Below, piece after piece: positions 1 to 64,000 of a DNA stretch of 64,000 nucleotides (positions within the stretch are counted from its first letter, which is position 1; each line of letters starts with the position of its first letter). This DNA comes from Nevskia sp. (lineage in GTDB: Bacteria; Pseudomonadota; Gammaproteobacteria; Nevskiales; Nevskiaceae). The notes under the pieces are model-generated. The model saw nothing but the letters and a program-made list of their open reading frames with translations, made no database searches and was not told the origin of the DNA. The position numbers were made by a program, and so were the translations under genes. The stretch is from assembly GCA_021732745.1 (NCBI GenBank), contig JAKFUK010000003.1, positions 310,001 through 374,000 of the forward strand. Direction: 5' to 3'.

Positions 1-2
1 AT

Positions 3-1154
3 GTCGACGCCGTGGCCAGCCTGGTGCGCCGCGCGGCGCAGAAGCGCGTGGTCAGCACGCCGGAACTGAAACCGATGGAGCCGCGCGCGGCGATCATCGG
101 CGAAGCCCCGGCGATGCAGGACGTGTTTCGCGCCATCGGTCGGCTTTCGCAAAGCCAGATCACCGTGCTGATCACCGGCGAATCGGGCACCGGCAAGGAA
201 CTGATTGCCCGCGCACTGCATGTGAATTCGCCGCGCGCCTCGAAGCCGTTCCTCGCGATCAACACGGCAGCGATCCCGAAAGACCTGCTGGAATCCGAGT
301 TCTTCGGCCACGAGCGCGGCTCGTTCACCGGTGCGGCGATGCAGCGCAAGGGCCGCTTCGAGCAGGCTGACGGCGGCTCGCTGTTTCTCGATGAAATCGG
401 CGACATGCCGGCCGATCTGCAGACCCGCCTGCTGCGCGTATTGCAGGACGGGCAGTTCTATCGGGTCGGCGGTGTGAGCCCGATCAGCGTCGACGTCCGC
501 ATCATCGCCGCCACCCATCAGGATCTCGACCGCGCGGTGCAGGAAGGCCGCTTCCGCGAAGATCTCTATCACCGCCTGAACGTCATCCGCATCCGCATTC
601 CGCCGCTCAGAGAGCGCAGCGAAGACATTCCGCTGCTGCTGAAGCATTTTCTCGATGCCGCCGCCCGCGAACTGAAGACCGAGCCCAAGCAATTGCTGCC
701 GGAAGTGCTGGCGGTATTGAAGGGCTACGACTGGCACGGCAACGTCCGCCAGCTCGAAAACACCTGTCGCTGGCTGACCGTGATGGCCCCGGGTCAGGAC
801 GTGCATCTGGCCGATCTGCCGCCGGAACTGCGCGGCAAGCCGGTGGCCACCGAAGTGCCGCCCGCAGCGGTGCTCAGCCCGGTGGCGATGCCGGCGGTGG
901 CCGCACTGCTGCCGGTGCCGGGCAGCATTCCGGTCAGCGGCGACTGGCACGAAGCCCTGCGCCACTGGGCCGAAGCCCGCTTCGCCGAAGGCGACGACGA
1001 CCTGCTCGGCCACGCCTCGCCGCTGTTCGAGCGCACCTTGATCGAAGTGGCGCTCGTTGCCTGCAAGGGCCAGCGTCAGGAAGCCGCGCGGCGGCTGGGC
1101 TGGGGCCGCAATACCTTGACTCGCAAGATCAAGGAACTGGGCATCGACGACTAG
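3..1154 (+). CDS. ntrC: Nitrogen regulation response regulator NtrC, 5' partial
   Basis: C-terminal part of a sigma-54-dependent activator that switches on nitrogen-assimilation genes when phosphorylated by NtrB. The frame is open to the window edge, so the receiver domain is almost wholly missing; the first visible residues (VDAVASLVRRA) resemble the end of a receiver domain and its linker. The AAA+ domain is complete: Walker A GESGTGKELIARALH, the sigma-54 contact motif GSFTGA, Walker B LFLDEIGD and the arginine-rich NVRQLENTCRWL block. A Fis-type helix-turn-helix closes the protein (QEAARRLGWGRNTLTRKIKELGI). The order and wording of these motifs match enterobacterial NtrC closely, which separates it from other bacterial enhancer-binding proteins. 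A GTG at position 12 is only an internal codon. Confidence 0.95.
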   Translation, partial: VDAVASLVRRAAQKRVVSTPELKPMEPRAAIIGEAPAMQDVFRAIGRLSQSQITVLITGESGTGKELIARALHVNSPRASKPFLAINTAAIPKDLLESEFFGHERGSFTGAAMQRKGRFEQADGGSLFLDEIGDMPADLQTRLLRVLQDGQFYRVGGVSPISVDVRIIAATHQDLDRAVQEGRFREDLYHRLNVIRIRIPPLRERSEDIPLLLKHFLDAAARELKTEPKQLLPEVLAVLKGYDWHGNVRQLENTCRWLTVMAPGQDVHLADLPPELRGKPVATEVPPAAVLSPVAMPAVAALLPVPGSIPVSGDWHEALRHWAEARFAEGDDDLLGHASPLFERTLIEVALVACKGQRQEAARRLGWGRNTLTRKIKELGIDD

Positions 1155-1186
1155 CACCTGTTGACACTCCCGTTGGTCGTTGCAGC

Positions 1187-1254
1187 GTAGGTCCGGATTC
1201 ATCCGGACGCTGCGCGGATCGGCGAATGCGCAGTCCGGATGAATCCGGACCTAC
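1187..1254. repeat. GTAG-type REP palindrome pair, copy 1
   Basis: Two imperfect palindromes face each other. The element begins GTAGGTCCGGATTCATCCGG and ends with its reverse complement, finishing in CTAC. Each half can form its own hairpin (TCCGG-ATTCA-TCCGG type) and the whole can pair end to end. A near-identical element lies at 54667-54735. The GTAG terminus is typical of REP sequences mobilised by RAYT transposases and of the SMAG elements of Stenotrophomonas. It sits between ntrC and the hslV promoter. Confidence 0.85.
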
Positions 1255-1257
1255 GTG

Positions 1258-1282
1258 CTTGAATCGCCCCACCCGGTCCCAA
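1258..1282 (+). promoter_or_regulatory. Candidate sigma-32 heat-shock promoter of hslVU
   Basis: CTTGAA at 1258-1263 matches the sigma-32 -35 core exactly. After 13 bases comes TCCCAA, which matches four of six positions of the -10 core CCCCAT. The promoter starts 53 bp before the -10 end to hslV start and directly abuts the REP element. HslVU is a classic heat-shock protease, which supports the call. Confidence 0.5.
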
Positions 1283-1334
1283 ACACTGCTCCATCGCTAA
1301 AACGCTCACATCGTGAGCCCGATGGAGACGGACT

Positions 1335-1874
1335 TTGGAACAATTCGACGGCACCACCATCCTCGCCGTGCGTCGCGGCACACAGGTCTGCGTCTGCGGC
1401 GACGGCCAGGTGTCGATGGGCAACACCATGGTCAAGGGCAACGCGCGCAAGGTGCGTCGCCTGTACAACGACAAGGTCATCGCCGGTTTCGCCGGCGGCA
1501 CGGCGGACGCCTTCACCCTGTTCGAGCGCTTCGAAGGCAAGCTCGAAAAGCACTCCGGGCATCTGACTCGCGCGGCCGTGGAAATGGCCAAGGACTGGCG
1601 TTCGGATCGTTACCTGCGCCGCCTCGAAGCGCTGCTGCTGGTTGCCGATGCCGACACCACGCTGATGATTTCCGGCAATGGCGACGTCATGGAGCCGGAA
1701 GCCCACGGGGTGATGGCGATCGGCTCCGGTGGCTCGTTCGCAACCGCCGCCGCGCGGGCGCTGGTCGGCTCCACCGAGCTGTCAGCCCGCGAGATCGCCG
1801 AGCGTTCGCTGCATATCGCAGCGGACATCTGCATCTACACGAACCACAATCTGACCATCGAGACCATAGGCTGA
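1335..1874 (+). CDS. hslV: ATP-dependent protease subunit HslV (ClpQ)
   Basis: Peptidase subunit of the two-component HslUV protease, which degrades unfolded and regulatory proteins in the cytoplasm; twelve copies form the proteolytic core. The 179-aa protein is normal in length. The TTG start gives MEQFDG followed by TTILAVRRG; the first Thr of TTI is the catalytic nucleophile, so a six-residue propeptide must be removed. The [21 protein letters not shown] and [17 protein letters not shown] blocks are hallmark HslV sequences. hslU follows 138 bp downstream, an unusually wide gap that is filled by a palindromic repeat. Confidence 0.97.
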
Positions 1875-1884
1875 GGCCGCTTTT

Positions 1885-1993
1885 CTCCCTCTCCCTCCGG
1901 GAGAGGGCCGGGGTGAGGGTCTCTCCAGTAGAGATCCAACTCCGACCGAGAGAGAGTCCCTCACCCCAACCCCTCTCCCGGAGGGAGAGGGGC
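1885..1993. repeat. CCCTCTCCC-type inverted repeat between hslV and hslU
   Basis: Two hairpins in opposite orientation. The first reads CCCTCTCCCTCCGGGAGAGG followed by a GGTGAGGG tail; the second starts CCCTCACCCCAACCCCTCTC and ends GGAGGGAGAGGGG. Related elements occur at 31970-32006 and 46739-46857. It fills the hslV-hslU gap, so it is transcribed and could affect relative expression of the two subunits. Confidence 0.8.
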
Positions 1994-2012
1994 TTAGCGT
2001 GAGAACATTGAA

Positions 2013-3395
2013 ATGAATGACGCAATTCCTCCCGAAGTCCTGAAATCGACCCTGAGCGGCGCTGCCGCGATGACGCCGCGCGAGATCGTCACCGAACTCG
2101 ATCGCCACATCGTCGGCCAGTCGGCCGCCAAGAAAGCCGTGGCGATCGCGCTGCGCAATCGCTGGCGTCGCCAGCAGACCCCGGAAGCGATCCGCGCGGA
2201 AATCACGCCGAAGAACATCCTGATGATCGGCCCGACCGGCGTCGGCAAGACTGAGATCGCCCGCCGCCTGGCCAAGCTGGCCAACGCGCCGTTCGTCAAG
2301 GTTGAAGCGACCAAGTTCACAGAAGTGGGTTATGTCGGCCGCGATGTCGATTCGATCATCCGCGAGCTCGCCGATGTCGCGGTCAAGCTGACTCGCGATC
2401 AGGCCATCGCCCGCGTCCAGGCCAAGGCCCATGACGCGGCCGAAGAACGGGTGCTCGACGCCCTGCTGCCGCCGCCGAGCAACTTCGGCGAAGCCAGCAC
2501 CCATCGCGAAAACGAGAACGGCGCGGCCCGTCAGGTGTTCCGCAAGAAGCTGCGCGAAGGCAAGCTCGACGACACCGAGATCGAACTGAAAGTCAGCATG
2601 ACCCCGGCCAGCATGCAGATCATGGGGCCGCCGGGCATGGAGGACATGACCAGCCAGTTGCAGAGCATGTTCAAGAACCTGGGCGCCGGCCAGCAGAAGA
2701 CCCGGAAGCTGAAGATTCGCGAAGCGATGAAGCTGCTGATCGAGGAAGAAGGCGGCAAGCTGGTCGACGAGGAAGCGATCAAGGTCGAAGCGCTGAAGAA
2801 CGCCGAGGACAACGGCATCGTCTTCATTGATGAGATCGACAAGGTCTGCAAGCGCGGCGAATACGGCGGCGCCGATGTCTCGCGCGAAGGCGTGCAGCGC
2901 GATCTGCTGCCGCTGGTCGAAGGCTGCACGGTGTCGACCAAGCACGGCGCGATCAAGACCGACCACATCCTGTTCATCGCCAGCGGCGCGTTCCACATGT
3001 CCAAGCCCAGCGACATGATTCCGGAACTGCAGGGCCGCCTGCCGATCCGCGTCGAACTGGAAGCGCTGAAAACCGAGGACTTCGTGCGGATCCTGTCCGA
3101 GCCGACCCATTCGCTGACCGACCAGTACAAAGCCCTGCTGGCGACCGAAGGCGTGACCCTGGAATTTGCCGCCGACGGCCTGAACCGCATCGCGGCGATG
3201 GCCTGGCAGGTCAACGAGCGCACCGAGAACATCGGCGCGCGGCGTCTGCACACGGTGCTGGAACGGCTGATGGAAGAAGCCGCGTTCGACGCGCCGGACA
3301 AGGCCGGGACGACGCTGACGGTCGATGCGGCTTACGTCGACGCGAAGCTGGCGAAGCTGGTCGGCGATGAGGATTTGAGCAGGTTCATCCTGTGA
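2013..3395 (+). CDS. hslU: ATP-dependent protease ATPase subunit HslU (ClpY)
   Basis: AAA+ unfoldase that recognises substrates and threads them into HslV. Walker A is [17 protein letters not shown] and Walker B is IVFIDEIDK. The central I domain lies between them, and the C-terminal tail LSRFIL inserts into HslV to activate it. This start gives 460 aa. An internal ATG at 2070 gives [17 protein letters not shown], which matches the N-terminus of most HslU proteins, so the true start could be 2070; neither has a strong Shine-Dalgarno. The stop overlaps the GTG of the next gene (GTGA). Confidence 0.97.
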
Positions 3396-3805
3396 GCGTG
3401 CCGGTTCCAACCGACATCAAGCTGCACCGCAAGTCCCGCGTGCTGGAAGTGGTTTGGGCGGATCGCACCGACTCGCTGCCGCTGGAATACCTGCGGGTGT
3501 TCAGCCCGAGTGCGGAAGTGCGCGGCCACGGCGGCGGCGAGCCGATGCTGGTGGCCGGCAAGCGCGACGTGAACGTGACCGGCGTCGACTCGGTCGGCCG
3601 TTATGCCGTGCGCCTGCGCTTCGACGACGGCCACGACAGCGGCCTTTATTCGTGGCCGACCCTGCGCGAACTGGCCGACAAGCACAGCGAATGGTGGCCG
3701 CGCTACGAGCAGCGCCTGGCCGAGCACGGCATGAGCCGCGACAACGCCACGGTGAAACTGTCGGCACTCGGCGTCGGCAAGTTCAAGCCGGTGCTGCCTT
3801 CGTGA
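3392..3805 (+). CDS. DUF971 family protein
   Basis: A 137-aa protein of the DUF971 family, whose fold corresponds to the N-terminal domain of gamma-butyrobetaine hydroxylase; the molecular function in bacteria is unknown, although the family has been linked to iron-sulfur protein biology. Visible features are the [30 protein letters not shown] block, [20 protein letters not shown] and a terminal WWPRYEQRL. It starts at a GTG inside the hslU stop (GTGA), which implies translational coupling. The hslV-hslU-DUF971 order is conserved in many proteobacteria. Its own stop overlaps the GTG of def in the same way. Confidence 0.88.
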
Positions 3806-4329
3806 TTCGGGACGTCCTGCGCATGGGCGATGCCCGCCTGCTGCGGATTGCCGAACCGGTCACCGCGTTCGGCACGCCGGAACTGCGGGCGCTGATCGAA
3901 GACATGCAGGACACCATGGCCTCGCTGAACGGTGCCGGCCTCGCGGCCCCGCAGATCGGCGTCAATCTGCGGGTGGTGATCTTCGGCGTCGGTGCCAATC
4001 CGCGTTATCCAGACGCGGAAGCGGTGCCGTTCACGATCCTCTGCAACCCGGTGCTGGAAGCGCTCGGCACCGACATGGAAGACGGCTGGGAAGGCTGTCT
4101 GTCGGTGCCCGGCCTGCGCGGGCTGGTGCCGCGCTACGCCCGGCTGCGCTACAGCGGCTTCGATGAAAACGGAGTTCGGATCGAACGCCAAGTCAGCGGC
4201 TTCCACGCCCGCGTGGTCCAACACGAATGCGACCACCTCGACGGCATCCTCTACCCGCGCCGCATTCGCGATCTGACGCAATTCGGTTTCACACGGGAAA
4301 TCTTCGGCGAGGAACGGGCTGACGATTGA
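3802..4329 (+). CDS. def: Peptide deformylase
   Basis: Removes the N-formyl group from the initiator methionine of nascent proteins. All three family motifs are present: [10 protein letters not shown] (motif 1), EGCLSVPG with the metal-binding Cys (motif 2), and QHECDHLDG with the HExxH-type metal site and catalytic Glu replaced in register by HECDH as usual (motif 3). The GTG start at 3802 overlaps the DUF971 stop and gives IRDVLRMGD, a common deformylase N-terminus; ATG at 3823 is the alternative. At 175 aa it is of normal length. It is not next to fmt, so it is probably an additional, stand-alone copy. Confidence 0.93.
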
Positions 4330-4430
4330 GCCGGACGCAGCCGAGTAGCGCGTCGTGCCCCGCCGACCGATTTCGCGCATCTGACGAAGGCTTTCAAGCC
4401 ACCGCAGGCTGTTGACCGACTGCTCCAGCA

Positions 4431-4454
4431 TGATAGTATGGCACCATACTATCA
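4431..4454. promoter_or_regulatory. Palindromic operator upstream of the maoC-acyl-CoA dehydrogenase unit
   Basis: Two perfect 11-bp arms, TGATAGTATGG and CCATACTATCA, separated by CA. The site lies 36 bp before the maoC start, where a repressor would block transcription. The core GTAYGGYACCMTAC recurs in the palindrome at 6223-6240 ahead of the second acyl-CoA dehydrogenase. Symmetry and size suit a TetR-family acyl-CoA-responsive repressor; no such gene is in the window. Confidence 0.8.
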
Positions 4455-4489
4455 TGCCGGCCGCGCGCTGGCTCATCCGGGAGTCGGCA

Positions 4490-4945
4490 ATGGCGGGTCT
4501 GTTTTTCGAGCAGTTCACGGTCGGTCGGATTTTCGAGCATGAGATCCGCCGCACGGTCACCGAATCGGACAACGTCTGGTTCTGTGGCGCCACCTACAAC
4601 CCGGCGCAGATCCACATCGACGCCGAGTACTGCAAGAACACCGAATTCGGCCAGCCGCTGGTCAATTCGATCTTCACGCTGGGCCTGGTCATCGGCTTGT
4701 CGATCCAGGACACCACGCTCGGTACCACGGTCGCCAATCTCGGCATGACCGATACCCGCTTCCCGAAGCCGGTGTTTGCCGGCGACACCATCCGCTCACG
4801 CACCACGGTGCTGGAAATCCGCGAATCGAAGTCGCGGCCGAATGCCGGCATCGTCACCTTCCTGCACGAAGGCCTGAACCAGCGCGGCGATCTGATCTGC
4901 ACCACCCAGCGCCAGGCGCTGATGCTACGCAAGCCGGCCGCGTAA
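4490..4945 (+). CDS. MaoC family (hot-dog fold) acyl-CoA hydratase
   Basis: A 151-aa hot-dog fold protein of the MaoC hydratase group. The central stretch TESDNVWFCGATYNPAQIHIDAEY resembles the mesaconyl/methylmalyl-CoA hydratase branch; it has NPxxxH in place of the more usual D-x-N-P-x-H, so the classical catalytic Asp is not obvious. It probably hydrates a 2-enoyl-CoA. The ATG at 4490 has GGAG eight bases upstream; a longer frame starting at 4412 would run through the palindromic operator and is rejected. It is followed after 57 bp by an acyl-CoA dehydrogenase on the same strand and is likely co-transcribed with it. Confidence 0.85.
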   Translation: MAGLFFEQFTVGRIFEHEIRRTVTESDNVWFCGATYNPAQIHIDAEYCKNTEFGQPLVNSIFTLGLVIGLSIQDTTLGTTVANLGMTDTRFPKPVFAGDTIRSRTTVLEIRESKSRPNAGIVTFLHEGLNQRGDLICTTQRQALMLRKPAA

Positions 4946-5002
4946 TCGCGCCGCTCGCGACGCCCGAATTCCTCTTTTCCTTAACTTTCCGGAGTTTTCA
5001 CG

Positions 5003-6169
5003 ATGGATTTCTCGATCAATCCCGATCATCAGGCGATTCGCGATGGCGTCGGAGCCGTGGTCCGTTCGTTCGGCGACGAATACTGGCTGGCCCGTGACGA
5101 CGACGGTGTGTTCCCGTTCGAGTTCCACAAGGCGATGGCCGATGGCGGCTGGCTCGGCCTGACCATGCCGGAGGAGTACGGCGGTTCGGGTCTCGGCGTC
5201 ACCGAAGCGATGATCATGATGCATGAGATCGCCAGCCACGGCGGCGGCATGGCGGCGACCTCGTCGGTGCACATCAACCTGTTCGGGCCGCACCCGATCG
5301 TGGTCTACGGCACGCACGAGCAGAAGTCCCGCTGGGTGCCGCGCCTGATCTCGGGCGAAGACCAGTGCTGCTTCGGCTTCACCGAGCCGGACGCCGGCCT
5401 GAACACCACGGCGATCAAGACCTTCGCGACCAAGGTCGACGGTGGCTATGTGGTGCGCGGCCAGAAGGTCTGGACCTCGACCGCCCAGGTCGCCAACAAG
5501 ATCATGTTGCTGACCCGCACCACCAAGCTCGAGGACGCCAAGAAGCCGACCGACGGCATCACCATCTTCTACACCGACCTCGATCGCTCGAAGATCGCCG
5601 TCACCAAGATTCCGAAGATGGGCCGCAAGGCGGTCGATTCGAACTCGATCTTCATCGACGACCTGTTCATCCCGGATTCCGATCGCATCGGCGAGGAAGG
5701 CAAGGGCTTCGGCTACATCCTGCACAGCTTGAACCCCGAGCGCGTGCTGATCGGGATAGAGGCGATCGGCATCGGCCAGGACGCGCTGCGCCGCGCTGCC
5801 AAGTACGGCCGCGAGCGCGTGGTGTTCGGTCGCCCGATCGGCCAGAACCAGGGCATCCAGCATCCGCTCGCGGAAAAGTGGATGTACTTGGAAGCCGCGC
5901 AGCGCATGGTCGAAAAGGCCGCCTGGCTGTACGACAACCATCTGCCCTGCGGCGCTGAAGCCAATGCCGGCAAATTTCTCGGTGCCCGCGCCGGCTTCGA
6001 TGCCTGCCTCCAGGCAGTGCTGACCTTCGGCGGCATGGGCTACGCGAAGGAGTACCACGTCGAACGTCTGCTCCGTGAAGTGACCGTGACCCGCATTGCG
6101 CCGATCACCGAGCAACTGATCCTGTCGTTCATCGCCGAAAAAGTGCTCGACCAGCCGAAATCGTACTGA
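5003..6169 (+). CDS. Acyl-CoA dehydrogenase (helix-G glutamate type)
   Basis: FAD-dependent alpha,beta-dehydrogenation of an acyl-CoA, passing electrons to ETF. The 388-aa protein has the N-terminal helical domain with MPEEYGGSGLG, the middle domain with CFGFTEPDAGLNTTAIKT, and the C-terminal domain with TFGGMGYAKEYHVERLLREV. The usual C-terminal catalytic Glu (YEG motif of MCAD-like enzymes) is absent; RIAPITEQ is found there. A Glu at about residue 246 in SLNPERVLIG aligns with the catalytic Glu of isovaleryl-CoA and long-chain dehydrogenases (LDLERLVL), so it is probably active with that geometry. A GGAG Shine-Dalgarno precedes the ATG. Confidence 0.92.
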   Translation: MDFSINPDHQAIRDGVGAVVRSFGDEYWLARDDDGVFPFEFHKAMADGGWLGLTMPEEYGGSGLGVTEAMIMMHEIASHGGGMAATSSVHINLFGPHPIVVYGTHEQKSRWVPRLISGEDQCCFGFTEPDAGLNTTAIKTFATKVDGGYVVRGQKVWTSTAQVANKIMLLTRTTKLEDAKKPTDGITIFYTDLDRSKIAVTKIPKMGRKAVDSNSIFIDDLFIPDSDRIGEEGKGFGYILHSLNPERVLIGIEAIGIGQDALRRAAKYGRERVVFGRPIGQNQGIQHPLAEKWMYLEAAQRMVEKAAWLYDNHLPCGAEANAGKFLGARAGFDACLQAVLTFGGMGYAKEYHVERLLREVTVTRIAPITEQLILSFIAEKVLDQPKSY

Positions 6170-6180
6170 GGACGAGCCGG

Positions 6181-6206
6181 TTCCGGCGCAGGGTATTGCG
6201 CCGGAA
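6181..6206 (+). terminator. Hairpin after first acyl-CoA dehydrogenase
   Basis: Perfect 10-bp stem TTCCGGCGCA / TGCGCCGGAA with a 6-base loop, 11 bp past the stop codon. There is no clear T tract after it, so it may be a weak or Rho-assisted terminator. It separates this unit from the next operator and gene. Confidence 0.5.
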
Positions 6207-6222
6207 ACCATCTTTACAAAGG

Positions 6223-6240
6223 TCGTACGGTACCCTACGA
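6223..6240. promoter_or_regulatory. Second copy of the acyl-CoA operator
   Basis: TCGTACGGT / ACCCTACGA is an 18-bp palindrome with one mismatched pair. Its centre GTACGGTACCCTAC agrees at 11 of 14 positions with GTATGGCACCATAC in the operator at 4431-4454. It lies 28 bp before the start of the second acyl-CoA dehydrogenase. Confidence 0.65.
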
Positions 6241-6268
6241 TCAGAGCAAATTTCCGAGAGAAGTCTTC

Positions 6269-7477
6269 ATGTTCAAGCGCACGCTGTTCACCCACGAGCA
6301 CGAGTTGTTCCGCGACACCGTTCGCAAGTTCATCGAGCGCGAAATCGCGCCGTACCACGCCCAGTGGGAACACGACGGCATCGTCCCGCGCGATTTGTGG
6401 CTCAAGGCCGGCGAAGCGGGAATGCTTTGCTGCACGATTCCGGAAGAGTACGGCGGCCTCGGTCTCGACTACCTGTTCGACGTCGTGGTGTTCGAGGAAA
6501 TGGCCCGCAGCGGCTTCACCGGCCCGGGTTTCCTGATCCATTGCGATCTGGTTTCGACCTACGTCAAGTCTTTCGGCACCGAAGAGCAGAAGAAGCACTG
6601 GCTGCCGAAGATGGTGTCCGGCGAAGCTATCGGAAGCTTGGGCATGACCGAGCCGCATGCCGGCTCCGATCTCAAGGCGATCCGCACCCGCGCGGTGCGC
6701 GACGGTGACGATTACGTCATCAACGGCCAGAAGGTGTTCATCTCCAACGGCCAGCTCTGCGACGTGCTGGTGCTGGCGACCAAGACCGACAGCGATTCCG
6801 GCTCCAAGGGCGTCACCCTGTTCCTGGTCGACACCAAGACGCCGGGTTTCGTGCGCGGCAAGAACCTCGAAAAGCTCGGCATGAAGGCGCAGGACACCTC
6901 GGAACTGTTCTTCCAGGACATGCGCGTGCCGGCCTCCGCGATGCTCGGCAAGGAAGGCGAAGGCTTCAAGCTGATGATGACCAAGCTGGCCCAGGAACGT
7001 CTCGCCCAGGCGATCCGTTCGGCCACAGTCACCGAAACGCTGATCGAGATGACGGTCGATTACACCGCCAACCGCAAGGCGTTCGGCACCACCATCGGTG
7101 CCTTCCAGAACACCCAGTTCAAGCTCGCCGAGCTGCACACCGAATCGGTGATCGGCCGCGTGTTCACCGATCACTGCATCACCAAGTTCATGAACGGCGA
7201 GCTCGATGAAGTCGACGCCGCGATGGCGAAGATGTGGCTGTCGAACCTGCACTGCAAGACCGCTGACGAGTGCCTGCAGCTGTTCGGCGGCTGGGGCTAC
7301 ATGTGGGAATACCCGATCTCGCGCGCGTTTGCCGATTGCCGCATCGTCAAGATTGCCGGTGGCTCGATCGAAGTGATGAAGCTGATCATCGGCCGCTCGC
7401 TGTTCGGCCGCGTGCAGGGGCAGGAGAAGGTCAAGGCTATCGACTCGGGATCCGAGCAGAAACGCCTCGCAAGCTGA
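6269..7477 (+). CDS. Acyl-CoA dehydrogenase, long-chain/isovaleryl-like
   Basis: A 402-aa FAD-dependent acyl-CoA dehydrogenase. Visible signatures are IPEEYGGLGLD, SLGMTEPHAGSDLKAIRT (flavin and substrate region) and LQLFGGWGYMWEYPISRAFAD near the C-terminus. The catalytic base is probably the Glu of LAQERLAQA, on helix G as in long-chain and isovaleryl-CoA dehydrogenases; the C-terminal equivalent reads IAGGSIEVM. It has its own palindromic operator just upstream and two terminators downstream, so it is a single-gene unit of the same regulon as the maoC pair. Substrate cannot be told from sequence; the neighbouring isobutyryl-CoA mutase suggests branched or short-chain acyl-CoA. Confidence 0.93.
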   Translation: MFKRTLFTHEHELFRDTVRKFIEREIAPYHAQWEHDGIVPRDLWLKAGEAGMLCCTIPEEYGGLGLDYLFDVVVFEEMARSGFTGPGFLIHCDLVSTYVKSFGTEEQKKHWLPKMVSGEAIGSLGMTEPHAGSDLKAIRTRAVRDGDDYVINGQKVFISNGQLCDVLVLATKTDSDSGSKGVTLFLVDTKTPGFVRGKNLEKLGMKAQDTSELFFQDMRVPASAMLGKEGEGFKLMMTKLAQERLAQAIRSATVTETLIEMTVDYTANRKAFGTTIGAFQNTQFKLAELHTESVIGRVFTDHCITKFMNGELDEVDAAMAKMWLSNLHCKTADECLQLFGGWGYMWEYPISRAFADCRIVKIAGGSIEVMKLIIGRSLFGRVQGQEKVKAIDSGSEQKRLAS

Positions 7478-7498
7478 TTCGTCTGCTTGCGGCCCAAG

Positions 7499-7532
7499 AG
7501 CCCGCCGACCATCACTGGGGGCGGGCTTTTGT
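7499..7532 (+). terminator. Rho-independent terminator
   Basis: Stem AGCCCGCC / GGCGGGCT with a 13-base loop followed by TTTTGTTT, 21 bp after the acyl-CoA dehydrogenase stop. Confidence 0.85.
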
Positions 7533-7540
7533 TTGAATGC

Positions 7541-7571
7541 GGCCCGCTCGCCAACGGAGCGCGGGCCTTTA
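7541..7571 (+). terminator. Second terminator-like hairpin
   Basis: Stem GGCCCGC / GCGGGCC with an inner TC/GA pair and a short bulge, followed by TTTAT. Together with the hairpin just upstream it makes a tandem terminator before the crotonase gene. Confidence 0.6.
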
Positions 7572-7596
7572 TCGAAGCACAATGCGGGGGAGTGCG

Positions 7597-8388
7597 ATGA
7601 GCTACGAAACGCTGGAACTGACCGTTGATGAAGGCGGGCTGGCGCGGCTGGTGCTGAACCAGCCGGCGATCGGCAACCCCTTCAACGCGCAGATGTGCGC
7701 CGACATGAACCACGCCTGCAGCACGCTGCTGGCGCGTGGCGATGTCCGCGCCGTGCTGCTGACCGCCAATGGCAAGTTCTTCACTGTCGGCGGCGACATC
7801 AACATGTTCGCCAAGCAGCTCGACACCCTGCCGACGGAGATCCTGCAATGGACTTCGACGCTGCACATGGGTCTTGCCCGCCTGAAGCGCATGAACGCGC
7901 CGCTGATCGCCAGCGTGCACGGCATCTGCATGGGCGGCGGCGTGGCGCTGGTCGGTGCCTGCGACGTGGTCTACGCCAGCAAGAGCGCGCGCTTCGGCGC
8001 GGCCTATCCGCAGATCGGCTATTCCTGCGATGCCGGTGCCTCGTTCGCGCTGGCTTCGCGCATGGGCATTGCCCGCGCTCGCCGTTTCCTGCTGTTCAAC
8101 GAAATGCTCACCGCTGACCAGGCATTGACGGCCGGTCTTGCAGACTACGTCGTCGAAGACGCCGAACTCGCGAACACCGCCGAGCAGGTGGCGAAGCAGC
8201 TGGCGATGGGGCCGACCCGGGCCTTTGGCGAAATCCGCCGTCTGGTCGACAAGGCCCTGCGCACGCCGATGGAAACGCAGCTCGAAGACGAGGCGCAGGC
8301 CCTGTCAGGCTGTGCCGGCAGCTTTGATGCTCGCGAGGGCATCACCGCGTTTGTGGAAAAACGCGCACCGAATTTCAAGGGACGCTGA
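7597..8388 (+). CDS. Enoyl-CoA hydratase/isomerase (crotonase) family protein
   Basis: A 263-aa crotonase-fold protein acting on an acyl-CoA. The oxyanion-hole blocks are clear: GKFFTVGGDINMF and ASVHGICMGGGVALVGACD. The two glutamates of true enoyl-CoA hydratases are not present: the positions fall in FGAAYPQIG and ARRFLLF. Instead it has GYSCDAGASF, where an Asp is found as in many enoyl-CoA isomerases, so double-bond isomerisation is at least as likely as hydration. The ATG at 7597 has GGGGGA five to ten bases upstream. The acyl-CoA ligase follows 62 bp later. Confidence 0.9.
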   Translation: MSYETLELTVDEGGLARLVLNQPAIGNPFNAQMCADMNHACSTLLARGDVRAVLLTANGKFFTVGGDINMFAKQLDTLPTEILQWTSTLHMGLARLKRMNAPLIASVHGICMGGGVALVGACDVVYASKSARFGAAYPQIGYSCDAGASFALASRMGIARARRFLLFNEMLTADQALTAGLADYVVEDAELANTAEQVAKQLAMGPTRAFGEIRRLVDKALRTPMETQLEDEAQALSGCAGSFDAREGITAFVEKRAPNFKGR

Positions 8389-8450
8389 GCCGGATCGCTG
8401 CTGATCCGAGAAACCAGCGCCCACCGCGATAACCAAGAGAGGACGAGACC

Positions 8451-10013
8451 ATGTGGTTGTATGCCGACATCAAGACACTCGCCGACATTCCGCGCCTGTA
8501 CGCGCAAACCCGGCCGGACAAGGTCGCGCTGGTCGATGGCAGCGGCGAAATCAGCTTCGCCCAGCTCGATGACCGCTCGAACCGCATCGCCAATCTGGTT
8601 GCCGACCACGGCATAAGCCTCAAGTCGAACATCGGCTTCCTCGGCAAGAACTCGGCGCTGTATTTCCAGCTGCTGTTTGGCATCAACAAGGCCGGCAGCA
8701 CCATGTCGCCGATGAACTGGCGGCTGGCTGCGCCGGAACTGGCGGCGGTGATTGCCGATGCCGAAGCGCCGCTGCTATTCGTCGATCGTGAATTCCTGCC
8801 GCTGATCCATGCCGTGCAGGCCCTGGGTCTGAGTGCTTTCCAGGTGGTGACGATCGACCCGTTCGATCGCGGCAGCGAGTTCGATCAGGCGCTGGCCGCC
8901 GCATCGAACATCGATCCGCGCGCGCCGCTCGAAGCCGAGCAGGCCGCGCTGCTGATCTACACCTCGGGCACCACCGGCAAGCCCAAGGGTGTCGAGCTGA
9001 CCCATCGCGGCTTCAACTTCATGCGGCTTTGCGAGCATCTCGAACCGGCCCTGCAGTGGCAGGACAGCGACGTGATGATGATGGTGATGCCGAATTTCCA
9101 TCTGGTTGGCAGCGGCCTGACCATCCAGTCGCTCTACAACGGCGGCACGCTGTCGGTGCTGCCGCAGCTCGATCCCGGCCAGCTGATCAAGGTCATCCAG
9201 CGCGATCGCCCGTCGATCGTCGCCCTGGTGCCGACCGCGATCCAGATGATCCTTGACCATCCGGATGCCAAGACTGCCGATTTCTCGTCCCTGCGGCTGG
9301 TGATGTATGCCGGCTCGCCGATCAGCTCGCATCTGCTGGCCCGCGCGCTGCGCGAGATGAAGTGCAAGTTCATGCAGTTCTACGGCGCCACCGAAAGCTC
9401 GGGCGCGATTTCGCTGCTGCGTCCGGAACAGCATGTCATCGAGGACGAGAACAAGCTCAAGTCCTGCGGCACGCCGCTGCCGCTGATCGACGTGAAGTTC
9501 GTCGACGCCAACGGCGTGGAAGTGGCTGAAGGCGAGATCGGCGAACTGATGGTGCGTTCGCCGTCGATCTTCGGCGGCTACTGGAAGCAGCCAGACACCA
9601 CGGCCGCCGTGCTCAACAACGGCTGGTATCGCACCGGCGATGCCGGTCGTCGCGACGCCGAAGGCCTGCTGTATCTGGTCGATCGGGTCAAGGACATGAT
9701 CGTCACCGGCGGCGAGAACGTCTATTCGGCGGAAGTCGAACAGGTGCTCGCCAAGCATCCGGGCGTGCGCATGTGCGCGGTCATCGGCCTGCCGGACGAG
9801 AAGTGGGGCGAGAAAGTCGTCGCGCTGATCATGCCGAGCGATGGCCACAAGCCGACGCAGGACGAGATCATCAACCACTGCCGTCAGCACATCGCCGGCT
9901 ACAAGGTGCCGAAGGAAGTGCGTCTGGTCGATGCCTTCCCGATGACCGCCACCGGCAAGGTTCTGAAGCGCGTGGTTCGCGACGAACTGGCGAAAGCCGC
10001 CGCAAAAGTCTGA
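8451..10013 (+). CDS. AMP-dependent acyl-CoA synthetase
   Basis: ATP-dependent ligase that activates a carboxylic acid to its CoA thioester through an acyl-adenylate. The 520-aa protein has the phosphate-binding loop LIYTSGTTGKPKGVELTH (A3), the YGATESSG motif (A5), GWYRTGDAG (A7), MIVTGGENVYSAEVE (A8 hinge) and the catalytic Lys of TGKVLKR (A10). It looks like a medium- or long-chain fatty acyl-CoA ligase. It starts at an ATG with AGAGAGGACGAG before it. It probably feeds the acyl-CoA dehydrogenases and crotonase around it; a 160-bp gap with two hairpins separates it from icmF. Confidence 0.92.
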   Translation: MWLYADIKTLADIPRLYAQTRPDKVALVDGSGEISFAQLDDRSNRIANLVADHGISLKSNIGFLGKNSALYFQLLFGINKAGSTMSPMNWRLAAPELAAVIADAEAPLLFVDREFLPLIHAVQALGLSAFQVVTIDPFDRGSEFDQALAAASNIDPRAPLEAEQAALLIYTSGTTGKPKGVELTHRGFNFMRLCEHLEPALQWQDSDVMMMVMPNFHLVGSGLTIQSLYNGGTLSVLPQLDPGQLIKVIQRDRPSIVALVPTAIQMILDHPDAKTADFSSLRLVMYAGSPISSHLLARALREMKCKFMQFYGATESSGAISLLRPEQHVIEDENKLKSCGTPLPLIDVKFVDANGVEVAEGEIGELMVRSPSIFGGYWKQPDTTAAVLNNGWYRTGDAGRRDAEGLLYLVDRVKDMIVTGGENVYSAEVEQVLAKHPGVRMCAVIGLPDEKWGEKVVALIMPSDGHKPTQDEIINHCRQHIAGYKVPKEVRLVDAFPMTATGKVLKRVVRDELAKAAAKV

Positions 10014-10025
10014 TTTCTGCCCGAT

Positions 10026-10135
10026 CGGGTGGCGCGTCTTCTTGCACGCCACCCGTAGTCTGAACGACCTGCCCGAAGTCCGGGCCTGTTGCATGATGTT
10101 CGGCCGCCAGCCCTGATCCGTTCGGGGCTGGCGGC
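10026..10135 (+). other. Two hairpins in the acyl-CoA ligase-icmF gap
   Basis: CGGGTGGCG / CGCCACCCG at 10026-10055 and GCCGCCAGCCC / GGGCTGGCGGC at 10103-10135. Neither has a T tract. The second ends 38 bp before icmF. They may act as processing or Rho-linked termination signals. I found no cobalamin riboswitch features here. Confidence 0.45.
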
Positions 10136-10173
10136 TTATCTGTTATCCGTTTCGCTCACCGAAGACCGTCGCC

Positions 10174-13100
10174 ATGCCTGATTCCCCGTCGCTGAACTCG
10201 CAGGACACCGAAGTTTCCCAGACCCGCAACCCTCTGCGTTTCGTGACGGCGGCGAGCCTGTTCGACGGGCACGACGCGGCGATCAACGTGATGCGACGGC
10301 TGATCCAGTCGCAGGGCGCGGAAGTGGTGCATCTGGGGCATAACCGGTCGGTGGAGGACGTGGTCCGTGCGGCCCTGCAGGAAGACGCTGACGGCATTGC
10401 GCTGTCGAGCTACCAGGGCGGCCACAACGAATTCTTCAAGTACATGGTCGACATGCTGGCCGAGCGTGGCGCCAGCCATATCCGCGTGTTCGGCGGCGGT
10501 GGCGGCACCATCACGCCGGAGGAGATCGCAGCACTCCATGAGCAGGGGGTCGAGCGAATCTACCACCCGAACGACGGCAGCAAGCTGGGCCTGGTCGGCA
10601 TGATCGAAGACCTGATCAAGCGCGCCGATTCGCACCGCCAGGGCAGCATCAAGCCGGGTGTCGCGACCATCGACGACGAGATCAGCGTCGGACGCTGGTT
10701 GTCGGCCCTCGAAGACGACATGTTCGACGAAGCCGAGCTGGCTCAGCTGCGCGCCGAGTGGAAAGTCAGCGGTGCCAACACCCCGGTGATCGGCTTCACC
10801 GGCACCGGCGGCGCCGGCAAGTCCTCGGCCGTCGATGAACTGCTGCTGCGCTTCCTGCAAGCCTTCCCGACCATGCGTATCGCCGTGCTGGCCGTCGATC
10901 CGACCCGCCGCCGTTCGGGTGGTGCCTTGCTCGGCGATCGCATCCGCATGAATTCATTGCGGAATCCGCGCGCCTTCATGCGATCGATGGCGACTCGCCG
11001 TCAGCACGCTTCCACGAATACTGTGCTGAAGGATTGCATCGCCTTCCTGAAGAGCCTGACCTACGACCTGGTCATCGTCGAAACCGCCGGCATCGGCCAG
11101 AGCGACTCGGAAATCGTCGATCTCGTCGACTTCCCGATCTATGTCATGACCTCCGACTACGGCGCGGCCAGCCAGTTGGAGAAGATCGACATGATCGATT
11201 ACGCCGAGCTGATCGTGCTCAACAAGTACGACCGCCGCGGTGCCGAAGACGCGCTGCGTGACGTCCGCAAGCAGTGGAAGCGCAACCGCGTGCGCTTCGA
11301 CATGAAGGACGAAGACGTTCCGGTCTACCCGACGATCGCCAGCCAGTTCAACGATCCGGGTGTCACCTGGATGTTCACCAACCTGTGCCGCCTGATGCGC
11401 GCCAAGTTGGGCCTGCCGGAAGCGAAGTGGACGCCGGCCCTCGACACCACGCTCAAGGAACCGCGCGCCACGGTACTGATTCCCGGCAACCGCACCCGCT
11501 ACCTCGCCGAAATCGCCGAGGGTGGCCGCAGCATCAACCGCGACTGCGAAACCCAGTCCGACATCGCCGACCGCGCCCAATCGCTGTGGGATGCGCTCAA
11601 GGAACTCGAAGACCCGAAGCTGCCGAAGCCGCTCGATTTTTACGCCGGTGAAGACCTGACCGACGGCGGCGATCGCAGCCTGCTGACGCTACGCAGCCGC
11701 TACAACGAAGCGATCAAGGGCCTGAAGTCGGATTCCATCAACCTGCTGCGCGAATGGCCGGCACGCCTGAAGGGCGTCACCGACGACCAGTACACCTACT
11801 ACGTGCGCGGCAAGCCGGTGTCCGGCGACAACTACAGCGAGTCGCTCTCGCACTCGAAGATTCCGAAGGTCGCTGCGCCGCGTTACGAAGGCTGGGGCGA
11901 GCTGCTGCGCTTCCTGCTGAAGGAAAACCTGCCCGGCGGTTATCCGTACACGGCCGGTCTCTACCCATACCGCCGCGTCGGTGAAGATCCGATCCGCATG
12001 TTCGCCGGTGAAGGCACGCCGGAGCGCACCAACCGTCGCTTCCACTACCTGAGCCAGCCGGGTGCGCCGACCCGTCTGTCGACGGCCTTCGACTCCGTGA
12101 CCCTGTACGGCGAAGACCCGGAAGTCCGTCCGGACATCTTCGGCAAGATCGGCAACTCGGGTGTGAACATCGCCACCCTCGACGACATGAAGAAGCTCTA
12201 CTCGGGCTTCGATCTGTGCCTGCCGTCAACGTCCGTCTCCATGACCATCAACGGCCCGGCGCCGATGATCCTGGCGATGTTCATGAACTGCGCGATCGAC
12301 CAGCAGGTCGAGAAGTACCTGAAGGAAGACCCCGCCCGCTGGGCCGCTGCCGAAAAGAAGATCGCCGACCTGTTCAAGGACAAGCCGCGCCCGGTCTATT
12401 CCGGCGAGCTGCCGTCGAACAACAACCGTCTGGGCCTGGCCCTGCTCGGCGTCACCGGCGACCAGCTGGTCGATGCCGAGACCTACGCCAAGATCAAGCG
12501 CGAAACGATGTCGGTGGTGCGCGGCACGGTACAAGCAGACATCCTCAAGGAAGATCAGGCGCAGAACACCTGCATCTTCTCGACCGAATTCGCGCTGCGG
12601 ATGATGGGCGACATCCAGCAGTCGTTCGTCGAACGCGGTGTGCGCAACTTCTACTCGGTGTCGATCTCGGGTTATCACATCGCCGAAGCCGGTGCGAACC
12701 CGATCAGCCAGCTCGCATTCACGCTGGCGAACGGATTTACCTTCGTCGAGTACTACCTCGCGCGCGGCATGAAGATCGACGACTTCGCGCCGAACCTGTC
12801 GTTCTTCTTCTCGAACGGCATGGACCCGGAGTACTCGGTGATCGGCCGTGTGGCGCGCCGCATCTGGGCCCGTGCGATGCGCGAGCGCTATCAAGCCAAC
12901 GAACGCAGCCAGATGCTGAAGTACCACATCCAGACTTCGGGTCGTTCGCTGCACGCCCAGGAAATCCAGTTCAACGACATCCGCACGACGCTCCAAGCGC
13001 TGTACGCGCTGTTCGACAACTGCAACTCGCTGCACACCAACGCCTACGACGAAGCGATCACCACGCCGACGGAAGAAAGCGTGCGCCGTGCGGTCGCGAT

Positions 13101-13623
13101 CCAGCTGATCATCAATCGCGAGCTGGGTCTGAACTACTGCGAAAACCCCTGGCAGGGCAGCTTCGCGATTGACCATCTGACCGACATGGTCGAGGACGCG
13201 GTCTACAAGGAATTCGAGTCGATCTCCGAGCGCGGCGGCGTGCTCGGTGCGATGGACACCATGTACCAGCGCGGCAAGATCCAGGAAGAGTCGCTTTACT
13301 ACGAGCACAAGAAGTACGACGGCAGTCTGCCGCTGATCGGCGTCAACACCTTCCTGCCGAAGGATCATGGTGGCGAGATCGCGACCACGATCGAGCTGAT
13401 CCGCTCCACCGAAGAAGAAAAGGGCCAGCAGATCGACAACGTCGCGAGCTTCCGCAAGCTGCGCAACGATCTTGCCGCCGACAGCCTGAAGAACCTTCAG
13501 CAGACCGCCCGCGATCGCCGCAACATCTTCGAATCCCTGCTCGAAGCGGTGAAGTACAACTCGCTCGGCCAGATCAGCCACGCGCTGTACGACGTTGGCG
13601 GCGAGTACCGGCGCAACATGTAG
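10174..13623 (+). CDS. icmF: Fused isobutyryl-CoA mutase IcmF
   Basis: Single-chain adenosylcobalamin enzyme with its own G-protein chaperone; it interconverts isobutyryl-CoA and butyryl-CoA and, in studied homologues, pivalyl-CoA and isovaleryl-CoA. Domains in order: B12-binding (FDGHDAAINVM near residue 31 carries the DxH lower ligand motif, with GGGGGT further on), MeaI-type GTPase (Walker A GFTGTGGAGKSS near residue 206), then the large mutase TIM barrel. Two substrate-pocket residues are diagnostic: Phe610 in RMFAG (Tyr in methylmalonyl-CoA mutase) and Gln797 in AQNTC (Arg in methylmalonyl-CoA mutase). At 1149 aa it is slightly longer than usual. A strong terminator follows. Confidence 0.97.
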   Translation: MPDSPSLNSQDTEVSQTRNPLRFVTAASLFDGHDAAINVMRRLIQSQGAEVVHLGHNRSVEDVVRAALQEDADGIALSSYQGGHNEFFKYMVDMLAERGASHIRVFGGGGGTITPEEIAALHEQGVERIYHPNDGSKLGLVGMIEDLIKRADSHRQGSIKPGVATIDDEISVGRWLSALEDDMFDEAELAQLRAEWKVSGANTPVIGFTGTGGAGKSSAVDELLLRFLQAFPTMRIAVLAVDPTRRRSGGALLGDRIRMNSLRNPRAFMRSMATRRQHASTNTVLKDCIAFLKSLTYDLVIVETAGIGQSDSEIVDLVDFPIYVMTSDYGAASQLEKIDMIDYAELIVLNKYDRRGAEDALRDVRKQWKRNRVRFDMKDEDVPVYPTIASQFNDPGVTWMFTNLCRLMRAKLGLPEAKWTPALDTTLKEPRATVLIPGNRTRYLAEIAEGGRSINRDCETQSDIADRAQSLWDALKELEDPKLPKPLDFYAGEDLTDGGDRSLLTLRSRYNEAIKGLKSDSINLLREWPARLKGVTDDQYTYYVRGKPVSGDNYSESLSHSKIPKVAAPRYEGWGELLRFLLKENLPGGYPYTAGLYPYRRVGEDPIRMFAGEGTPERTNRRFHYLSQPGAPTRLSTAFDSVTLYGEDPEVRPDIFGKIGNSGVNIATLDDMKKLYSGFDLCLPSTSVSMTINGPAPMILAMFMNCAIDQQVEKYLKEDPARWAAAEKKIADLFKDKPRPVYSGELPSNNNRLGLALLGVTGDQLVDAETYAKIKRETMSVVRGTVQADILKEDQAQNTCIFSTEFALRMMGDIQQSFVERGVRNFYSVSISGYHIAEAGANPISQLAFTLANGFTFVEYYLARGMKIDDFAPNLSFFFSNGMDPEYSVIGRVARRIWARAMRERYQANERSQMLKYHIQTSGRSLHAQEIQFNDIRTTLQALYALFDNCNSLHTNAYDEAITTPTEESVRRAVAIQLIINRELGLNYCENPWQGSFAIDHLTDMVEDAVYKEFESISERGGVLGAMDTMYQRGKIQEESLYYEHKKYDGSLPLIGVNTFLPKDHGGEIATTIELIRSTEEEKGQQIDNVASFRKLRNDLAADSLKNLQQTARDRRNIFESLLEAVKYNSLGQISHALYDVGGEYRRNM

Positions 13624-13643
13624 TTGCGGCGCTGGCTTCAACA

Positions 13644-13679
13644 AAAAACCCCGGATCGGTCGCCGATCCGGGGTTTTTC
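13644..13679 (+). terminator. Rho-independent terminator of icmF
   Basis: Stem AAAAACCCCGGATCGG / CCGATCCGGGGTTTTT with a TCG loop, 20 bp past the stop. It is symmetric, so it could also work on the other strand. Confidence 0.95.
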
Positions 13680-13871
13680 ATTGCTGGCCTCGGCGGAGCG
13701 AGGAATGCAGGCCGGAATCACCGTGATCCGCCGACCCGATCCGATTCGGCCCGCGCCTTCGATCCGCCTGAATCCTGCCGCTCGTCAAAGTATTTTTGAC
13801 GCTTACGTCAATATTTTTGTGCGAATGCGACAAGTCGTTGATTTTTAAGCGATTCAAAAATAAACGATTTC

Positions 13872-13900
13872 TTGACGCGCGATATCGACCTACTTATACT
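13872..13900 (+). promoter_or_regulatory. Near-consensus sigma-70 promoter of a small RNA
   Basis: TTGACG (-35) and TATACT (-10) separated by exactly 17 bp, in a local AT-rich stretch that stands out from the GC-rich background. An inverted repeat TTGACG-CTTA-CGTCAA at about 13793-13808 lies some 65 bp upstream and could bind a regulator. No open reading frame with a ribosome binding site follows. Confidence 0.75.
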
Positions 13901-13907
13901 GCACCGC

Positions 13908-14021
13908 AACAACAGTCATTCACCGCAACGCGAACTAAAACTCGAACGCGTTGTGGATGTCTCCTCCAGAAAGGCTTCGGCCTTTCTCGCACCTTGCCCC
14001 CTGCAACAGGGGGTTTTTTTT
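13908..14021 (+). ncRNA. Candidate small RNA with intrinsic terminator
   Basis: A predicted transcript of about 114 nt runs from the promoter at 13872-13900 to a textbook terminator: stem CCCCCTG / CAGGGGG, loop CAA, then eight T residues (13997-14021). A second hairpin, AGAAAGGC-TTC-GGCCTTTCT, precedes it, and the stretch just before that contains the C-rich GTCTCCTCC, which could pair with Shine-Dalgarno sequences. The 5' part is little structured. The T8 tail suits Hfq binding. I do not recognise it as 6S, 4.5S, tmRNA or RNase P RNA. The gap 13680-14146 holds nothing else I can name. Expression and targets are unknown. Confidence 0.65.
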
Positions 14022-14146
14022 GGGCGTCGACTTTTTGTTTGTTGTTTCGACGTGGGCGGAGTCTGCCGCAATAGAACTTTTGTTACAAGCCTTTCGGCTG
14101 GTTTCTGCCGCGCCGTCGGTCGATTCCGAACGCCTCGTCAGTCAGC

Positions 14147-15157
14147 TCAGGGCAGCACGTCGATCCGCCATGCGTTATCGCTCACGGTTGCCTGGGTGAT
14201 CTCCACCGGCAGGAACTTCTCGATCAGCGCCGCGTTGCTCGAAAAATGCGCGCTCGGCAGAGTCGTCGTGAACGCGCCACCGCCGGCCAGCGCCATCGGC
14301 AGCAAAAGCTGATCGGCCAGATGCTCGTCCACCGCGACCCCGGCATCGAGATAGCGTTGCGCCTGCTGACAGGCTTCAGCGGCAACCTGCTCGGCGCGCA
14401 TGCGGCGCTCCCCGAAACCGGCGAACACCGCGCAGTGTGCTTCGCTTTCGACCGTGATCAGCAGCGCATTGCCCGGCCCGACCGGGCGCTCGACGATCTG
14501 GTGGACCAGCGCGTCGGCTGGCAGCCCGAAATGCCCGCCGACCACGGCCAGCTCGCGCTCGCCAACGGAATCGGCAAGCGCCGAACTGATCGCCAGCGCG
14601 GTAATCGCGCGAATCGCACCGCGCGCCTCAAGATTCAGCGGCCTCAAGACCGACGGCGTCACCGAAACCCGCAAGGCACCGCCACCGGCCGGAAAGAAGC
14701 CGTGGCGCAGCAGCCGAATGTCCAGCTCCGCGCCCATGCGACGCAGCAGCGGCGCGAAGCTCTGGATCAGGAATTCGGCCGTCGGTGCCAGCGGGTTGTG
14801 AGTGCCGCCTTCTATGATCAGCGTCGACGGCCGATCGGCGCGCAACAGCGCCGGTAACACGGTCTGCAGCACCAAGGTCGTCGAACCTGCCGTACCGATC
14901 GCGAAGCGATGATCGCCGCCGCGCACCGCGCCGGGACGAAATTCCAGCTGCTGCGAGCCCGGCGCTGCACCAATCGCCGTCGAGCCGCTGATCGCGACTG
15001 CCGCTTCGACCGCCGTCAGATGCTGGCGCATCAAGCCCGGCTTGGGCCGACCGGCACGAATGCCGCGCATGCGGAACGGCTCGCCGCTGCACAGGCTCAA
15101 AGCGAGCGCACTGCGCAGCAACTGGCCGCCACCGCCGCTGCCATCGAGTTCCAGCAT
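14147..15157 (-). CDS. rtcA: RNA 3'-terminal phosphate cyclase RtcA
   Basis: Converts a 3'-phosphate RNA end to a 2',3'-cyclic phosphate through an RNA-adenylate, preparing ends for ligation by RtcB. The 336-aa protein has the N-terminal LDGSGGGGQLLRSALALS motif, IIEGGTHNPLAPTAEFL, and the C-terminal EHLADQLLLPMAL containing the His that becomes adenylated. The ATG at 15157 begins MLELDGSG, the standard start; an upstream in-frame ATG at 15223 would add an unrelated basic stretch. It is the last gene of the rtcBA operon, 77 bp after rtcB. Confidence 0.95.
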   Translation of the reverse strand: MLELDGSGGGGQLLRSALALSLCSGEPFRMRGIRAGRPKPGLMRQHLTAVEAAVAISGSTAIGAAPGSQQLEFRPGAVRGGDHRFAIGTAGSTTLVLQTVLPALLRADRPSTLIIEGGTHNPLAPTAEFLIQSFAPLLRRMGAELDIRLLRHGFFPAGGGALRVSVTPSVLRPLNLEARGAIRAITALAISSALADSVGERELAVVGGHFGLPADALVHQIVERPVGPGNALLITVESEAHCAVFAGFGERRMRAEQVAAEACQQAQRYLDAGVAVDEHLADQLLLPMALAGGGAFTTTLPSAHFSSNAALIEKFLPVEITQATVSDNAWRIDVLP

Positions 15158-15200
15158 CGTCCTTCCCCTGAAAAAGATCGGCCGCCCGGGCGGACGGCCG

Positions 15201-15225
15201 AAACAATCTGTATCTGACCCCAATT
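15201..15225. repeat. Short dispersed repeat, rtcB-rtcA gap
   Basis: AAACAATCTGTATCTGACCC followed by CAATT. The same 25 bases occur at 52012-52036, with a degenerate second copy beside it (GTTTCCTGACCCCAATTG). The reverse complement AATTGGGGTCAGATACAG is a widespread intergenic motif in proteobacteria, probably left by small mobile elements. A partial GGGGTCAGAAA occurs near 19980. Confidence 0.7.
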
Positions 15226-15234
15226 ACGGGGCCG

Positions 15235-16461
15235 TCAGCCTTTCACGCAAACCACCTGGCGCAAGGTGTGGACGATCTCGACCAGATCACGCTGCGCCGC
15301 CATCACCGCGTCGATCGACTTGTAGGCGGCCGGCGATTCATCGACCACTTCCTCGTCCTTGCGGCATTCGACGTGTGCCGTGGCCTTGACGTGATCGTCG
15401 ACGCTGATCAGCTTGCGCGCCTTGGTGCGGCTCATCACCCGGCCGGCGCCGTGACTGCAACTGTGGAAGCTTTCGGCGTTGCCGAGGCCGCGCACGATGA
15501 AACTTTTCGCCCCCATGCTGCCCGGGATGATCCCCAGTTCGCCCTTTCTGGCCCGGACCGCGCCCTTCCGGGTCACCATCAGGTTCTCGCCGTAGTGATG
15601 CTCGCGGCTGACGTAGTTGTGATGGCAGTTGACCGCTTCGGCTGCTGCCTCGAACGGCTTGCCGATCACTCGGCGCGCCGCATCGATGACCGCCTGCATC
15701 ATCAGCGCGCGGTTCATCTTCGCGTAGGCCTGCGCCCATTCGACGGCGAACACGTAGTCGTCGAAGTGCTCGCTGCCTTCGGCGAAATAGGCCAGGTCCT
15801 GATCCGGCAGGTTGATGAACCAGCGGCGCATGTCCTTCTTGGCCAGCTCGATGAACAGCGAGCCGATCGCGTTGCCGATGCCGCGCGAGCCCGAGTGCAG
15901 CATGAACCACACGTGCTGCGCCTCATCCAGACAGACCTCGACGAAGTGGTTGCCGGTGCCGAGGGTGCCGAGATGCGACAGGTTGTTGCTGTTCTTGAGC
16001 TTCGGGTACTTCTCGGTGATGCGCCTGAAATCGTCGATGAGCAGCGACCAGCCGTCGATCGCGGCCGGCGGCGGCGAATCCCAGCTGCCCTTGTCGCGCC
16101 CGCCGCGAACGGCGGTGCGTCCGTGCGGCACCGCTTTCTCGATCTCGGTACGCAGCGCGTTCAGGTTGTCGGGCAGATCGGACGCGGTCAGCGTGGTTCG
16201 CGTGGCAATCATCCCGCAGCCGATGTCGACACCGACCGCCGCCGGCACGATCGCGCCCAGGGTCGGGACCACCGATCCGACGGTCGCACCCTTGCCCACA
16301 TGCACGTCCGGCATAACCGCGATCCAGTGGCGCACGAACGGCAGCTTGGCCAGGTTCGCCAACTGCGCGCGGGCTTCGGGTTCGACGGGGACGCCGTCGG
16401 TCCACAGCTTGATCGGCACGCTGCCGGCTGCGCTCACCACTTCGTGACTGCTGATGCTCAT
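15235..16461 (-). CDS. rtcB: RNA-splicing ligase RtcB
   Basis: GTP- and Mn-dependent ligase that joins 2',3'-cyclic-phosphate or 3'-phosphate ends to 5'-OH ends, repairing cleaved tRNA and rRNA. At 408 aa it has exactly the E. coli length. Metal-binding and catalytic motifs are intact: MPDVHVGKGATVGSVVPT, VGVDIGCGM, HLGTLGTGNHFVEVC, LHSGSRGIGNAIG and the guanylylated His in SHGAGRVMSR; the end is LRQVVCVKG. The ATG at 16461 has GGAG upstream. It is followed by rtcA and preceded by a long structured leader under a sigma-54 promoter. Confidence 0.97.
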   Translation of the reverse strand: MSISSHEVVSAAGSVPIKLWTDGVPVEPEARAQLANLAKLPFVRHWIAVMPDVHVGKGATVGSVVPTLGAIVPAAVGVDIGCGMIATRTTLTASDLPDNLNALRTEIEKAVPHGRTAVRGGRDKGSWDSPPPAAIDGWSLLIDDFRRITEKYPKLKNSNNLSHLGTLGTGNHFVEVCLDEAQHVWFMLHSGSRGIGNAIGSLFIELAKKDMRRWFINLPDQDLAYFAEGSEHFDDYVFAVEWAQAYAKMNRALMMQAVIDAARRVIGKPFEAAAEAVNCHHNYVSREHHYGENLMVTRKGAVRARKGELGIIPGSMGAKSFIVRGLGNAESFHSCSHGAGRVMSRTKARKLISVDDHVKATAHVECRKDEEVVDESPAAYKSIDAVMAAQRDLVEIVHTLRQVVCVKG

Positions 16462-16593
16462 GATGCTTCTCCGTTGGGCGCGCCGCACGTTCTTTGGCGG
16501 CGCGCCGGGCTTGAAATAGGTCCGGTGACAGGAGCTGAGTGGAACGAAAATGGGTCCGGACAGCAGCCGAACGATCACTTGGCCGATGCAGTT

Positions 16594-16674
16594 CCACCGG
16601 CATTCGCCGGGTACAACGTGAAACCGGTTGCGGTGCTATCCGGCACCGCCCCCCGGCGGGCGCTCCCGCCGGGG
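16594..16674 (-). repeat. Structured leader module of the rtc operon, copy B
   Basis: Read on the minus strand: hairpin CCCCGGCGGGAGCGCCCGCC-GGGG, then a perfect hairpin GCGGTGC-CGGATA-GCACCGC, then GTTGTACCCGGCGAATGC-CGGTGG. The outer parts closely match copy A (16770-16852) while the middle differs. It lies 133 bp upstream of rtcB inside the presumed transcript. Confidence 0.6.
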
Positions 16675-16769
16675 TTGCTGAAAAGGTGCGGCGACAATGC
16701 TGGTGACCCGTCCTCGGTCCGGCTTGCGTCTTGCTGCGACCGAGCCTCGAAGGGCGTAACCACGTAACG

Positions 16770-16852
16770 CCACCTGCATTCGCCGCGGTACAACACAACT
16801 CGATCGACCTCCGCCTCGCCTGCCGCTTCCCGGCGAGCCCTCCCGCCGGGAA
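16770..16852 (-). repeat. Structured leader module of the rtc operon, copy A
   Basis: Minus strand: hairpin TTCCCGGCG-GGAGGGCT-CGCCGGGAA, a 32-nt variable stretch, then GTTGTACCGCGGCGAATGCA-GGTGG. Its 83-bp length and both ends match copy B. It begins 15 bp after the stop of the 46-residue ORF. A further hairpin, GGCGTTA...TACGCC, follows directly. Confidence 0.6.
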
Positions 16853-16866
16853 TCCTGCTTGTTGTC

Positions 16867-17007
16867 TCAGTGCAGCGACATCGTCATCACTTCAGGGCGC
16901 TGAAGCTCGGCACCGGCATAACAGGTACCGCGCGGGCAACCTGTGGCTGCTTGCAGCGCCAGTGCGGCCTTGGCATTGCGGCTGCTGAACAATGTGGTGC
17001 TGACCAT
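16867..17007 (-). CDS. Unannotated 46-residue protein, first gene of the rtc sigma-54 transcript
   Basis: A short ORF encoding 46 aa, starting MVSTTLFSSRNAKAALALQA and containing ATGCPRGTCYAGAE, so two Cys in a C-x4-C arrangement. A strong Shine-Dalgarno, GGGAGAGG, lies four bases before the ATG, and the start is only about 20 nt after the predicted sigma-54 transcription start. It is therefore ideally placed as the first cistron of the operon that goes on to rtcB and rtcA. I do not recognise a family. The Cys pair might bind metal or form a disulfide; it could also be a regulatory leader peptide. Whether it is translated is not shown by sequence alone. Confidence 0.6.
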   Translation of the reverse strand: MVSTTLFSSRNAKAALALQAATGCPRGTCYAGAELQRPEVMTMSLH

Positions 17008-17036
17008 GCTGCCTCTCCCGTCGATGCGGGCAATAT

Positions 17037-17052
17037 TGCAACGGCGGTGCCA
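17037..17052 (-). promoter_or_regulatory. Sigma-54 promoter of the rtc operon
   Basis: Minus strand TGGCACCGCCGTTGCA: TGGCAC and TTGCA are exact matches to the -24 and -12 elements with the correct spacing. RtcR, the matching sigma-54 activator, is encoded divergently 124 bp away. The promoter lies 576 bp upstream of rtcB, so the transcript has a long leader holding the 46-residue ORF and the duplicated module. Confidence 0.92.
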
Positions 17053-17067
17053 ACTCGGCAGATAATT

Positions 17068-17110
17068 TTCATGTCTCTGATTTACTTGTCTTTTCTTGCT
17101 TTTACATGAA
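17068..17110. promoter_or_regulatory. Candidate RtcR binding region
   Basis: Inverted repeat TTCATGT (17068-17074) / ACATGAA (17104-17110) in the AT-rich divergent region, 16-58 bp upstream of the sigma-54 -24 element. A second small inverted repeat, CGATAA...TTATCG, lies at about 17141-17162. Either could be the enhancer site; the assignment rests on position and symmetry only. Confidence 0.4.
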
Positions 17111-17175
17111 TTTCTTGGATTTCAGTTTTCAGAATTATTGATACGATAAGATTAGGTTTTATCGAGAAAGCTCGC

Positions 17176-18771
17176 ATGCGCAGGAATGTGGTAATCGGAC
17201 TGATCGGCACGCAGCTTGATGCCGGTCGCGAGCTGAACCGCTGGGAGCGCTGGCGGCCCACGGTGTCGATTGGCATGCAGGAAGACTTCGTCGTCCACCG
17301 TTTCGAGTTGCTGGCCGATACCCGCCGGGCGCGCGATCTGGTCAAAGTGGTCGGCAACGATCTGGCGCAGGTGTCGCCGGAAACCGAGCTGCGGGTGCAC
17401 GATTTCCACGTCGCCGATCCCTGGGATTTCGAAACCATGTATGGCGCGCTGCTCGATTTCTGCGAGCGCCAGACCTTCGATCCGGAAGCCGAGGACTACT
17501 ACGTCCACATCACCACCGGCACCCATGTCGCGCAGATCTGCCTGTACCTGCTGACCGAAAGCCGGCATCTGCCGGGGCGGCTGTTGCAGACCGGGCCGGG
17601 GCGGAACAAGGCCGAAGCGGCGGTCGGCACCCTGTCGGTCATTGACCTCGACCTGTCGAAGTACGACCACATTGCCCAGCGCTTCGCGGCGCGCGCACAG
17701 GACGATCGCAGCTTCCTGAAGAGCGGCATCGCCACACGCAATGCCGCGTTCAACACGATGATCGAGCAGATCGAGACGGTGGCCACCCGCTCGACCGCGC
17801 CGATCCTGCTGATGGGGCCGACCGGCGCCGGCAAGAGCCATCTGGCCCGGCGCATCCACGAGCTAAAGAAGCAGCGGGCGGCGCTTGCGGGTGCTTTTGT
17901 CGAAGTGAACTGCGCCACCTTGCGCGGCGATGGCGCGATGAGCGCGCTGTTCGGCCACCGCAAGGGCGCGTTCACCGGTGCGGTGGCCGATCGCGCCGGG
18001 CTGCTGAAATCGGCCGATCAGGGCCTGCTGTTCCTGGATGAGATCGGCGAACTGGGGGCCGACGAGCAGGCGATGCTGCTGCGGGCGATCGAGGACAAGC
18101 GGTTCTTGCCGGTCGGCAGCGATCGCGAAGTCGAAAGCCGTTTCCAGCTGATTGCCGGCACCAATCGCGACCTTGGTCAGGCGATCCGCAGCGGCCGCTT
18201 TCGCGATGATCTCTACGCCCGCCTGAATCTGTGGACTTTCCAGCTGCCGGGCCTGGCCGAGCGCCGCGAAGATCTGGAGCCGAATCTCGACTACGAACTC
18301 ACCCGCCACGAGCAGGCCCAGGGCCAGCGCGTGCGTTTCAATGTCGAAGCCCGCGAGCGGTACCTGCGCTTCGCGATGTCGGCCGATGCCCGCTGGCAAG
18401 GCAATTTCCGCGATCTCGGGGCCTCGGTGTCGCGAATGGCCACCTTGTCGACGGCCGGACGCATCCAGACTGACGGTGTCGATGCCGAAATCGCGCGCCT
18501 GCGGCGGCTCTGGGGCGACGGTTCGGCAACCGACGACGACACCGCGCTTGCGGAACTGCTGGGTGACGCCATCGCTGACATCGATCTGTTCGATCGCGTG
18601 CAGTTGCGCGAAGTGGTGACCGTCTGCCGGCGCAGCCGCAACCTGTCCGACGCCGGCCGCACGCTGTTTTCGGCCTCGCGGCAGAAGCGCAGCTCGACCA
18701 ACGACTCCGACCGCCTGCGCAAATACTTGGCGCGCTTCGGCCTGAGCTGGGAGCAGATCGCAGCCGCCTGA
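17176..18771 (+). CDS. rtcR: Sigma-54-dependent transcriptional regulator RtcR
   Basis: Activator of the RNA-repair operon. The N-terminal ~180 residues are the RtcR-type CARF-like domain (VVIGLIGTQLDAG and YYVHITTGTHVAQICLYLL), thought to sense RNA with cyclic-phosphate ends. The AAA+ domain has Walker A GPTGAGKSHLARRIHELK, the sigma-54 contact loop GAFTGAV and Walker B LLFLDEIGELG. A C-terminal helix-turn-helix completes the 531 aa. It is divergent from the rtc operon. Relatives are held inactive by the CARF domain until RNA damage occurs, which would make the operon inducible. Confidence 0.96.
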   Translation: MRRNVVIGLIGTQLDAGRELNRWERWRPTVSIGMQEDFVVHRFELLADTRRARDLVKVVGNDLAQVSPETELRVHDFHVADPWDFETMYGALLDFCERQTFDPEAEDYYVHITTGTHVAQICLYLLTESRHLPGRLLQTGPGRNKAEAAVGTLSVIDLDLSKYDHIAQRFAARAQDDRSFLKSGIATRNAAFNTMIEQIETVATRSTAPILLMGPTGAGKSHLARRIHELKKQRAALAGAFVEVNCATLRGDGAMSALFGHRKGAFTGAVADRAGLLKSADQGLLFLDEIGELGADEQAMLLRAIEDKRFLPVGSDREVESRFQLIAGTNRDLGQAIRSGRFRDDLYARLNLWTFQLPGLAERREDLEPNLDYELTRHEQAQGQRVRFNVEARERYLRFAMSADARWQGNFRDLGASVSRMATLSTAGRIQTDGVDAEIARLRRLWGDGSATDDDTALAELLGDAIADIDLFDRVQLREVVTVCRRSRNLSDAGRTLFSASRQKRSSTNDSDRLRKYLARFGLSWEQIAAA

Positions 18772-18865
18772 ATGGTTTTCGAGACGGCTGTCATCGTGCC
18801 ATCAATTAATGGCAGTATTCGTCGTGGGTGCGATCCGTGCGCCCGAACCAGCCGAGTGCAGCGCC

Positions 18866-19837
18866 ATGACTGTCACCCAGATTACTGCCCCGTTTGGCCG
18901 CAGCCGTGCCCCGAAGCGGCGCGCCTCTAACACGACGGGCCGGCTGATCCCGCGCAAGGTCAAGTTCGACTGGTCCGACACGCCGGTCGACTGGATTCCG
19001 GGCCATCCCTACGCCAGCCATTTCATCAACGAAATCAACCTGCTGCTGCCGGCAGGCGAGTTCTGGTTCTGTCGCCTGTACAACCAGGCGCTGCCGATGA
19101 TCACCGACGACAAGCTCCGCGACGACGTGCAGATGTTCATCCGTCAGGAAGCGATGCACGCCCGGGCCCATGGCGGTGCGGTGGCCGAATACCTGAACCA
19201 GCGCGGCATCGAGACCGAGACCAACACGCGTCAGGAAGACTGGCTGTTCGAGAACCTGCTCGGCGACAAGTTTGCTGGCCGGGACTTGAAGAGCGAATGG
19301 GCAAAGCGCCGCTGGCTGGTGTTTCGCCTCGGCATCATCGCGGCGGTCGAGCACATGACTTGCGTGCTGGGCCGGTACATTCTGGAAAACAAGAACTGGG
19401 ATGGTGCCGGCGCCGATCCGACCTTCCTCGACCTGCTGCGCTGGCATGGGGCTGAGGAAGTCGAGCATCGCAGTGTCGCGTTCGACCTGTATCGCCATCT
19501 GGGCGGCGACTACCCGTCGCGCTATTACCTGAGCCTGATCGCGGTGCCGGTGATCTTCGGCCTCTGGGTGCACGGGGCGGCGCACATCATGAAGCAGGAC
19601 CCGCGCTTCGCCGCCAAGCGCCCGAGCGTGTTCCGGCCCTGGATCTGGCTGGAATGGCAGCGCCAGTCGAAGACCGGAATGCTGCCCTCGTTGCCGTCGC
19701 TGATCATCAAGCAGTTGCCGTTCTTCAGCCCCTGGTACGACCCGGTCAAGGAAGGTTCGACCGAGGCGGCGCTGGCCTATTTGGAGGGTTCGCCAGCAGC
19801 GGCTGCGGCGGCCATGGCGACCCGCAGCGCCGCCTGA
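18866..19837 (+). CDS. Predicted metal-dependent hydrolase, ferritin-like (PF10118 type)
   Basis: A 323-aa protein of the predicted metal-dependent hydrolase family with a ferritin-like four-helix core. Candidate di-iron ligands are in RQEAMHARAH (E..H), AAVEHMT and GAEEVEHRSVAFD (ExxH). The family is biochemically poorly known. The ATG at 18866 gives MTVTQITAPFG; an in-frame ATG at 18809 would add 19 residues, and neither has a strong ribosome binding site. A hydrophobic stretch, SLIAVPVIFGLWVHGAAH, may anchor it to the membrane. It stands alone, with a strong terminator after it. Confidence 0.8.
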   Translation: MTVTQITAPFGRSRAPKRRASNTTGRLIPRKVKFDWSDTPVDWIPGHPYASHFINEINLLLPAGEFWFCRLYNQALPMITDDKLRDDVQMFIRQEAMHARAHGGAVAEYLNQRGIETETNTRQEDWLFENLLGDKFAGRDLKSEWAKRRWLVFRLGIIAAVEHMTCVLGRYILENKNWDGAGADPTFLDLLRWHGAEEVEHRSVAFDLYRHLGGDYPSRYYLSLIAVPVIFGLWVHGAAHIMKQDPRFAAKRPSVFRPWIWLEWQRQSKTGMLPSLPSLIIKQLPFFSPWYDPVKEGSTEAALAYLEGSPAAAAAAMATRSAA

Positions 19838-19850
19838 TCCCGCTGCAAAC

Positions 19851-19892
19851 ACGGCCGCGACCGCGATCCTGATCGCGGTCGCGGCCGTTTTC
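19851..19892 (+). terminator. Strong Rho-independent terminator
   Basis: Perfect 17-bp stem ACGGCCGCGACCGCGAT / ATCGCGGTCGCGGCCGT with loop CCTG and a TTTT tail. Confidence 0.9.
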
Positions 19893-19997
19893 GTTGCTGC
19901 GCGGCGGGTTTGCCTGCTTGGCTTGCAGCCCGCTGGCTTGAATAATGCGGGCGCGACCGCCATTCAGGCATTCGGAGAGGGGTCAGAAATCCGCTCG

Positions 19998-20034
19998 ATA
20001 GGTTTCGCCAATGGCGCGGATTTCGATAAACAAT
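19998..20034 (+). promoter_or_regulatory. OxyR-like binding site upstream of ahpC
   Basis: Four tetranucleotides ATAG, CAAT, ATTT and CAAT separated by exactly seven bases each, matching the spacing of the OxyR motif ATAG-N7-CTAT-N7-ATAG-N7-CTAT. Agreement is 12 of 16 or less base by base, so the spacing is the stronger argument. It lies 72 bp before ahpC, and a possible -10 (TAGTAT) follows. Confidence 0.5.
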
Positions 20035-20105
20035 TTCAATCTCTGAAGCTGTGTAAGTAGTATCTCGCTATCAATTCATCCCACCCAACACAACAGGACG
20101 CTTCC

Positions 20106-20669
20106 ATGTCGCTGATCAACACCGCGGTCAAGCCGTTCAAGGCGCAGGCTTTCCACAATGGCAAGTTCATCGAAGTCACCGAGGCCTCGCTGAAGGGCAA
20201 GTGGTCGGTGCTGATCTTCATGCCGGCCGCCTTCACCTTCAATTGCCCGACCGAAGTCGAAGATGCCGCCAACAGCTACGCCGAGTTCCAGAAGGCGAAC
20301 ACCGAGGTCTACATCGTCACCACCGACACGCAGTTCTCGCACAAGGTCTGGCACGAGACCTCGCCGGCCGTCGGCAAGGCGCAGTTCCCGCTGGTCGGCG
20401 ATCCGACCCACCAGCTGACCCGCGCCTTCGGCGTGCACATCGAGGAAGAAGGCCTGGCGCTGCGCGGCACCTTCGTCATCAACCCGGAAGGCGTGATCAA
20501 GACCGTCGAGATCCACTCGAACGAGATCGCCCGTGACGTGTCGGAAACGCTGCGCAAGCTGAAGGCCGCCCAGTTCACCGCCGCCAACCCGGGCCAGGTC
20601 TGCCCGGCCAAGTGGAAGGAAGGCGCGAAGACGATCGCACCGTCGCTCGATCTGGTCGGCAAGATCTAA
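20106..20669 (+). CDS. ahpC: Alkyl hydroperoxide reductase subunit C (peroxiredoxin)
   Basis: Typical 2-Cys peroxiredoxin of 187 aa that reduces H2O2 and organic peroxides. The peroxidatic Cys47 is in FTFNCPTE and the resolving Cys166 in GQVCPAKW, at the same positions as in E. coli AhpC. The usual FVCPTE reads FNCPTE here. It is reduced by AhpF, whose gene follows 132 bp later beyond a terminator-like hairpin. The start has CAGGACG upstream. Confidence 0.97.
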   Translation: MSLINTAVKPFKAQAFHNGKFIEVTEASLKGKWSVLIFMPAAFTFNCPTEVEDAANSYAEFQKANTEVYIVTTDTQFSHKVWHETSPAVGKAQFPLVGDPTHQLTRAFGVHIEEEGLALRGTFVINPEGVIKTVEIHSNEIARDVSETLRKLKAAQFTAANPGQVCPAKWKEGAKTIAPSLDLVGKI

Positions 20670-20723
20670 ACGAGCCTGCTGCGGGTCGGCTTCATCGCCG
20701 ACCCGAGCCAGACGCAGCACCAG

Positions 20724-20760
20724 CGCCCTGCCGCTGCCATTCGTGGCGGCAGGGCGTTTT
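20724..20760 (+). terminator. Attenuator/terminator between ahpC and ahpF
   Basis: Stem CGCCCTGCCGC / GCGGCAGGGCG followed by TTTTG. Placed between the two genes it would give more ahpC than ahpF mRNA, a known pattern for this pair. Confidence 0.8.
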
Positions 20761-20801
20761 GTATCCAGAATTCCAGTACCGGTTTCGAACGGAGAACCCC
20801 G

Positions 20802-22379
20802 ATGCTTGACCAAGACCTGAAGAGCACCTTGAAGGGCTACCTCGAGCGCCTGACCCGCCCGCTCGAAATTGTTGCCAACACCGATGGCTCGGAGGCCTCG
20901 CAGGAACTGCGGGCGCTACTCGCCGACATCACCGACGTGTGCGGCCAGATCAGCGTGCGCGAAACCTCGGACTCAGCACTTCGCGCGCCCTCGTTCGCAA
21001 TCGGCAGCCCGGGTCATGACATCAAGCTCCGCTTCGCCGGCATCCCGCTCGGCCACGAGTTCACCTCGCTGGTGCTGGCGCTGTTGCAGGCTGGCGGCTA
21101 CCCGCCGAAGGTCAGCGATGACGTCATCAATGCGATCAAGGCGCTGCCCGGCCCGCTGAAATTCGAAAGCTATTTTTCGCTGTCGTGCCAGAACTGCCCG
21201 GATGTCGTTCAGGCGCTGAACCTGATGGCGGTGCTGAACCCGAACATCGAGCACACCGCGATCGAAGGCAGCGCCTTCCAGGCCGAGGTCGAGGCGCGGC
21301 AGGTGATGTCGGTGCCGAGCATCTATCTGAACGGCGAGCCGTTCGCCGCCGGCCGCATGGGCATCGAGGAAATCCTCGCCAAGCTCGATACCGGTGCGGC
21401 CGCTCGAGAAGCCGAAAAGCTCAAGGACAAAGCTCCGTACGACGTGCTGATCGTCGGCGGCGGCCCGGCCGGTGCTGCGGCGGCGATTTACGCCGCCCGC
21501 AAGGGCATCCGCACCGGCATCGTTGCCGAGCGTTGGGGTGGTCAGGTCGCTGACACGATGGGCATCGAGAACCTGATCTCGATTCCGGAAACCGAGGGGC
21601 CGAAGCTGGTTGCGGCGATGGAAAACCACGTCAATCACTACGACGTCGACATCATGAAGTTGCAGCGCGCCGATGCGATCTCGACCGATGGCGAGCTGGT
21701 CAGCATCGCACTCGCGAGCGGTGCAACGCTGAAGTCGAAGACCGTGATCGTTGCCACCGGCGCGCGCTGGCGGCAGATGAATGTCCCCGGCGAAGACCAG
21801 TACCGCAACAAGGGCGTGGCCTACTGCCCGCATTGCGACGGCCCGCTGTTCAAGGGCAAGCGCGTTGCTGTGATCGGCGGCGGCAACTCCGGGGTCGAAG
21901 CGGCGATCGACCTCGCCGGAATCGTCAGCCAGGTGACCCTGATCGAATTCGACAGCCAGTTGCGCGCCGATGCCGTGCTCCAGCGCAAGCTCAACAGCCT
22001 GCCGAACGTCCGCGTGATCACTTCGGCACTGACCACTGAAGTGACCGGCGATGGTGCCAAGGTCAATGGTCTGGTTTACAAGGATCGCGGCTCAGGCGAC
22101 CTGCACACGATCGAACTGGAAGGCATCTTCGTGCAGATCGGCCTGTTGCCGAACAGCGATTTCCTCAAGGGCTCGGTGGACTTGAGCCCCAGAGGCGAAG
22201 TGATCGTCGACGCCCGCGGTACGACCTCGATGGCCGGCGTGTTCGCGGCCGGTGATGTCACCACCACGCCTTACAAGCAGATCGTCATCGCCATGGGCGA
22301 AGGCTCGAAGGCCGCACTCAGCGCCTTCGATCACCTGATCCGCATGGCGGTGCCGGAAGAAGTACGCAAGGCGGCCTGA
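20802..22379 (+). CDS. ahpF: Alkyl hydroperoxide reductase subunit F
   Basis: NADH-dependent flavoprotein disulfide reductase that reduces AhpC. It has the N-terminal thioredoxin-like pair with the CxxC of [10 protein letters not shown], then the thioredoxin-reductase-like part with FAD site [21 protein letters not shown], the redox CxxC in CPHCDGP, the NAD site [19 protein letters not shown] and [15 protein letters not shown]. The length (525 aa) is normal. It is co-oriented with ahpC. Confidence 0.97.
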
Positions 22380-22397
22380 TTCCGCCGCGATACAAAT

Positions 22398-22425
22398 GAA
22401 AACGGCCTCCACGGAGGCCGTTTTC
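22398..22425. terminator. Bidirectional terminator between ahpF and the YeeE pair
   Basis: Perfect 13-bp stem GAAAACGGCCTCC / GGAGGCCGTTTTC with an AC loop. The A and T tracts serve both convergent genes. Confidence 0.9.
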
Positions 22426-22452
22426 ACGTCCGCCAGCAACTGCTGGCGATTG

Positions 22453-22869
22453 TCAGAGCAGGCTTGCAGTGCGATCACGCAACCACATGCCGCCGACCAT
22501 CGCGGCGACGAACAGCAGAATCTGCGGCGAACCTGCCGCCAGATTGGCGATCGCCGGTCCCGGGCACAGCCCGGCGATGCCCCAGCCGATGCCGAACAGC
22601 GCAGCACCGATCAGCAGCTGCGGATCGAGATCCTTCCGGGTCGGCAGCTGAAAACGCTCGGCCAGCAAGGGCTTGCCAGCGCGCCGCACCCAGGCGAACA
22701 CCGGAAAGGTGATCAGCAGTGCGGAGCCCATGACGAAACCCAGAGATGGGTCCCATTGGCCGGCAACATCCAGAAAGGCGATGACCTTGCCGGGATCGGT
22801 CATGCCGCCGAGCGCCAGACCGGCTCCAAACAGCAGGCCAGCGATCAGCGATACCAGTGCGGTCTTCAT
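22453..22869 (-). CDS. YeeE/YedE-family (DUF6691-type) membrane protein
   Basis: A 138-aa inner-membrane protein with about four hydrophobic helices. It belongs to the YeeE/YedE sulfur-transport superfamily; the short DUF6691-type partner is usually encoded next to a second YeeE protein. Motifs are GLALGGMTDPGKVIAFLD and GIAGLCPGPAIANLA, whose Cys is the conserved residue thought to handle thiosulfate or persulfide sulfur. Its start overlaps the stop of the partner gene upstream (ATGA), so the two are translationally coupled. Confidence 0.88.
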   Translation of the reverse strand: MKTALVSLIAGLLFGAGLALGGMTDPGKVIAFLDVAGQWDPSLGFVMGSALLITFPVFAWVRRAGKPLLAERFQLPTRKDLDPQLLIGAALFGIGWGIAGLCPGPAIANLAAGSPQILLFVAAMVGGMWLRDRTASLL

Positions 22870-23312
22870 GCGGCGGCTCCGAGCAGGTGGCGGATCACGA
22901 ACACCGTGACCGCGCCGAAGGCCATGAAGGTGACGGTAGCGATGATCGAGCGCTGCGACAGCCGCGCGATGCCGCAGACGCCGTGGCCGGAGGTGCAGCC
23001 GGAGCCCATGCGGGTGCCGTAGCCGACGATCAGGCCAGCGACCGCCATGCCCAGCCAGCCGGTCTGCAGCTTGGCCGGTGGCAGCGCGGTGACCGTCGAG
23101 CTCAGGATCGTCGCGCCGAGGATCAGGCCGCCGAGAAACATCGAGCGCCAGCGGCGATCGCCGGCTGCCGGATTGAACAGCAGCCCGCCGAGCACGCCGC
23201 TGATACCGGCGATGCGGCCGTTGAAGATGATCATCAGCCCGGCCGCGAGGCCAATCAGCAAACCGCCTCCGGCAGCGCGCAGCCAGCTGTCGGTATCTAC
23301 CAGCACATTCAT
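22866..23312 (-). CDS. YeeE/YedE-family sulfur transporter
   Basis: A 148-aa membrane protein of the YeeE/YedE (PmpA-like) family. Conserved blocks are GRIAGISGVLGGLL and GYGTRMGSGCTSGHGVCGIARLS, with two conserved Cys that would relay sulfur across the inner membrane. The ATG at 23312 has GGAGAGG upstream; a longer start at 23330 lacks one. It is the first gene of a two-gene unit, divergent from a CsoR-like regulator, the usual arrangement for persulfide-regulated sulfur uptake. Confidence 0.9.
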   Translation of the reverse strand: MNVLVDTDSWLRAAGGGLLIGLAAGLMIIFNGRIAGISGVLGGLLFNPAAGDRRWRSMFLGGLILGATILSSTVTALPPAKLQTGWLGMAVAGLIVGYGTRMGSGCTSGHGVCGIARLSQRSIIATVTFMAFGAVTVFVIRHLLGAAA

Positions 23313-23399
23313 GGCAAGCCTCTCCTGCAATGGATTCGAAAGCTGACAGTCCGGCCCCGGACCGCTACAGTGCCGCCATCAGCACATGGAGTATACGGT
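23313..23399. promoter_or_regulatory. Divergent control region, YeeE pair and CsoR-family gene
   Basis: An 87-bp divergent gap. Just before and over the regulator start lies a run of short repeats: ATACGGTAT is a 9-bp palindrome at 23394-23402 and is followed by GGGGTAT. CsoR-family proteins bind ATAC/GTAT-flanked C- or G-tracts, so this is a plausible autoregulatory operator. Exact promoter elements are not clear. Confidence 0.4.
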
Positions 23400-23738
23400 A
23401 TGGGGTATGTAGCGGCGACACGCGGCACGGTATCGAAGAAGGCCAAAGCCGCCACGGCCGTCACGGAAGCGCCCCCGGCGCACGATCATCGCCATGACGT
23501 GGTGATGCGGCTGAAGCGCGTCGAAGGCCAGATTCGCGGCGTGCTGAGCATGATCGACGCCGATGCCCCCTGCGATGCCGTGGCCCAGCAACTCGCCGCC
23601 GCCCGCAAGGCGCTGGACCGCGCGTTCTACGAAATGATGGCCTGCGACATCGAGCGCGAGATCGGCGTCACCCAGGATGTCGCCGTGCTCGGCCGCCGTC
23701 TGGTCGAGAAGACCCGGCTGCTCGCCAAGTACAGTTGA
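23400..23738 (+). CDS. CsoR/CstR-family persulfide-sensing repressor
   Basis: A 112-aa all-helical repressor (DUF156 family): VVMRLKRVEGQIRGVLSMIDADAPC and AFYEMMACDIER. It has the two conserved Cys of the family, but the His that sits four residues before the second Cys in copper-sensing CsoR is replaced by Glu. That pattern fits CstR-like persulfide sensors, and the divergent sulfur transporters and downstream sox genes support it. The N-terminal extension (about 25 residues, including HDHRHD) is unusual. The ATG at 23400 has GGAG eight bases upstream. Confidence 0.85.
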   Translation: MGYVAATRGTVSKKAKAATAVTEAPPAHDHRHDVVMRLKRVEGQIRGVLSMIDADAPCDAVAQQLAAARKALDRAFYEMMACDIEREIGVTQDVAVLGRRLVEKTRLLAKYS

Positions 23739-23771
23739 GGCCCCCATCGCTGCCCGAGAACGTCTGACAAC

Positions 23772-24554
23772 ATGAATCTGGTGATGCTTGACGAACGCCT
23801 CGACGGCCGAGTCGCGGTGCTGACCCTGAATCGCCCCGACGCGACCAATGCCATCGACGACGACATGGCGCTGGCAATCGTTGGCGCAGTCGCGAAGATC
23901 ACCGCTTCGCCGCGCGTCGAAGCGGTGCTGCTGACCGGGGCGGGACGGGTCTTCTGCTCGGGCGGCGATGTCGGTGTGTTCAAGGCCGCGCTGTCCAGCG
24001 GCGATGACGGCGAACTCGCACGCCTGCTCGACCGACTGGCAACGGGCATCCACGGCGCGCTGGAAGCGCTGGTCAACGCCGGGCCACTGCTGATCGCGGC
24101 GGTCAACGGCCCGGCGACCGGCGCGGGTCTCGGCTTCGTCTGCGCCTGCGATTTCGCCTACGCCAGGCCTGCGGCGACCCTGCGGCCGGGCTTCTCGAAA
24201 CTTGGCCTGTCGCCGGACACCGGCACCACACAGTTCTTGCCGCGCATCGTCGGTGCCCGCAAGGCGCTGGAACTGCTGATTCGCGGCGACGCGATCACGC
24301 CGGAAGCGGCGACCGCGCTTGGGATTTACAGCGAAGTGATCGAGGCCGACGACGCCGCCTTCATCGACACCGTGCTGGAGCGCATCAAGCCGCTGATCGC
24401 CTCCGGCCGTGCGGCCTGCGAAACGCGGCGGCTGATCCGCCAGACGATGGCGCCGGGCCTGCATGAGCAGCTGGCAGCGGAGCAGGCCTCGCTGGTGGCG
24501 CTGGCATCGAGTCCGCTGGTCACCGGACGATTGAAGAAGGCGCTGGGTCTGTAG
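23772..24554 (+). CDS. Enoyl-CoA hydratase/isomerase family protein
   Basis: A 260-aa crotonase. The oxyanion-hole motifs are GRVFCSGGDVGVF and AAVNGPATGAGLGFVCACDF. The catalytic region reads LGLSPDTGTTQFLPRIVG, with Asp rather than Glu, as in PaaG-like isomerases. It begins 34 bp after the CstR-like gene but has no obvious functional link to sulfur metabolism; it may simply share the transcript. The 208-bp gap that follows carries the sox promoter. Confidence 0.88.
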   Translation: MNLVMLDERLDGRVAVLTLNRPDATNAIDDDMALAIVGAVAKITASPRVEAVLLTGAGRVFCSGGDVGVFKAALSSGDDGELARLLDRLATGIHGALEALVNAGPLLIAAVNGPATGAGLGFVCACDFAYARPAATLRPGFSKLGLSPDTGTTQFLPRIVGARKALELLIRGDAITPEAATALGIYSEVIEADDAAFIDTVLERIKPLIASGRAACETRRLIRQTMAPGLHEQLAAEQASLVALASSPLVTGRLKKALGL

Positions 24555-24662
24555 ATCACGCCCTTTGCTGCACCGCCGCGCGCGCCCAGACAGCCGGAAT
24601 CCGCGACGCAATCCTGAAATCGACGCAATGGCAGGCCTGAACGGCCCGCATGGTTTCCCTGT

Positions 24663-24691
24663 TTGACGATTAGAACTTTTAGAACTAACGT
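24663..24691 (+). promoter_or_regulatory. Candidate promoter of the sox operon
   Basis: TTGACG at 24663-24668 and TAACGT at 24686-24691 with a 17-bp spacer, 75 bp upstream of soxC. The spacer contains a direct repeat, TTAGAAC-TT-TTAGAAC, one helical turn or less apart, which could be an operator for a sulfur-responsive repressor. Confidence 0.5.
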
Positions 24692-24765
24692 AATAACAAC
24701 GAATCATTAAGCCGCCTCCGGGATCTAGTCGATTCCGTCGAGCCGGCACGTCGAGGAGCGGGTTG

Positions 24766-26094
24766 ATGAGCGAACAGACCGACCGTCGGGGACGCATCCG
24801 TCCCGCGCCGGAGAACTTCCTGAGTCGGGCGCAGATTGCCGAGGTTTCGGCCGGCCGCCGCGATTTCCTGCGCAAGGCAATGCTGGCCGCATCGGCGGGT
24901 GTCGCGGCACCGGCTGCGTTGGCAGCAAGCGGCGATCCGGCGATCCTTGAGAAGCAGGTCTGGGGTGCCACGCTCGGCAAGCCGGTGGCGTCCGATGCCT
25001 ATGGCCTGCCGTCGAAACACGAAGCCAATCTGGTGCGCCGCGAATCGCCCGGGCTGGCCAGCGTCGGCGGCGCTTCGGTGGCGTTCACGCCGCTGCAGGG
25101 GCTGTTCGGGATCATCACGCCGAGCGGCCTGCACTTCGAGCGCCACCATCAGGGCTGGCAGGACGTCGATCCGGCCAAGCACCGTCTGATGATCAACGGC
25201 CTGGTGAAGACGCCCAAGGTCTACACGATGGACGACCTGCTGCGCTTCCCGTCGGTGTCGCGCATCCATTTTCTGGAGTGCGGGGCCAATTCGGCGATGG
25301 AATGGGCCAATACCGCAGTGCCGACGGTGCAGTACACCCACGGCATGCTGTCGTGCAGCGAATGGACGGGCGTGCCGCTCAAGGTTCTGCTTGACGACTG
25401 CGGTATCGACCTCAAGAAGGCGAAATTCATCTACGCCGAAGGGGCCGACGGCTCGCACCAGAACCGCACCATTCCACTGGAATGGGCGCTCGACGACGTG
25501 ATCGTCGCCTACGGCCAGAACGGCGAAATGCTGCGGCCTCAGCAGGGCTATCCGCTGCGGCTGGTGGTGCCGGGCGCGCAGGGCGTGTCATGGATCAAGT
25601 ACCTGCGGCGCATCGAAGTGGGTGACCAGCGCTGGAACACCAAGGACGAAACCCTGCACTACGCCGATCTGATGCCGGACGGCAGCACCCGCCAGTACAC
25701 CTCGGTGCAGGAAGCGAAGTCGGTGATCACCAGCCCGTCCGGCGGGCAGGTGATGCTCGACCGTGGCATGCACACGATCAGCGGTCTGGCCTGGTCCGGT
25801 CGCGGCAAGATCAAGCGGGTCGATGTGTCGACCGACGGCGGCCGCAACTGGCAGACCGCGAGCCTCGGCTCACTGGTGCTCGACAAGGCCCTGACCCGTT
25901 TCCAGCTGCCGTGGCAATGGGATGGCGGCCCGGCCGTGCTGCAAAGCCGCGCCGTCGACGAAACCGGCTACGTGCAGCCGCAGATGCGGCAACTGCGCGA
26001 GGTGCGCGGCACCCGGTCGGTCTATCACAACAACGCGATCCAGAGCTGGAAAGTCACCGAAACCGGCGAGGTGTTCAATGTCCAGATCGCTTGA
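24766..26094 (+). CDS. soxC: Sulfane dehydrogenase subunit SoxC
   Basis: Molybdopterin subunit of Sox(CD)2, which oxidises the sulfane sulfur carried on SoxY in the periplasm. A Tat signal (RRDFLRKAMLAASAGVAAPA) precedes the sulfite-oxidase-type domain; the molybdenum-ligand Cys is in FLECGANSAMEW. A C-terminal dimerisation domain follows. The ATG at 24766 has GAGGAG seven bases upstream; the preceding TTG is not needed. The presence of soxCD predicts complete oxidation of thiosulfate to sulfate without sulfur globules. soxD overlaps the 3' end by 17 bp. Confidence 0.97.
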   Translation: MSEQTDRRGRIRPAPENFLSRAQIAEVSAGRRDFLRKAMLAASAGVAAPAALAASGDPAILEKQVWGATLGKPVASDAYGLPSKHEANLVRRESPGLASVGGASVAFTPLQGLFGIITPSGLHFERHHQGWQDVDPAKHRLMINGLVKTPKVYTMDDLLRFPSVSRIHFLECGANSAMEWANTAVPTVQYTHGMLSCSEWTGVPLKVLLDDCGIDLKKAKFIYAEGADGSHQNRTIPLEWALDDVIVAYGQNGEMLRPQQGYPLRLVVPGAQGVSWIKYLRRIEVGDQRWNTKDETLHYADLMPDGSTRQYTSVQEAKSVITSPSGGQVMLDRGMHTISGLAWSGRGKIKRVDVSTDGGRNWQTASLGSLVLDKALTRFQLPWQWDGGPAVLQSRAVDETGYVQPQMRQLREVRGTRSVYHNNAIQSWKVTETGEVFNVQIA

Positions 26095-27121
26095 TCGCGC
26101 GATGCGCAGCGCCGTGCTGGTTCTCGCGATGCTGCCGGTGGTGGCGATGGCCCTCGGCCGTGCCGCCACACCCGAGGAGATCAAGGCCTGGGACATCGAC
26201 GTGCGCCCGGACTTCACCGGCCTGCCCGCTGGTTCCGGCACCGTTGCCGAAGGTGAAGTGCTCTGGGAAGCCAAATGCGCGAGCTGCCACGGCTCGTTCG
26301 GCGAATCCAATTCGGTGTTCGCGCCGCTGGTCGGCGGCGTCACCAGGAAGGATCTGGAAACCGGCCGCTCGGCAACACTCGCCAGCGATGCACCGACCCG
26401 CACCGCGCTGTCGATGAGCCCGACGGTGTCCACGCTCTGGGACTACATCAATCGGGCGATGCCGTGGAATGCGCCGCAGTCGCTGTCGACCAACGAGGTC
26501 TATGCGGCGGTCGCTTATCTGCTGAACTTGAGTGACATCGTGCCGGCTGATTTCACGCTGGATCAGAACTCCATTCGCGAAGTCCAGAAGCGGATGCCGA
26601 ACCGCAACGGCATGGTGCTGTTTCCGGGGCTGTGGAATCGCAAGGGCAAGAGCGACGTGATCGCGACCGCCTGCATGAAAGACTGCGCGAAGAGCATCGC
26701 GATCAGCTCCGCGCTGCCCGAGCACGCCCGCAACGCGCACGGCAACCTCGCGCTGCAAAGTCGCGAATGGGGGCCGGTGCGCGGCGCGAATACCGAAGTC
26801 GCTGCCGGCACTGGCGCGACTGCGCCGATCAAGCTTGCAGCGAAGCAGGCATCGACCGCAGCGGCCGCCCGGAAGCTGGCTGAAGGCGGCGGCTGCCTGG
26901 GCTGTCACGGCTTGAACGCAGGCATCGTCGGCCCCGGCATGAGCCAGGTGGCCGCGAAGTATCGGGGCGATGCCGCTGCGGCCGCGAAGCTCGCCGCCAA
27001 GATCAGGGCCGGCGGCGCTGGCGTCTGGGGCGAAATCGCGATGCCACCGCAGCGCGGGCCGAGCGATGAAGAACTGAAGGCGTTGGTCGACTGGATTCTG
27101 TCCGGCGCCGCCAGCGAATAA
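26078..27121 (+). CDS. soxD: Sulfane dehydrogenase cytochrome subunit SoxD
   Basis: Periplasmic di-haem cytochrome c that accepts electrons from SoxC. A hydrophobic export signal (SAVLVLAMLPVVAMA) is followed by the first haem site KCASCHG at about residue 67 and a second, GGCLGCHG, in the C-terminal third. The middle contains the SPTVSTLWDYINRAMPW block typical of SoxD. The ATG at 26078 has GAGGTG five bases before it and overlaps soxC; ATG 26102 is the alternative. The encoded length is 347 aa. Confidence 0.95.
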   Translation: MSRSLDRAMRSAVLVLAMLPVVAMALGRAATPEEIKAWDIDVRPDFTGLPAGSGTVAEGEVLWEAKCASCHGSFGESNSVFAPLVGGVTRKDLETGRSATLASDAPTRTALSMSPTVSTLWDYINRAMPWNAPQSLSTNEVYAAVAYLLNLSDIVPADFTLDQNSIREVQKRMPNRNGMVLFPGLWNRKGKSDVIATACMKDCAKSIAISSALPEHARNAHGNLALQSREWGPVRGANTEVAAGTGATAPIKLAAKQASTAAAARKLAEGGGCLGCHGLNAGIVGPGMSQVAAKYRGDAAAAAKLAAKIRAGGAGVWGEIAMPPQRGPSDEELKALVDWILSGAASE

Positions 27122-27156
27122 ATGCGCAGCACGACTCCACTCAAGAGAAACCGACG

Positions 27157-27627
27157 ATGAACCTGAATCGACGTCAACTGCTGAAATCTGGCGGCAATGC
27201 CAGCCTGCTGGCTGTGCTGATGGGCGCCGGCCTGCTCAAGCCCGGCTTTGCTTTCGCGGCCGACTGGAACAAGTCCGCCTTCAGCGCCACCGACCTCGCC
27301 GGTGCCATCAAGGGCATGGGCGGCAGCGAGCCGACCCCCAGCACCGAGATCAGCTTCACCGCGCCGGACATCGCTGAAAACGGGGCCGTGGTGCCGGTGT
27401 CGATCACTTCGAAGATCCCGAACACCCAGTCGATTTCGGTGTTCGTCGAAAAGAATCCGAATCCGCTGACCGCCGTGTTCGAGATCGCCGAAGGCACCGA
27501 GCCGACCATCACCACGCGCGTGAAGATGGGTCAGACCTCGAACGTCTACGCGCTGGTCAAGGCCGACGGCAAGTTCCATTCGGCGGTCAAGGAAGTGAAG
27601 GTCACGCTGGGTGGGTGTGGAGGCTGA
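27157..27627 (+). CDS. soxY: Thiosulfate oxidation carrier protein SoxY
   Basis: Substrate carrier of the Sox cycle; intermediates are bound to a Cys on a mobile C-terminal arm. The protein ends in GGCGG, the defining SoxY motif. An N-terminal Tat signal (NRRQLLKSGGNASLLAVLMG) exports it folded with SoxZ. Length 156 aa is normal. The next gene, soxZ, is unusually far away (213 bp) because a repeat has been inserted between them. Confidence 0.97.
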   Translation: MNLNRRQLLKSGGNASLLAVLMGAGLLKPGFAFAADWNKSAFSATDLAGAIKGMGGSEPTPSTEISFTAPDIAENGAVVPVSITSKIPNTQSISVFVEKNPNPLTAVFEIAEGTEPTITTRVKMGQTSNVYALVKADGKFHSAVKEVKVTLGGCGG

Positions 27628-27679
27628 TTGCCGCTGATCTAACGAGATCCAGCCACGGCGCAGTTTGAACAGGAAAGCA

Positions 27680-27792
27680 AAAAATCCGGAGCACAAAGGC
27701 ACAAAGGAGAGAAGCAAGGACACAGAGAAAGCGTTTCCTTTGTGCCCTTGCAGTTGCTTCTCTTCGTGTCTTTGTGTTCCGGGGCATTTTTC
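27680..27792. repeat. 113-bp imperfect inverted repeat inside the soxY-soxZ gap
   Basis: Two arms of about 50 bp face each other: the left has CCGGAGCACAAAGGCACAAA, the right is its near reverse complement, ending GTCTTTGTGTTCCGG. Arms share the ACAAAG/CACGAAG unit seen in dispersed intergenic repeats of many proteobacteria. The rest of the 213-bp gap holds only the soxZ ribosome binding site (GAGGAGAG). In RNA it would form a long hairpin separating two genes that normally are adjacent. Confidence 0.8.
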
Positions 27793-27840
27793 CGGCGTTG
27801 CTCTGGAAGTGATGCACCAACCGATATTGAGGAGAGAAAC

Positions 27841-28152
27841 ATGGCTGACCCGATGAAGATTCGCGCTGCGATGACCGACGATGTCATCGAAGTGAAAGTA
27901 CTGATGAGCCACCCGATGGAAACCGGCCAGCGCAAGGGTGCCGACGGTGCCGTGGTGCCGGCGCATTTCATCCAGCAGGTCACCGCGACCTGCAACGGCA
28001 AGACCGTGATGAGCGCGCAGTGGGGCGCGTCGGTGTCGAAGAACCCGTTCCTGAGCTTCAAGTTCAAAGGTGCTGCGAAGGGCGACAAGGTGATCGTCAC
28101 CTGGGTCGACACCAAGGCCGACACCCGCAGCGACGAAGGGGTGATCGCCTGA
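27841..28152 (+). CDS. soxZ: Thiosulfate oxidation carrier complex protein SoxZ
   Basis: Partner of SoxY in the heterodimeric carrier. It has 103 aa and no signal peptide, as expected because it is exported by hitch-hiking with Tat-targeted SoxY. Characteristic stretches are VEVKVLMSHPMETGQRK-like (here IEVKVLMSHPMETGQRK) and NPFLSFKFKGAAKGDKV. The ATG at 27841 has GAGGAGAG. Its stop overlaps the next start (TGATG). Confidence 0.97.
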   Translation: MADPMKIRAAMTDDVIEVKVLMSHPMETGQRKGADGAVVPAHFIQQVTATCNGKTVMSAQWGASVSKNPFLSFKFKGAAKGDKVIVTWVDTKADTRSDEGVIA

Positions 28153-28604
28153 TGAACGCGGCCGGGCTGCTGCTCGCCGTGGCAATGGCGGGGGCGATGA
28201 CCGCGCAGGCCGCCGATCCCGCGCAGCCGGCGGTGGCCACCGTTGCCGAGCCGGTGCGCGTCGTCTACCAGTTCAGCGATGGTGCCGAACAGGCGCTGCG
28301 CGGCCTGCGCAACATCCACAACCACCTGAATGCCGATCCGACCGCGAAGATCGTGGTGGTCGCTTTCGGCCGCGGCATCGACTTCCTGGTCGACGGTGCG
28401 AACGACGCCAACGGCCTGCCCTTCGATGCCAGCGTCGCTGCACTCACCGCGCGCGGTGTCGAGTTCCGCATCTGCGCCAACACCCTGCGAGCACTGGAAA
28501 TTCCCGCCGACAAGGTCAACCCGGAAGCCGTCGTGGTGCCCTCGGGGGTTGCCGAGATCGCCCGACTTCAGGTCCGCGAAGGCCGCGCCTACATCCGGCC
28601 ATGA
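28152..28604 (+). CDS. Periplasmic DsrE/DsrF-family protein
   Basis: A 150-aa DsrE-like sulfur-relay protein with a clear signal peptide (LLLAVAMAGAMTAQA then ADPA). The DsrE fold is seen in VRVVYQFSDGAEQALRGLRN and KIVVVAFGRGIDFLV; the conserved Cys lies in VEFRICANTLRA and could carry persulfide. It starts within the soxZ stop and precedes soxA, a place where many sox clusters carry a DsrE-type gene. Its exact step is unknown; a role in sulfur transfer near SoxYZ is inferred. Confidence 0.85.
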   Translation: MNAAGLLLAVAMAGAMTAQAADPAQPAVATVAEPVRVVYQFSDGAEQALRGLRNIHNHLNADPTAKIVVVAFGRGIDFLVDGANDANGLPFDASVAALTARGVEFRICANTLRALEIPADKVNPEAVVVPSGVAEIARLQVREGRAYIRP

Positions 28605-28632
28605 GCTGCATAACCGCTTTCAGGAGCGCCCC

Positions 28633-29445
28633 ATGAACAGAGTTGCTGCCGTCATCACCGCGACGATGCTGCTGATCGCCACGACCGGCCCTGCCCGGGC
28701 GCAAGGCGCATCGGTCGAGGATTCGATCGCCGCCTATCGCGAGATGCTCGCCGACGACAACCCGGCCGAACTCTGGGAGATCAAGGGCAAGGCGTTCTGG
28801 GCGAAGAAGCGCGGGCCGAAGAACGCATCGCTCGAAGCCTGCAACCTTGGCCTCGGGCCGGGCGTGGTCAAGGGCGCGTTCGCGCAGTTGCCGCGTTTTT
28901 TCGCCGATAGCGGCCGCGTCCAGGACCTGGAAATGCGCCTGGTCAGCTGCATGATCGACCTGCAGGGCTTGAGCCGGGCCGAGGCCGAGAAGAATCACTT
29001 CTCGACCGACAATGACGCCTCCGATATCGAAGCGCTGTCGGCCTGGATCGCCAGCGAATCGAAGGGGATGCCGATTGCCCTGCCGCAGTCGCATCCGAAG
29101 GAGAAGGAGGCCTACGCGGTCGGCGAGCAGCTGTTCCATTACCGCGCCGGGCCCTACGACTTCGCCTGCTCGACCTGCCACAGCAGCAGCGGCACCCGCA
29201 TCCGCCTGCAAGTGCTGCCCAACCTCACCGAGCCTGCTGAAGCCAAGGCGATCTTCGCCAGCTGGCCGGCCTACCGGGTGTCGCAGGGCACGGTGCGGAC
29301 CATGGAAAACCGCATCACCGACTGCCTGCGCCAGCAGCGCATGCCGATGGCCGATTACGGCTCGCAAGTGATCACCGACCTGACGGTCTACATGGGCGTG
29401 CAGGCCGCCGGTGGCCAGATGGCAGCACCCGGTCTGAAGCGCTGA
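28633..29445 (+). CDS. soxA: L-cysteine S-thiosulfotransferase subunit SoxA, mono-haem type
   Basis: Catalytic subunit of SoxAX, which links thiosulfate to the SoxY Cys. A signal peptide (ITATMLLIATTGPARAQ) is followed by an N-terminal domain that has lost its haem: ASLEACNLG and RLVSCM keep two Cys, probably as a disulfide, but no CxxCH. The C-terminal domain has CSTCH and, near the end, RITDCLRQQRMP with the Cys that becomes the persulfide haem ligand. It is therefore the mono-haem variant. GGAG precedes the ATG at 28633. Confidence 0.95.
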   Translation: MNRVAAVITATMLLIATTGPARAQGASVEDSIAAYREMLADDNPAELWEIKGKAFWAKKRGPKNASLEACNLGLGPGVVKGAFAQLPRFFADSGRVQDLEMRLVSCMIDLQGLSRAEAEKNHFSTDNDASDIEALSAWIASESKGMPIALPQSHPKEKEAYAVGEQLFHYRAGPYDFACSTCHSSSGTRIRLQVLPNLTEPAEAKAIFASWPAYRVSQGTVRTMENRITDCLRQQRMPMADYGSQVITDLTVYMGVQAAGGQMAAPGLKR

Positions 29446-29465
29446 ATCAAGGACAACGAGACGCC

Positions 29466-30089
29466 ATGAACCCGATCCGAAAACTCTCCCTCGTCCTTGC
29501 CGTCATCGCCGTCGCCGGCTGTGCCGCGCCGCAGGTCGGCAGCGAAGCCTCAAGCCTCGATGCCAGAACTGCGGCCGCGCTGGCCTCGTCGTTTACCGGC
29601 GCACCGCCCGAATGGCTGCAGCGTCTGGTGCAGGACGACGTGCAGGCCCAATGCAGTACTGCGCGTGGCAGGCCGTCCGGCGACGTGGCTGGGGCCATCG
29701 TCCTGAGTCAGCAGGCCGCGCTCAAATACCCGGACAGCGGCCTTATGGGCGACTGGAAGAACGGCGAAAAGATCGCCCAGAGCGGCGTCGGCCTCCAGTT
29801 CTCGGACAAGCCGGGCACCGTGCCGGGTGGCAACTGTTACGCCTGCCACCAGATCGCCAAGGCCGAGATCGCTCACGGCACCATCGGCCCGAGCCTGCTC
29901 GGCTACGGCAAGCTCAGAGGCCAGTCGGAAGCGATCCAGAAATACACCTACGGCAAGATCTACAACGCGCAGGCCTATGTTCCTTGCTCGCTGATGCCGC
30001 GCTTTGGTCACAAGGGCATCCTCAACGAACAGCAGATGAAGGACCTCACGGCCTTGCTGCTCGATCCGGCCTCGCCGGTGAACCAGTGA
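29466..30089 (+). CDS. soxX: SoxAX cytochrome subunit SoxX, lipoprotein
   Basis: Electron-accepting cytochrome c of SoxAX. A lipobox (IAVAGC) predicts lipidation, so SoxAX may be membrane-tethered here. The haem site is NCYACHQIAKAE and the axial Met is in CSLMPRFGHKG. At 207 aa it is longer than minimal SoxX because of an N-terminal region of about 90 residues rich in Ala and Gln between lipobox and haem domain. It follows soxA by 20 bp. Confidence 0.94.
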   Translation: MNPIRKLSLVLAVIAVAGCAAPQVGSEASSLDARTAAALASSFTGAPPEWLQRLVQDDVQAQCSTARGRPSGDVAGAIVLSQQAALKYPDSGLMGDWKNGEKIAQSGVGLQFSDKPGTVPGGNCYACHQIAKAEIAHGTIGPSLLGYGKLRGQSEAIQKYTYGKIYNAQAYVPCSLMPRFGHKGILNEQQMKDLTALLLDPASPVNQ

Positions 30090-30135
30090 GCTTGATTGCG
30101 CCCAGCCGCGCGCGCCTTCGCCTCTGGAGCCTTCG

Positions 30136-31854
30136 ATGAGCCTGAGCCGTCGCGAATTCCTCAATGTGCTGGCGATCGCCAGCGCCAATGGCCTGATGCT
30201 CGACAGCCCGCTGGCGCTGGCCGGCGACCGTGATGCGCTGTACGACCTCGCGCCGTTCGGCAATGTCAGCCTGCTGCACTTCACCGACTGCCACGCGCAG
30301 TTGCTGCCGAATTACTTCCGCGAACCGGACGTCAATCTCGGCATCGGCAGCATGCGCGGCAAGGTTCCGCATCTGGTCGGCGAGCATCTGCTGAAGGCGA
30401 TCGGCGTGAAGGCCGGCTCGATCGAAGCCCATGCCTTCACCTGTCTCGATTTCACGGCCGCCGCGCAGCGCTACGGCAAGATCGGCGGCTTCGCGCATCT
30501 GGCGACCTTGGTCAAGCGCGTTCGCGCCAGCCGGCCGGGCGCGGTGCTGGTCGATGGCGGCGACACCTGGCAGGGCTCGGGTACCGCACTGTGGAGCAAC
30601 GGTCAGGACATGGTCGATGCCTGCAAGCTGCTCGGTGTCGATGTCATGACCGGCCACTGGGAGTTCACGCTCGGTGCCGAGCGGGTGCAGGAAATCATCG
30701 CCAAGGACTTCGACGGCAAGATCGACTTCGTGGCCCAGAACGTCGCCACCACCGATTTCGGCGACCCGGTGTTCAAGCCCTACGTGATCCGCGAGATCAA
30801 CCAGGTGCCGGTCGCGATCGTCGGTCAGGCGTTCCCGTACACGCCGATCGCCAATCCGTCCTATCTGGTGCCCGACTGGTCGTTCGGCATCCAGGACGCG
30901 CGCATGCAGGCAACGGTCATTGATGCACGCGCCAAGGGCGCGAAAGTCGTCGTGGTGCTGTCGCACAACGGCATGGACGTCGATCTGAAGATGGCCAGCC
31001 GGGTCACCGGAATCGACGCCATCCTCGGCGGCCACACCCATGACGGCGTCGCCCAGCCGGTCAGCGTCGCCAACGCCGGCGGCAAGACCCTGGTCACCAA
31101 CGCCGGCAGCGCCGGCAAGTTCCTCGGCGTGCTCGATTTCAAGGTCGCCGACGGCAAGGTCAGCGACTTCCGATACAAGCTGCTGCCGGTGTTCTCGAAC
31201 CTGCTGCCGGCCGATGCCGACATGCAGGCGCTGATCGACCGCCATCGCAAGCCCTACCTCGACAAGCTCAACGAGAAGCTGGCCGTGACCGAAGGCCTGC
31301 TGTATCGCCGAGGCAACTTCAACGGCAGCTTCGATCAGCTGATTCTCGATGCGCTGCTGAAGCAGAAGGACGCCGAAATCGCGTTCTCGCCGGGCTTCCG
31401 CTGGGGTGCCAGCCTGCTGCCCGGTCAGGCGATCACCATGGAAGACCTGATGACCCAGACCGCGATGAGCTATCCGTACACCACGCTCGTCGAGATGAAG
31501 GGCGACACCATCAAGACCATCCTCGAAGACGTCTGCGACAACCTGTTCAACGACGACCCGTACTACCAGCAGGGCGGCGACATGGTCCGCGTCGGCGGCA
31601 TGCAGTACGCCTGCGAACCGGGCGCGAAGATCGGCTCGCGGATCCGCGACATGACCCTGGCCGGCAAGCCGCTCGACGCGGCGAAGACCTACAAGGTTGC
31701 CGGCTGGGCACCGGTGTCGCCCGCCGCCCGCGACGCCAACACCGAGCCAGTCTGGGATCTGGTGGCGCGTCACCTGCGCGAGGTGAAGACCGTCAATCCG
31801 GTGCTCAATGTGCCGAAGCTGATCGGGGTCGGTGCGAATCCGGGGCTGGTCTGA
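30136..31854 (+). CDS. soxB: Thiosulfohydrolase SoxB
   Basis: Di-manganese enzyme that hydrolyses the terminal sulfate group from SoxY-bound S-thiosulfonate. The Tat signal is SRREFLNVLAIASANG. The 5'-nucleotidase-type metal motifs are LLHFTDCHAQLLP, VDGGDTWQGSG, GHWEFTLG, SHNGMDVDLKMA and GGHTHDG. The encoded length is 572 aa. It is the standard marker for thiosulfate oxidation. It ends the core sox operon. Confidence 0.97.
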   Translation: MSLSRREFLNVLAIASANGLMLDSPLALAGDRDALYDLAPFGNVSLLHFTDCHAQLLPNYFREPDVNLGIGSMRGKVPHLVGEHLLKAIGVKAGSIEAHAFTCLDFTAAAQRYGKIGGFAHLATLVKRVRASRPGAVLVDGGDTWQGSGTALWSNGQDMVDACKLLGVDVMTGHWEFTLGAERVQEIIAKDFDGKIDFVAQNVATTDFGDPVFKPYVIREINQVPVAIVGQAFPYTPIANPSYLVPDWSFGIQDARMQATVIDARAKGAKVVVVLSHNGMDVDLKMASRVTGIDAILGGHTHDGVAQPVSVANAGGKTLVTNAGSAGKFLGVLDFKVADGKVSDFRYKLLPVFSNLLPADADMQALIDRHRKPYLDKLNEKLAVTEGLLYRRGNFNGSFDQLILDALLKQKDAEIAFSPGFRWGASLLPGQAITMEDLMTQTAMSYPYTTLVEMKGDTIKTILEDVCDNLFNDDPYYQQGGDMVRVGGMQYACEPGAKIGSRIRDMTLAGKPLDAAKTYKVAGWAPVSPAARDANTEPVWDLVARHLREVKTVNPVLNVPKLIGVGANPGLV

Positions 31855-31892
31855 GACCGTTGCGTCGAAGCTCAACGGCAACCGTTAAACGC

Positions 31893-32006
31893 AAAGGCGC
31901 AAAGGGAACAGAAAGGACGCAGAGGAAAACCGGAATGACCAGGCGTTCCCGTGATGACCCGCGCAAGCCCTTCTCCCCCCGGGAGAAGGGTTGGGATGAG
32001 GGTCTT
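31893..32006. repeat. Dispersed repeats at the 5' end of the SoxH-like gene
   Basis: An ACGCAAAGGCGCAAAGGGAA-type stretch (31889-31930) is followed by CCCTTCTCCCCCCGGGAGAA-GGG with a GGGATGAGGGT tail (31970-32006). The first belongs to the ACGCAAAGACGCRGAG class also seen at 48877-48898, the second to the CCCTCTCCC class. The second lies inside the coding frame of the next gene. Confidence 0.65.
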
Positions 32007-33032
32007 GCCAGCGAAGGAAGCCCCCGACTGCGAGGTTCGTGGATCGCAGTTCTATTATTCGCTGCCCTGATTCTCGGCTGCACGCATGACACTCGGCGCG
32101 ACAGCCCAACCGCCGTGCCGGTGCTCAAACCGATCCGGGTCGGCCCGCACAGCTGGTACGTCGAAGGCGCGCCGGGTGTCGCCAGTCAGGTCAACCGGGG
32201 CTACAACTCGAACGCCGGCTTCGTGGTCACTGACGCGGGCGTGGTGGTGATCGACACGCTCGGCACGCCCGCACTCGGCGCGGCGCTGATCGCGGCGATC
32301 CGCACGGTCACTGCCCAGCCGATCGTCCGGGTGATCCTCACGCACTTCCACGCCGATCATTTCTACGGCCTGGCCGCGTTCAAGGCGCTCGATGTCGAGG
32401 TCTACGCGCAGGTCGCCGGCATCCGCTACATCGACAGCCCCGAAGCGCGCCGCCGCCACGCCCAGCGGGCGCGCGATCTCGCGCCCTGGGTGCAGGCGCG
32501 TGATCGCCCGCCTGGTGCCGATTACTGGATCGACGACTACGCCGGCTTCACCCTCGGCGGCCTGCGCTTCGAGCTGACCCATCTGGGGCCCGCGCATTCG
32601 CCGGAAGACCTGATCGTGCAGGTGATCGACGATCAGGTGCTGTACTCCGGCGACATCCTGTTCGCCGGCCGCATTCCCTTCGTCGGTGAAGCCGACAGTC
32701 GCGAATGGCTGGCCACCACGGCACGCCTGCTGGCCTTCCAGCCGCGGGTGATGGTCGCTGGCCACGGCCCGGCGTCGCGCGATCCGGGTCGCGATCTGGT
32801 GCTGACCCGCGACTACATCGCCGACCTGCGTGCCCGCATGGCCCGCGCGGTCGACACGCTGACCGACTTCGATGCCGCCTATGCCGCTGAAGACTGGTCG
32901 CGCTGGTCCCGCTTGCCCGCCTTCGAGGATGCCCACCGTGCCAATGCCTACAACGTCTACTTGCAGGTCGAGCAGGAAGCGCTGCGCGGCGAAGCCGATG
33001 CCGCGATCGAATCCAGCGATCCGCCGGATTAG
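31935..33032 (+). CDS. SoxH-like metallo-beta-lactamase-fold lipoprotein
   Basis: Metallo-beta-lactamase hydrolase with TDAGVVVIDTLGTP, the zinc motif THFHADHFYG, GPAHSPEDLIVQ, YSGDILFAGRIPF and AGHGPAS. It resembles SoxH proteins of sox clusters, whose function is unresolved. A transmembrane stretch ending in a lipobox (VLLFAALILGC) indicates a lipoprotein. The start is odd: no ATG, GTG or TTG lies in frame between the lipobox segment and 31935, so translation must begin at 31935 (GAGG upstream) or 31860, placing about 35 repeat-encoded residues before the signal. The 3' end overlaps the next gene by 35 bp. Confidence 0.85.
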   Translation: MTRRSRDDPRKPFSPREKGWDEGLASEGSPRLRGSWIAVLLFAALILGCTHDTRRDSPTAVPVLKPIRVGPHSWYVEGAPGVASQVNRGYNSNAGFVVTDAGVVVIDTLGTPALGAALIAAIRTVTAQPIVRVILTHFHADHFYGLAAFKALDVEVYAQVAGIRYIDSPEARRRHAQRARDLAPWVQARDRPPGADYWIDDYAGFTLGGLRFELTHLGPAHSPEDLIVQVIDDQVLYSGDILFAGRIPFVGEADSREWLATTARLLAFQPRVMVAGHGPASRDPGRDLVLTRDYIADLRARMARAVDTLTDFDAAYAAEDWSRWSRLPAFEDAHRANAYNVYLQVEQEALRGEADAAIESSDPPD

Positions 33033-33513
33033 CACCGCGATCTGCGCGCTGCTGATCGGCTTCGGCAGTGCAAGCGCCGCGGAACCGGGGCGCAATGACG
33101 GCCGGTTGCTGACTGCCGACCTGCATGCCGATGCCGCCGCCGTGCCGATCGACGGCGTGCTGGTGCTGCTGTTCAGCCTGCCGGACTGTCACTGGTGTCA
33201 CGCGGTGCGCAGCGGCTACCTGCTGCCGCTGCTGCGCGAACCGGCGGCCAACGCCGACCTGCGGATTCGCGAACTGCGTCTGAGCGGCGAGCCGGTGATT
33301 GACCTCGACGGTGAGCATCGCGACATCGACACGATCGCCGCGCGCTGGTCGGTCAAGGCCGCGCCGACGGTGCTGTTCCTCGACCGTTGCGGCGGCGAAT
33401 TGGCCGAGCCGCTGGTCGGCGGTGATGTCGCCGGCTTCTACGCGGCCTATTTCGACCGGGCGCTGGCTGCTGCCCGAGCCCGTGCAGCGGCCCGGGATTC
33501 CACAATTTGCTGA
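32998..33513 (+). CDS. Exported thioredoxin-fold protein, SoxW-like
   Basis: A 171-aa protein with a signal peptide (ICALLIGFGSASAA) and a thioredoxin fold. The redox motif is LPDCHWCHAVRSGYLLPLL, i.e. CxxC with a CHWC sequence as in thioredoxin-like Sox and DsbE-type proteins. WSVKAAPTVLFLDRCG supplies the cis-Pro loop. It overlaps the 3' end of the SoxH-like gene by 35 bp. It probably keeps SoxY or another periplasmic Sox thiol reduced; that role is inferred. Confidence 0.83.
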   Translation: MPRSNPAIRRISTAICALLIGFGSASAAEPGRNDGRLLTADLHADAAAVPIDGVLVLLFSLPDCHWCHAVRSGYLLPLLREPAANADLRIRELRLSGEPVIDLDGEHRDIDTIAARWSVKAAPTVLFLDRCGGELAEPLVGGDVAGFYAAYFDRALAAARARAAARDSTIC

Positions 33514-33579
33514 TCTGAATCAGAAGCTTGCAAGAAGTCGTGCAGCATTCTTCAGTCGCGTTTCGGCACCGTTATTACT

Positions 33580-33603
33580 TTTTTGTCTATCTATATACAA
33601 AAA
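33580..33603. promoter_or_regulatory. Palindromic operator upstream of the second YeeE pair
   Basis: TTTTTGT-C-TAT-CT-ATA-T-ACAAAAA: two 11-base half-sites with one mismatch. It lies directly upstream of a promoter (-35 at 33607). Ten bases, TATATACAAA (33592-33601), recur inverted at 45368-45377 between the ETHE1-like and sulfide:quinone reductase genes. AT-rich palindromes of this size fit an ArsR-family sulfide sensor, but no such gene is in the window. Confidence 0.65.
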
Positions 33604-33606
33604 TAG

Positions 33607-33635
33607 TTGTCATCTTGACAAAGCCTAAATACACT
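33607..33635 (+). promoter_or_regulatory. Candidate promoter of leader peptide and YeeE pair
   Basis: TTGTCA and TACACT with a 17-bp spacer. The -35 overlaps a second small palindrome, TTGTCA-TCT-TGACAA. The gap 33514-33710 holds nothing else recognisable. Confidence 0.55.
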
Positions 33636-33710
33636 CGCGTCGAGCAACGAAAACAGTGCGCAGCTGCTGGATGGCAGGCCCGCGCAGTCCACGAGAGGAG
33701 AACCACCGCG

Positions 33711-33779
33711 ATGACCAGAAGCCCGAAAGGACTGCCGCTGCGCAGCCGCCCGATTCCGCCACCGGAGCGCTGCGCATGA
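33711..33779 (+). CDS. Possible 22-residue leader peptide
   Basis: A 22-codon frame, MTRSPKGLPLRSRPIPPPER plus CA, with GAGAGGAG ten bases before the ATG. Its stop overlaps the start of the YeeE/YedE gene (ATGA), so it would be translationally coupled. The PIPPPERCA end has a proline run that can slow ribosomes and a penultimate Cys. It could be a regulatory leader responding to sulfur or cysteine supply, or a chance frame. Confidence 0.4.
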   Translation: MTRSPKGLPLRSRPIPPPERCA

Positions 33780-34309
33780 GCGCCATGACGTCTTCGTCCG
33801 GACCGCGTCCGTTCTGGCAGCCGCATCTGGCCGGCGTGCTGCTCGGCCTCGGTCTGCTGATGACCTTCGTGCTGACCGGCCACGGCCTCGGGGCCAGCGG
33901 CTTCACCACGGCGCTGGCTGCGACCACGGCCGATGTGGTGGCCCCGGCTACCACCGAAAGCAGCAGCTACTGGGGCCCGATGTTCGAGAACGGCCGCAAT
34001 CCGCTCGACAGCTGGATTACCTGGCAGGTGATCGGTGCCGCGATCGGCGCGCTGATCGGCGCGATGACTGCCGGCCGCTTCCAGATCAGCTACGACGGCC
34101 CGGTGCGCCTGAGCAAGCCGAAGCGTCTGGCGATGGCCTTTGCTGGCGGTGCCATCTCCGGCCTCGGCGCGCGCATCTCGCTGGGCTGCACCAGCGGCCT
34201 CGGTCTTTCCGGGGCGGCCACGCTGGCTTCAGCCGGCTTCCTGTTTCTGGGCGGTTTCTTCATCACCGGCGCGATCATCGGTCTCGCCACCAGGAGGATC
34301 TGGCAATGA
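33776..34309 (+). CDS. YeeE/YedE-family sulfur transporter
   Basis: A 177-aa membrane protein with about four or five hydrophobic helices. Family motifs are GNALDSW-like NPLDSWITWQVIGAAIGALIG and ISGLGARISLGCTSGLGLSG, where the Cys is conserved. It probably imports thiosulfate-derived sulfur, or moves it between periplasm and cytoplasm. The ATG at 33776 has GGAG eight bases upstream. The stop overlaps the next start (ATGA). The protein is longer than the copy at 22866 and not an exact duplicate. Confidence 0.88.
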   Translation: MSAMTSSSGPRPFWQPHLAGVLLGLGLLMTFVLTGHGLGASGFTTALAATTADVVAPATTESSSYWGPMFENGRNPLDSWITWQVIGAAIGALIGAMTAGRFQISYDGPVRLSKPKRLAMAFAGGAISGLGARISLGCTSGLGLSGAATLASAGFLFLGGFFITGAIIGLATRRIWQ

Positions 34310-34881
34310 GCTTTCCACTCGGTATTGGCGGCGTCGCGTCCGGCCTGATCTGCGGCCTGGTATTCGGCTTCGCGCTGGAACGCGCCGGCTTCGGCAGTGC
34401 CACCAAGCTCACCGCGCAGCTGCGCTTCAAGGACTGGGCGGTGTTCAACGTGATGTTCACGGCGATCCTCGTCGCAGCGGTCGGCCTGTACGTGCTGCAA
34501 CTGGTCGGCATGGTCGACATCGACCAGATCTACATCCCCAGCGCCTTTCTGTGGGCAACCCTGCTCGGCGGTGTCGGCGTCGGTGCCGGCATGAGCATCG
34601 GCGGCTACTGCCCGGGAACTTCGGTGGTCGGTTTCTGCTCCGGCAGGATCGACGCGCTGATGTTTTTCGGCGGCCTGATCTTCGGCACCTTCATCTTCGC
34701 CGGTGCCTACGACTTTCTGGAGCCGATGCTGACCGCTTTGCCGGCCCCGGAAGCCCAGACCTTGCCCGAACTGCTCGGCGTGCCGACCTGGGTCGTGCTC
34801 GGTGCGCTGATCGCTGTCGCCGCGACAGTCGGCTACCTGACCACCCGCAAGCCGGCTGTGTCGTCGACCGCTTCCGCCTGA
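34306..34881 (+). CDS. YeeE/YedE-family sulfur transporter, partner
   Basis: A 191-aa membrane protein coupled to the previous gene. Typical stretches are GLVFGFALERAGFGSATKLTAQLRFKDWAVF, GAGMSIGGYCPGTSVVGFCSGRIDAL and a final hydrophobic helix. The Cys in GGYCPGTS is the conserved sulfur-handling residue; a second Cys follows. Together with its neighbour it forms a full YeeE-type unit in the sox neighbourhood. Confidence 0.9.
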   Translation: MSFPLGIGGVASGLICGLVFGFALERAGFGSATKLTAQLRFKDWAVFNVMFTAILVAAVGLYVLQLVGMVDIDQIYIPSAFLWATLLGGVGVGAGMSIGGYCPGTSVVGFCSGRIDALMFFGGLIFGTFIFAGAYDFLEPMLTALPAPEAQTLPELLGVPTWVVLGALIAVAATVGYLTTRKPAVSSTASA

Positions 34882-34961
34882 CCGACCGGCCGAGTTCTCC
34901 GCTACCGGCGCGCGGCCGTGCTGCGCGCGCCGGCTTTTCCCTTTCCGCATTCGAGATTCCG

Positions 34962-35204
34962 ATGACCACGCGCACTCGTCGTTCCCGCTTGTCGCAGGCC
35001 CTGCCTGCGCTTGCCACCGCACTGGCGGCCATCGCCGCGATGCCGGCCGCCCACGCCGCGCCCACCGACGCCCCGAAGTCCGATACCAGCAAGCCTGCGG
35101 AAACCGCGAAGCCGGCCGACACCGCAGCCCCGGCTGAAAAGCCCGCTGAACCGACGGCCCCGGTCAAGAAGAAGCGCGCCGCCAATCCCTGCGCCGGCCA
35201 GTAG
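34962..35204 (+). CDS. Small secreted Ala/Pro/Lys-rich protein with C-terminal Cys
   Basis: An 80-aa protein with a signal peptide (LPALATALAAIAAMPAAHA), a low-complexity Ala-Pro-Lys-Thr middle and the ending KKKRAANPCAGQ. The mature part is about 45 residues with a single Cys near the C-terminus. No family is recognised. NPCA-type tails are seen in some small periplasmic proteins near c-type cytochromes. The lone, tail-placed Cys is reminiscent of the SoxY arm but the sequence is not related. It lies between the YeeE pair and the DUF6969-like gene on the same strand. Confidence 0.65.
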   Translation: MTTRTRRSRLSQALPALATALAAIAAMPAAHAAPTDAPKSDTSKPAETAKPADTAAPAEKPAEPTAPVKKKRAANPCAGQ

Positions 35205-35225
35205 GCCGGGCTGCGAGCCAAGCCC

Positions 35226-35969
35226 ATGCCGCAAGCCGTCGACAGCAGCGCCCTGCTCGATGCCTGTAGCGCTCGGGCCTTGCGCGGCATGGCCGACGCG
35301 GCGTTGGTGGTCGTCGAGCAGGCGCAGCGCTGGGCCGACGCCGGGCAATCGGCGCTGCATGCGCTGATCGGCGAGCAGACGCCCGATGCCTGGCAGCACT
35401 ATCCCGAAGGCGACGCCCGCGATCCCCGGTCCGGCTACCGCTGGTACTACCACTGCCATGACGACCGCCGCCCGAACGGCGAACACGGTCATTTCCACCT
35501 GTTCTCGGAAAATGCCGCCGGGAGTCGCAGCGCGCCGACCTTGACCCATCTGATCGCCATCGGGATCGACGCGCGCGGCCTGCCGCTGCGCGCGTTCACG
35601 GTCAACCGCTGGGTCACCGACGAAGTCTGGCGCGATGCCGCGCAGGTGCTGCGGTTGCTGGCGCGCTTCCTGGTCGAAGGCGCGGGCGTGCAGGGCGAGA
35701 TCGGCCGCTGGCTGGCGGCGCTGACACGGTTGTTCGCGCCGCAGATCCGCAACATCGTCATCGAACGCGACGCCGTGATGGCCGGCCGCGCCGCAGGTGG
35801 CCGTCGACCGAATCTGCGCGACGACCGCCGTCTCGAAGTGATCAGCCAGTGCCACCTGTCGCTGGCCGGGCAGATCGACGCGATCGACGGACGGTTGAGC
35901 GTTGGCCGGACCCGATCGCCCCGCAAGCCGCCAGCGACGCTGGCCCATCACCCGGAGTGCGCCGCATGA
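35226..35969 (+). CDS. His-rich protein, DUF6969-like
   Basis: A 247-aa protein without a clear signal peptide. Its most striking block is YRWYYHCHDDRRPNGEHGHF followed by HLF, with several His and one Cys that could bind metal. It resembles the DUF6969 family, of unknown function. It starts 22 bp after the small Cys-tailed protein, and its stop overlaps the rhodanese start (ATGA). Translational coupling to a rhodanese suggests a role in sulfur handling, but nothing in the sequence proves it. Confidence 0.7.
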   Translation: MPQAVDSSALLDACSARALRGMADAALVVVEQAQRWADAGQSALHALIGEQTPDAWQHYPEGDARDPRSGYRWYYHCHDDRRPNGEHGHFHLFSENAAGSRSAPTLTHLIAIGIDARGLPLRAFTVNRWVTDEVWRDAAQVLRLLARFLVEGAGVQGEIGRWLAALTRLFAPQIRNIVIERDAVMAGRAAGGRRPNLRDDRRLEVISQCHLSLAGQIDAIDGRLSVGRTRSPRKPPATLAHHPECAA

Positions 35970-36955
35970 AGCTCATCCATCTGTCTCGAATGCTGGCGGT
36001 CGCGGTCGCCGCCGTGCTGCCCGATGTCCATGCCGATGTCAGCCTGCCCGGCCCGGTGGTCAACGCCCAATGGCTGGCCAGCCATCTCGACGAAGTCACC
36101 GTGCTCGACGTGCGCAGCGATGTCGATGCCTACACCGGCGCGCCCGAATTCGACGTCAATGAAAAGACCGGCGCGAAGACCCTGGTCACGGTCGGCGGGC
36201 ATATCCCGAACGCGCTGCTGGTCGACTTCGATCGCACCCGCGTCGATCGCGTGATCGACGGCCGCAAGGTGCAGAAGCTGCTCCCGGAGCAGGCCGCCTT
36301 CGAAGCGCTGATGCAGGACGTCGGGCTCACGGCGGCGAAGCCGATCGTGATCGCCGCCAACGGCCAGACGGTCGACGAGATCGACATGGCGGCGCGCCTG
36401 TACTGGTCGCTGAAGGTCTACGGCGAGGACCGCATCGCGATTCTCGACGGCGGCGATGCCGGCTGGCTGGCTGCCGGGCAGGCGCTGGTCAGCGACAAGG
36501 CCGCCACCGTGAAAGGCGACTGGAAAGCGACTGCCGAGCGCCGTGAACTGCTGGCCGAAGCGGCCGATGTCGAAAGGGCGGTTGACGCGAAAGTGCAGCT
36601 GGTCGATGCCCGGCCGCTGCCGCAGTACGCCGGGCTGACGTTCAAGAAACCGCTGGTCACCGCTGGCGGCCATGTCGCTGGGGCGCGCAACCTGCCGACC
36701 GATGTCCATACCAAGTCTGTCGGCGGCGCGCAGATGTTCCTGACCGCAGCCGAATATCGCGGCGTGATGAAGCTGCAGGGCATCGACCCGGCAGCGCCGT
36801 CGATTTCCTATTGCAACACCGGCCATCTCGCTTCCGGTGCCTGGTTCGTGATCAGCGAAGTGCTTGGCAACAAGAGCGTACGGCTTTACGACGGCTCGAT
36901 GCACGACTGGACGACGTCAGGGCATGCTGTGGTCAATCTTTCGAACGATGGCTGA
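35966..36955 (+). CDS. Exported two-domain rhodanese (sulfurtransferase)
   Basis: A 329-aa protein with a signal peptide (MLAVAVAAVLPDVHA) and two rhodanese domains. The first (VTVLDVRSDVDAYTG to ILDGGDAGWLAAG) lacks the active-site Cys; the second has it in ISYCNTGHLASGAWF. It would transfer sulfane sulfur from thiosulfate or persulfides in the periplasm. GGAG precedes the ATG at 35966, which overlaps the previous stop. It may supply or drain persulfide next to the Sox carrier. Confidence 0.92.
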   Translation: MKLIHLSRMLAVAVAAVLPDVHADVSLPGPVVNAQWLASHLDEVTVLDVRSDVDAYTGAPEFDVNEKTGAKTLVTVGGHIPNALLVDFDRTRVDRVIDGRKVQKLLPEQAAFEALMQDVGLTAAKPIVIAANGQTVDEIDMAARLYWSLKVYGEDRIAILDGGDAGWLAAGQALVSDKAATVKGDWKATAERRELLAEAADVERAVDAKVQLVDARPLPQYAGLTFKKPLVTAGGHVAGARNLPTDVHTKSVGGAQMFLTAAEYRGVMKLQGIDPAAPSISYCNTGHLASGAWFVISEVLGNKSVRLYDGSMHDWTTSGHAVVNLSNDG

Positions 36956-36960
36956 CGGCA

Positions 36961-37578
36961 ATGAATCTTTACGATCGCTACGTGATGCCCTGTCTCATCG
37001 ACGGCTGCTGCGGCATGCCGGCGGTGCAGAAGCAGCGCGCCCGGCTGCTGCCGCGCGCCAAGGGCCGGGTGCTGGAAATCGGTATCGGCACCGGCCGCAA
37101 CCTGCCGTTCTACGATCCGGCCAAGCTCGCATCACTGGAAGGTCTGGACCCGGCCGGGCAGATGAACGCCAAGGCGATGCAGCGTGCGAAGAAGGCCGGC
37201 ATCGAGGTGCAGATCGTGACGCTGTCTGCCGAAACCATTCCCGCAGATGACGCCAGCTACGACACCGTGGTCTGCACCTTCACCTTGTGCACGATTCCAG
37301 ACCCGATCAAGGCGCTGCACGAGATGCGCCGGGTTTTGAAGCCGGGCGGCCAGATGCTGTTCTGCGAGCATGGGCTTGCGCCGGATGCCGGGGTCAGCAA
37401 GTGGCAGCACCGACTGACGCCGTGGTGGAAACCGATCGCCGGCGGCTGCCATCTGAATCGCGACGTGCCGTCGATGCTCGAAGCGGGTGGCTTCCGCGCC
37501 ACCGAAATCGAATCGAGCTACCTGAAGGGGCCGAAGCCGCTGGTCTGGGTGACGCGCGGGGTTGCGGTTCCGGCCTGA
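36961..37578 (+). CDS. SAM-dependent methyltransferase, UbiE/COQ5-like
   Basis: A 205-aa class I methyltransferase. Motif I is RVLEIGIGTGRNLPFY; motif II and post-motifs are YDTVVCTFTLCTIPDPIKAL and RVLKPGGQMLFCEHGLA. It is of the short thiol or lipid methyltransferase kind often labelled UbiE-like. The ATG at 36961 lies 6 bp after the rhodanese stop, so it is co-transcribed with the sulfur genes; methylation of a reduced sulfur compound is possible but unproven. Cys-rich LIDGCCGMP is near the N-terminus. Confidence 0.85.
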   Translation: MNLYDRYVMPCLIDGCCGMPAVQKQRARLLPRAKGRVLEIGIGTGRNLPFYDPAKLASLEGLDPAGQMNAKAMQRAKKAGIEVQIVTLSAETIPADDASYDTVVCTFTLCTIPDPIKALHEMRRVLKPGGQMLFCEHGLAPDAGVSKWQHRLTPWWKPIAGGCHLNRDVPSMLEAGGFRATEIESSYLKGPKPLVWVTRGVAVPA

Positions 37579-37584
37579 GTCAGC

Positions 37585-37974
37585 TCAGTTGTCCGGCGCG
37601 CCGGCTTCGATCCAGCGCACGAACAAGGTCAACTGACCGTCATCGAGCGGCCGCGGCGGATCGTTCATCGGCATGCGATTGCCGCTGCCGCCGGCTTTGA
37701 GCTGGGTGTCGCGCAGCTTGTGGACCAGATAGCTCTGCTCAGGCGCACCCGGCGTGACCCTCGGCATCGGCGCTTCGCTGCTCGCCGCCAGCAGCGAGGC
37801 CCGCGCCACCCGCCGGCCGAGGTTCAGGCCGCCATTTTCGGCGCCGGTCACGTGGCAGAACACGCATTGGGCGTCGAGGATCGGCTGGATCTGGGTCTTG
37901 AAGCTGACTGCTGCGTCGTCGGCCATTGCGGTGGACGCGGTCAGCAGCAGCGTGGCGAGCGAAAGCCGCGTCAT
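37585..37974 (-). CDS. Small periplasmic cytochrome c-like protein
   Basis: A 129-aa protein with a signal peptide (LSLATLLLTASTAMA) and one haem-binding CVFCH in ILDAQCVFCHVTGAENGGLN. The C-terminal part (RMPMNDPPRPLDDGQLTLFVRWIEAGAP) is like the PSCyt1-type single-haem domains. Its start overlaps the stop of the flavoprotein gene (ATGA), so it is very likely the electron acceptor of that exported flavoprotein. It is the last gene of a five-gene operon. Confidence 0.85.
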   Translation of the reverse strand: MTRLSLATLLLTASTAMADDAAVSFKTQIQPILDAQCVFCHVTGAENGGLNLGRRVARASLLAASSEAPMPRVTPGAPEQSYLVHKLRDTQLKAGGSGNRMPMNDPPRPLDDGQLTLFVRWIEAGAPDN

Positions 37975-39767
37975 GTCCGCACCGGCTCGGCCGCGGCCGC
38001 CGCACCGGCCAGATAGCCGAAGGTCATCGCTGGACCGATGGTGCCGCCCCCGGCCCAGTAGGCGGCACCGGCCGGGCTGGCGACGCAGTTGCCGGCGGCG
38101 TACAGGCGCGGAATCGGTTTGCTCTGCCCGTCGAGCACCTGTCCCTGCGGATTGATCACCGGGCCGCCCTTGGTGTCGAGCGTGCCGGCGCCGAGGATCA
38201 CCGCGTAGTACGGGCCGCTGTCGGCAATCGGGTGCATCGTGATGTTCGGATAGGGATTCGGCGCCTTGGCGGCGTTCATGAACTGGAACGCGATCTCGAT
38301 GGTCGCCTGGCCGCGCGCGTAGTCCTCGTCGATGCCCTTCTTCGCGGCCGCGTTGTAGCGCTTGAGCGTGCCGCGCAGGGTCTTGACGAAATCCTTGTCG
38401 AGCTTCAGCCCGCCGGTGTGACTGGCGATCTTCGTCAGGCGCGCTTCGATGTTGGCGGCCAGCGCTTCGAGTGTTGCCCCTTCGATGATCTGGTCGAGCC
38501 TGGCATTGGCGGCCGGAATCGGGTCGTAGCCCGCGTAGTGCTTGGCGGTGCGCGCATCCCAGATCATGAAGCCGAGCAGGTTCGGGTATTCGCCCTTCAC
38601 CGGGTCCCAGGTGAAGTGCGCCTGGGTGCGCTCGTTGTACTGGATCTTCTCGTTGACGAAGCGGCGGCCGTGGCGATTGACCTGGATCATGCTGTCGCCC
38701 GGTGTCGACCAGACATCGACCGGCACGCTGCGCGTTTTCAGTGCCACTTCGACCGGCACCTGCCCCCACCAGGCATGGCTCATGTTGCCGAGCACCGCCC
38801 CGGCGCGCTGGGCAATGGCGATGAAATCGCCGGTGCTGCCCGGTGCGGCACAACCGCCCCAGATGTGGCCTTTCAGATGGCTGCGCGTCAGTTCCGGGTT
38901 GTGGGTGAAGCCGCCGCTGGCGAAGACCACGGCGCGCTTCGCCTTGAAGGCAACCGGTGCGGCATCGCCGCGATCGACCATCAGGCCGTTGATCGCACCG
39001 CTGGCATCGCGGGTGACATCGAGCACCGCGTGATCGAGCAGCAGCTGGATCGGCAGCTTGTCGAAACCCTGCTGCAAGGCCCAGAGCAATGAATCGCCGG
39101 AGCCGCCGTTGTTCGGCCAGATCACCCGCTCCGGATGACCGCTGACATCGGGCACCAGAGAACGGCCGCGATGCACAGTGTTTTCGGGGATGTCCGAGTA
39201 GTAGTCCGGATAGGCCTTGCCTTCCCAGGTCATCCACGGCACCAGCTTCAGGCCGGTGGTGGCGACCAGCGTGTCGAGTACGCGGCTCGCGTTGTCGTAG
39301 AACGCGGCGATCAGATCGAACTCGGGTTGCGAGATGCCGAGCAGCGGATCGCTTGCCACGTAACGCTGCGGATGCGCCAGCCGCACCATGTAGCGCAGTG
39401 CGTCGATCCGGGTATCGGCCACGCCCTGGCCCTTCAGCCAGGCGTTGTCGGGAATCCAGAACACGCCGCCGGACTTGGCCGTGGTGCCGCCCTTGAACGG
39501 CAGCTTTTCGAGAATGATGACGCTGGCACCGCGGCTGGTCGCCGCCAGGGCGGCAGCAGTGCCGGCGATGCCGCTGCCGACGATCAGCACGTCGGCTTCG
39601 GCAACCCAGGTCGGGCTGCTGGCAGCCTCAGCTTTGCCCGGCAGCAACGATGCGGAGGCCGCGAACGAGCCGGCGGCGAGGCCTTTGAGCACGGCGCGTC
39701 GCGAAGTGGCCTGTTCGGCGGTAGCAACGGACATACCCGCCGCATCACGGCGATCCTGTTTGTTCAC
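37971..39767 (-). CDS. Tat-exported FAD-dependent dehydrogenase
   Basis: A 598-aa flavoprotein of the fumarate reductase/3-ketosteroid-dehydrogenase superfamily. A Tat signal (SRRAVLKGLAAGSFAASASL) precedes the FAD site ADVLIVGSGIAGTAAALAAT; LPFKGGTTAKSGG and the terminal GNCVASPAGAAYWAGGGTIG contact the flavin. Family members dehydrogenate ring or alicyclic substrates or reduce fumarate-like ones. A GTG start with GAGGAGAG is used. The coupled cytochrome c gene suggests electrons leave through a periplasmic cytochrome. The substrate is unknown; the Rieske oxygenase next door points to an aromatic or alicyclic compound. Confidence 0.88.
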   Translation of the reverse strand: MNKQDRRDAAGMSVATAEQATSRRAVLKGLAAGSFAASASLLPGKAEAASSPTWVAEADVLIVGSGIAGTAAALAATSRGASVIILEKLPFKGGTTAKSGGVFWIPDNAWLKGQGVADTRIDALRYMVRLAHPQRYVASDPLLGISQPEFDLIAAFYDNASRVLDTLVATTGLKLVPWMTWEGKAYPDYYSDIPENTVHRGRSLVPDVSGHPERVIWPNNGGSGDSLLWALQQGFDKLPIQLLLDHAVLDVTRDASGAINGLMVDRGDAAPVAFKAKRAVVFASGGFTHNPELTRSHLKGHIWGGCAAPGSTGDFIAIAQRAGAVLGNMSHAWWGQVPVEVALKTRSVPVDVWSTPGDSMIQVNRHGRRFVNEKIQYNERTQAHFTWDPVKGEYPNLLGFMIWDARTAKHYAGYDPIPAANARLDQIIEGATLEALAANIEARLTKIASHTGGLKLDKDFVKTLRGTLKRYNAAAKKGIDEDYARGQATIEIAFQFMNAAKAPNPYPNITMHPIADSGPYYAVILGAGTLDTKGGPVINPQGQVLDGQSKPIPRLYAAGNCVASPAGAAYWAGGGTIGPAMTFGYLAGAAAAAEPVRT

Positions 39768-39818
39768 GCTGCTCTCCTCGCGGCCGTGATGGCCGTCGTT
39801 AGTTTTTGTTATCGAAAC

Positions 39819-41096
39819 TCAAGCCAGCGCATCGGCAACCCGATCGGCCTTCACCCACTTGTCCAGCACATGCAGCGAATGACGGATCAGCATTTCCGCG
39901 TCCTGCAGGATCATCGTGTCCTTGGCGCGCGCATCCAGCCCGCGCTGGATGCGCTCGCAATTGGTCACGTCCTCCAGCACCACTTCCGCCCAGCGGCAGG
40001 CGTAATGCTCCAGTTGCAGGCGGTGGCGGATCGACATCGTTTTCGGGATGTAGATCTTCAAGGTCCAGTGGGTGCGGTCGTGGGCGACCGGCCAGAACTC
40101 GTGGGTCCAGAAGCCGCCGGTGGAGTAGTCGATGTTGAAGTTCGGGAACAGCCAGGTGACGTCGGCGGACCAAGAGCGATCCTTGGTCGGATTGATCGCC
40201 GGATGCGCGGTGAGTGCTGCCGCGTTGTCGCTGGCATCGCCGCCAAGCACGCCGCCGGTGTCCTGTACATAGACCAGGGCTTCGACCTTCGAGGTCGGCG
40301 ACGGCACGTAGTCCGGATTGCCGTAGGCCGAGAAGTGACGATGGATGCCGTGCGCCATCGCGCTCAAGGGACGCGCGTAGCGGTTTTCCTCGGGATGCGC
40401 GAAGCCCGGCGCCAAGGTGGCCGGATGCAGCGACGGCACGTGGTACGGCTCGGCGAAGGCGTCGGCAATCAGCTTCCAGTTGGCCTTGAAATCGGCCTGG
40501 ATGACGATGGTTTCATCCAGATTGAAGTACGGAATGCCGGCGTAGCGGGTGCCGAAGGGGCCGAGGAATTCGGCCAGCGTCACTTCCGGCTTCTTCTGGT
40601 GATTGAGGAAGATGAAGCCCTCCCAGACTTCGCAGGCGATCGGCGTCAGGCCGCAGGATCGTCTGTCGAGATCGAAGAAGTGCTTCTGGTCGGGCACGCC
40701 GATCAGTTCGCCGTCATTGCGGTACTGCCAGTTGTGATACCGGCAGACCAGACGTTCGGCCACGCCACAAGTCTGGTTGACCACCAGATTGCCGCGATGA
40801 CTGCAGACGTTATGGAAAGCGCGAATGCGGTCGTGCTTGTCGCGCGTCACCAGCACCGAAGCCTTCCAGATCTCGATGTCCTTGGTGAAGTAGCTGTTCA
40901 CCTGCGGCAACTGCTCGACCCGTCCGATGCACAGCCAGGCGCGCTTGAAGACGCGCTCGCGTTCCAGTTCGAAGAATTCGGGCGAGCGATACGGCTCCAC
41001 CGACACCGGGCCGGTGCCGAGACCGGCGGCATGGGTGAAGCTGCGCTCGTCGATGATGTGGCGCGTGGCCGCTGGACGTTCGATCACGCTGCTCAT
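39819..41096 (-). CDS. Rieske ring-hydroxylating oxygenase, alpha subunit
   Basis: A 425-aa non-haem iron oxygenase. The Rieske [2Fe-2S] ligands are in NVCSHRGNLV and VCRYHNWQY; the mononuclear iron site is in DAFAEPYHVPSLHP (Asp and two His), with a further Asp late in the chain (RIQRGLDARAKD). It inserts oxygen into an aromatic or alicyclic substrate. No reductase or ferredoxin gene is adjacent, so electrons must come from a partner encoded elsewhere. The start overlaps the preceding gene stop. Confidence 0.93.
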   Translation of the reverse strand: MSSVIERPAATRHIIDERSFTHAAGLGTGPVSVEPYRSPEFFELERERVFKRAWLCIGRVEQLPQVNSYFTKDIEIWKASVLVTRDKHDRIRAFHNVCSHRGNLVVNQTCGVAERLVCRYHNWQYRNDGELIGVPDQKHFFDLDRRSCGLTPIACEVWEGFIFLNHQKKPEVTLAEFLGPFGTRYAGIPYFNLDETIVIQADFKANWKLIADAFAEPYHVPSLHPATLAPGFAHPEENRYARPLSAMAHGIHRHFSAYGNPDYVPSPTSKVEALVYVQDTGGVLGGDASDNAAALTAHPAINPTKDRSWSADVTWLFPNFNIDYSTGGFWTHEFWPVAHDRTHWTLKIYIPKTMSIRHRLQLEHYACRWAEVVLEDVTNCERIQRGLDARAKDTMILQDAEMLIRHSLHVLDKWVKADRVADALA

Positions 41097-41455
41097 CGGC
41101 TGCCTCCACCGTGCGGCCAGGGGCCTTCGGTGATTCGCACCGCACTCGGCCAGGTGGAATCGAAGGCGCGCGGCGCGCCGTGCATCTCCACGGCGATCGC
41201 CGCGTGGTTCATCGCCAGCAGCAGCTTGAAAAGGCGCTCGCTGGCCGGCGGCATGAACCCAAGCGCGAACTGCTCGCAGTGGACGATCGCCTGTTCGGCA
41301 CGCGCGACAATGGCGTCGTAGAAGCGCTGGATGTCGTCCATGTCGGCGGTGGAGCGGGCGGCGCGGCGCTGGTCGTTGGTCTCCAGCGACCAGTACGGCA
41401 CGAAGGCTTCGAGTTCCTCGAAACCTGGCGGCAGGCTCGGGCTTGCTGCGGTCAT
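41093..41455 (-). CDS. Protein of unknown function in the Rieske operon
   Basis: A 120-aa protein I do not recognise. It is predicted mainly helical, with DIQRFYDAIVARAEQAIVHCEQ and RLFKLLLAMNHAAIAVEMHG, and no signal or membrane segment. Translational coupling to the Rieske alpha subunit (ATGA overlap) suggests an accessory role, for example a small subunit or a product-handling protein. The size would suit a beta-subunit substitute, but it does not resemble the known beta subunits. Confidence 0.7.
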   Translation of the reverse strand: MTAASPSLPPGFEELEAFVPYWSLETNDQRRAARSTADMDDIQRFYDAIVARAEQAIVHCEQFALGFMPPASERLFKLLLAMNHAAIAVEMHGAPRAFDSTWPSAVRITEGPWPHGGGSR

Positions 41456-41513
41456 GCGTTTCTCCTCATCCGGTTGAACCCGTCCGCTTCTGGTGGCGGA
41501 TCGGGCGGTGTCG

Positions 41514-41753
41514 CTATTTCGAAACGGCTTCCAACTCCGTGCTGGCTTCGCGGCGGCGCTGGGACAGCGGCAATTCGCCGTGAGTGATGCCGGCCAGCGC
41601 GAAGTGTTCCTGACCGAGTTCGTGGATCAGCACGCGCACCGAATCAAGCGGCACGCCGAGTGCGGCGACGGCGGCCTCGCTCAACGCGGCATGCAGCGCG
41701 CGCTTCTGGGCCACGGTGCGGCCTTCAAGCATGTTGACCTGGATGATCGGCAT
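41514..41753 (-). CDS. 4-Oxalocrotonate tautomerase-like enzyme
   Basis: A 79-aa tautomerase with the catalytic Pro directly after the initiator Met (MPIIQVNMLEGRTVAQKRAL). It catalyses keto-enol tautomerisation of a 2-hydroxymuconate-like compound. It is first in the operon that runs through the Rieske oxygenase and flavoprotein. The presence of a tautomerase supports degradation of a ring compound. The LysR regulator is divergent. Confidence 0.9.
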   Translation of the reverse strand: MPIIQVNMLEGRTVAQKRALHAALSEAAVAALGVPLDSVRVLIHELGQEHFALAGITHGELPLSQRRREASTELEAVSK

Positions 41754-41896
41754 CGGTGTCGCGCGCCTCCGGACTTTGCTGCGCCTTGCAAGTGCTGCCG
41801 AAACTAGTGCCCCGGGGTGCGTCCGTCTAATACCTTTGGCCGCCCGGGGTGATACAAGATCGGCATCGCCCGCCGCCGAATTCGAGTGAAACCGTC

Positions 41897-42844
41897 ATGG
41901 CTTCCAGCTTCATGGATTTCCGCCGCCTGAGCTGTTTCGTCGCCGTGGTCGAGCAGAAAAGCTTCCGCGCCGCGGCGCTCAAGCTGCACATCTCGCAGCC
42001 GCCGCTGACCCGCCATGTGCAGATGCTGGAGGAGTCGCTGGGCGTGCAGCTGCTGATCCGCAGCGCCGCTGGTGTGGAACCGACCGCCGCCGGCCAGTTG
42101 TTCTTCAAGGAAGCCCGCAACCTGCTGGCGCTGGCGAGTCAGGCCGGCGAGCGCGTGCGGCTGGCCGGACAGGGGCGGATCGGCCGGCTCGATGTCGGCG
42201 TGTTCGGCTCGGCGATCCTGGGTGCGATTCCGAAGATCGTCCGCGAGTTTCGCGAGCGGCGGCCCGATGTCGAAGTGGTGCTGCACAGCCTCGATCGCTC
42301 GGCGCAATTGAAGGCGCTGCGCGAGCGGCGCATCGACGTCGGCTTCAACCGCTTCTTCGCCGAGGAGCCGGATCTGGTCTGGGAAGTGATCCAGACCGAG
42401 CCGATGTCGGTGGTGGTACCGGAAAGCCATCCGCTGGCGAAGCGCGCCAGCCTGTCGCTCGCGGAGCTGTCACGCGAGCCGCTGGTGCTTTATCCGCGCG
42501 CGCCGCGCCCCGGTTTCATCGACTATCTGATGCGCCTGTTCCACGACCGCGGCCTGACGCCGCAGCGGGTGCAGGAAGTCGACGATGTGCTGACTGCCAC
42601 GGCGCTGGTCGCCTCGAACATGGGTCTGAGTCTGGTCACCGAATCGGGCCGCAACCTGAACATTCCCGGCATCGTCCATGTGCCGCTGACGGTCGCCGAC
42701 CGGGCGACGGTCGAGCTGTGCATCATTCATCGCCGCAATGAGGAAGCCGCGATCCCGCGCGCGTTCGTCGAGGTGGCGCGGGCGCTGGGAAGCGCGTCGG
42801 GCAAGCGCGAGTCAGGTCCGGGAAAACGAAGACCGGTGTTGTAG
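41897..42844 (+). CDS. LysR-family transcriptional regulator
   Basis: A 315-aa LysR regulator: N-terminal helix-turn-helix (FVAVVEQKSFRAAALKLHIS then QPPLTRHVQMLEESLG) and a periplasmic-binding-like effector domain. It is divergent from the tautomerase-Rieske operon and probably controls it with an aromatic intermediate as inducer. The 143-bp gap contains a perfect CCCCGGGG and a TACC...GGTGATA pair that could be LysR sites. The ATG at 41897 fits family alignments. The TAG stop is made by the GTAG end of the REP element that follows. Confidence 0.92.
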   Translation: MASSFMDFRRLSCFVAVVEQKSFRAAALKLHISQPPLTRHVQMLEESLGVQLLIRSAAGVEPTAAGQLFFKEARNLLALASQAGERVRLAGQGRIGRLDVGVFGSAILGAIPKIVREFRERRPDVEVVLHSLDRSAQLKALRERRIDVGFNRFFAEEPDLVWEVIQTEPMSVVVPESHPLAKRASLSLAELSREPLVLYPRAPRPGFIDYLMRLFHDRGLTPQRVQEVDDVLTATALVASNMGLSLVTESGRNLNIPGIVHVPLTVADRATVELCIIHRRNEEAAIPRAFVEVARALGSASGKRESGPGKRRPVL

Positions 42845-42912
42845 GTCGGGTTTCAACCCGACGGCGCTGCTGCCGATTGAACGCAGCGCCGTCGCCATGA
42901 ATGGCGACCTAC
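42841..42912. repeat. GTAG-type REP palindrome pair, copy 2
   Basis: Starts GTAGGTCGGGTTTCAACCCG, ends GTCGCCATGAATGGCGACCT and AC. The two halves are different palindromes in inverted arrangement, with GGCGCTGC...GCAGCGCC pairing inside. It separates two convergent genes; the left GTAG holds the LysR stop TAG (42842-42844), the right CTAC holds the SulP stop (42909-42911, minus strand). Confidence 0.85.
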
Positions 42913-44648
42913 AAGGCACTCCGGATCGCGACCACCGCATCGTGCGCCGACAGATGCACGCGCGCGGGCCCAAGCGCTGCCAGCAAGTCCGTGCCGGCCA
43001 GACGATCCATCACCGGCCCCTTGACCTCGGCCAGATGCAGGCGGCTGCTGTGCTGGCGCAGCACGGTTTCCAGCGCTTCGAGCACGTCGAGCCCGCTGGT
43101 GTCGATGTAGGCGACACCCGACATCACCAGCACCACGTCCTTCGGTTTCCGCGCTTCGACGATGTGGCTCTGGAGTTCGGATTCCACACGCGGCGCATTG
43201 GCGAAATACAGGGTTTCGTCGATGCGGACCAGCAGCAGGCCGGGCCAGGTGCGGACTTCGTGGCGCAGCACGTTGCGGAAGTGCTCGGTCTCGCCGACCT
43301 GCCCGACCACCGCGATGTGCGGCCGGCTGGTGCGGTACAGGAACAGCAGCAACGACAGGCCGGCCCCGATCATCAGGCCGCCTTCGACACCGTCGACCAG
43401 CACGCCGACGATGGTCGCCGCCTGCGCGGCACCATCGCCCCGGTCGTAGCGCCAGCTATGCGCGAGGCTCTTGAAATCGACCAGTTGCCAGACCGCGACG
43501 ACGATGATCGCCGCCAGCACCGCCTTCGGCAGCGGTGCCAGCAGACCGGTGAACAGGAACGCCGCCATCGCCACCCAGAGCGCGGTGATCACGGCGGCGA
43601 GCTGGGTCCGGGCACCGGCGTCGTAATTGACCATCGAGCGGGCGAAGCCGCCGGCCACCGGCATCGCCCCGGCGATGGCGGCGACGATGTTGGTGCTGCC
43701 GAGCGCCAGCAGTTCGCGATCGGGATCGACCTTTTCCTGCCGCCGGAACGCCAGCGCCTTGGCCACCGAGATGCTTTCGACGTAGCCGATCACCGCGATC
43801 AGCGCCGCCGGTGCCAGCAGTTGCAACCAGCCGTCTTCGGCGAGGAAATGCAGCGACAGGCCGGGCAGACCGTGCGGAATCTGGCCGACCACGGCGACGC
43901 CCCAGCGACCGTGGGCGTCGAACACGGCCGACAGCACGGTGGCGGCGATCACCAGCAGCAGCGGCGCGGTGCGGCCGACGATGCCGGCGGTTTCGCGCTT
44001 CACGCCGATGCGCGTCAGCAGGTTCATCAGCGGCGCACGCGCCGCGAACAGCAGCAGCAGCGCGCCGAGCCCGAAGGCCAGGGTTTCGCTGTCGAGTTGG
44101 TCGCGGCCTGCGTACAGCGCCGCCACGATGCCTTCGCTGCCGGCATCGCGCGGCACCGGAATGCCGCTCAGGCTCGACAGCTGGGTGCCGACGATGAACA
44201 GCGCCGCCCCGGTGGTGAAGCCGGACAGCACCGGGTGGCTGATGAAGCTGGTCAGCCAGCCGAGCTTCAATGCGGCCATCGCCAGCAGGATCGCGCCACT
44301 GAGCGCCGACAGGATCAGCGCCCCGCTCAGGTAGCGCGCCGGATCGTCACCGGCATAGGGAATCAGTGCGGCCGAGACCATCACCGCCGCCACCGCCACC
44401 GGCCCGACCGCCAGCACCCGGCTGGAGCCGAGCAGCGCGTAGACGATCACCGGCAGCACGCTGGCGTACAGGCCGACTTCCGGCGGCAGGCCGGCCAGCA
44501 GCGCATAGGCCAGCGCCTGCGGGATCAGCAGGATCGCGGTGATGGTGCCGGCGATGCCGTCCTGCGCCAGTTCGCCGGACGACGCCCGACGCAGGTCGTC
44601 CAGCAGCGGGAAGTGCTTCAGCCAGCCGGAGGCTCCGCCATCGGCCAC
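42909..44648 (-). CDS. SulP-family anion permease with STAS domain
   Basis: A 579-aa secondary transporter for sulfate or related anions. The membrane domain begins DGIAGTITAILLIPQALAYA (the family signature) and contains about 10-14 hydrophobic helices; the STAS domain follows from about residue 430 (VLVMSGVAYIDTSGLDVLEAL). It starts 4 bp after the ETHE1-like gene ends, so both form one unit. In that context it may export sulfite or sulfate made from persulfide. Stop codon comes from the REP terminus. Confidence 0.92.
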   Translation of the reverse strand: MADGGASGWLKHFPLLDDLRRASSGELAQDGIAGTITAILLIPQALAYALLAGLPPEVGLYASVLPVIVYALLGSSRVLAVGPVAVAAVMVSAALIPYAGDDPARYLSGALILSALSGAILLAMAALKLGWLTSFISHPVLSGFTTGAALFIVGTQLSSLSGIPVPRDAGSEGIVAALYAGRDQLDSETLAFGLGALLLLFAARAPLMNLLTRIGVKRETAGIVGRTAPLLLVIAATVLSAVFDAHGRWGVAVVGQIPHGLPGLSLHFLAEDGWLQLLAPAALIAVIGYVESISVAKALAFRRQEKVDPDRELLALGSTNIVAAIAGAMPVAGGFARSMVNYDAGARTQLAAVITALWVAMAAFLFTGLLAPLPKAVLAAIIVVAVWQLVDFKSLAHSWRYDRGDGAAQAATIVGVLVDGVEGGLMIGAGLSLLLFLYRTSRPHIAVVGQVGETEHFRNVLRHEVRTWPGLLLVRIDETLYFANAPRVESELQSHIVEARKPKDVVLVMSGVAYIDTSGLDVLEALETVLRQHSSRLHLAEVKGPVMDRLAGTDLLAALGPARVHLSAHDAVVAIRSAL

Positions 44649-44652
44649 GGTG

Positions 44653-45348
44653 TCAGGCGTTTCCGCAGGCCAGATTGGCCGGCACGGCGATGTCCATCAG
44701 CTTCGGATTCGGCAGGTTCAGGCCGTTCATGATCGCCACGTATTCGGCCTCGGTCTTGCCGGCCAGACGCGGGTTGTGATGCCGTTCCTCGCCGATCGAC
44801 GAGGCGTTCCAGCCCTTGTAGTCGTGGCCCGGGTAGACGGTGACCTCGTCGGGCAGCAGGAACAGCTTGTTGACGATCGAATCCCAGCTCTTGTGCGGGT
44901 CGCCACCCTGGAAATCGGTGCGGCCGGAGCCGCGGATCAGCAGCACGTCGCCGGTGAACACCGCTTCCGGCTTCGCCGGATTCAGCAGGAAGCTGAACGA
45001 TTCATCGGTGTGGCCGGGGGTGTAGATCGCTTGCAGGATGATGCCGTCGAGCTTCACCTGCTCGCCTTCGCGAATCTGCTCGGACACGCAACTGGCCTTG
45101 GTGAACTCGCCCATGATGGTCACGCAGCCAGTGGCATCGCGCAGTTCGCCGAGCGCGGTGATGTGGTCGGCGTGGGTGTGGGTGTCGATGGCGCGGATCA
45201 GCTTCAGATCGAGCGCACGGATCGCGGCCAGATAGTGATGGGCCTGCTCCTTGACCGGGTCGATGATCACGGCTTCACGACCGTGGCCGGATGCCATCAG
45301 ATAGGTGTAGGTGCTCGACACCGGATCGAAGAATTGACGGAAGATCAT
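44653..45348 (-). CDS. ETHE1-type persulfide dioxygenase
   Basis: A 231-aa metallo-beta-lactamase-fold sulfur dioxygenase that oxidises glutathione persulfide to sulfite. The iron motif is THTHADHITALGELRD; YTPGHTDESFSFLL, FTGDVLLIRGSGRTDFQGGD and VYPGHDYKG complete the metal and substrate site. It is divergent from sulfide:quinone reductase, its metabolic partner, and is followed by SulP. The regulatory gap of 113 bp is AT-rich with palindromes. Confidence 0.93.
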   Translation of the reverse strand: MIFRQFFDPVSSTYTYLMASGHGREAVIIDPVKEQAHHYLAAIRALDLKLIRAIDTHTHADHITALGELRDATGCVTIMGEFTKASCVSEQIREGEQVKLDGIILQAIYTPGHTDESFSFLLNPAKPEAVFTGDVLLIRGSGRTDFQGGDPHKSWDSIVNKLFLLPDEVTVYPGHDYKGWNASSIGEERHHNPRLAGKTEAEYVAIMNGLNLPNPKLMDIAVPANLACGNA

Positions 45349-45364
45349 CGGGCTGCCCTCGCAG

Positions 45365-45400
45365 TGATTTGTATATAAAAAAACGGTATATCGTTATTCA
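45365..45400. promoter_or_regulatory. Divergent operator region, ETHE1-like and Sqr genes
   Basis: Contains TTTGTATATA (45368-45377), the exact reverse complement of ten bases in the operator at 33592-33601, and a near-perfect palindrome AACGGTATATCGTT at 45382-45395. A further GAAT-N7-ATTC inverted repeat lies at 45420-45434. These point to a shared sulfide-responsive regulator. Confidence 0.55.
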
Positions 45401-45461
45401 CTAATGATATTTTAAGCTCGGAATCTTGATAATTCAAGGACCTGCAAGCCAAGGAACCGCC

Positions 45462-46727
45462 ATGTCGAAGCTTCCATCCTCCGATGCCACCGCTCCCGCC
45501 ATCCTGATCGTCGGTGGCGGCGCGGCCGGCATCACCGTTGCCGCGCTGCTGCGCAAGGCGAATCCGGCGCTGCGAGTCACGCTCGTCGATCCCGCCGACC
45601 ATCACTATTACCAGCCGGCGTGGACGCTGGTCGGCGGCGGTGCCTACGACATTGCAGCCACCCGCCGGCCGATGGCCGCCCTGATCCCGGGCGGCGTCGA
45701 GTGGATCAAGGCCCGCGCCGAAGGCTTCGATCCGGCGAAGAGCGAAGTGCTGCTCGAAGGCGGTCGCCGCGTTGGTTACGACCATCTGATCGTCGCCGCC
45801 GGCCTGCAACTCGATTTCGCGAAGATCGAAGACCTTGAAGCCACGCTGGGCAAGAACGGCGTGTCGAGCAATTACCGCTTCGATCTCGCGCCCTACACCT
45901 GGCAGGCGCTGAGCCAGCTCAAGGGCGGCCGCGCGCTGTTCACCCAGCCGGCGATGCCGATCAAATGCGCCGGTGCGCCGCAGAAAGCGATGTATCTGGC
46001 CGCCGATCACTTTCGCCGCAGCGGCTTGAAGGTCGACACCCAGTTCTTCACGCCGGGGCCGTCGATGTTCGGCGTGCCGTTCTACGCCAAGGCGCTCGAC
46101 AAGGTGGTCGCCGATTACGGCATCACCGCGCGCTTCGGCCATCAATTGGTGGCGGTCGATGGCCCGGCCAAGCGGGCGATCTTCGAGACCGGCCCGGCCG
46201 ATGCCCGCACGCGCGTCGAGGAAGCCTTCGATTTCCTGCATGTGGTGCCGCCGCAGTCGGCCCCGGATTTCATCAAGCAAAGCCCGCTGGCCGATGCCGG
46301 CGGCTGGGTGGCTGTCGACAAGCAGACCCTGCGCCACAGCCAGCACGCCAATGTCTGGGGCCTGGGCGATTGCACGACCACGCCGAACTCCAAGACCGCT
46401 GCGGCGGTGCGCGCGCAGGCACCGGTGCTGGTCGCCAACCTGCTGCGGGCGCTCGGCGGCGCGCAGGCCGAGCAACATTACGATGGCTACGCCAGCTGCC
46501 CGCTGACCACCTCGCGCGGCAAGATCATGCTGGCCGAGTTCCTTTATGACGGAGTGGTCGCACCGAGTTTTCCGGCCGACCCGCGCATTCCGAGGCGCAG
46601 CTACTGGTGGCTGAAGAAGCACTACCTGCCGTATCTGTACTGGGAGCAGATGCTGCGCGGCCGGCTGGGGCCGGATTGGCATGCGGTGCGCAGCTTCCCG
46701 GAAGCAGTGCCGGCGATCAGCCCATGA
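45462..46727 (+). CDS. sqr: Sulfide:quinone oxidoreductase, type II-like
   Basis: A 421-aa membrane-associated flavoprotein that oxidises sulfide and passes electrons to quinone. FAD site: AILIVGGGAAGITVAALLRK. DHHYYQPAWTLVGGG and NVWGLGDCTTTPNSKTAAAV are typical of SQR; redox-active Cys are in PIKCAGAPQK and the GDC region, and a third occurs in ASCPLTT. YWWLKKHYLPYLYWEQML forms the amphipathic membrane-binding tail. The ATG at 45462 has AAGGAA upstream. Confidence 0.94.
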   Translation: MSKLPSSDATAPAILIVGGGAAGITVAALLRKANPALRVTLVDPADHHYYQPAWTLVGGGAYDIAATRRPMAALIPGGVEWIKARAEGFDPAKSEVLLEGGRRVGYDHLIVAAGLQLDFAKIEDLEATLGKNGVSSNYRFDLAPYTWQALSQLKGGRALFTQPAMPIKCAGAPQKAMYLAADHFRRSGLKVDTQFFTPGPSMFGVPFYAKALDKVVADYGITARFGHQLVAVDGPAKRAIFETGPADARTRVEEAFDFLHVVPPQSAPDFIKQSPLADAGGWVAVDKQTLRHSQHANVWGLGDCTTTPNSKTAAAVRAQAPVLVANLLRALGGAQAEQHYDGYASCPLTTSRGKIMLAEFLYDGVVAPSFPADPRIPRRSYWWLKKHYLPYLYWEQMLRGRLGPDWHAVRSFPEAVPAISP

Positions 46728-46738
46728 ACCGCTGGTCT

Positions 46739-46857
46739 CCCCTCTCCCCCCGGGGCCAGAGCATGCCTCTGGCGGCTGGGGGTGAGGGACGCCGCCCGAA
46801 GTGAGTGCCGACTTCCGGCCGAGTCCCTCACCCAACCCTCTCCCGGGGGGAGAGGGC
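46739..46857. repeat. CCCTCTCCC-type inverted repeat between sqr and the AraC gene
   Basis: Two facing copies: CCCCTCTCCCCCCGGGGCCA with a GGGGGTGAGGGA tail, and CCCTCACCCAACCCTCTCCC with a GGGGGGAGAGGG end. Same family as the element at 1885-1993. It lies between convergent genes and may work as a terminator for both. Confidence 0.8.
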
Positions 46858-46869
46858 TATCAGTGGCGC

Positions 46870-47868
46870 TCAGATTCCGGATTGGCGTCGCCACTGGCCG
46901 GGTGCGAAGCCCGTCCAGCGCTGGAACGCCCGCGTGAACGCGGCCTGATCGGTATAGCCGAGCAACTGCGCGACCTCGGCCAGCTTCAGTCGCGGATCGG
47001 CCAGCCAGGATTCGGCCAACTGCCGGCGGGTGGCATCGAGCGCCTGCTGGAAGCTTGATCCAGCGGCATCGAGCTTTCGTTGCAAGGTTCGCGACGAGCA
47101 GTGCAGCCGCGCTGCGCAGGCATCGAGGCTGGCATCACCGGCACGCAAGCCTGCGGCGATGGTTTCCCGCAGCCGCCGCTCGAAGTCATCGACCGGCGGC
47201 AGCCGCGCCAGCTGCGCCCTCGCCTGGGCATCGAGCAGTGCATGCAGCGCCGGATCGGGCTGGCGCAGCTTCGCAGCGATCAAGCTCAGCGGCAGCCGCA
47301 CGACCGTGGTCGGCGCATCGAAACCGACTTCGCAGCCGAAGAAGGCGCGATACGGCGCGACATCACGCGGTGAAGGGTTGATGAAGCGAACCAGCGTCGG
47401 CGACGCATCGGGTTGCGCTGTGATGTTGCGGGCATAGGCGATCAGGGCGGCGATCGCGCATTCATCGACCCGCTGCCCGGGCCGGCCGCGCTCGTCGCCC
47501 CATTCGAGTTGCACGCCATCGGCCAGCATCGTGACCGTCACGCGGTTGACGTCGTAGACCAGCCGTTCGTAGTCCGCGAGCCGCGCCAGTGCTTCGGCGA
47601 GCGTGGCGCAACACAGGGTCAGATAGCCGAGCAGTCCGAAGTGCGCAGGCTGGATGCGCGCGCCTACTTCCAGACCCAGCGCTGGGGCATCGAGCACCGC
47701 GTCGGCGCGGTCCAGCAGCGCGGCCCAATGGGCGACCGGCACCCGCGCCAGCCCGCTGCCGTCGTCGAGCGGCGCGTTCTCGCCGAGCACCGCCGCCGCA
47801 TCGCGCCCGCGCGCAGCCAGGTACTCGTGCAACAGCCGCACATAGGTGGCGGACACCTGTCCCTGCAT
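46870..47868 (-). CDS. AraC-family transcriptional regulator
   Basis: A 332-aa regulator with an N-terminal arabinose-binding-like domain of the OruR/ArgR kind (GLEVGARIQPAHFGLLGYLTL) and a C-terminal pair of helix-turn-helices (CAARLHCSSRTLQRKLDAAG and LKLAEVAQLLGYTDQAAFTRAFQRW). It is divergent from the fatty acid hydroxylase-like gene at 47981, with a 112-bp gap, and probably regulates it. The effector is unknown. Confidence 0.92.
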   Translation of the reverse strand: MQGQVSATYVRLLHEYLAARGRDAAAVLGENAPLDDGSGLARVPVAHWAALLDRADAVLDAPALGLEVGARIQPAHFGLLGYLTLCCATLAEALARLADYERLVYDVNRVTVTMLADGVQLEWGDERGRPGQRVDECAIAALIAYARNITAQPDASPTLVRFINPSPRDVAPYRAFFGCEVGFDAPTTVVRLPLSLIAAKLRQPDPALHALLDAQARAQLARLPPVDDFERRLRETIAAGLRAGDASLDACAARLHCSSRTLQRKLDAAGSSFQQALDATRRQLAESWLADPRLKLAEVAQLLGYTDQAAFTRAFQRWTGFAPGQWRRQSGI

Positions 47869-47980
47869 GGTCGGGCTGGTCGCGATTGGCGTGAAAGATC
47901 AAAAGAATGGCGGCGGACGATCAAGTCGCGCAAGGGCGATCGGCCCAAAATCGCCGCCATCACAACGAGGAGCGCAGCCC

Positions 47981-48868
47981 ATGCTGATGGAACTGATCGA
48001 CACCATGTTCGGCCCGCACATCGACTGGAAGCAGGTGGTGCTGACCGCGATGACGCCGCTGTTCCTGATCGGCTTCGCGATCGAATGGCAGGTGATGCGC
48101 GGCCGTGGCCGGCGCGAGCCGTTCCAGATCAAGGAAATCGTCGCCAACCTGATGCTCGGCGGCGCCTATCAGGTGTTCGAGGTGATCGCCCACGCGCTGA
48201 TCACCGCCGCTGCCGTCGCCTGGTTCTGGCAGCACCGGCTGATCGACAAATTGCCTGTCAATGCACTGACCATCCTGCCGATCTTCTTCGCCGTCGAGTT
48301 CTGCTACTACTTGTTCCACCGCGGCAGCCACCGCGTGCGCTGGTTCTGGAGCGCGCACGTCGTCCACCACAGCGGCCGGGTGATGAACATGACCACGGCG
48401 ATGCGCCAGAGCCTGCTGTATTCGATCACCGGCTGGTGGCTGTTCTGGATGCCGATGGTGCTGCTCGGCGTGCACCCTTCCGTGGTGTTTTTCCTGTACG
48501 GCGTGAACCTGGCCTACCAGTATTTCGTCCACACCGAGGTGGTCGACAAGCTGCATCCGTGGATCGAATACCTGTTCAACACGCCGTCACATCACCGCGT
48601 GCACCACGGCCGCAACCCGCAGTACATCGACAAGAATTTCGGCGGCGTGCTGATCCTGTTCGACCGCTGGTTCGGCAGCTTCGAGCCGGAAGTCGAGCGC
48701 GTCGACTACGGCATCGCCGTGCGCCAGCCGACCAGCTACAACGCCATCATCCTGAACTTCCACGAGTTCGCCGACATGTGGCGCGACGTGCTGCGCCCTG
48801 GTGCCCTGATCGAGCGGCTCAAGGTGCTGGTGATGCCGCCGGAGTGGCAGCGACCGTCGAAAAGTTGA
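47981..48868 (+). CDS. Sterol desaturase/fatty acid hydroxylase family protein
   Basis: A 295-aa integral membrane di-iron enzyme. The three His boxes are HRGSH, HVVHHSG and HHRVHHGRN, spaced by hydrophobic helices as in the family. It introduces a hydroxyl or double bond into a lipid. The ATG at 47981 has GAGGAG; a longer in-frame start lacks one. It is divergent from the AraC-type regulator. An ACGCAAAGACGCGGAG repeat and a terminator follow. Confidence 0.92.
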   Translation: MLMELIDTMFGPHIDWKQVVLTAMTPLFLIGFAIEWQVMRGRGRREPFQIKEIVANLMLGGAYQVFEVIAHALITAAAVAWFWQHRLIDKLPVNALTILPIFFAVEFCYYLFHRGSHRVRWFWSAHVVHHSGRVMNMTTAMRQSLLYSITGWWLFWMPMVLLGVHPSVVFFLYGVNLAYQYFVHTEVVDKLHPWIEYLFNTPSHHRVHHGRNPQYIDKNFGGVLILFDRWFGSFEPEVERVDYGIAVRQPTSYNAIILNFHEFADMWRDVLRPGALIERLKVLVMPPEWQRPSKS

Positions 48869-48907
48869 TCTCACGCGGAGGACGCAAAGACGCGGAGAAC
48901 AGCCCAA

Positions 48908-48939
48908 GCCCGTCGGCAATCCTTTGCCGACGGGCGTTT
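48908..48939 (+). terminator. Rho-independent terminator
   Basis: Stem GCCCGTCGGCAA / TTGCCGACGGGC with loop TCCT and a short GTTT tail, 39 bp after the hydroxylase gene. The rest of the gap to 49034 is a tandem run of GTTTGATG/GTGATGTATGATG-like repeats and the antitoxin leader. Confidence 0.75.
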
Positions 48940-49034
48940 GCGTGATGCTGGCTGCAAGCCGCGATGATCACCGCGAGTTTGATGTTTGATGCGTGATGTA
49001 TGATGCGCAACATCTCCAGCAAGGCATCAACCCC

Positions 49035-49265
49035 ATGCGCACCACCCTGTCCATCGACGACGACATCCTGCCTGCCGTGCGTCATCTCGCCGAACGTCAG
49101 GGCCGCAGCATCGGCGAAGTGATTTCCGCGCTGGCCCGTGAAGCGCTGGCCCCCAAGACGGCGGCGGTTCTCGAACGCAACGGCGTGCCGCTGCTGCAGA
49201 CGAAGCGCGACGCCACGCCGGTCAGCCTCGAGCTCGTCAACCAGTTGCGCGACGAGCAGGCCTGA
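49035..49265 (+). CDS. Ribbon-helix-helix antitoxin of a VapC-type toxin
   Basis: A 76-aa protein with an N-terminal RHH-like motif (MRTTLSIDDDILPAVRHLAE then RQGRSIGEVISALARE) and a C-terminal tail that would cover the toxin active site. It lies 4 bp upstream of the PIN-domain toxin, the standard order. The ATG at 49035 begins the conserved RTTLSIDDD block; a start at 48993 would add 14 unrelated residues. Confidence 0.88.
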   Translation: MRTTLSIDDDILPAVRHLAERQGRSIGEVISALAREALAPKTAAVLERNGVPLLQTKRDATPVSLELVNQLRDEQA

Positions 49266-49269
49266 ACCG

Positions 49270-49698
49270 GTGCGCTATCTGCTCGATGTGAACGTGCTGA
49301 TCGCGCTCATCGATCCCGCCCACGTTCACCACGATCCGGTACACGAGTGGTTTGCGAAGGTCGGCGCACGGGCGTTCGCGACGTGCCCGATCACCGAAAA
49401 CGGCCTGCTCCGGATCGTCGGCCATCCGAAGTACCCGAATTCGCCGGGGCCGCCGAACCTGGTCGCGAGTGCGCTCGCCGGCGTCCGCAAACTGCCGGGC
49501 CATGCGTTCTGGCCGGACAGCATCAGCCTCGTCGATCACCCGCTTGCCGACGCCTCACTGTTGTCCAGCCACGCCCGGGTGACCGACAGCTACCTGCTGG
49601 CACTTGCCCGCGCCAACGGCGGGCGGCTGGCGACGATGGATCGGAAGCTGGCGACCGAGGCGGTGGTCGAAGGGCGGGCGGCGCTGGAGCTGATCTGA
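49270..49698 (+). CDS. vapC: PIN-domain toxin (VapC family)
   Basis: A 142-aa ribonuclease toxin. PIN acidic residues are present: Asp in YLLDVNVLIALID, Glu in PITENGLLRI, Asp in VTDSYLLALAR and Asp in LATMDRKL. VapC toxins cleave initiator tRNA or rRNA. It uses a GTG start just after the antitoxin stop. A site-specific RNase next to an RNA-repair regulon in the same genome is notable, although they are 30 kb apart. Confidence 0.9.
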   Translation: MRYLLDVNVLIALIDPAHVHHDPVHEWFAKVGARAFATCPITENGLLRIVGHPKYPNSPGPPNLVASALAGVRKLPGHAFWPDSISLVDHPLADASLLSSHARVTDSYLLALARANGGRLATMDRKLATEAVVEGRAALELI

Positions 49699-49747
49699 CC
49701 AGCACACGCGCTTTCAACGAATCGAGCGGACACCTGATCCGAACGAA

Positions 49748-49765
49748 CGTACAATAAATCGTACA
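49748..49765. promoter_or_regulatory. Direct-repeat operator upstream of the YefM-YoeB pair
   Basis: CGTACA-ATAAAT-CGTACA, two hexamers with centres 12 bp apart, 15 bp before the yefM start. YefM-family antitoxins autoregulate by binding GTACA-containing repeats. Confidence 0.6.
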
Positions 49766-49779
49766 TATCGGAGCAAGCG

Positions 49780-50037
49780 ATGGATGCCATCACCTACAGC
49801 GCCGCACGCGCCAATCTCGCCAACACGATGGACCGGGTCTGTCAGGACCACGAGCCCTTGATCATTACCCGCAGCGGCCAGCAGTCCGTGGTGATGCTGT
49901 CTCTGGACGACTACAAGTCGCTAGAGGAAACGGCCTACCTGTTGCGCAGCCCGGAAAATGCGCGGCGGCTGCTATTGGCGACTGACGCACTGAACAAGGG
50001 TCAGGGCACGGAACGAACGCTGCTGCCGGCACCGTGA
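49780..50037 (+). CDS. yefM: Antitoxin of the YefM/Phd family
   Basis: An 85-aa antitoxin: MDAITYSAARANLANTMDRV and LIITRSGQQSVVMLSLDDYK are the DNA-binding part, the C-terminus wraps the toxin. It autoregulates with its partner. The start is preceded by GGAG. The next gene overlaps through GTGA. Confidence 0.94.
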   Translation: MDAITYSAARANLANTMDRVCQDHEPLIITRSGQQSVVMLSLDDYKSLEETAYLLRSPENARRLLLATDALNKGQGTERTLLPAP

Positions 50038-50288
50038 AACTCGTCTTCGCCGACGAGGCCTGGGACGACTACCTCTGGTGGCAGCAGCAGGACAAGCGCG
50101 TCGTCCGCCGAATCAACGAACTGATCGAAGCCACTCGTCGCGACCCGTTCAACGGCATCGGCAAGCCCGAGCCGCTGCGCCATGCGCTGGCAGGCTACTG
50201 GTCACGACGGATCACCGACGAGCACCGGATGGTCTACCGGGCCGAGCGCGATGCCCTGTTGATCGCTCAGCTTCGCTATCACTATTGA
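50034..50288 (+). CDS. yoeB: Toxin YoeB
   Basis: An 84-aa ribosome-dependent mRNA endonuclease. Conserved catalytic features: KPEPLRHALAGYWSRRITDE (Glu and Arg) and the C-terminal RYHY with the catalytic His. GTG start at 50034 overlaps the antitoxin stop. It is a complete type II system directly after the VapC-type system. Confidence 0.95.
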   Translation: MKLVFADEAWDDYLWWQQQDKRVVRRINELIEATRRDPFNGIGKPEPLRHALAGYWSRRITDEHRMVYRAERDALLIAQLRYHY

Positions 50289-50330
50289 AAGGCGTCGAAG
50301 CCGAACTGTCTGTTGACTCAATCGCAGCAA

Positions 50331-50393
50331 GTAGCCCGGGTGCAACCCCGGAGCTTTCCCGTCGCACGCAATCCCGGATTTCATCCGGGCTAC
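50331..50393. repeat. GTAG-type REP palindrome pair, copy 3
   Basis: GTAGCCCGGGTGCAACCCCG at one end and ATCCCGGATTTCATCCGGGC-TAC at the other, in inverted arrangement. It lies between yoeB and the convergent membrane-protein gene; here the TAG does not coincide with a stop. Confidence 0.8.
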
Positions 50394-50481
50394 GCCACTA
50401 CCTCGCTGTCTCCGGCCAGACGGAGCATGAAATGAGCAACCTGCGGCCAAAATTAAATACGGTTCAAGAGCTTGGAACACT

Positions 50482-50796
50482 TTACCTTGGCCAATCAAGA
50501 TCCATAATGGCTGCAAGCACAATTAAAAATGCTAGCCAAATGTTTCGCGAAAGCTCCTGAATCTGACGCAAACGATCCATATCGCCTTCCTTCGGCGACG
50601 ACCCAGCAGGACAATTCGACACGTACTCGTATAACAACCAGACCGGCGGAACTAAAGCCCAAAATGTCAGAAGAACAAAGCCGTAAGGATCTTTAGGTCC
50701 AATCCAATTCTCTCTAAACATCATCGCCAATGCGGTCGAAATGCAGGCCAGCACCGTTGCAACCCAGGTTACGACCGGCATCTCCGAAAGCTTCAT
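50482..50796 (-). CDS. Small membrane protein of unknown function
   Basis: A 104-aa protein with three likely hydrophobic segments (VVTWVATVLACISTALAMMF, YGFVLLTFWALVPPVWLLY and IWLAFLIVLAAIMDL). No family is recognised. The ATG at 50796 has GAGGAG nearby; a start at 50853 would add 19 basic residues. The local base composition is clearly more AT-rich than the neighbours (codons such as AAA, TTA, ATA), suggesting recent transfer together with the toxin-antitoxin genes. Confidence 0.65.
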   Translation of the reverse strand: MKLSEMPVVTWVATVLACISTALAMMFRENWIGPKDPYGFVLLTFWALVPPVWLLYEYVSNCPAGSSPKEGDMDRLRQIQELSRNIWLAFLIVLAAIMDLDWPR

Positions 50797-50885
50797 TACA
50801 CCTGCTCCTCGATTAGATTTCCTGTGCGGCATCTTGCTTTTGTCGGCATGCAAACAATCCCTGATTTAATCGAGGTCCCCGCCGA

Positions 50886-51923
50886 TCAACCATTCCTGAT
50901 CCGGCTCACCAACGCCGCCGCATAAGCCGAAGTGCTGGCCGACCCACCCAGATCCCCGGTCCGGATGTTGTCGACATTCAGCGTGTCGTTGATCGCGCGG
51001 CGCAAGCGCGTGGCCTTGTCGGTCAGATTGACGTGGTCGAGCATCATCGCGGCGGCGAGCAGCAGCGCCGTCGGATTGGCCTTGCCCTGACCGGCGATAT
51101 CCGGAGCCGAGCCGTGCACGGCTTCGAAGATCGCGGCATCGGCGCCGATGTTGGCGCCCGGGGCCATGCCGAGGCCGCCGATCAGGCCGGCGACGAGGTC
51201 GCTGAGGATGTCGCCGAACAGATTGGTGGTGACCAGCACATCGAACTGCCAGGGATCGAGCACCAGCTTCATCGCGCAGGCGTCGACGATGATCTCGCTC
51301 ATCTGCACTTTGCCGTGGTAACCCTTCTCGATGTACAGGTCGCGGGCGGTCTCCAGGAAGATGCCGGTCAGCGCCTTCATGATGTTGGCCTTGTGCACCA
51401 CGGTGACCTTCTTGCGGCCGGTGGCGATGGCGAACTCGAAGGCGTATTCGAGAATCCGCCGGCAGCCCTGGCGGGTGTTGATGCCGGTGGACATGCCGAC
51501 CGCGTGCGGATCGCCGCCGATCGGGATGAAGTGCTCGTAGCCCATGTACAGGCCTTCGATGTTCTCGCGCACCACCACCAGATTGATGTTCTCGTAGCGC
51601 TTGCCGGGAATCAGCGTCAGCGCCGGGCGCAGGTTGGCGTAGAGCTGGAATTCCTCGCGCAGACGCACGTTGGAGGAGCGATAACCGCCGCCGGACGGCG
51701 TTTCCAGCGGGCCTTTCAGCGCCAGCCGGGTGCGGCGGATCGAATCCAGCGTGGCTTTCGGCAGCGGATCGCCTTCGGCCGTGACCCCCGCCAGGCCGGC
51801 GACACAAAGTTCCCAGTCGAACGGCGCTTCGAGCGCTTCGAGCACGGCCAGTGTCGCGTCGACGATTTCGGGGCCGATGCCATCTCCGGGAATCAGGGTG
51901 GCGGGAATGCGGGCGATGGTCAT
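50886..51923 (-). CDS. icd: Isocitrate dehydrogenase, NAD-type
   Basis: A 345-aa beta-decarboxylating dehydrogenase. Motifs: IPGDGIGPEIVDAT at the start, substrate Arg and Lys residues in RENIEGLYMGYEHF and TVVHKANIMKALTG, and the metal-binding Asp region LVTTNLFGDILSDLVAGLIG. Length and the NANIG-like GANIGADAAIFEAVHGSAPD block match the NAD-linked isocitrate dehydrogenases of xanthomonads; isopropylmalate or homoisocitrate dehydrogenase is less likely. It acts in the TCA cycle. It stands between an unknown membrane protein and DUF484. Confidence 0.9.
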   Translation of the reverse strand: MTIARIPATLIPGDGIGPEIVDATLAVLEALEAPFDWELCVAGLAGVTAEGDPLPKATLDSIRRTRLALKGPLETPSGGGYRSSNVRLREEFQLYANLRPALTLIPGKRYENINLVVVRENIEGLYMGYEHFIPIGGDPHAVGMSTGINTRQGCRRILEYAFEFAIATGRKKVTVVHKANIMKALTGIFLETARDLYIEKGYHGKVQMSEIIVDACAMKLVLDPWQFDVLVTTNLFGDILSDLVAGLIGGLGMAPGANIGADAAIFEAVHGSAPDIAGQGKANPTALLLAAAMMLDHVNLTDKATRLRRAINDTLNVDNIRTGDLGGSASTSAYAAALVSRIRNG

Positions 51924-52011
51924 GGTCGGGGCTCTTCAGAATGGATCGGGTGCCGCTTCGGATTTGCGCAGCAAGCTTTGCGCCGGGCACCCGAAAGCGA
52001 GGCCGATCCGC

Positions 52012-52057
52012 AAACAATCTGTATCTGACCCCAATTGTTTCCTGACCCCAATTGTTT
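52012..52057. repeat. Short dispersed repeat, icd-DUF484 gap
   Basis: AAACAATCTGTATCTGACCC plus CAATT, identical to the repeat at 15201-15225, then a second, shorter unit GTTTCCTGACCCCAATTGTT. It abuts the DUF484 stop. Confidence 0.75.
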
Positions 52058-52758
52058 CAGGCCAGCCGGGTGCGGATCGCGGCAGATACCAGTTCGGCGG
52101 TCATTTCCAGGAACACCTTGCCCTGACGCGGCTGGAAGCGTTCGGCGTCGGCCGAGCCCAGCGCGATGAAGCCCAGATGCTTGTCGCGCTCCAGCGGTAC
52201 CACGGCGGCAGAGGCGATCACCGCCTCGCATTTCGGGAACAGCAGCTTGGCGCGGCCCGCGTCGATCGGGCCGCAGTCGATCAGCCGGGTGCGCAGGAAG
52301 TTGTCCCAGGCCTTGGCGATGGCACCGTTGACGTCGATCGGCACGATGCCGTCGATATCGTGGCGCTTGAACAGCGGCGGATGCAGGCCGATGAACACGT
52401 CGTCGAGCGCGAAATCGTCGCGCATCGAGGTCCGCAAGGTAGCGGCGATGGCGGCCAGCGATGGCGCGCGGATCAGGTTCAGCGCCAGCTTCAGCATCTT
52501 GTCGGCGCGGGTTTCGTTGGCGCGGGCGTTGTCGATCAGCTTGTCGAGCCGTGCTTCGAGGCGCTGGTTCTTGCCTCGGAGCAGTTCCACCTGCCGCTCG
52601 ATCAGCGATACCGCCGAGCCGGCGGCGTGTGCCACTTCCAGCTGTTCCAGCAGCGCCGGATGGCGGGTCAGCAGCAGCGGATCGGCCGCGAGATAGGCCA
52701 GCACCTGCGCTTCGGCGGCCGCAGTCGGCTCGGCCACGGTTTCCGTCAGTTCGGCCAC
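52057..52758 (-). CDS. DUF484 family protein
   Basis: A 233-aa protein of the DUF484 family: a short N-terminal helical part (YLAADPLLLTRHPALLEQLE), a coiled-coil stretch (RQVELLRGKNQRLEARLDKL) and a GAF-like domain. Function is unknown; in many gammaproteobacteria it lies between dapF and xerC. It overlaps dapF by 13 bp. Here xerC does not follow. Confidence 0.93.
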   Translation of the reverse strand: MAELTETVAEPTAAAEAQVLAYLAADPLLLTRHPALLEQLEVAHAAGSAVSLIERQVELLRGKNQRLEARLDKLIDNARANETRADKMLKLALNLIRAPSLAAIAATLRTSMRDDFALDDVFIGLHPPLFKRHDIDGIVPIDVNGAIAKAWDNFLRTRLIDCGPIDAGRAKLLFPKCEAVIASAAVVPLERDKHLGFIALGSADAERFQPRQGKVFLEMTAELVSAAIRTRLA

Positions 52759-53588
52759 TCGAATCTCCCTTCAAATACGGTGGTGGCCGGCCCGGTCATC
52801 AGCACCGGCCGGTCTTCTTTGCCCTCCCATTCCAGCGTCAGCCGGCCGCCGCGCAGGCTCAGTTCGGCGCTGTCATCAAGCAATCCCCAGGCACGGGCGA
52901 CGGCAAACGCAGCACAAGCCCCGCTGCCGCAAGCCAGGGTTTCGCCCGCGCCGCGCTCGTAGACGCGCAGGCGGGCGTGGCGGCGGTCGACGATCTCGAT
53001 GAAGCCGACATTGACCGATTCCGGCCACAGCGCATGCTGCTGCAAGAGCGTACCGATGCGCTCGACCTCCGCTGTGTCGATGTCGTCGACCCGGATCACC
53101 GCGTGCGGATTGCCCATGCCGGCGGCGCCGAAGCGCACCGTGCTGCCGTCGGCGAGCACGGCCTCGTAATGCGCGGCGCGGGTCGGTGCGGCGAGCGGAA
53201 TCGCGGAAGGCTCGAAGCGCGGCGCGCCCATGTCCACCGTCACCTGCCCGTCTGCCGTCTGGCGCAGTTCCAGTGATGCGGTCGTGGTCCGCACCCGCAG
53301 CGCGGTCTTGCGACTCAGGCCGTGGTCGGCGATGTAGCGGGCCAGACAGCGCGCGCCGTTGCCACACTGGCCGACCTGGGAACCGTCGGCGTTGTAGATG
53401 CGGTAGCCGAAATCGGTGTCCGCGTCGGGTGCCGGATCGACCACCAGCACCTGATCGCAGCCGACGCCGAAACGGCGGTCGGTCAGCCGCGCCAGCAGCG
53501 CGGCGTCGGGTTCAAAACGGCTGCCGGTGGCATCGACGACGACGAAATCATTGCCGAGGCCGTGCATCTTGGTGAAGGTGAATTCCAT
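52746..53588 (-). CDS. dapF: Diaminopimelate epimerase
   Basis: Interconverts LL- and meso-diaminopimelate for lysine and peptidoglycan synthesis. The 280-aa protein has the two catalytic Cys in QCGNGARCLARY and LACGSGACAAFAVA, and the N-terminal FTKMHGLGNDFVVVDA. It is the first gene of the dapF-DUF484 pair and is divergent from the GFA-family gene. Confidence 0.97.
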   Translation of the reverse strand: MEFTFTKMHGLGNDFVVVDATGSRFEPDAALLARLTDRRFGVGCDQVLVVDPAPDADTDFGYRIYNADGSQVGQCGNGARCLARYIADHGLSRKTALRVRTTTASLELRQTADGQVTVDMGAPRFEPSAIPLAAPTRAAHYEAVLADGSTVRFGAAGMGNPHAVIRVDDIDTAEVERIGTLLQQHALWPESVNVGFIEIVDRRHARLRVYERGAGETLACGSGACAAFAVARAWGLLDDSAELSLRGGRLTLEWEGKEDRPVLMTGPATTVFEGRFEWPN

Positions 53589-53704
53589 GTCGACAGGTTA
53601 CCGGCTCAGGCTTTGCGATGTCATGGCAAGCCTTGAATTCGCGGGACTTTTCCGGCCCCGGCTGGGCTACGCTGCGCTGCCCGAACCTGCCCTGGAGACT
53701 GCCG

Positions 53705-54097
53705 ATGTCCGAACCCGTCCTGCATCGCGGCGGCTGCCACTGCGGCGCGGTGCGCTACACGGTGCGCGCGCCGGCCCGCATCACCGCGCAAAGCTGCAAC
53801 TGCTCGATGTGCGCCCGCACCGGCTTCCTGCACCTGATCGTGCCGGCCGCCGCGTTCACGCTCGATGCCGGTGGCGACATGCTCAGCGAATACACCTTCA
53901 ACACAGGCGTCGCGAAGCATCGGTTCTGCAAGCGCTGCGGCGTGAAATCGTTCTATGTGCCGCGCTCGAATCCGGATGGTTACTCGATCAACGTCCATTG
54001 CCTGGACCCGGGGACGGTCGAAGCGCTCACGGTGGAAGCCTTCGACGGCCAGAACTGGGAAGCGAACGCGGCCTCGCTGGCGCATCTGTCAACGTAG
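53705..54097 (+). CDS. GFA family (glutathione-dependent formaldehyde-activating-like) protein
   Basis: A 130-aa zinc protein of the GFA/CENP-V fold. Zinc-ligand motifs are GGCHCGAVRY, CNCSMCARTG and FCKRCGVKSF. The physiological role of most members is unclear. The ATG at 53705 fits the conserved HRGGCHCG start. The TAG stop (54095-54097) is supplied by the GTAG that begins the REP element. Confidence 0.9.
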   Translation: MSEPVLHRGGCHCGAVRYTVRAPARITAQSCNCSMCARTGFLHLIVPAAAFTLDAGGDMLSEYTFNTGVAKHRFCKRCGVKSFYVPRSNPDGYSINVHCLDPGTVEALTVEAFDGQNWEANAASLAHLST

Positions 54098-54163
54098 GTC
54101 GGCAATCCCTTGCCGACGCGCTTTCTGTCGAACCGGGGTGTCGGCAAGGGATTGCCGACCTAC
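54094..54163. repeat. GTAG-type REP palindrome pair, copy 4
   Basis: GTAGGTCGGCAATCCCTTGC at the left and its reverse complement at the right, ending CTAC. The halves are nearly identical. It lies between two convergent genes and each terminal tetranucleotide contains one of their stop codons (GFA 54095-54097; PCuAC 54160-54162, minus strand). Confidence 0.9.
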
Positions 54164-54651
54164 GGGGCAGGTGAACGCGCCTTGACGCTCAGCGGCACGG
54201 TCACCGTGCCGGCTTTCTCGAAGCGCAGTTCCACCGGCACGGTCTGGCCGGCGACCAAGGCGTCGCGAACCCCGATCAGCATCAGATGGATGCCGCCGGG
54301 GGCGAGGTCCACCGTGCCACCGGCCGGAATCAGCAGGCCTTCCGGCAGCGCCCGCATCGTCATCTGGCCGTCGGCCATCGACATCTCGTGCAGTTCCACA
54401 CTCGTTGTTTCGGGGCTGGTGGCCGACAGCAGCCGGTCATCGGCCGCACCCCGGTTGGCGATGGTCATGAAACCCGGCCCGGTGCCGCCAGCGAGCGGGG
54501 TTTCGCGCGAGGTGGCGGAGGTGATCAGCAGATCGCCGATGCGGGTTTCGGCGGTGCTCGCCGCTTCAGCAGGCGGCGTTGCCGGCTTGCAGGCGGCGAG
54601 CAGCGCTGCCGACATCAGCAGCGCGAACAGCGGGAATCGAGCATTCATCAT
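54160..54651 (-). CDS. PCuAC-type periplasmic copper chaperone, lipoprotein
   Basis: A 163-aa copper(I) chaperone for cytochrome oxidase CuA assembly. A lipobox (SAALLAAC) gives membrane anchoring. The copper motif H(M)-x10-M-x21-H-x-M appears as LHEMSMADGQMTMRALPEG and GGIHLMLIG. Two Met start codons (54651, 54648) are possible. It is in the metal-handling cluster with the CobW GTPase and Csp1-like gene. The stop codon is in the REP terminus. Confidence 0.9.
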   Translation of the reverse strand: MMNARFPLFALLMSAALLAACKPATPPAEAASTAETRIGDLLITSATSRETPLAGGTGPGFMTIANRGAADDRLLSATSPETTSVELHEMSMADGQMTMRALPEGLLIPAGGTVDLAPGGIHLMLIGVRDALVAGQTVPVELRFEKAGTVTVPLSVKARSPAP

Positions 54652-54666
54652 TGAATCCAAAGGAAA

Positions 54667-54735
54667 TGTAGGTCCGGATTCATCCGGACGCTTTTGTGGT
54701 TGGCGAGGGCGTAGTCCGGATGAATCCGGACCTAC
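54667..54735. repeat. GTAG-type REP palindrome pair, copy 5
   Basis: Almost identical in both arms to copy 1: GTAGGTCCGGATTCATCCGG at the left and its reverse complement at the right, with a different 25-bp centre. The right CTAC (54732-54735) supplies the stop of the CobW-type GTPase (minus strand). Confidence 0.9.
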
Positions 54736-55814
54736 GGGTCGAGCATCGGGTCGTGATTCGGCGTGTCCTTCAGATAGGCCAGCGTATTGCGCACCGTTTC
54801 CTGGCCCCAGCCTCGGGTGATGAACACCAGCCGCGTGCGGCGGTCCTCGTCCGGCCAGCGGTCCAGTTCCTCGGGCGGATGCAGCACGGTCTGCACGCCG
54901 TGGATCACGCGCGGTTTCTCCTGCCCTTCGATGTTGACGATGCCCTTGAAGCGCAGCAGGTCGTTGCCGGCCAGCGAGCGCAGGAAATCCAGCCAGCCGT
55001 AGAACTTCCAGGCCGGCAGCGGCGCGTCGACGATCAGGCTGAAGGTCTGGATCTCGTCCCATTCCGGGCCGCTGCCCCAGGGATCGGCATCTGCCGTCAT
55101 CAGGTTCGGATCGGCCGGGGCCAGGCGCAGGGAATCGGCCTTCAGAATCAGGGGGCTGAGACCGTAGCCTGCGCTGCCGGCGCGGCGGCGGCCGTCGGTG
55201 AACAGCCAGCCCGGCTGGGCCGCGCCCTTGGTCGGGACTTGGATGTCGGCATCCGGATTCATCGCCAGCAGCTTCGCCTTGAGCAGATCGAGCGCTTCCG
55301 GCGTCACCAGATCGGACTTGGTGATCAAGAGCGCATCGGCTCCGGCAATCTGCTTCTGGGCGATGTCGATCTGCTCGACGGTGCTGGCGGCATTGACCGC
55401 ATCGACCAGTGTGACCACCGAATCGAGCACGAAGCGCTCGTGCAACTGCGGGGCATTCAGCAGCTGATTGAGGATCGGCCCCGGCTCGGCCAGCCCGGTG
55501 GTCTCGATGATGATTCGCTTGAGACTCGGAATCTGCTTGCGCTGCGCCTTGGTGAACAGGCTCATCAGCGATTCCGCCAGCCGCCCGCGCGTGGTGCAGC
55601 ACATGCAGCCGCCTTCGATCAGCTCCACCTCGTCCGGCTCGGCCTGCTCGACCAGATGATGATCGAGCCCGACTTCGCCGTACTCGTTGATCACCACGGC
55701 GGTGCCGCTCATGGCCGGATGGCGCAGCAGGAAGTTCAGCAAGGTGGTCTTGCCAGCCCCGAGGAAGCCGGTCAGCAGGACCATCGGGATGCGGGTGTCG
55801 GCGGTGGTGGACAA
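54732..55814 (-). CDS. CobW/G3E-family GTPase metallochaperone
   Basis: A 360-aa P-loop GTPase that delivers metal, most often zinc, to client proteins. Walker A is LLTGFLGAGKTTLLNFLLR; GGCMCCTTRGRL carries the CxCC metal-binding motif; TKSDLV gives guanine specificity. The C-terminal CobW_C domain follows. The start is uncertain: TTG at 55814 has GGAG six bases upstream and gives a standard N-terminus, ATG at 55898 would add 28 unusual residues and reach into the divergent promoter. Stop TAG comes from the REP end. Confidence 0.88.
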   Translation of the reverse strand: MSTTADTRIPMVLLTGFLGAGKTTLLNFLLRHPAMSGTAVVINEYGEVGLDHHLVEQAEPDEVELIEGGCMCCTTRGRLAESLMSLFTKAQRKQIPSLKRIIIETTGLAEPGPILNQLLNAPQLHERFVLDSVVTLVDAVNAASTVEQIDIAQKQIAGADALLITKSDLVTPEALDLLKAKLLAMNPDADIQVPTKGAAQPGWLFTDGRRRAGSAGYGLSPLILKADSLRLAPADPNLMTADADPWGSGPEWDEIQTFSLIVDAPLPAWKFYGWLDFLRSLAGNDLLRFKGIVNIEGQEKPRVIHGVQTVLHPPEELDRWPDEDRRTRLVFITRGWGQETVRNTLAYLKDTPNHDPMLDP

Positions 55815-55921
55815 CGGGGGCTCCGGGGGCGTGAGGCGTTGAGCGTGAATCGGGATTATCGCTGCATGCGTGGCCGAGGCCTTAGCATCGGCTTTCATCC
55901 TTGCCGCCGCCGGAGCCCACC

Positions 55922-56452
55922 ATGAATCGCCGTCAGTTCAGCCGCGCCGCCGCCGGTCTTGTCACGCTTGCTGCCGGTGTCGGCAGTGCCGCTGCCGAAG
56001 ACCCGCGCGATGCCGCGCGCAGTCAGGCAGCGCCGAAACCGGCAAAGAAAGCGCTGCCAGCGCCGCCAGAACCGGTCGACGCGCCCTTCGTCGATCCCGC
56101 CCCGGCTGCCGCCACCGACCCGGAAGCGCGCCACGCCGCCATCGCCCGCGCCTTTGCCGACTGCGCGGCGGCGGCTGAAGCCTGCATCGCCACCTGCCAG
56201 CGCCTGCTGGCAAGCGGCGACGAAAGCCTGGGCGACTGCCTGAAAGCCGCGCTCGATGCCGATGCCATCGCCACGGCGGTCGCCCGCCTTGCTCATTACG
56301 ACTCGGCCTGGGCACCGGTGGTCGCCAAGCAGGCGATCGCGATTCTCGATGTCTGTATCGAAGCCTGCCGCCCGCACCTGGCCCGTCATCCGGCCTGCAA
56401 GACCTGTTCGGATGCCTGCAAGACCGCCATCGCCAAGGCGCGGCCAGCCTGA
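55922..56452 (+). CDS. Tat-exported Cys-rich four-helix protein, Csp1-like copper storage
   Basis: A 176-aa protein with a Tat signal (NRRQFSRAAAGLVTLAAG) and a Cys-rich helical domain resembling the four-helix copper-storage proteins (Csp). Cys occur as C-x6-C-x3-C (FADCAAAAEACIATC), GDCLKAAL, ILDVCIEACRP and PACKTCSDACKT, pointing into a helical bundle. Csp1 of methanotrophs stores many Cu(I) ions. Export by Tat matches Csp1 rather than the cytosolic Csp3. PCuAC and a His-rich DUF2946-like gene nearby support a copper role. Confidence 0.82.
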   Translation: MNRRQFSRAAAGLVTLAAGVGSAAAEDPRDAARSQAAPKPAKKALPAPPEPVDAPFVDPAPAAATDPEARHAAIARAFADCAAAAEACIATCQRLLASGDESLGDCLKAALDADAIATAVARLAHYDSAWAPVVAKQAIAILDVCIEACRPHLARHPACKTCSDACKTAIAKARPA

Positions 56453-56456
56453 GCGT

Positions 56457-57788
56457 TCACCGCGCGGCCAGCCCGAGAAATTCACGCGTGCGCGGCAGCC
56501 TCCGCAGCAGCACGCGCTCGACGATCAGCACCGCGATCAGCGACAGCCCGAACATCGGCAGCAGCAGCGCCAGCGTGATGGCCGCCACGATCAGCGCGAC
56601 CGGTACACGGGCGGCCTTGATCGCAGTCGGCGCGCCGAGCACGGCCGGCGGCCGGCGCTTCAGCCACATGACAACAGCGCTGATGCAGAGGCCGATCAGC
56701 GACAGCGCCGTGAACAGGCCCAGCAACTGGTTGCCAAGGCCGAATAGCTGACCTTCGTGAGCGGCGATGCCGGTGCTGATGATCCGGTCGAACAGCGGCT
56801 TGCCGTCGAAACCTTCGCGCTTCAGCACCTCGCCACTGGCGGCGTCGAGCGTCAGCGTGACGCGCTGCGGACGATTGGCGCTGTCGGATTTCGCTTGCCA
56901 GTGCGGCGATTTCGCGCTCGGTGCGGTGATCAGCACTGGCGGTGCCAGCGCTGCGGCGACGACCACCGGCAGCAGCCGGTCGAGCACGGCAGCGTCATAG
57001 CCGAGCGCCACCGCAGCCGCGCCGTGGCCTTCATGGCCGGTGGTCGCGGCGGCTCGGGTGGTCCAGTCCTGACGGACGTCCGCCTGCGCCGCGTAGCTGC
57101 GCAAGGCGCGCAGGTTCGAGCCCCAGAACGCCGTCCACGGCAGCCCGGTGATCAGCAGGAACAGCGCAAAGGCCGAGGCCCAGAAGCCGATCACCGCGTG
57201 CAAGTCGCGCCACAGCGGCCGGCCGCGCCGGGTGAAACGCAGCCAGAGCACGCCGGCCGGCCCGCTGCCATCGCGCGGCCACCACAGATAAAGACCGGTG
57301 ACGATCATCACGATCGCCCAGGACGCCGCCAGTTCCACGACATACGAACCCGGATCGCCGATGCCGAGCTTGCCGTGCAGGCGGGCGATGGTCGGCAGCA
57401 GGCGGTCTTCCTCGGCAATGGTTCTCAGGACCGTCAGACGCGCCGGGTCGACATAGGCGCGGATCGTTGTGCCATCGGCCGCCCGCAGCAGCACGCGGGC
57501 GGCCGATGCGGGGCCCTGCGGCAGTTCGTAGGCGCTGAAACCGGCACCCGGCACGGTGGCGAGCGCCGCCTGCACCTGGGCTGACGGTGCCGCGAGTGGC
57601 CCGTCGAATGTCAGCCGGTCCAGCGGCCGGTCGATCCAGGCTTCGATCTGCGGCTTGAACAGATAGATCGAGCCGGTGGACGCCAGCCACAGCACGAAAG
57701 GCACGCAGAACAAGCCGGCATAGAAATGCCAGCGCCAGACCGTGCGGTGCAGCGGTCGTGGCACCGGTGGGGTCGGTGCAGCGCTCAT
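56457..57788 (-). CDS. PepSY-associated transmembrane protein
   Basis: A 443-aa inner-membrane protein of the PepSY-TM family: RTVWRWHFYAGLFCVPFVLW is the first helix with the conserved RxxHxxxG, LHAVIGFWASAFALFLLITG a later one, and PepSY domains lie between. Such proteins accompany TonB-dependent receptors and are thought to reduce or process ferric or cupric ligands. The ATG at 57788 has AAGGAGG; the longer start does not. It follows the TonB receptor gene by 10 bp. Confidence 0.9.
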   Translation of the reverse strand: MSAAPTPPVPRPLHRTVWRWHFYAGLFCVPFVLWLASTGSIYLFKPQIEAWIDRPLDRLTFDGPLAAPSAQVQAALATVPGAGFSAYELPQGPASAARVLLRAADGTTIRAYVDPARLTVLRTIAEEDRLLPTIARLHGKLGIGDPGSYVVELAASWAIVMIVTGLYLWWPRDGSGPAGVLWLRFTRRGRPLWRDLHAVIGFWASAFALFLLITGLPWTAFWGSNLRALRSYAAQADVRQDWTTRAAATTGHEGHGAAAVALGYDAAVLDRLLPVVVAAALAPPVLITAPSAKSPHWQAKSDSANRPQRVTLTLDAASGEVLKREGFDGKPLFDRIISTGIAAHEGQLFGLGNQLLGLFTALSLIGLCISAVVMWLKRRPPAVLGAPTAIKAARVPVALIVAAITLALLLPMFGLSLIAVLIVERVLLRRLPRTREFLGLAAR

Positions 57789-57798
57789 CGTCGCCTCC

Positions 57799-59907
57799 TT
57801 AGCTGAATGCCCAGCGCACACCACCGAAGAACTGCCGGCCTTCGCCGGGCAGGAACAGGTTGCGGTTGGTGACGGTCTGGAAGTTCGTGGTGGTCGACAC
57901 GCTGCCGACGTAGCGCTGGTCGAACAGGTTGCGGGCGTCGAAGAACAACGACACGCCGCGCGGCAAGGTCACGCCGGTCGACAGGTTCCAGATCGTGTAG
58001 CCCGGCGAACGCTGGGTGTTGGCGTAGTCCACGACCAGGCTGTTCGCTGCTTCAAGGCCCGGCTCGACGAAGAAGCCGAGCGGATGGTCATAGCGGAACT
58101 GCGCCTGGTAGTAGTGCTTCGGCAAGCCGGCCAGACGGTTGCCGCCATAGGTGGCGTCGTTGTCGAAAGTCAGTTCGTTCAGCGCGTAGTTCTGCTGGAA
58201 CACCAGCGTGTCGCCTGCGCTGATCGCGTTGGCCAGCAGCTTCACCGCCAGCCCGACTTCGAGCCCCTGATGGATGGTTTCATCGGCGTTGAACTGGATC
58301 GCCGTGGTCGGGGAAGTGGCCTGCTGCAGCAGTTCCTTGTCGACCAGCGAGTAGTAGTAGCTCAGGTTCCAGGCCAGCCGCGCCCATTCGCCGCGACTGC
58401 CGATTTCCCCGGTCACCGCGCGCTGGCCGTCGAGCGGCACAAAGCCGTTGGCACCGAGCGGCGTGGTCTGGTTCAGTGCGCCGTAGTTGGGGGCTTCGAA
58501 GCTGTAGCTGACATTGCCGAAGAATTGCGTGTGGTCGTCGAAGGCGTACAGCAGGCCGAGCTTGGGATTGACCGCCTTGTAGGTCCTGTTCGCCGATTCC
58601 GCAGCATTGATGCGGTCGTCGAAGTGACGGGTCGAGATCAGGCCCTGGATGCCGGTGATGAGTTGCAGGCGCGGGACGACGGTCAGCCGGTTCTCGGCAT
58701 AGACATCGGTCAGCACTGCACGCTCGCGGGCATCGGAAGTGCGATTGCCGCGCGTGCCGCCGCCCACATTCTGGAAGGTGCGGGCATCGTTGTCGCCCGC
58801 CTGCACGTTGGCCCCGAGCGTCACTTCGTTGGCCAGGCCAAACAGGGTGCCCCGGCCATTCCACTGGGCAAAGCCGCCGTAGAAATGGCCGGTCTGATCG
58901 ACGACTGGGCCCGTCAAGGGGTGATACAGGCGTCGGTCCCAGAAGAAGCCGCCGACATCGAGCTGACCATCGCCGATGCGAATGCTGGTCTTGTTGACCA
59001 CGCGGAAGGTGGTCGGGTCTCGCTTGATGTCGAAGCTCTCCGCAGTAGCCGGGACCGAGCGCGGATCGTTCAGCGCGGCATTCAGCGAAACCGCGCCGGG
59101 GATTTCCTGGTCGATCTCGTTGAAGCCGAGGTAGAAGCGGGTTTCGACGTTGTCGTTGATGCGATAGCCGACATTGCCGTTGATGCGCTGGTTGTCGGTG
59201 CGCTGGTGATCGCGGTAGCCGTCGGAGCGGGCGTTGGTGACCGCTGCGTAGACATCGAAGCGGCCGTAGTCCTTCGCGTAGGAAAGGTTTTGCCGGTACG
59301 TGTCATTGCTGCCGCCTTCGGCGCGGACCAGCCAGGTCTGCTCGGCGGTGCGGCCGGTCGGGGTCACGGCGTTGATCGCGCCGCCGAGCGTTGCACCGCC
59401 ATAGCGCAGGCCGTTGCCGCCCTTGAAGACTTCCAGATAGCGGGTGCTCAGCGGGTCGATTTCCTGGAAATCGCCGAAGCCGTCGGCGCGCGACACCGGG
59501 ATGCCGTCTTGCAGCAGATAAATGCCGCGCAGATGGGCGTTGTTGCCAAGGCCGGAGCCGCGAATCGACAGCCGCACTTCCTCACCATAACGGGCCTGGG
59601 CGAACACGCCGGGGGCGTCGCGCAGCGTGTCCTTGAACGAGACGGCGTAGCGATCCTCGAAGGCTTCCGCGCCGATCAGCACCACGCCGCCTGGTCGCTG
59701 ATTGATCGCGTCGCGGGCTTCATTCACGCCGGGGGCGGTCAGCGAACCGTCTTTCTGACCCTGGACCTTCACCTCGCCGAGCACGGTCACCGGGCCTTCG
59801 TGGCGGGCGATCTCGATCGGGATGTCGGCGGCAAGCGCTGGCATTGCGGGGGATGCAGCAGACAGCAGCGCGGCGGCAGCGGCCGCGCGTTGGGTGAAAA
59901 CGAGCAT
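57799..59907 (-). CDS. TonB-dependent outer-membrane receptor
   Basis: A 702-aa receptor: signal peptide (AAAAALLSAASPAMPALA), a plug domain (FKDTLRDAPGVFAQARYG, LSIRGSGLGNNAHLRGIYLL, LRYGGATLGGAINAVTPTG) and a 22-strand barrel ending in the Phe-rich QFFGGVRWAFS. The ligand could be a siderophore or copper complex; the PepSY partner and copper genes nearby leave both open. The start has GGAG upstream. Confidence 0.93.
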   Translation of the reverse strand: MLVFTQRAAAAAALLSAASPAMPALAADIPIEIARHEGPVTVLGEVKVQGQKDGSLTAPGVNEARDAINQRPGGVVLIGAEAFEDRYAVSFKDTLRDAPGVFAQARYGEEVRLSIRGSGLGNNAHLRGIYLLQDGIPVSRADGFGDFQEIDPLSTRYLEVFKGGNGLRYGGATLGGAINAVTPTGRTAEQTWLVRAEGGSNDTYRQNLSYAKDYGRFDVYAAVTNARSDGYRDHQRTDNQRINGNVGYRINDNVETRFYLGFNEIDQEIPGAVSLNAALNDPRSVPATAESFDIKRDPTTFRVVNKTSIRIGDGQLDVGGFFWDRRLYHPLTGPVVDQTGHFYGGFAQWNGRGTLFGLANEVTLGANVQAGDNDARTFQNVGGGTRGNRTSDARERAVLTDVYAENRLTVVPRLQLITGIQGLISTRHFDDRINAAESANRTYKAVNPKLGLLYAFDDHTQFFGNVSYSFEAPNYGALNQTTPLGANGFVPLDGQRAVTGEIGSRGEWARLAWNLSYYYSLVDKELLQQATSPTTAIQFNADETIHQGLEVGLAVKLLANAISAGDTLVFQQNYALNELTFDNDATYGGNRLAGLPKHYYQAQFRYDHPLGFFVEPGLEAANSLVVDYANTQRSPGYTIWNLSTGVTLPRGVSLFFDARNLFDQRYVGSVSTTTNFQTVTNRNLFLPGEGRQFFGGVRWAFS

Positions 59908-59987
59908 GGGTTACTCCATCGAACAGCCAGCTCGCCCGGCGCGGTGAGCGCCGGACGGCAATCGAGCGGCCCCGGATGGGGCCGCGA

Positions 59988-60494
59988 TCAGGCGTAGCGG
60001 GTGTCGATGGCAGCAGGGGGCGCGCGGGCCGGCGGCAGCCGGCGCTGGACGGCGAGGATGACGGCCGACGGGCGGGCGACATCAGGAGCCGTCGAACCGC
60101 TGGCGGCGAATGCAGTGGTGTAGGCAATGCTCGGCAGCGCGGGCGATCCGGCACCGGCGAACGGGCAACTCAGGTGAACGGCGGCGATCCGGTGGCCGTC
60201 GTGCTGGCCGGCATCGTGGTTGGCGTGCGGATCGGCGTGCGGATCGGCCGCCGACATCGCGCCGTGATCCATGCCGCCGTGGTGGTGGGCATGCGGATCG
60301 ACGGCAATCGGCGCTGCCAGCGCAGCATGCAGCGGGCTGGTCGGGCAGATGATCAGCCAGGCGGCTTGCCCGTCCTTCGCGGCCGTATCGGTCCAGCCCG
60401 GCATGAAGCCGACCGGCACCAGCGAACGCAGCAGCACGCCGGCCAGCGCCAGCCAGAGCGCGGTTGCATGCAGGTGGGAACGCGAGCGGAACAT
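59988..60494 (-). CDS. His-rich DUF2946-like membrane/periplasmic protein
   Basis: A 168-aa protein with an N-terminal hydrophobic segment (LHATALWLALAGVLLRSLVP), the block IICPTSP and a His-rich segment (DPHAHHHGGMDHGAMSAADP, HADPHANHDAGQHDGH). DUF2946 proteins have a CP motif and His and are linked to copper in several gammaproteobacteria. The ATG at 60494 is chosen (MFRSRSHLHA); 60563 is possible. It precedes the TonB receptor gene by 80 bp on the same strand. Confidence 0.78.
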   Translation of the reverse strand: MFRSRSHLHATALWLALAGVLLRSLVPVGFMPGWTDTAAKDGQAAWLIICPTSPLHAALAAPIAVDPHAHHHGGMDHGAMSAADPHADPHANHDAGQHDGHRIAAVHLSCPFAGAGSPALPSIAYTTAFAASGSTAPDVARPSAVILAVQRRLPPARAPPAAIDTRYA

Positions 60495-60624
60495 CGGTTT
60501 TCGGAAGGGCAACGAGCCGCGAACGGCGGTTTCAAGGCCGCGACGATAGGCGAGCCGCGTCATTCCGGCAACATCGTTCGAGTGCCGTTCTTATGCCCTT
60601 CCGGAGCGTGCCGGTGGCGAAAAC

Positions 60625-61287
60625 TCAGCCCGCCAGCCCGCGCACCGGCTGCAAGCGCTTCAGCGCCCGGCTCAGATTGGTGTGGGCGGCGGCGGCCAGC
60701 CGATCGTGGAAATGGCCGGTCAAGTACAGGCGCGGTCGTTCGAGAAAGCCGCGCAGCACCTGTCGCCGCCCGGCCACGTATTTCGACCAGGGAATCGCGT
60801 GATATTCCTCGCGGATATCGGCGTCGAAGCGGTCGAAACGCGCGGTGGCGCTGCCGAGGATGGCCAGGTCGATGTCGAGCAGCAGCGCTTCGTCGGTGGT
60901 TTCCGGACGCCCGCGATGGCGGGTGGCGAGGATCAGGCTGCGCACCCGGCCGATCGCCTCGCGCGCGCAGCCCGCCGTGGTCATCGCCCGTTCGGCGAGA
61001 TAGGCGCTCTTCAACTCATTGGTATCGACGCCGATCTCGTAGACCGCGTCGTGGTACCAGATCGCCAGTTCGACCTCGCCGGGCTGGGCGGCCAATTCGG
61101 CGGCTTCGTCGAAGGCGCTCAGGCATTCCTGCAGGTGCTCGACCGTGTGATAACGCCGATGCGGCTCGCGCCAGTGCTGCATCAGCGCCTCGAAGGCCCC
61201 CGGCGGCGGGTGAGCCGCGCCCAGCGCCCGCCACAGCGCGGCCCAGCGTTCCGGGCCTTGGGCGATGGTGGTGATGGTCGGTTGCAT
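60625..61287 (-). CDS. HD-superfamily metal-dependent phosphohydrolase
   Basis: A 220-aa helical HD-fold protein: RRYHTVEHLQECLSAFDEAA, AIWYHDAVYEIGVDTNE (His-Asp motif) and LILATRHRG, DIDLAILG. Members are often labelled predicted metal-dependent HD hydrolases; the substrate is unknown. It ends close to the 5' end region of the DUF2946-like gene and starts 21 bp after the dehalogenase stop, so the two are probably co-transcribed. Confidence 0.88.
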   Translation of the reverse strand: MQPTITTIAQGPERWAALWRALGAAHPPPGAFEALMQHWREPHRRYHTVEHLQECLSAFDEAAELAAQPGEVELAIWYHDAVYEIGVDTNELKSAYLAERAMTTAGCAREAIGRVRSLILATRHRGRPETTDEALLLDIDLAILGSATARFDRFDADIREEYHAIPWSKYVAGRRQVLRGFLERPRLYLTGHFHDRLAAAAHTNLSRALKRLQPVRGLAG

Positions 61288-61308
61288 CGCCGGATTATCG
61301 CCTGCGCG

Positions 61309-62205
61309 TCAGGGATGGCGGCGAACCAGATCGGTGATCGCCGCCGCCAGCGCCGGTCCCTGATCCTCCTGGATGAAATGTCCGCCCGGCAGGCGCTGGT
61401 GCGGCTGGCCTTGGGCGCCGGGGATGTGGGCGATCAGGGCCTTGTCGGCATGGCCGAGGATCGGATCGTTCCTGCCGAACACGCACAGGAACGGCTTGGT
61501 CCATTGCCCGAGCTTGCCCCAAGCGAGGCGATTGGCCGGTGCCGCCGGGTCGTCGCTTTCAGTCGGCACCAGCCGGGGAAACGCCCGGGTGCCGGCCTTG
61601 TAGGCGTTGCCGGGAAACGGCGCGTCGTAGGCGGCGATTTCCGCTGCCGTCAGACGGGTTTTCGAGCCGGTGGCGACGATCCGGCCGATCGGAAACCACG
61701 GCGAATGCAGCGCGAATGCACGCCACAGCTTGAACGCAATCGGCACCGAGGTATCGCCAGTCGGCAGGATGCCGTTGCCAACCACGATCCTTGCGAAGCG
61801 CACCTCGTGCTCCGCCGCGATGCGCAGACCGAGCAGCGAGCCCCAGTCCTGGCAGAACAGCGTGATGCCGCGCAGGTCGAGCCTTTCGATGAACGCGACC
61901 AGCCAGTCGACATGGCGCTGGTAGCTGTAATCGTCGATCGCCGTGTACTTGTCGGACTTGCCGAAGCCGATCAGGTCCGGCGCGATCACCCGGTGGCCGG
62001 CGGCGACCAGCGGCGGGATCATCTTCCGGTACAGGTAGGACCAGCTCGGCTCGCCGTGCAGCAGCAGCACGATCTGGCCGTCGCGCGGGCCCTCATCGAC
62101 GTAGTGCATGCGCAGACCGTGTTCGTCGATGTCGAGGTAGTTCGGTGCGAACGGGTAGCCGGGCAGCGCGGCAAAACGGGTGTGGGGAGTGCGGATGGTC
62201 GGCAT
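61309..62205 (-). CDS. Haloalkane dehalogenase (alpha/beta hydrolase)
   Basis: A 298-aa hydrolase that displaces halide from haloalkanes. The nucleophile Asp120 is in [11 protein letters not shown], with the halide-binding Trp directly after; [13 protein letters not shown] contributes the oxyanion hole, FGRNDPILG has the probable acid of subfamily I, and [10 protein letters not shown] holds the catalytic His. The [11 protein letters not shown] start at 62205 matches the family; the much longer upstream frame is rejected. An epoxide hydrolase-like function is the main alternative. Confidence 0.88.
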
Positions 62206-62270
62206 GGGGCGGGCTCGGGTTCGATCGGGTGGCGGCGCTATCATCCACGCAGGCCGGCAGGAATCCCACC

Positions 62271-62861
62271 ATGTCCAATCTCGCGCAACCGCTGACCCGA
62301 TATTGCTACCGCGACTACGCGAGCTGGCCGGAAAGCCTGCGCGGCGAGCTGATCGACGGCGAGTTCTTTGCGCAGTCGGCACCTTCGACGACCCATCAGC
62401 GCATCTCGATGCAGTTGTCGGGTCAACTCTGGACCCAACTGAAAGGCCGGCGTTGCCAGCCCTACGCATCGCCGATCGACGTGCTGCTGAAGCGCAGCGT
62501 TGAGGCCAGCGATGACGACGCCGGCACGGTGTTGCAGCCGGATCTGCTGATCGTCTGCGACCCCGCCAAGATCACCAGCCGTTACCTGCGCGGCGCGCCC
62601 GAATTCGTGCTTGAAATCCTGTCGCCGGCCACCGCCCGTCACGATCAGGTGGTCAAGCTCAGGCTCTACGAACAGCACGGCGTGCAGGAGTTCTGGACGC
62701 TCGACCCCGACACCCGGGTGCTGATGATCTACACCCAGGACCGCCCGAACCACTACGGGCCGACCCGGGTGCTGGAAGCCACCGGCAAGACGCCGCTGAC
62801 GGTGGTCGACGACGTTGTCGTCGACTGGGACGAGGTGTTCGAGGAGCCGCTGCCCGGTTGA
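62271..62861 (+). CDS. Uma2 family endonuclease-like protein
   Basis: A 196-aa PD-(D/E)xK-fold protein of the Uma2 family. Features: [42 protein letters not shown] with the Asp, [15 protein letters not shown] with the Glu and the [20 protein letters not shown] block with Lys. Uma2 proteins are very common in cyanobacteria and less so here. Function is uncertain; some are thought to be nucleases. It is divergent from the dehalogenase and upstream of the restriction gene. Confidence 0.88.
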
Positions 62862-62907
62862 GGGGTGTCATTGCGCGGAGCGCCGCGAACCGATAAATCT
62901 TTCGTCC

Positions 62908-63516
62908 ATGACGACCGATCTGTTGCCTGACTTCATCCGCGAACATTACGAAGTTCACGAGTCCAAGCACGCCTGCGCGATCCTTTCACAGGATTTCCCG
63001 GCCGAATGGGCCGAGCTTTGCGACGTGCTGAGCCGTTTCCGGCTTTATCGAGGCTGGATCGCCACGGGCGGGGGCAACCGCTCCGAGTTGGCGGCCTGGA
63101 TCGACACCGAATTCGGATGTCACGGCTGGGTCGAGAAACAGTTCGGCACCAGCATCATGGTTGATGGTCAGGTTTCCGAATCGCCGACCCACAAGGTCGA
63201 CTGTTTCAAGAACCGGGTGGCGCTCGAACTGGAATGGAACAACAAGGATCCCTTCTTCGACCGCGACCTCAACAATTTCCGGCTGCTGTTCGATCTGCGC
63301 GCCGTCAGCGTTGGCATCATCATCACGCGCTGTGACGAATTGCAGAACATTTTCAACGAGTTGGGCCGGGGTTCAAGCTTCGGCAACAGCACCACGCACA
63401 TGAGCAAGCTGCTGCCGCGCATCAGGGGCGGTGGCGGTGCAGGCTGCCCGCTGCTGGTGTTCGGAATCTCCCGGACGCTCTACGTCGACGGCGATGCACC
63501 CGCCAGGAACGCTTAA
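62908..63516 (+). CDS. BglII-like type II restriction endonuclease
   Basis: A 202-aa protein resembling the BglII restriction endonuclease family. The core has Asp98 in HKVDCFKNRVALELEW with Glu107 and Glu109, giving D-x8-E-x-E, like the D-x8-E-x-Q active site of BglII, followed by NNKDPFFDRDLNNFRLLFDL and VGIIITRCDEL. It probably cuts unmodified DNA at a palindrome. The ATG at 62908 lies 46 bp after the Uma2 gene. Its TAA stop overlaps, tail to tail, that of an adenine methyltransferase on the other strand. Confidence 0.8.
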   Translation: MTTDLLPDFIREHYEVHESKHACAILSQDFPAEWAELCDVLSRFRLYRGWIATGGGNRSELAAWIDTEFGCHGWVEKQFGTSIMVDGQVSESPTHKVDCFKNRVALELEWNNKDPFFDRDLNNFRLLFDLRAVSVGIIITRCDELQNIFNELGRGSSFGNSTTHMSKLLPRIRGGGGAGCPLLVFGISRTLYVDGDAPARNA

Positions 63517-64000
63517 AACAAGCCGTCCTGCTGTGGATCGGCGGACGATTGCGAGTGATTCGCGTAGGTCGCCCAAGTCGGGAAATAACTCTCCGATTGG
63601 TTGCCCCATACGGTCCAACCCTTGCGGCGCCCGCGCGCGAACATCTCCAGATAAGGCCCGGGGCTGCAGGCTTCGACGATGCCGTAGAACTCGTCGGGCT
63701 TGCGTGAATGCTCGCGTTTCTGGGTCTTGAGAATGTTCACCTGCCGTCGGCCCGGTGCCAGCGTGCGGGCGTTCTTGCCGCGCACGCCAAAGAGCACGAG
63801 TTCGGTGGTGTTGCGGAAGTAGAAGCCGACACCGCGACCGTCCGGCCCGCCGTCCTTGCGGATCTTGTGCCAGACGATGTTCGACTTGTACTCGAAGCCC
63901 CAGGCTTTCAGGGTTTCCAGGCCCTCCGGCAACAGGGCGTTGGGTACCCACAGGTACAAGTGCGCGGTTTCGGCAAGGACTGACGCCACCGGCAGCGCCT
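63513..64000 (-). CDS. MT-A70 family DNA N6-adenine methyltransferase, 5' partial
   Basis: C-terminal part of an adenine methyltransferase, with the frame open to the window edge. Recognisable stretches: ETAHLYLWVPNALLPEGLET, WGFEYKSNIVWHKIRKDG, GVGFYFRNTTELVLFGVRGK, KREHSRKPDEFYGIVEACSP and GWTVWGNQ. The DPPW catalytic motif must lie beyond the window. It converges with the BglII-like gene by four overlapping bases, so it is likely the protecting methylase of that restriction system. Confidence 0.88.
   Translation of the reverse strand, partial: ALPVASVLAETAHLYLWVPNALLPEGLETLKAWGFEYKSNIVWHKIRKDGGPDGRGVGFYFRNTTELVLFGVRGKNARTLAPGRRQVNILKTQKREHSRKPDEFYGIVEACSPGPYLEMFARGRRKGWTVWGNQSESYFPTWATYANHSQSSADPQQDGLF

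Follow-up and report, generated by a model that had tools for sequence, protein, structure and literature searches.

The question raised by this locus is whether a 46-codon frame at the head of an rtc operon in Nevskia sp. encodes a new small protein of the RNA-repair response, as the original prediction proposed, or whether it has a different origin. The frame lies in a stretch of 64,000 nucleotides (referred to here as the window), on the minus strand between a divergent rtcR gene and the gene pair rtcBA, which are all confirmed by Pfam matches (Table 1). Its predicted position as the first cistron of an operon controlled by RtcR and sigma-54 was confirmed, and the full set of an RtcR-regulated rtcBA operon is present, i.e., an RtcR protein with a CARF-like and an AAA+ domain, a sigma-54 promoter, rtcB and rtcA. 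The near-perfect sigma-54 promoter that had been predicted is TGGCACCGCCGTTGCA, the sole exact match to TGGCAC-N5-TTGCW in the 64-kb window (0.11 matches expected from shuffles). The ribosome-binding site GGGAGAGG and the start codon (ATG at 17007-17005) are indeed spaced as in a real gene, and the frame extends over 46 codons up to a TGA at 16867.

Table 1. Features of the rtc region, given as positions in the window.
Feature	Position	Strand	Evidence
rtcR (CARF-like, sigma-54 activator), divergent	17176..18771	+	PF06956 E 3e-77 and PF00158
sigma-54 (-24/-12) promoter TGGCACCGCCGTTGCA of the rtc operon	17037..17052	-	pattern search; same element before rsr in Hydrocarboniphaga (L034/L037) and Dyella
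ribosome-binding site GGGAGAGG	17012..17019	-	sequence; position matches the GGAG preceding rsr in relatives
46-codon frame, internally deleted relic of rsr (Ro60 orthologue)	16867..17007	-	homology to Rsr and operon position
relic block 1, Rsr start (MVSTTLFS ~ MANxxLFxS)	16984..17007	-	alignment to Rsr
relic block 2, residues 9-36 of the frame ~ Rsr residues 30-57	16900..16983	-	18/28 identical to Hydrocarboniphaga Rsr
relic block 3, last codons and stop ~ Rsr C-terminus (MSLH* ~ MTLQ*)	16867..16899	-	local alignment collinear with the following hairpin
GC hairpin directly 3' of the rsr relic, conserved in relatives	16827..16852	-	alignment to relatives
YrlA-like Y RNA 1, outer stems kept, without tRNA-like module	16687..16787	-	RF02553 23 bits; model R1 38.8 bits, E 3e-9; stem test
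second GC hairpin, between Y RNAs 1 and 2	16651..16674	-	sequence; similar inter-Y hairpins in Dyella L038, L039
YrlA-like Y RNA 2, outer stems kept, without tRNA-like module	16521..16611	-	RF02553 19.4 bits; R1 31.2 bits, E 6e-7; stem test
rtcB (RNA 3'-phosphate/5'-OH ligase)	15235..16461	-	PF01139 E 9e-126
rtcA (RNA 3'-terminal phosphate cyclase)	14147..15157	-	PF01137 E 2e-72

The 46-residue sequence was searched against 100 genomes, the window's own and those of 99 relatives. The best match among the relatives (57% over 35 aa, E 2.4e-6) was found in a genome of the same family, a Hydrocarboniphaga MAG, where it falls within the interval between rtcR and rtcB, inside a gene of 517 codons. 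The gene product, with Pfam matches to vWA_Ro60 (E 2e-20) and TROVE (E 1e-9), is Rsr, the bacterial Ro60, an RNA-binding protein that has Y RNAs as partners. An independent 46-aa gene corresponding to the frame was found in none of the relatives. Weak matches to the 46 aa in other genomes (E 0.005-1) were discarded; RtcB, RtcR and RtcA are all lacking there.

A scan for RtcR over 84,980 species genomes yielded 80 loci, among which five loci of Dyella are, after the Hydrocarboniphaga MAG, the closest rsr-bearing ones to the window. The MAG and the five Dyella carry a full-length rsr (516-517 codons) in the slot of the 46-codon frame, preceded by the same promoter (near-identical in the MAG) and ribosome-binding site as in the window. 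The order is divergent rtcR, then rsr with a GC hairpin behind it, between two and five YrlA Y RNAs, and finally rtcB and rtcA. Hydrocarboniphaga MAG RYN_594 (L034/L037) and Dyella (L038-L042) therefore share with the window the sigma-54 site, the ribosome-binding site, the hairpin behind rsr, the array of Y RNAs and the gene order, but differ from it in having an intact rsr and mostly full YrlA RNAs with T-arm and D-arm-like parts.

The similarity to Rsr extends to both ends of the frame. In block 2, 15-17 of the 28 residues are identical to those of Dyella Rsr, and an alignment of the whole 46 aa to Rsr in which long gaps were allowed scored 79.7, compared with 19.9 +/- 6.8 (maximum 44) for shuffles. 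At the DNA level, the C-terminal tail of the frame on its own is a weak match, scored as high by 98 of 2020 random gene ends (about p 0.05); when the last codons were taken together with the sequence through the hairpin, the best local match in a 9-kb locus of a relative was the end of rsr plus its hairpin, in frame. When gaps could be extended at almost no cost, a global alignment dispersed the 5' blocks and did not place the ends of the deletions; the comparison was based on local and protein alignments. The blocks that match Rsr and the in-frame C-terminal alignment identify the frame as an rsr gene from which about 21 codons close to the start and about 450 from the middle are missing.

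The reverse searches gave the same picture. Intact Rsr retrieved the 46-codon frame as the top match in the genome that contains the window (E 2.6e-4), with a weak vWA match elsewhere as the second (E 0.04), and a profile built from 24 intact Rsr sequences, when run in all six frames against the window and the rtc loci without rsr, matched the 46-codon frame only. Sequence and position thus both attest common descent with rsr: the frame derives from a larger rsr gene by internal deletion and is not a new gene. The idea of an undescribed small member of the RNA-repair response has to be abandoned. Operons of this type normally begin with rsr, and Rsr, which the original prediction considered absent, is represented by a remnant. 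The notion of a real gene holds insofar as the frame is of coding origin and has its own ribosome-binding site, but what is encoded are the fused ends of rsr. The C-x4-C pair (C24, C29) does not constitute a motif, since C24 is the ordinary cysteine of the 'ATGC' of Rsr, and C29 stands where intact Rsr has F or Y.

In GC-rich sequence such as this, frames as short as the present one are plentiful (103 with 30 aa or more in the 10.5 kb around it), and the length of 46 codons by itself means little. Nevertheless, the promoter, the ribosome-binding site, the start and residues 9-36 match the rsr of relatives, which makes the frame more than a product of chance; that it would be unrelated to Rsr is refuted by homology, position and layout, given that it aligns with the Rsr encoded in the corresponding slot of the operon, and has a negligible probability. 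Hardly more credible is an error of the assembly in which an intact rsr has collapsed. The assembly is 91% complete and consists of 6 contigs, which would leave room for such an error, but two separate deletions, many substitutions and two altered copies of the Y RNA point to real change, and rtcR, rtcB and rtcA are intact alongside the relic. Neither TROVE nor vWA_Ro60 nor any other Pfam domain was found in the 46 aa, TROVE (PF05731) has no match anywhere in the genome, and no trace of Rsr beyond the frame was found in it, although a second, unseen rsr is possible at the given completeness.

Y RNAs had also been regarded as absent, yet two YrlA-like RNAs lie between the frame and rtcB. Both match the Rfam family RF02553 (YrlA) from end to end (positions 1-114) via the outer stems, but lack its tRNA-like insert, and their scores are below the curated cut-off of 69 bits (Table 1). 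A covariance model, R1, which was built from 21 copies of relatives and none of the window, found these two leader RNAs and nothing else in the 64-kb window, and its next matches in the whole genome are tRNA genes. Both copies have the outer stems with GAAUGC ... UGUC, the end to which Ro binds in known Y RNAs; in Y RNAs 1 and 2, respectively, 7/7 and 6/7 pairs are formed in the lower stem, and 6/7 and 7/7 in the upper stem. The leader holds two occurrences of this motif and the rest of the window none, and two copies were found in 0 of 20000 shuffles of the leader. Covariation in the stems is strong over 25 aligned copies, including those of the window, in an alignment that was fitted to the model and thus leans towards it. 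The tRNA-like module (the T-arm GGTTCRANYCC and the D-arm-like GTAGCTCAG) is missing in both copies of the window and present in most copies of the relatives. A natural YrlA of 60 nt that consists of the outer stems only occurs beside full-size copies in one Dyella locus (L042, 4039-4098). The sub-threshold Rfam matches Acido-1 and PyrR206 in the leader were treated as chance.

The presence of Y RNAs without an intact rsr sets this locus apart from the others searched. Every other believable YrlA in the 80 RtcR loci shares its locus with rsr, and among 274 gammaproteobacterial genomes YrlA was seen in three others, each of which also has rsr, the remaining matches being tRNA genes; a second case of orphan Y RNAs was found in neither set. 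Matches to tRNA genes are false positives that arise because the YrlA model holds the tRNA-like module, and the YrlA-like matches without rsr (L098, L106, L075, G120, G222, G301 and G354) all turned out to be real tRNA genes. In three of these, rtc loci of Phycisphaerales (L098 3550-3960, L106 1232-1562, L075 3204-3543), four or five real tRNA genes (e.g., His, Leu, Arg, Pro, Met) form a cluster between rtcR and a divergent rtcB, the usual place of the Y RNAs. In Labrys (L044/L045, about 2646-4116, minus strand), rsr is followed by about eight tandem YrlA-like RNAs, and rtcB and rtcA were not found in the flanking sequence examined. Among the titles and abstracts retrieved from the open-access literature, none gives an account of a loss of Rsr with retention of Y RNAs.

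The operon type as such is known. The operon rsr-yrlBA-rtcBA has been described, including the control of RtcR by tRNA fragments with 2',3'-cyclic phosphate ends, and in Deinococcus a machine of Rsr, Y RNA and PNPase is known (PMC7790460). The operon of Salmonella Typhimurium resembles that of the window in the divergent RtcR, the promoter before rsr, the Y RNAs between rsr and rtcB, and the rtcA that follows (PMC7790460), whereas the window has the 46-codon relic of rsr and Y RNAs without the tRNA-like module. It is a known operon type in a new form. GC-rich hairpins of the type CCCGGCGGG...CCGCCGGG, without a U-run, are found after rsr and again between Y RNAs, both in the window and in L038-L042.

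It should be considered whether the relic is still under selection. Both deletions keep the frame, for which the chance is about 1 in 9, and in block 2 the 10 columns with the highest conservation in Rsr are all intact, so that some constraint or a recent deletion is possible. Together with the sigma-54 promoter and the good ribosome-binding site, the intact columns could indicate that a new functional RNA-repair protein has been carved from the N-terminus of Rsr. However, L46P, N47R and F50C break well-conserved, usually fixed sites of Rsr, no independent homologue of the 46 aa was found in the 99 relatives or the 80 rtc loci, and a Pfam domain is lacking. Furthermore, the changes specific to the window are evenly distributed over the codon positions (5,4,5), in contrast to an intact relative (3,0,8); these numbers are small, and the RtcB of the window also looks fast versus the same outgroup, which confounds relative rates. 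A new functional protein is thus improbable.

A less improbable refinement, albeit still a minority view, is that the relic has been kept as a short translated leader, the peptide sequence itself being irrelevant. To the same modest degree it is conceivable that translation ending just before the GC hairpin would shield the Y RNA leader from premature termination or would set the expression of rtcB. The frame is preserved, and its start, its ribosome-binding site and the arrangement of stop and hairpin correspond to those of intact rsr; this is consistent with a translated leader, as is the different fate of another gammaproteobacterial remnant of rsr: in the unrelated G321 (L132, about 4700-5570), an independent pseudogene has decayed by a stop and frame breaks. 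The latter runs into a C-terminal fragment of rtcB, and no YrlA match was found in the region. On the other hand, about one in nine pairs of deletions would stay in frame under neutrality, and in Solimonas marina the sequence from the sigma-54 site to rtcB shows no frame that resembles rsr. Rather doubtful is the more far-reaching version that the shortened translated leader and the two outer-stem Y RNAs have been kept for a role independent of Rsr, e.g., control of rtcB in cis or binding of another protein. An inert or merely translated relic is favoured; most likely the frame is non-functional, and perhaps it is still translated.

The history of the locus can be read from its relatives. In a maximum-likelihood tree of RtcR, the window groups with Solimonas marina and the Hydrocarboniphaga MAG (support 100/99), and the other members of the enclosing group, Dyella and one further gammaproteobacterium, all bear rsr. 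As the RtcR of the window is nested among rsr-bearing operons, loss is the simplest reading. Solimonas marina (L035/L036), which belongs to the same clade, has kept a sigma-54-type site and, though rsr and the Y RNAs are gone, a similar GC hairpin (L036); unlike the window, it has neither a remnant of rsr nor a Y RNA, and thus apparently represents a further stage of the loss. Two closely related RtcR loci of Pseudoduganella (L064 and L067) also differ in this respect, with rsr in P. rivuli and none in P. ginsengisoli, where the gap between rtcR and rtcB is only about 200 nt.

Taken together, with a probability of roughly 85%, the locus is a former operon of rsr, Y RNAs and rtcBA in which only 46 codons of the gutted rsr survive as a relic, followed by reduced Y RNAs. 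The ancestral operon would have consisted of rsr, Y RNAs, rtcB and rtcA under the control of RtcR and sigma-54, like those of the close relatives. The two in-frame losses from rsr, the shorter of which began past the eighth or ninth codon, left a relic that still has the promoter, the ribosome-binding site, the start and the stop of the original gene. Behind it remain at least two Y RNAs, which no longer have their tRNA-like modules. Upon activation of RtcR, the relic would probably be transcribed and may be translated. As it lacks the TROVE ring and the vWA domain, both working domains of Rsr, it should have no Rsr function, and the remaining operon would work through RtcB and RtcA.

The analysis thus removes a false lead, the new small RNA-repair gene, and it reveals that the Rfam cut-off misses reduced YrlA RNAs. 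In its place, a series of losses within one clade becomes visible, with rtcR and rtcBA intact throughout, which leads from the Hydrocarboniphaga MAG (intact rsr and four Y RNAs) via the present genome (gutted rsr and two reduced Y RNAs) to Solimonas marina (neither). This series suggests that RtcBA is able to function when the Ro60/Y RNA arm is missing, and the genome described here offers a test of the role of Y RNAs without Rsr.
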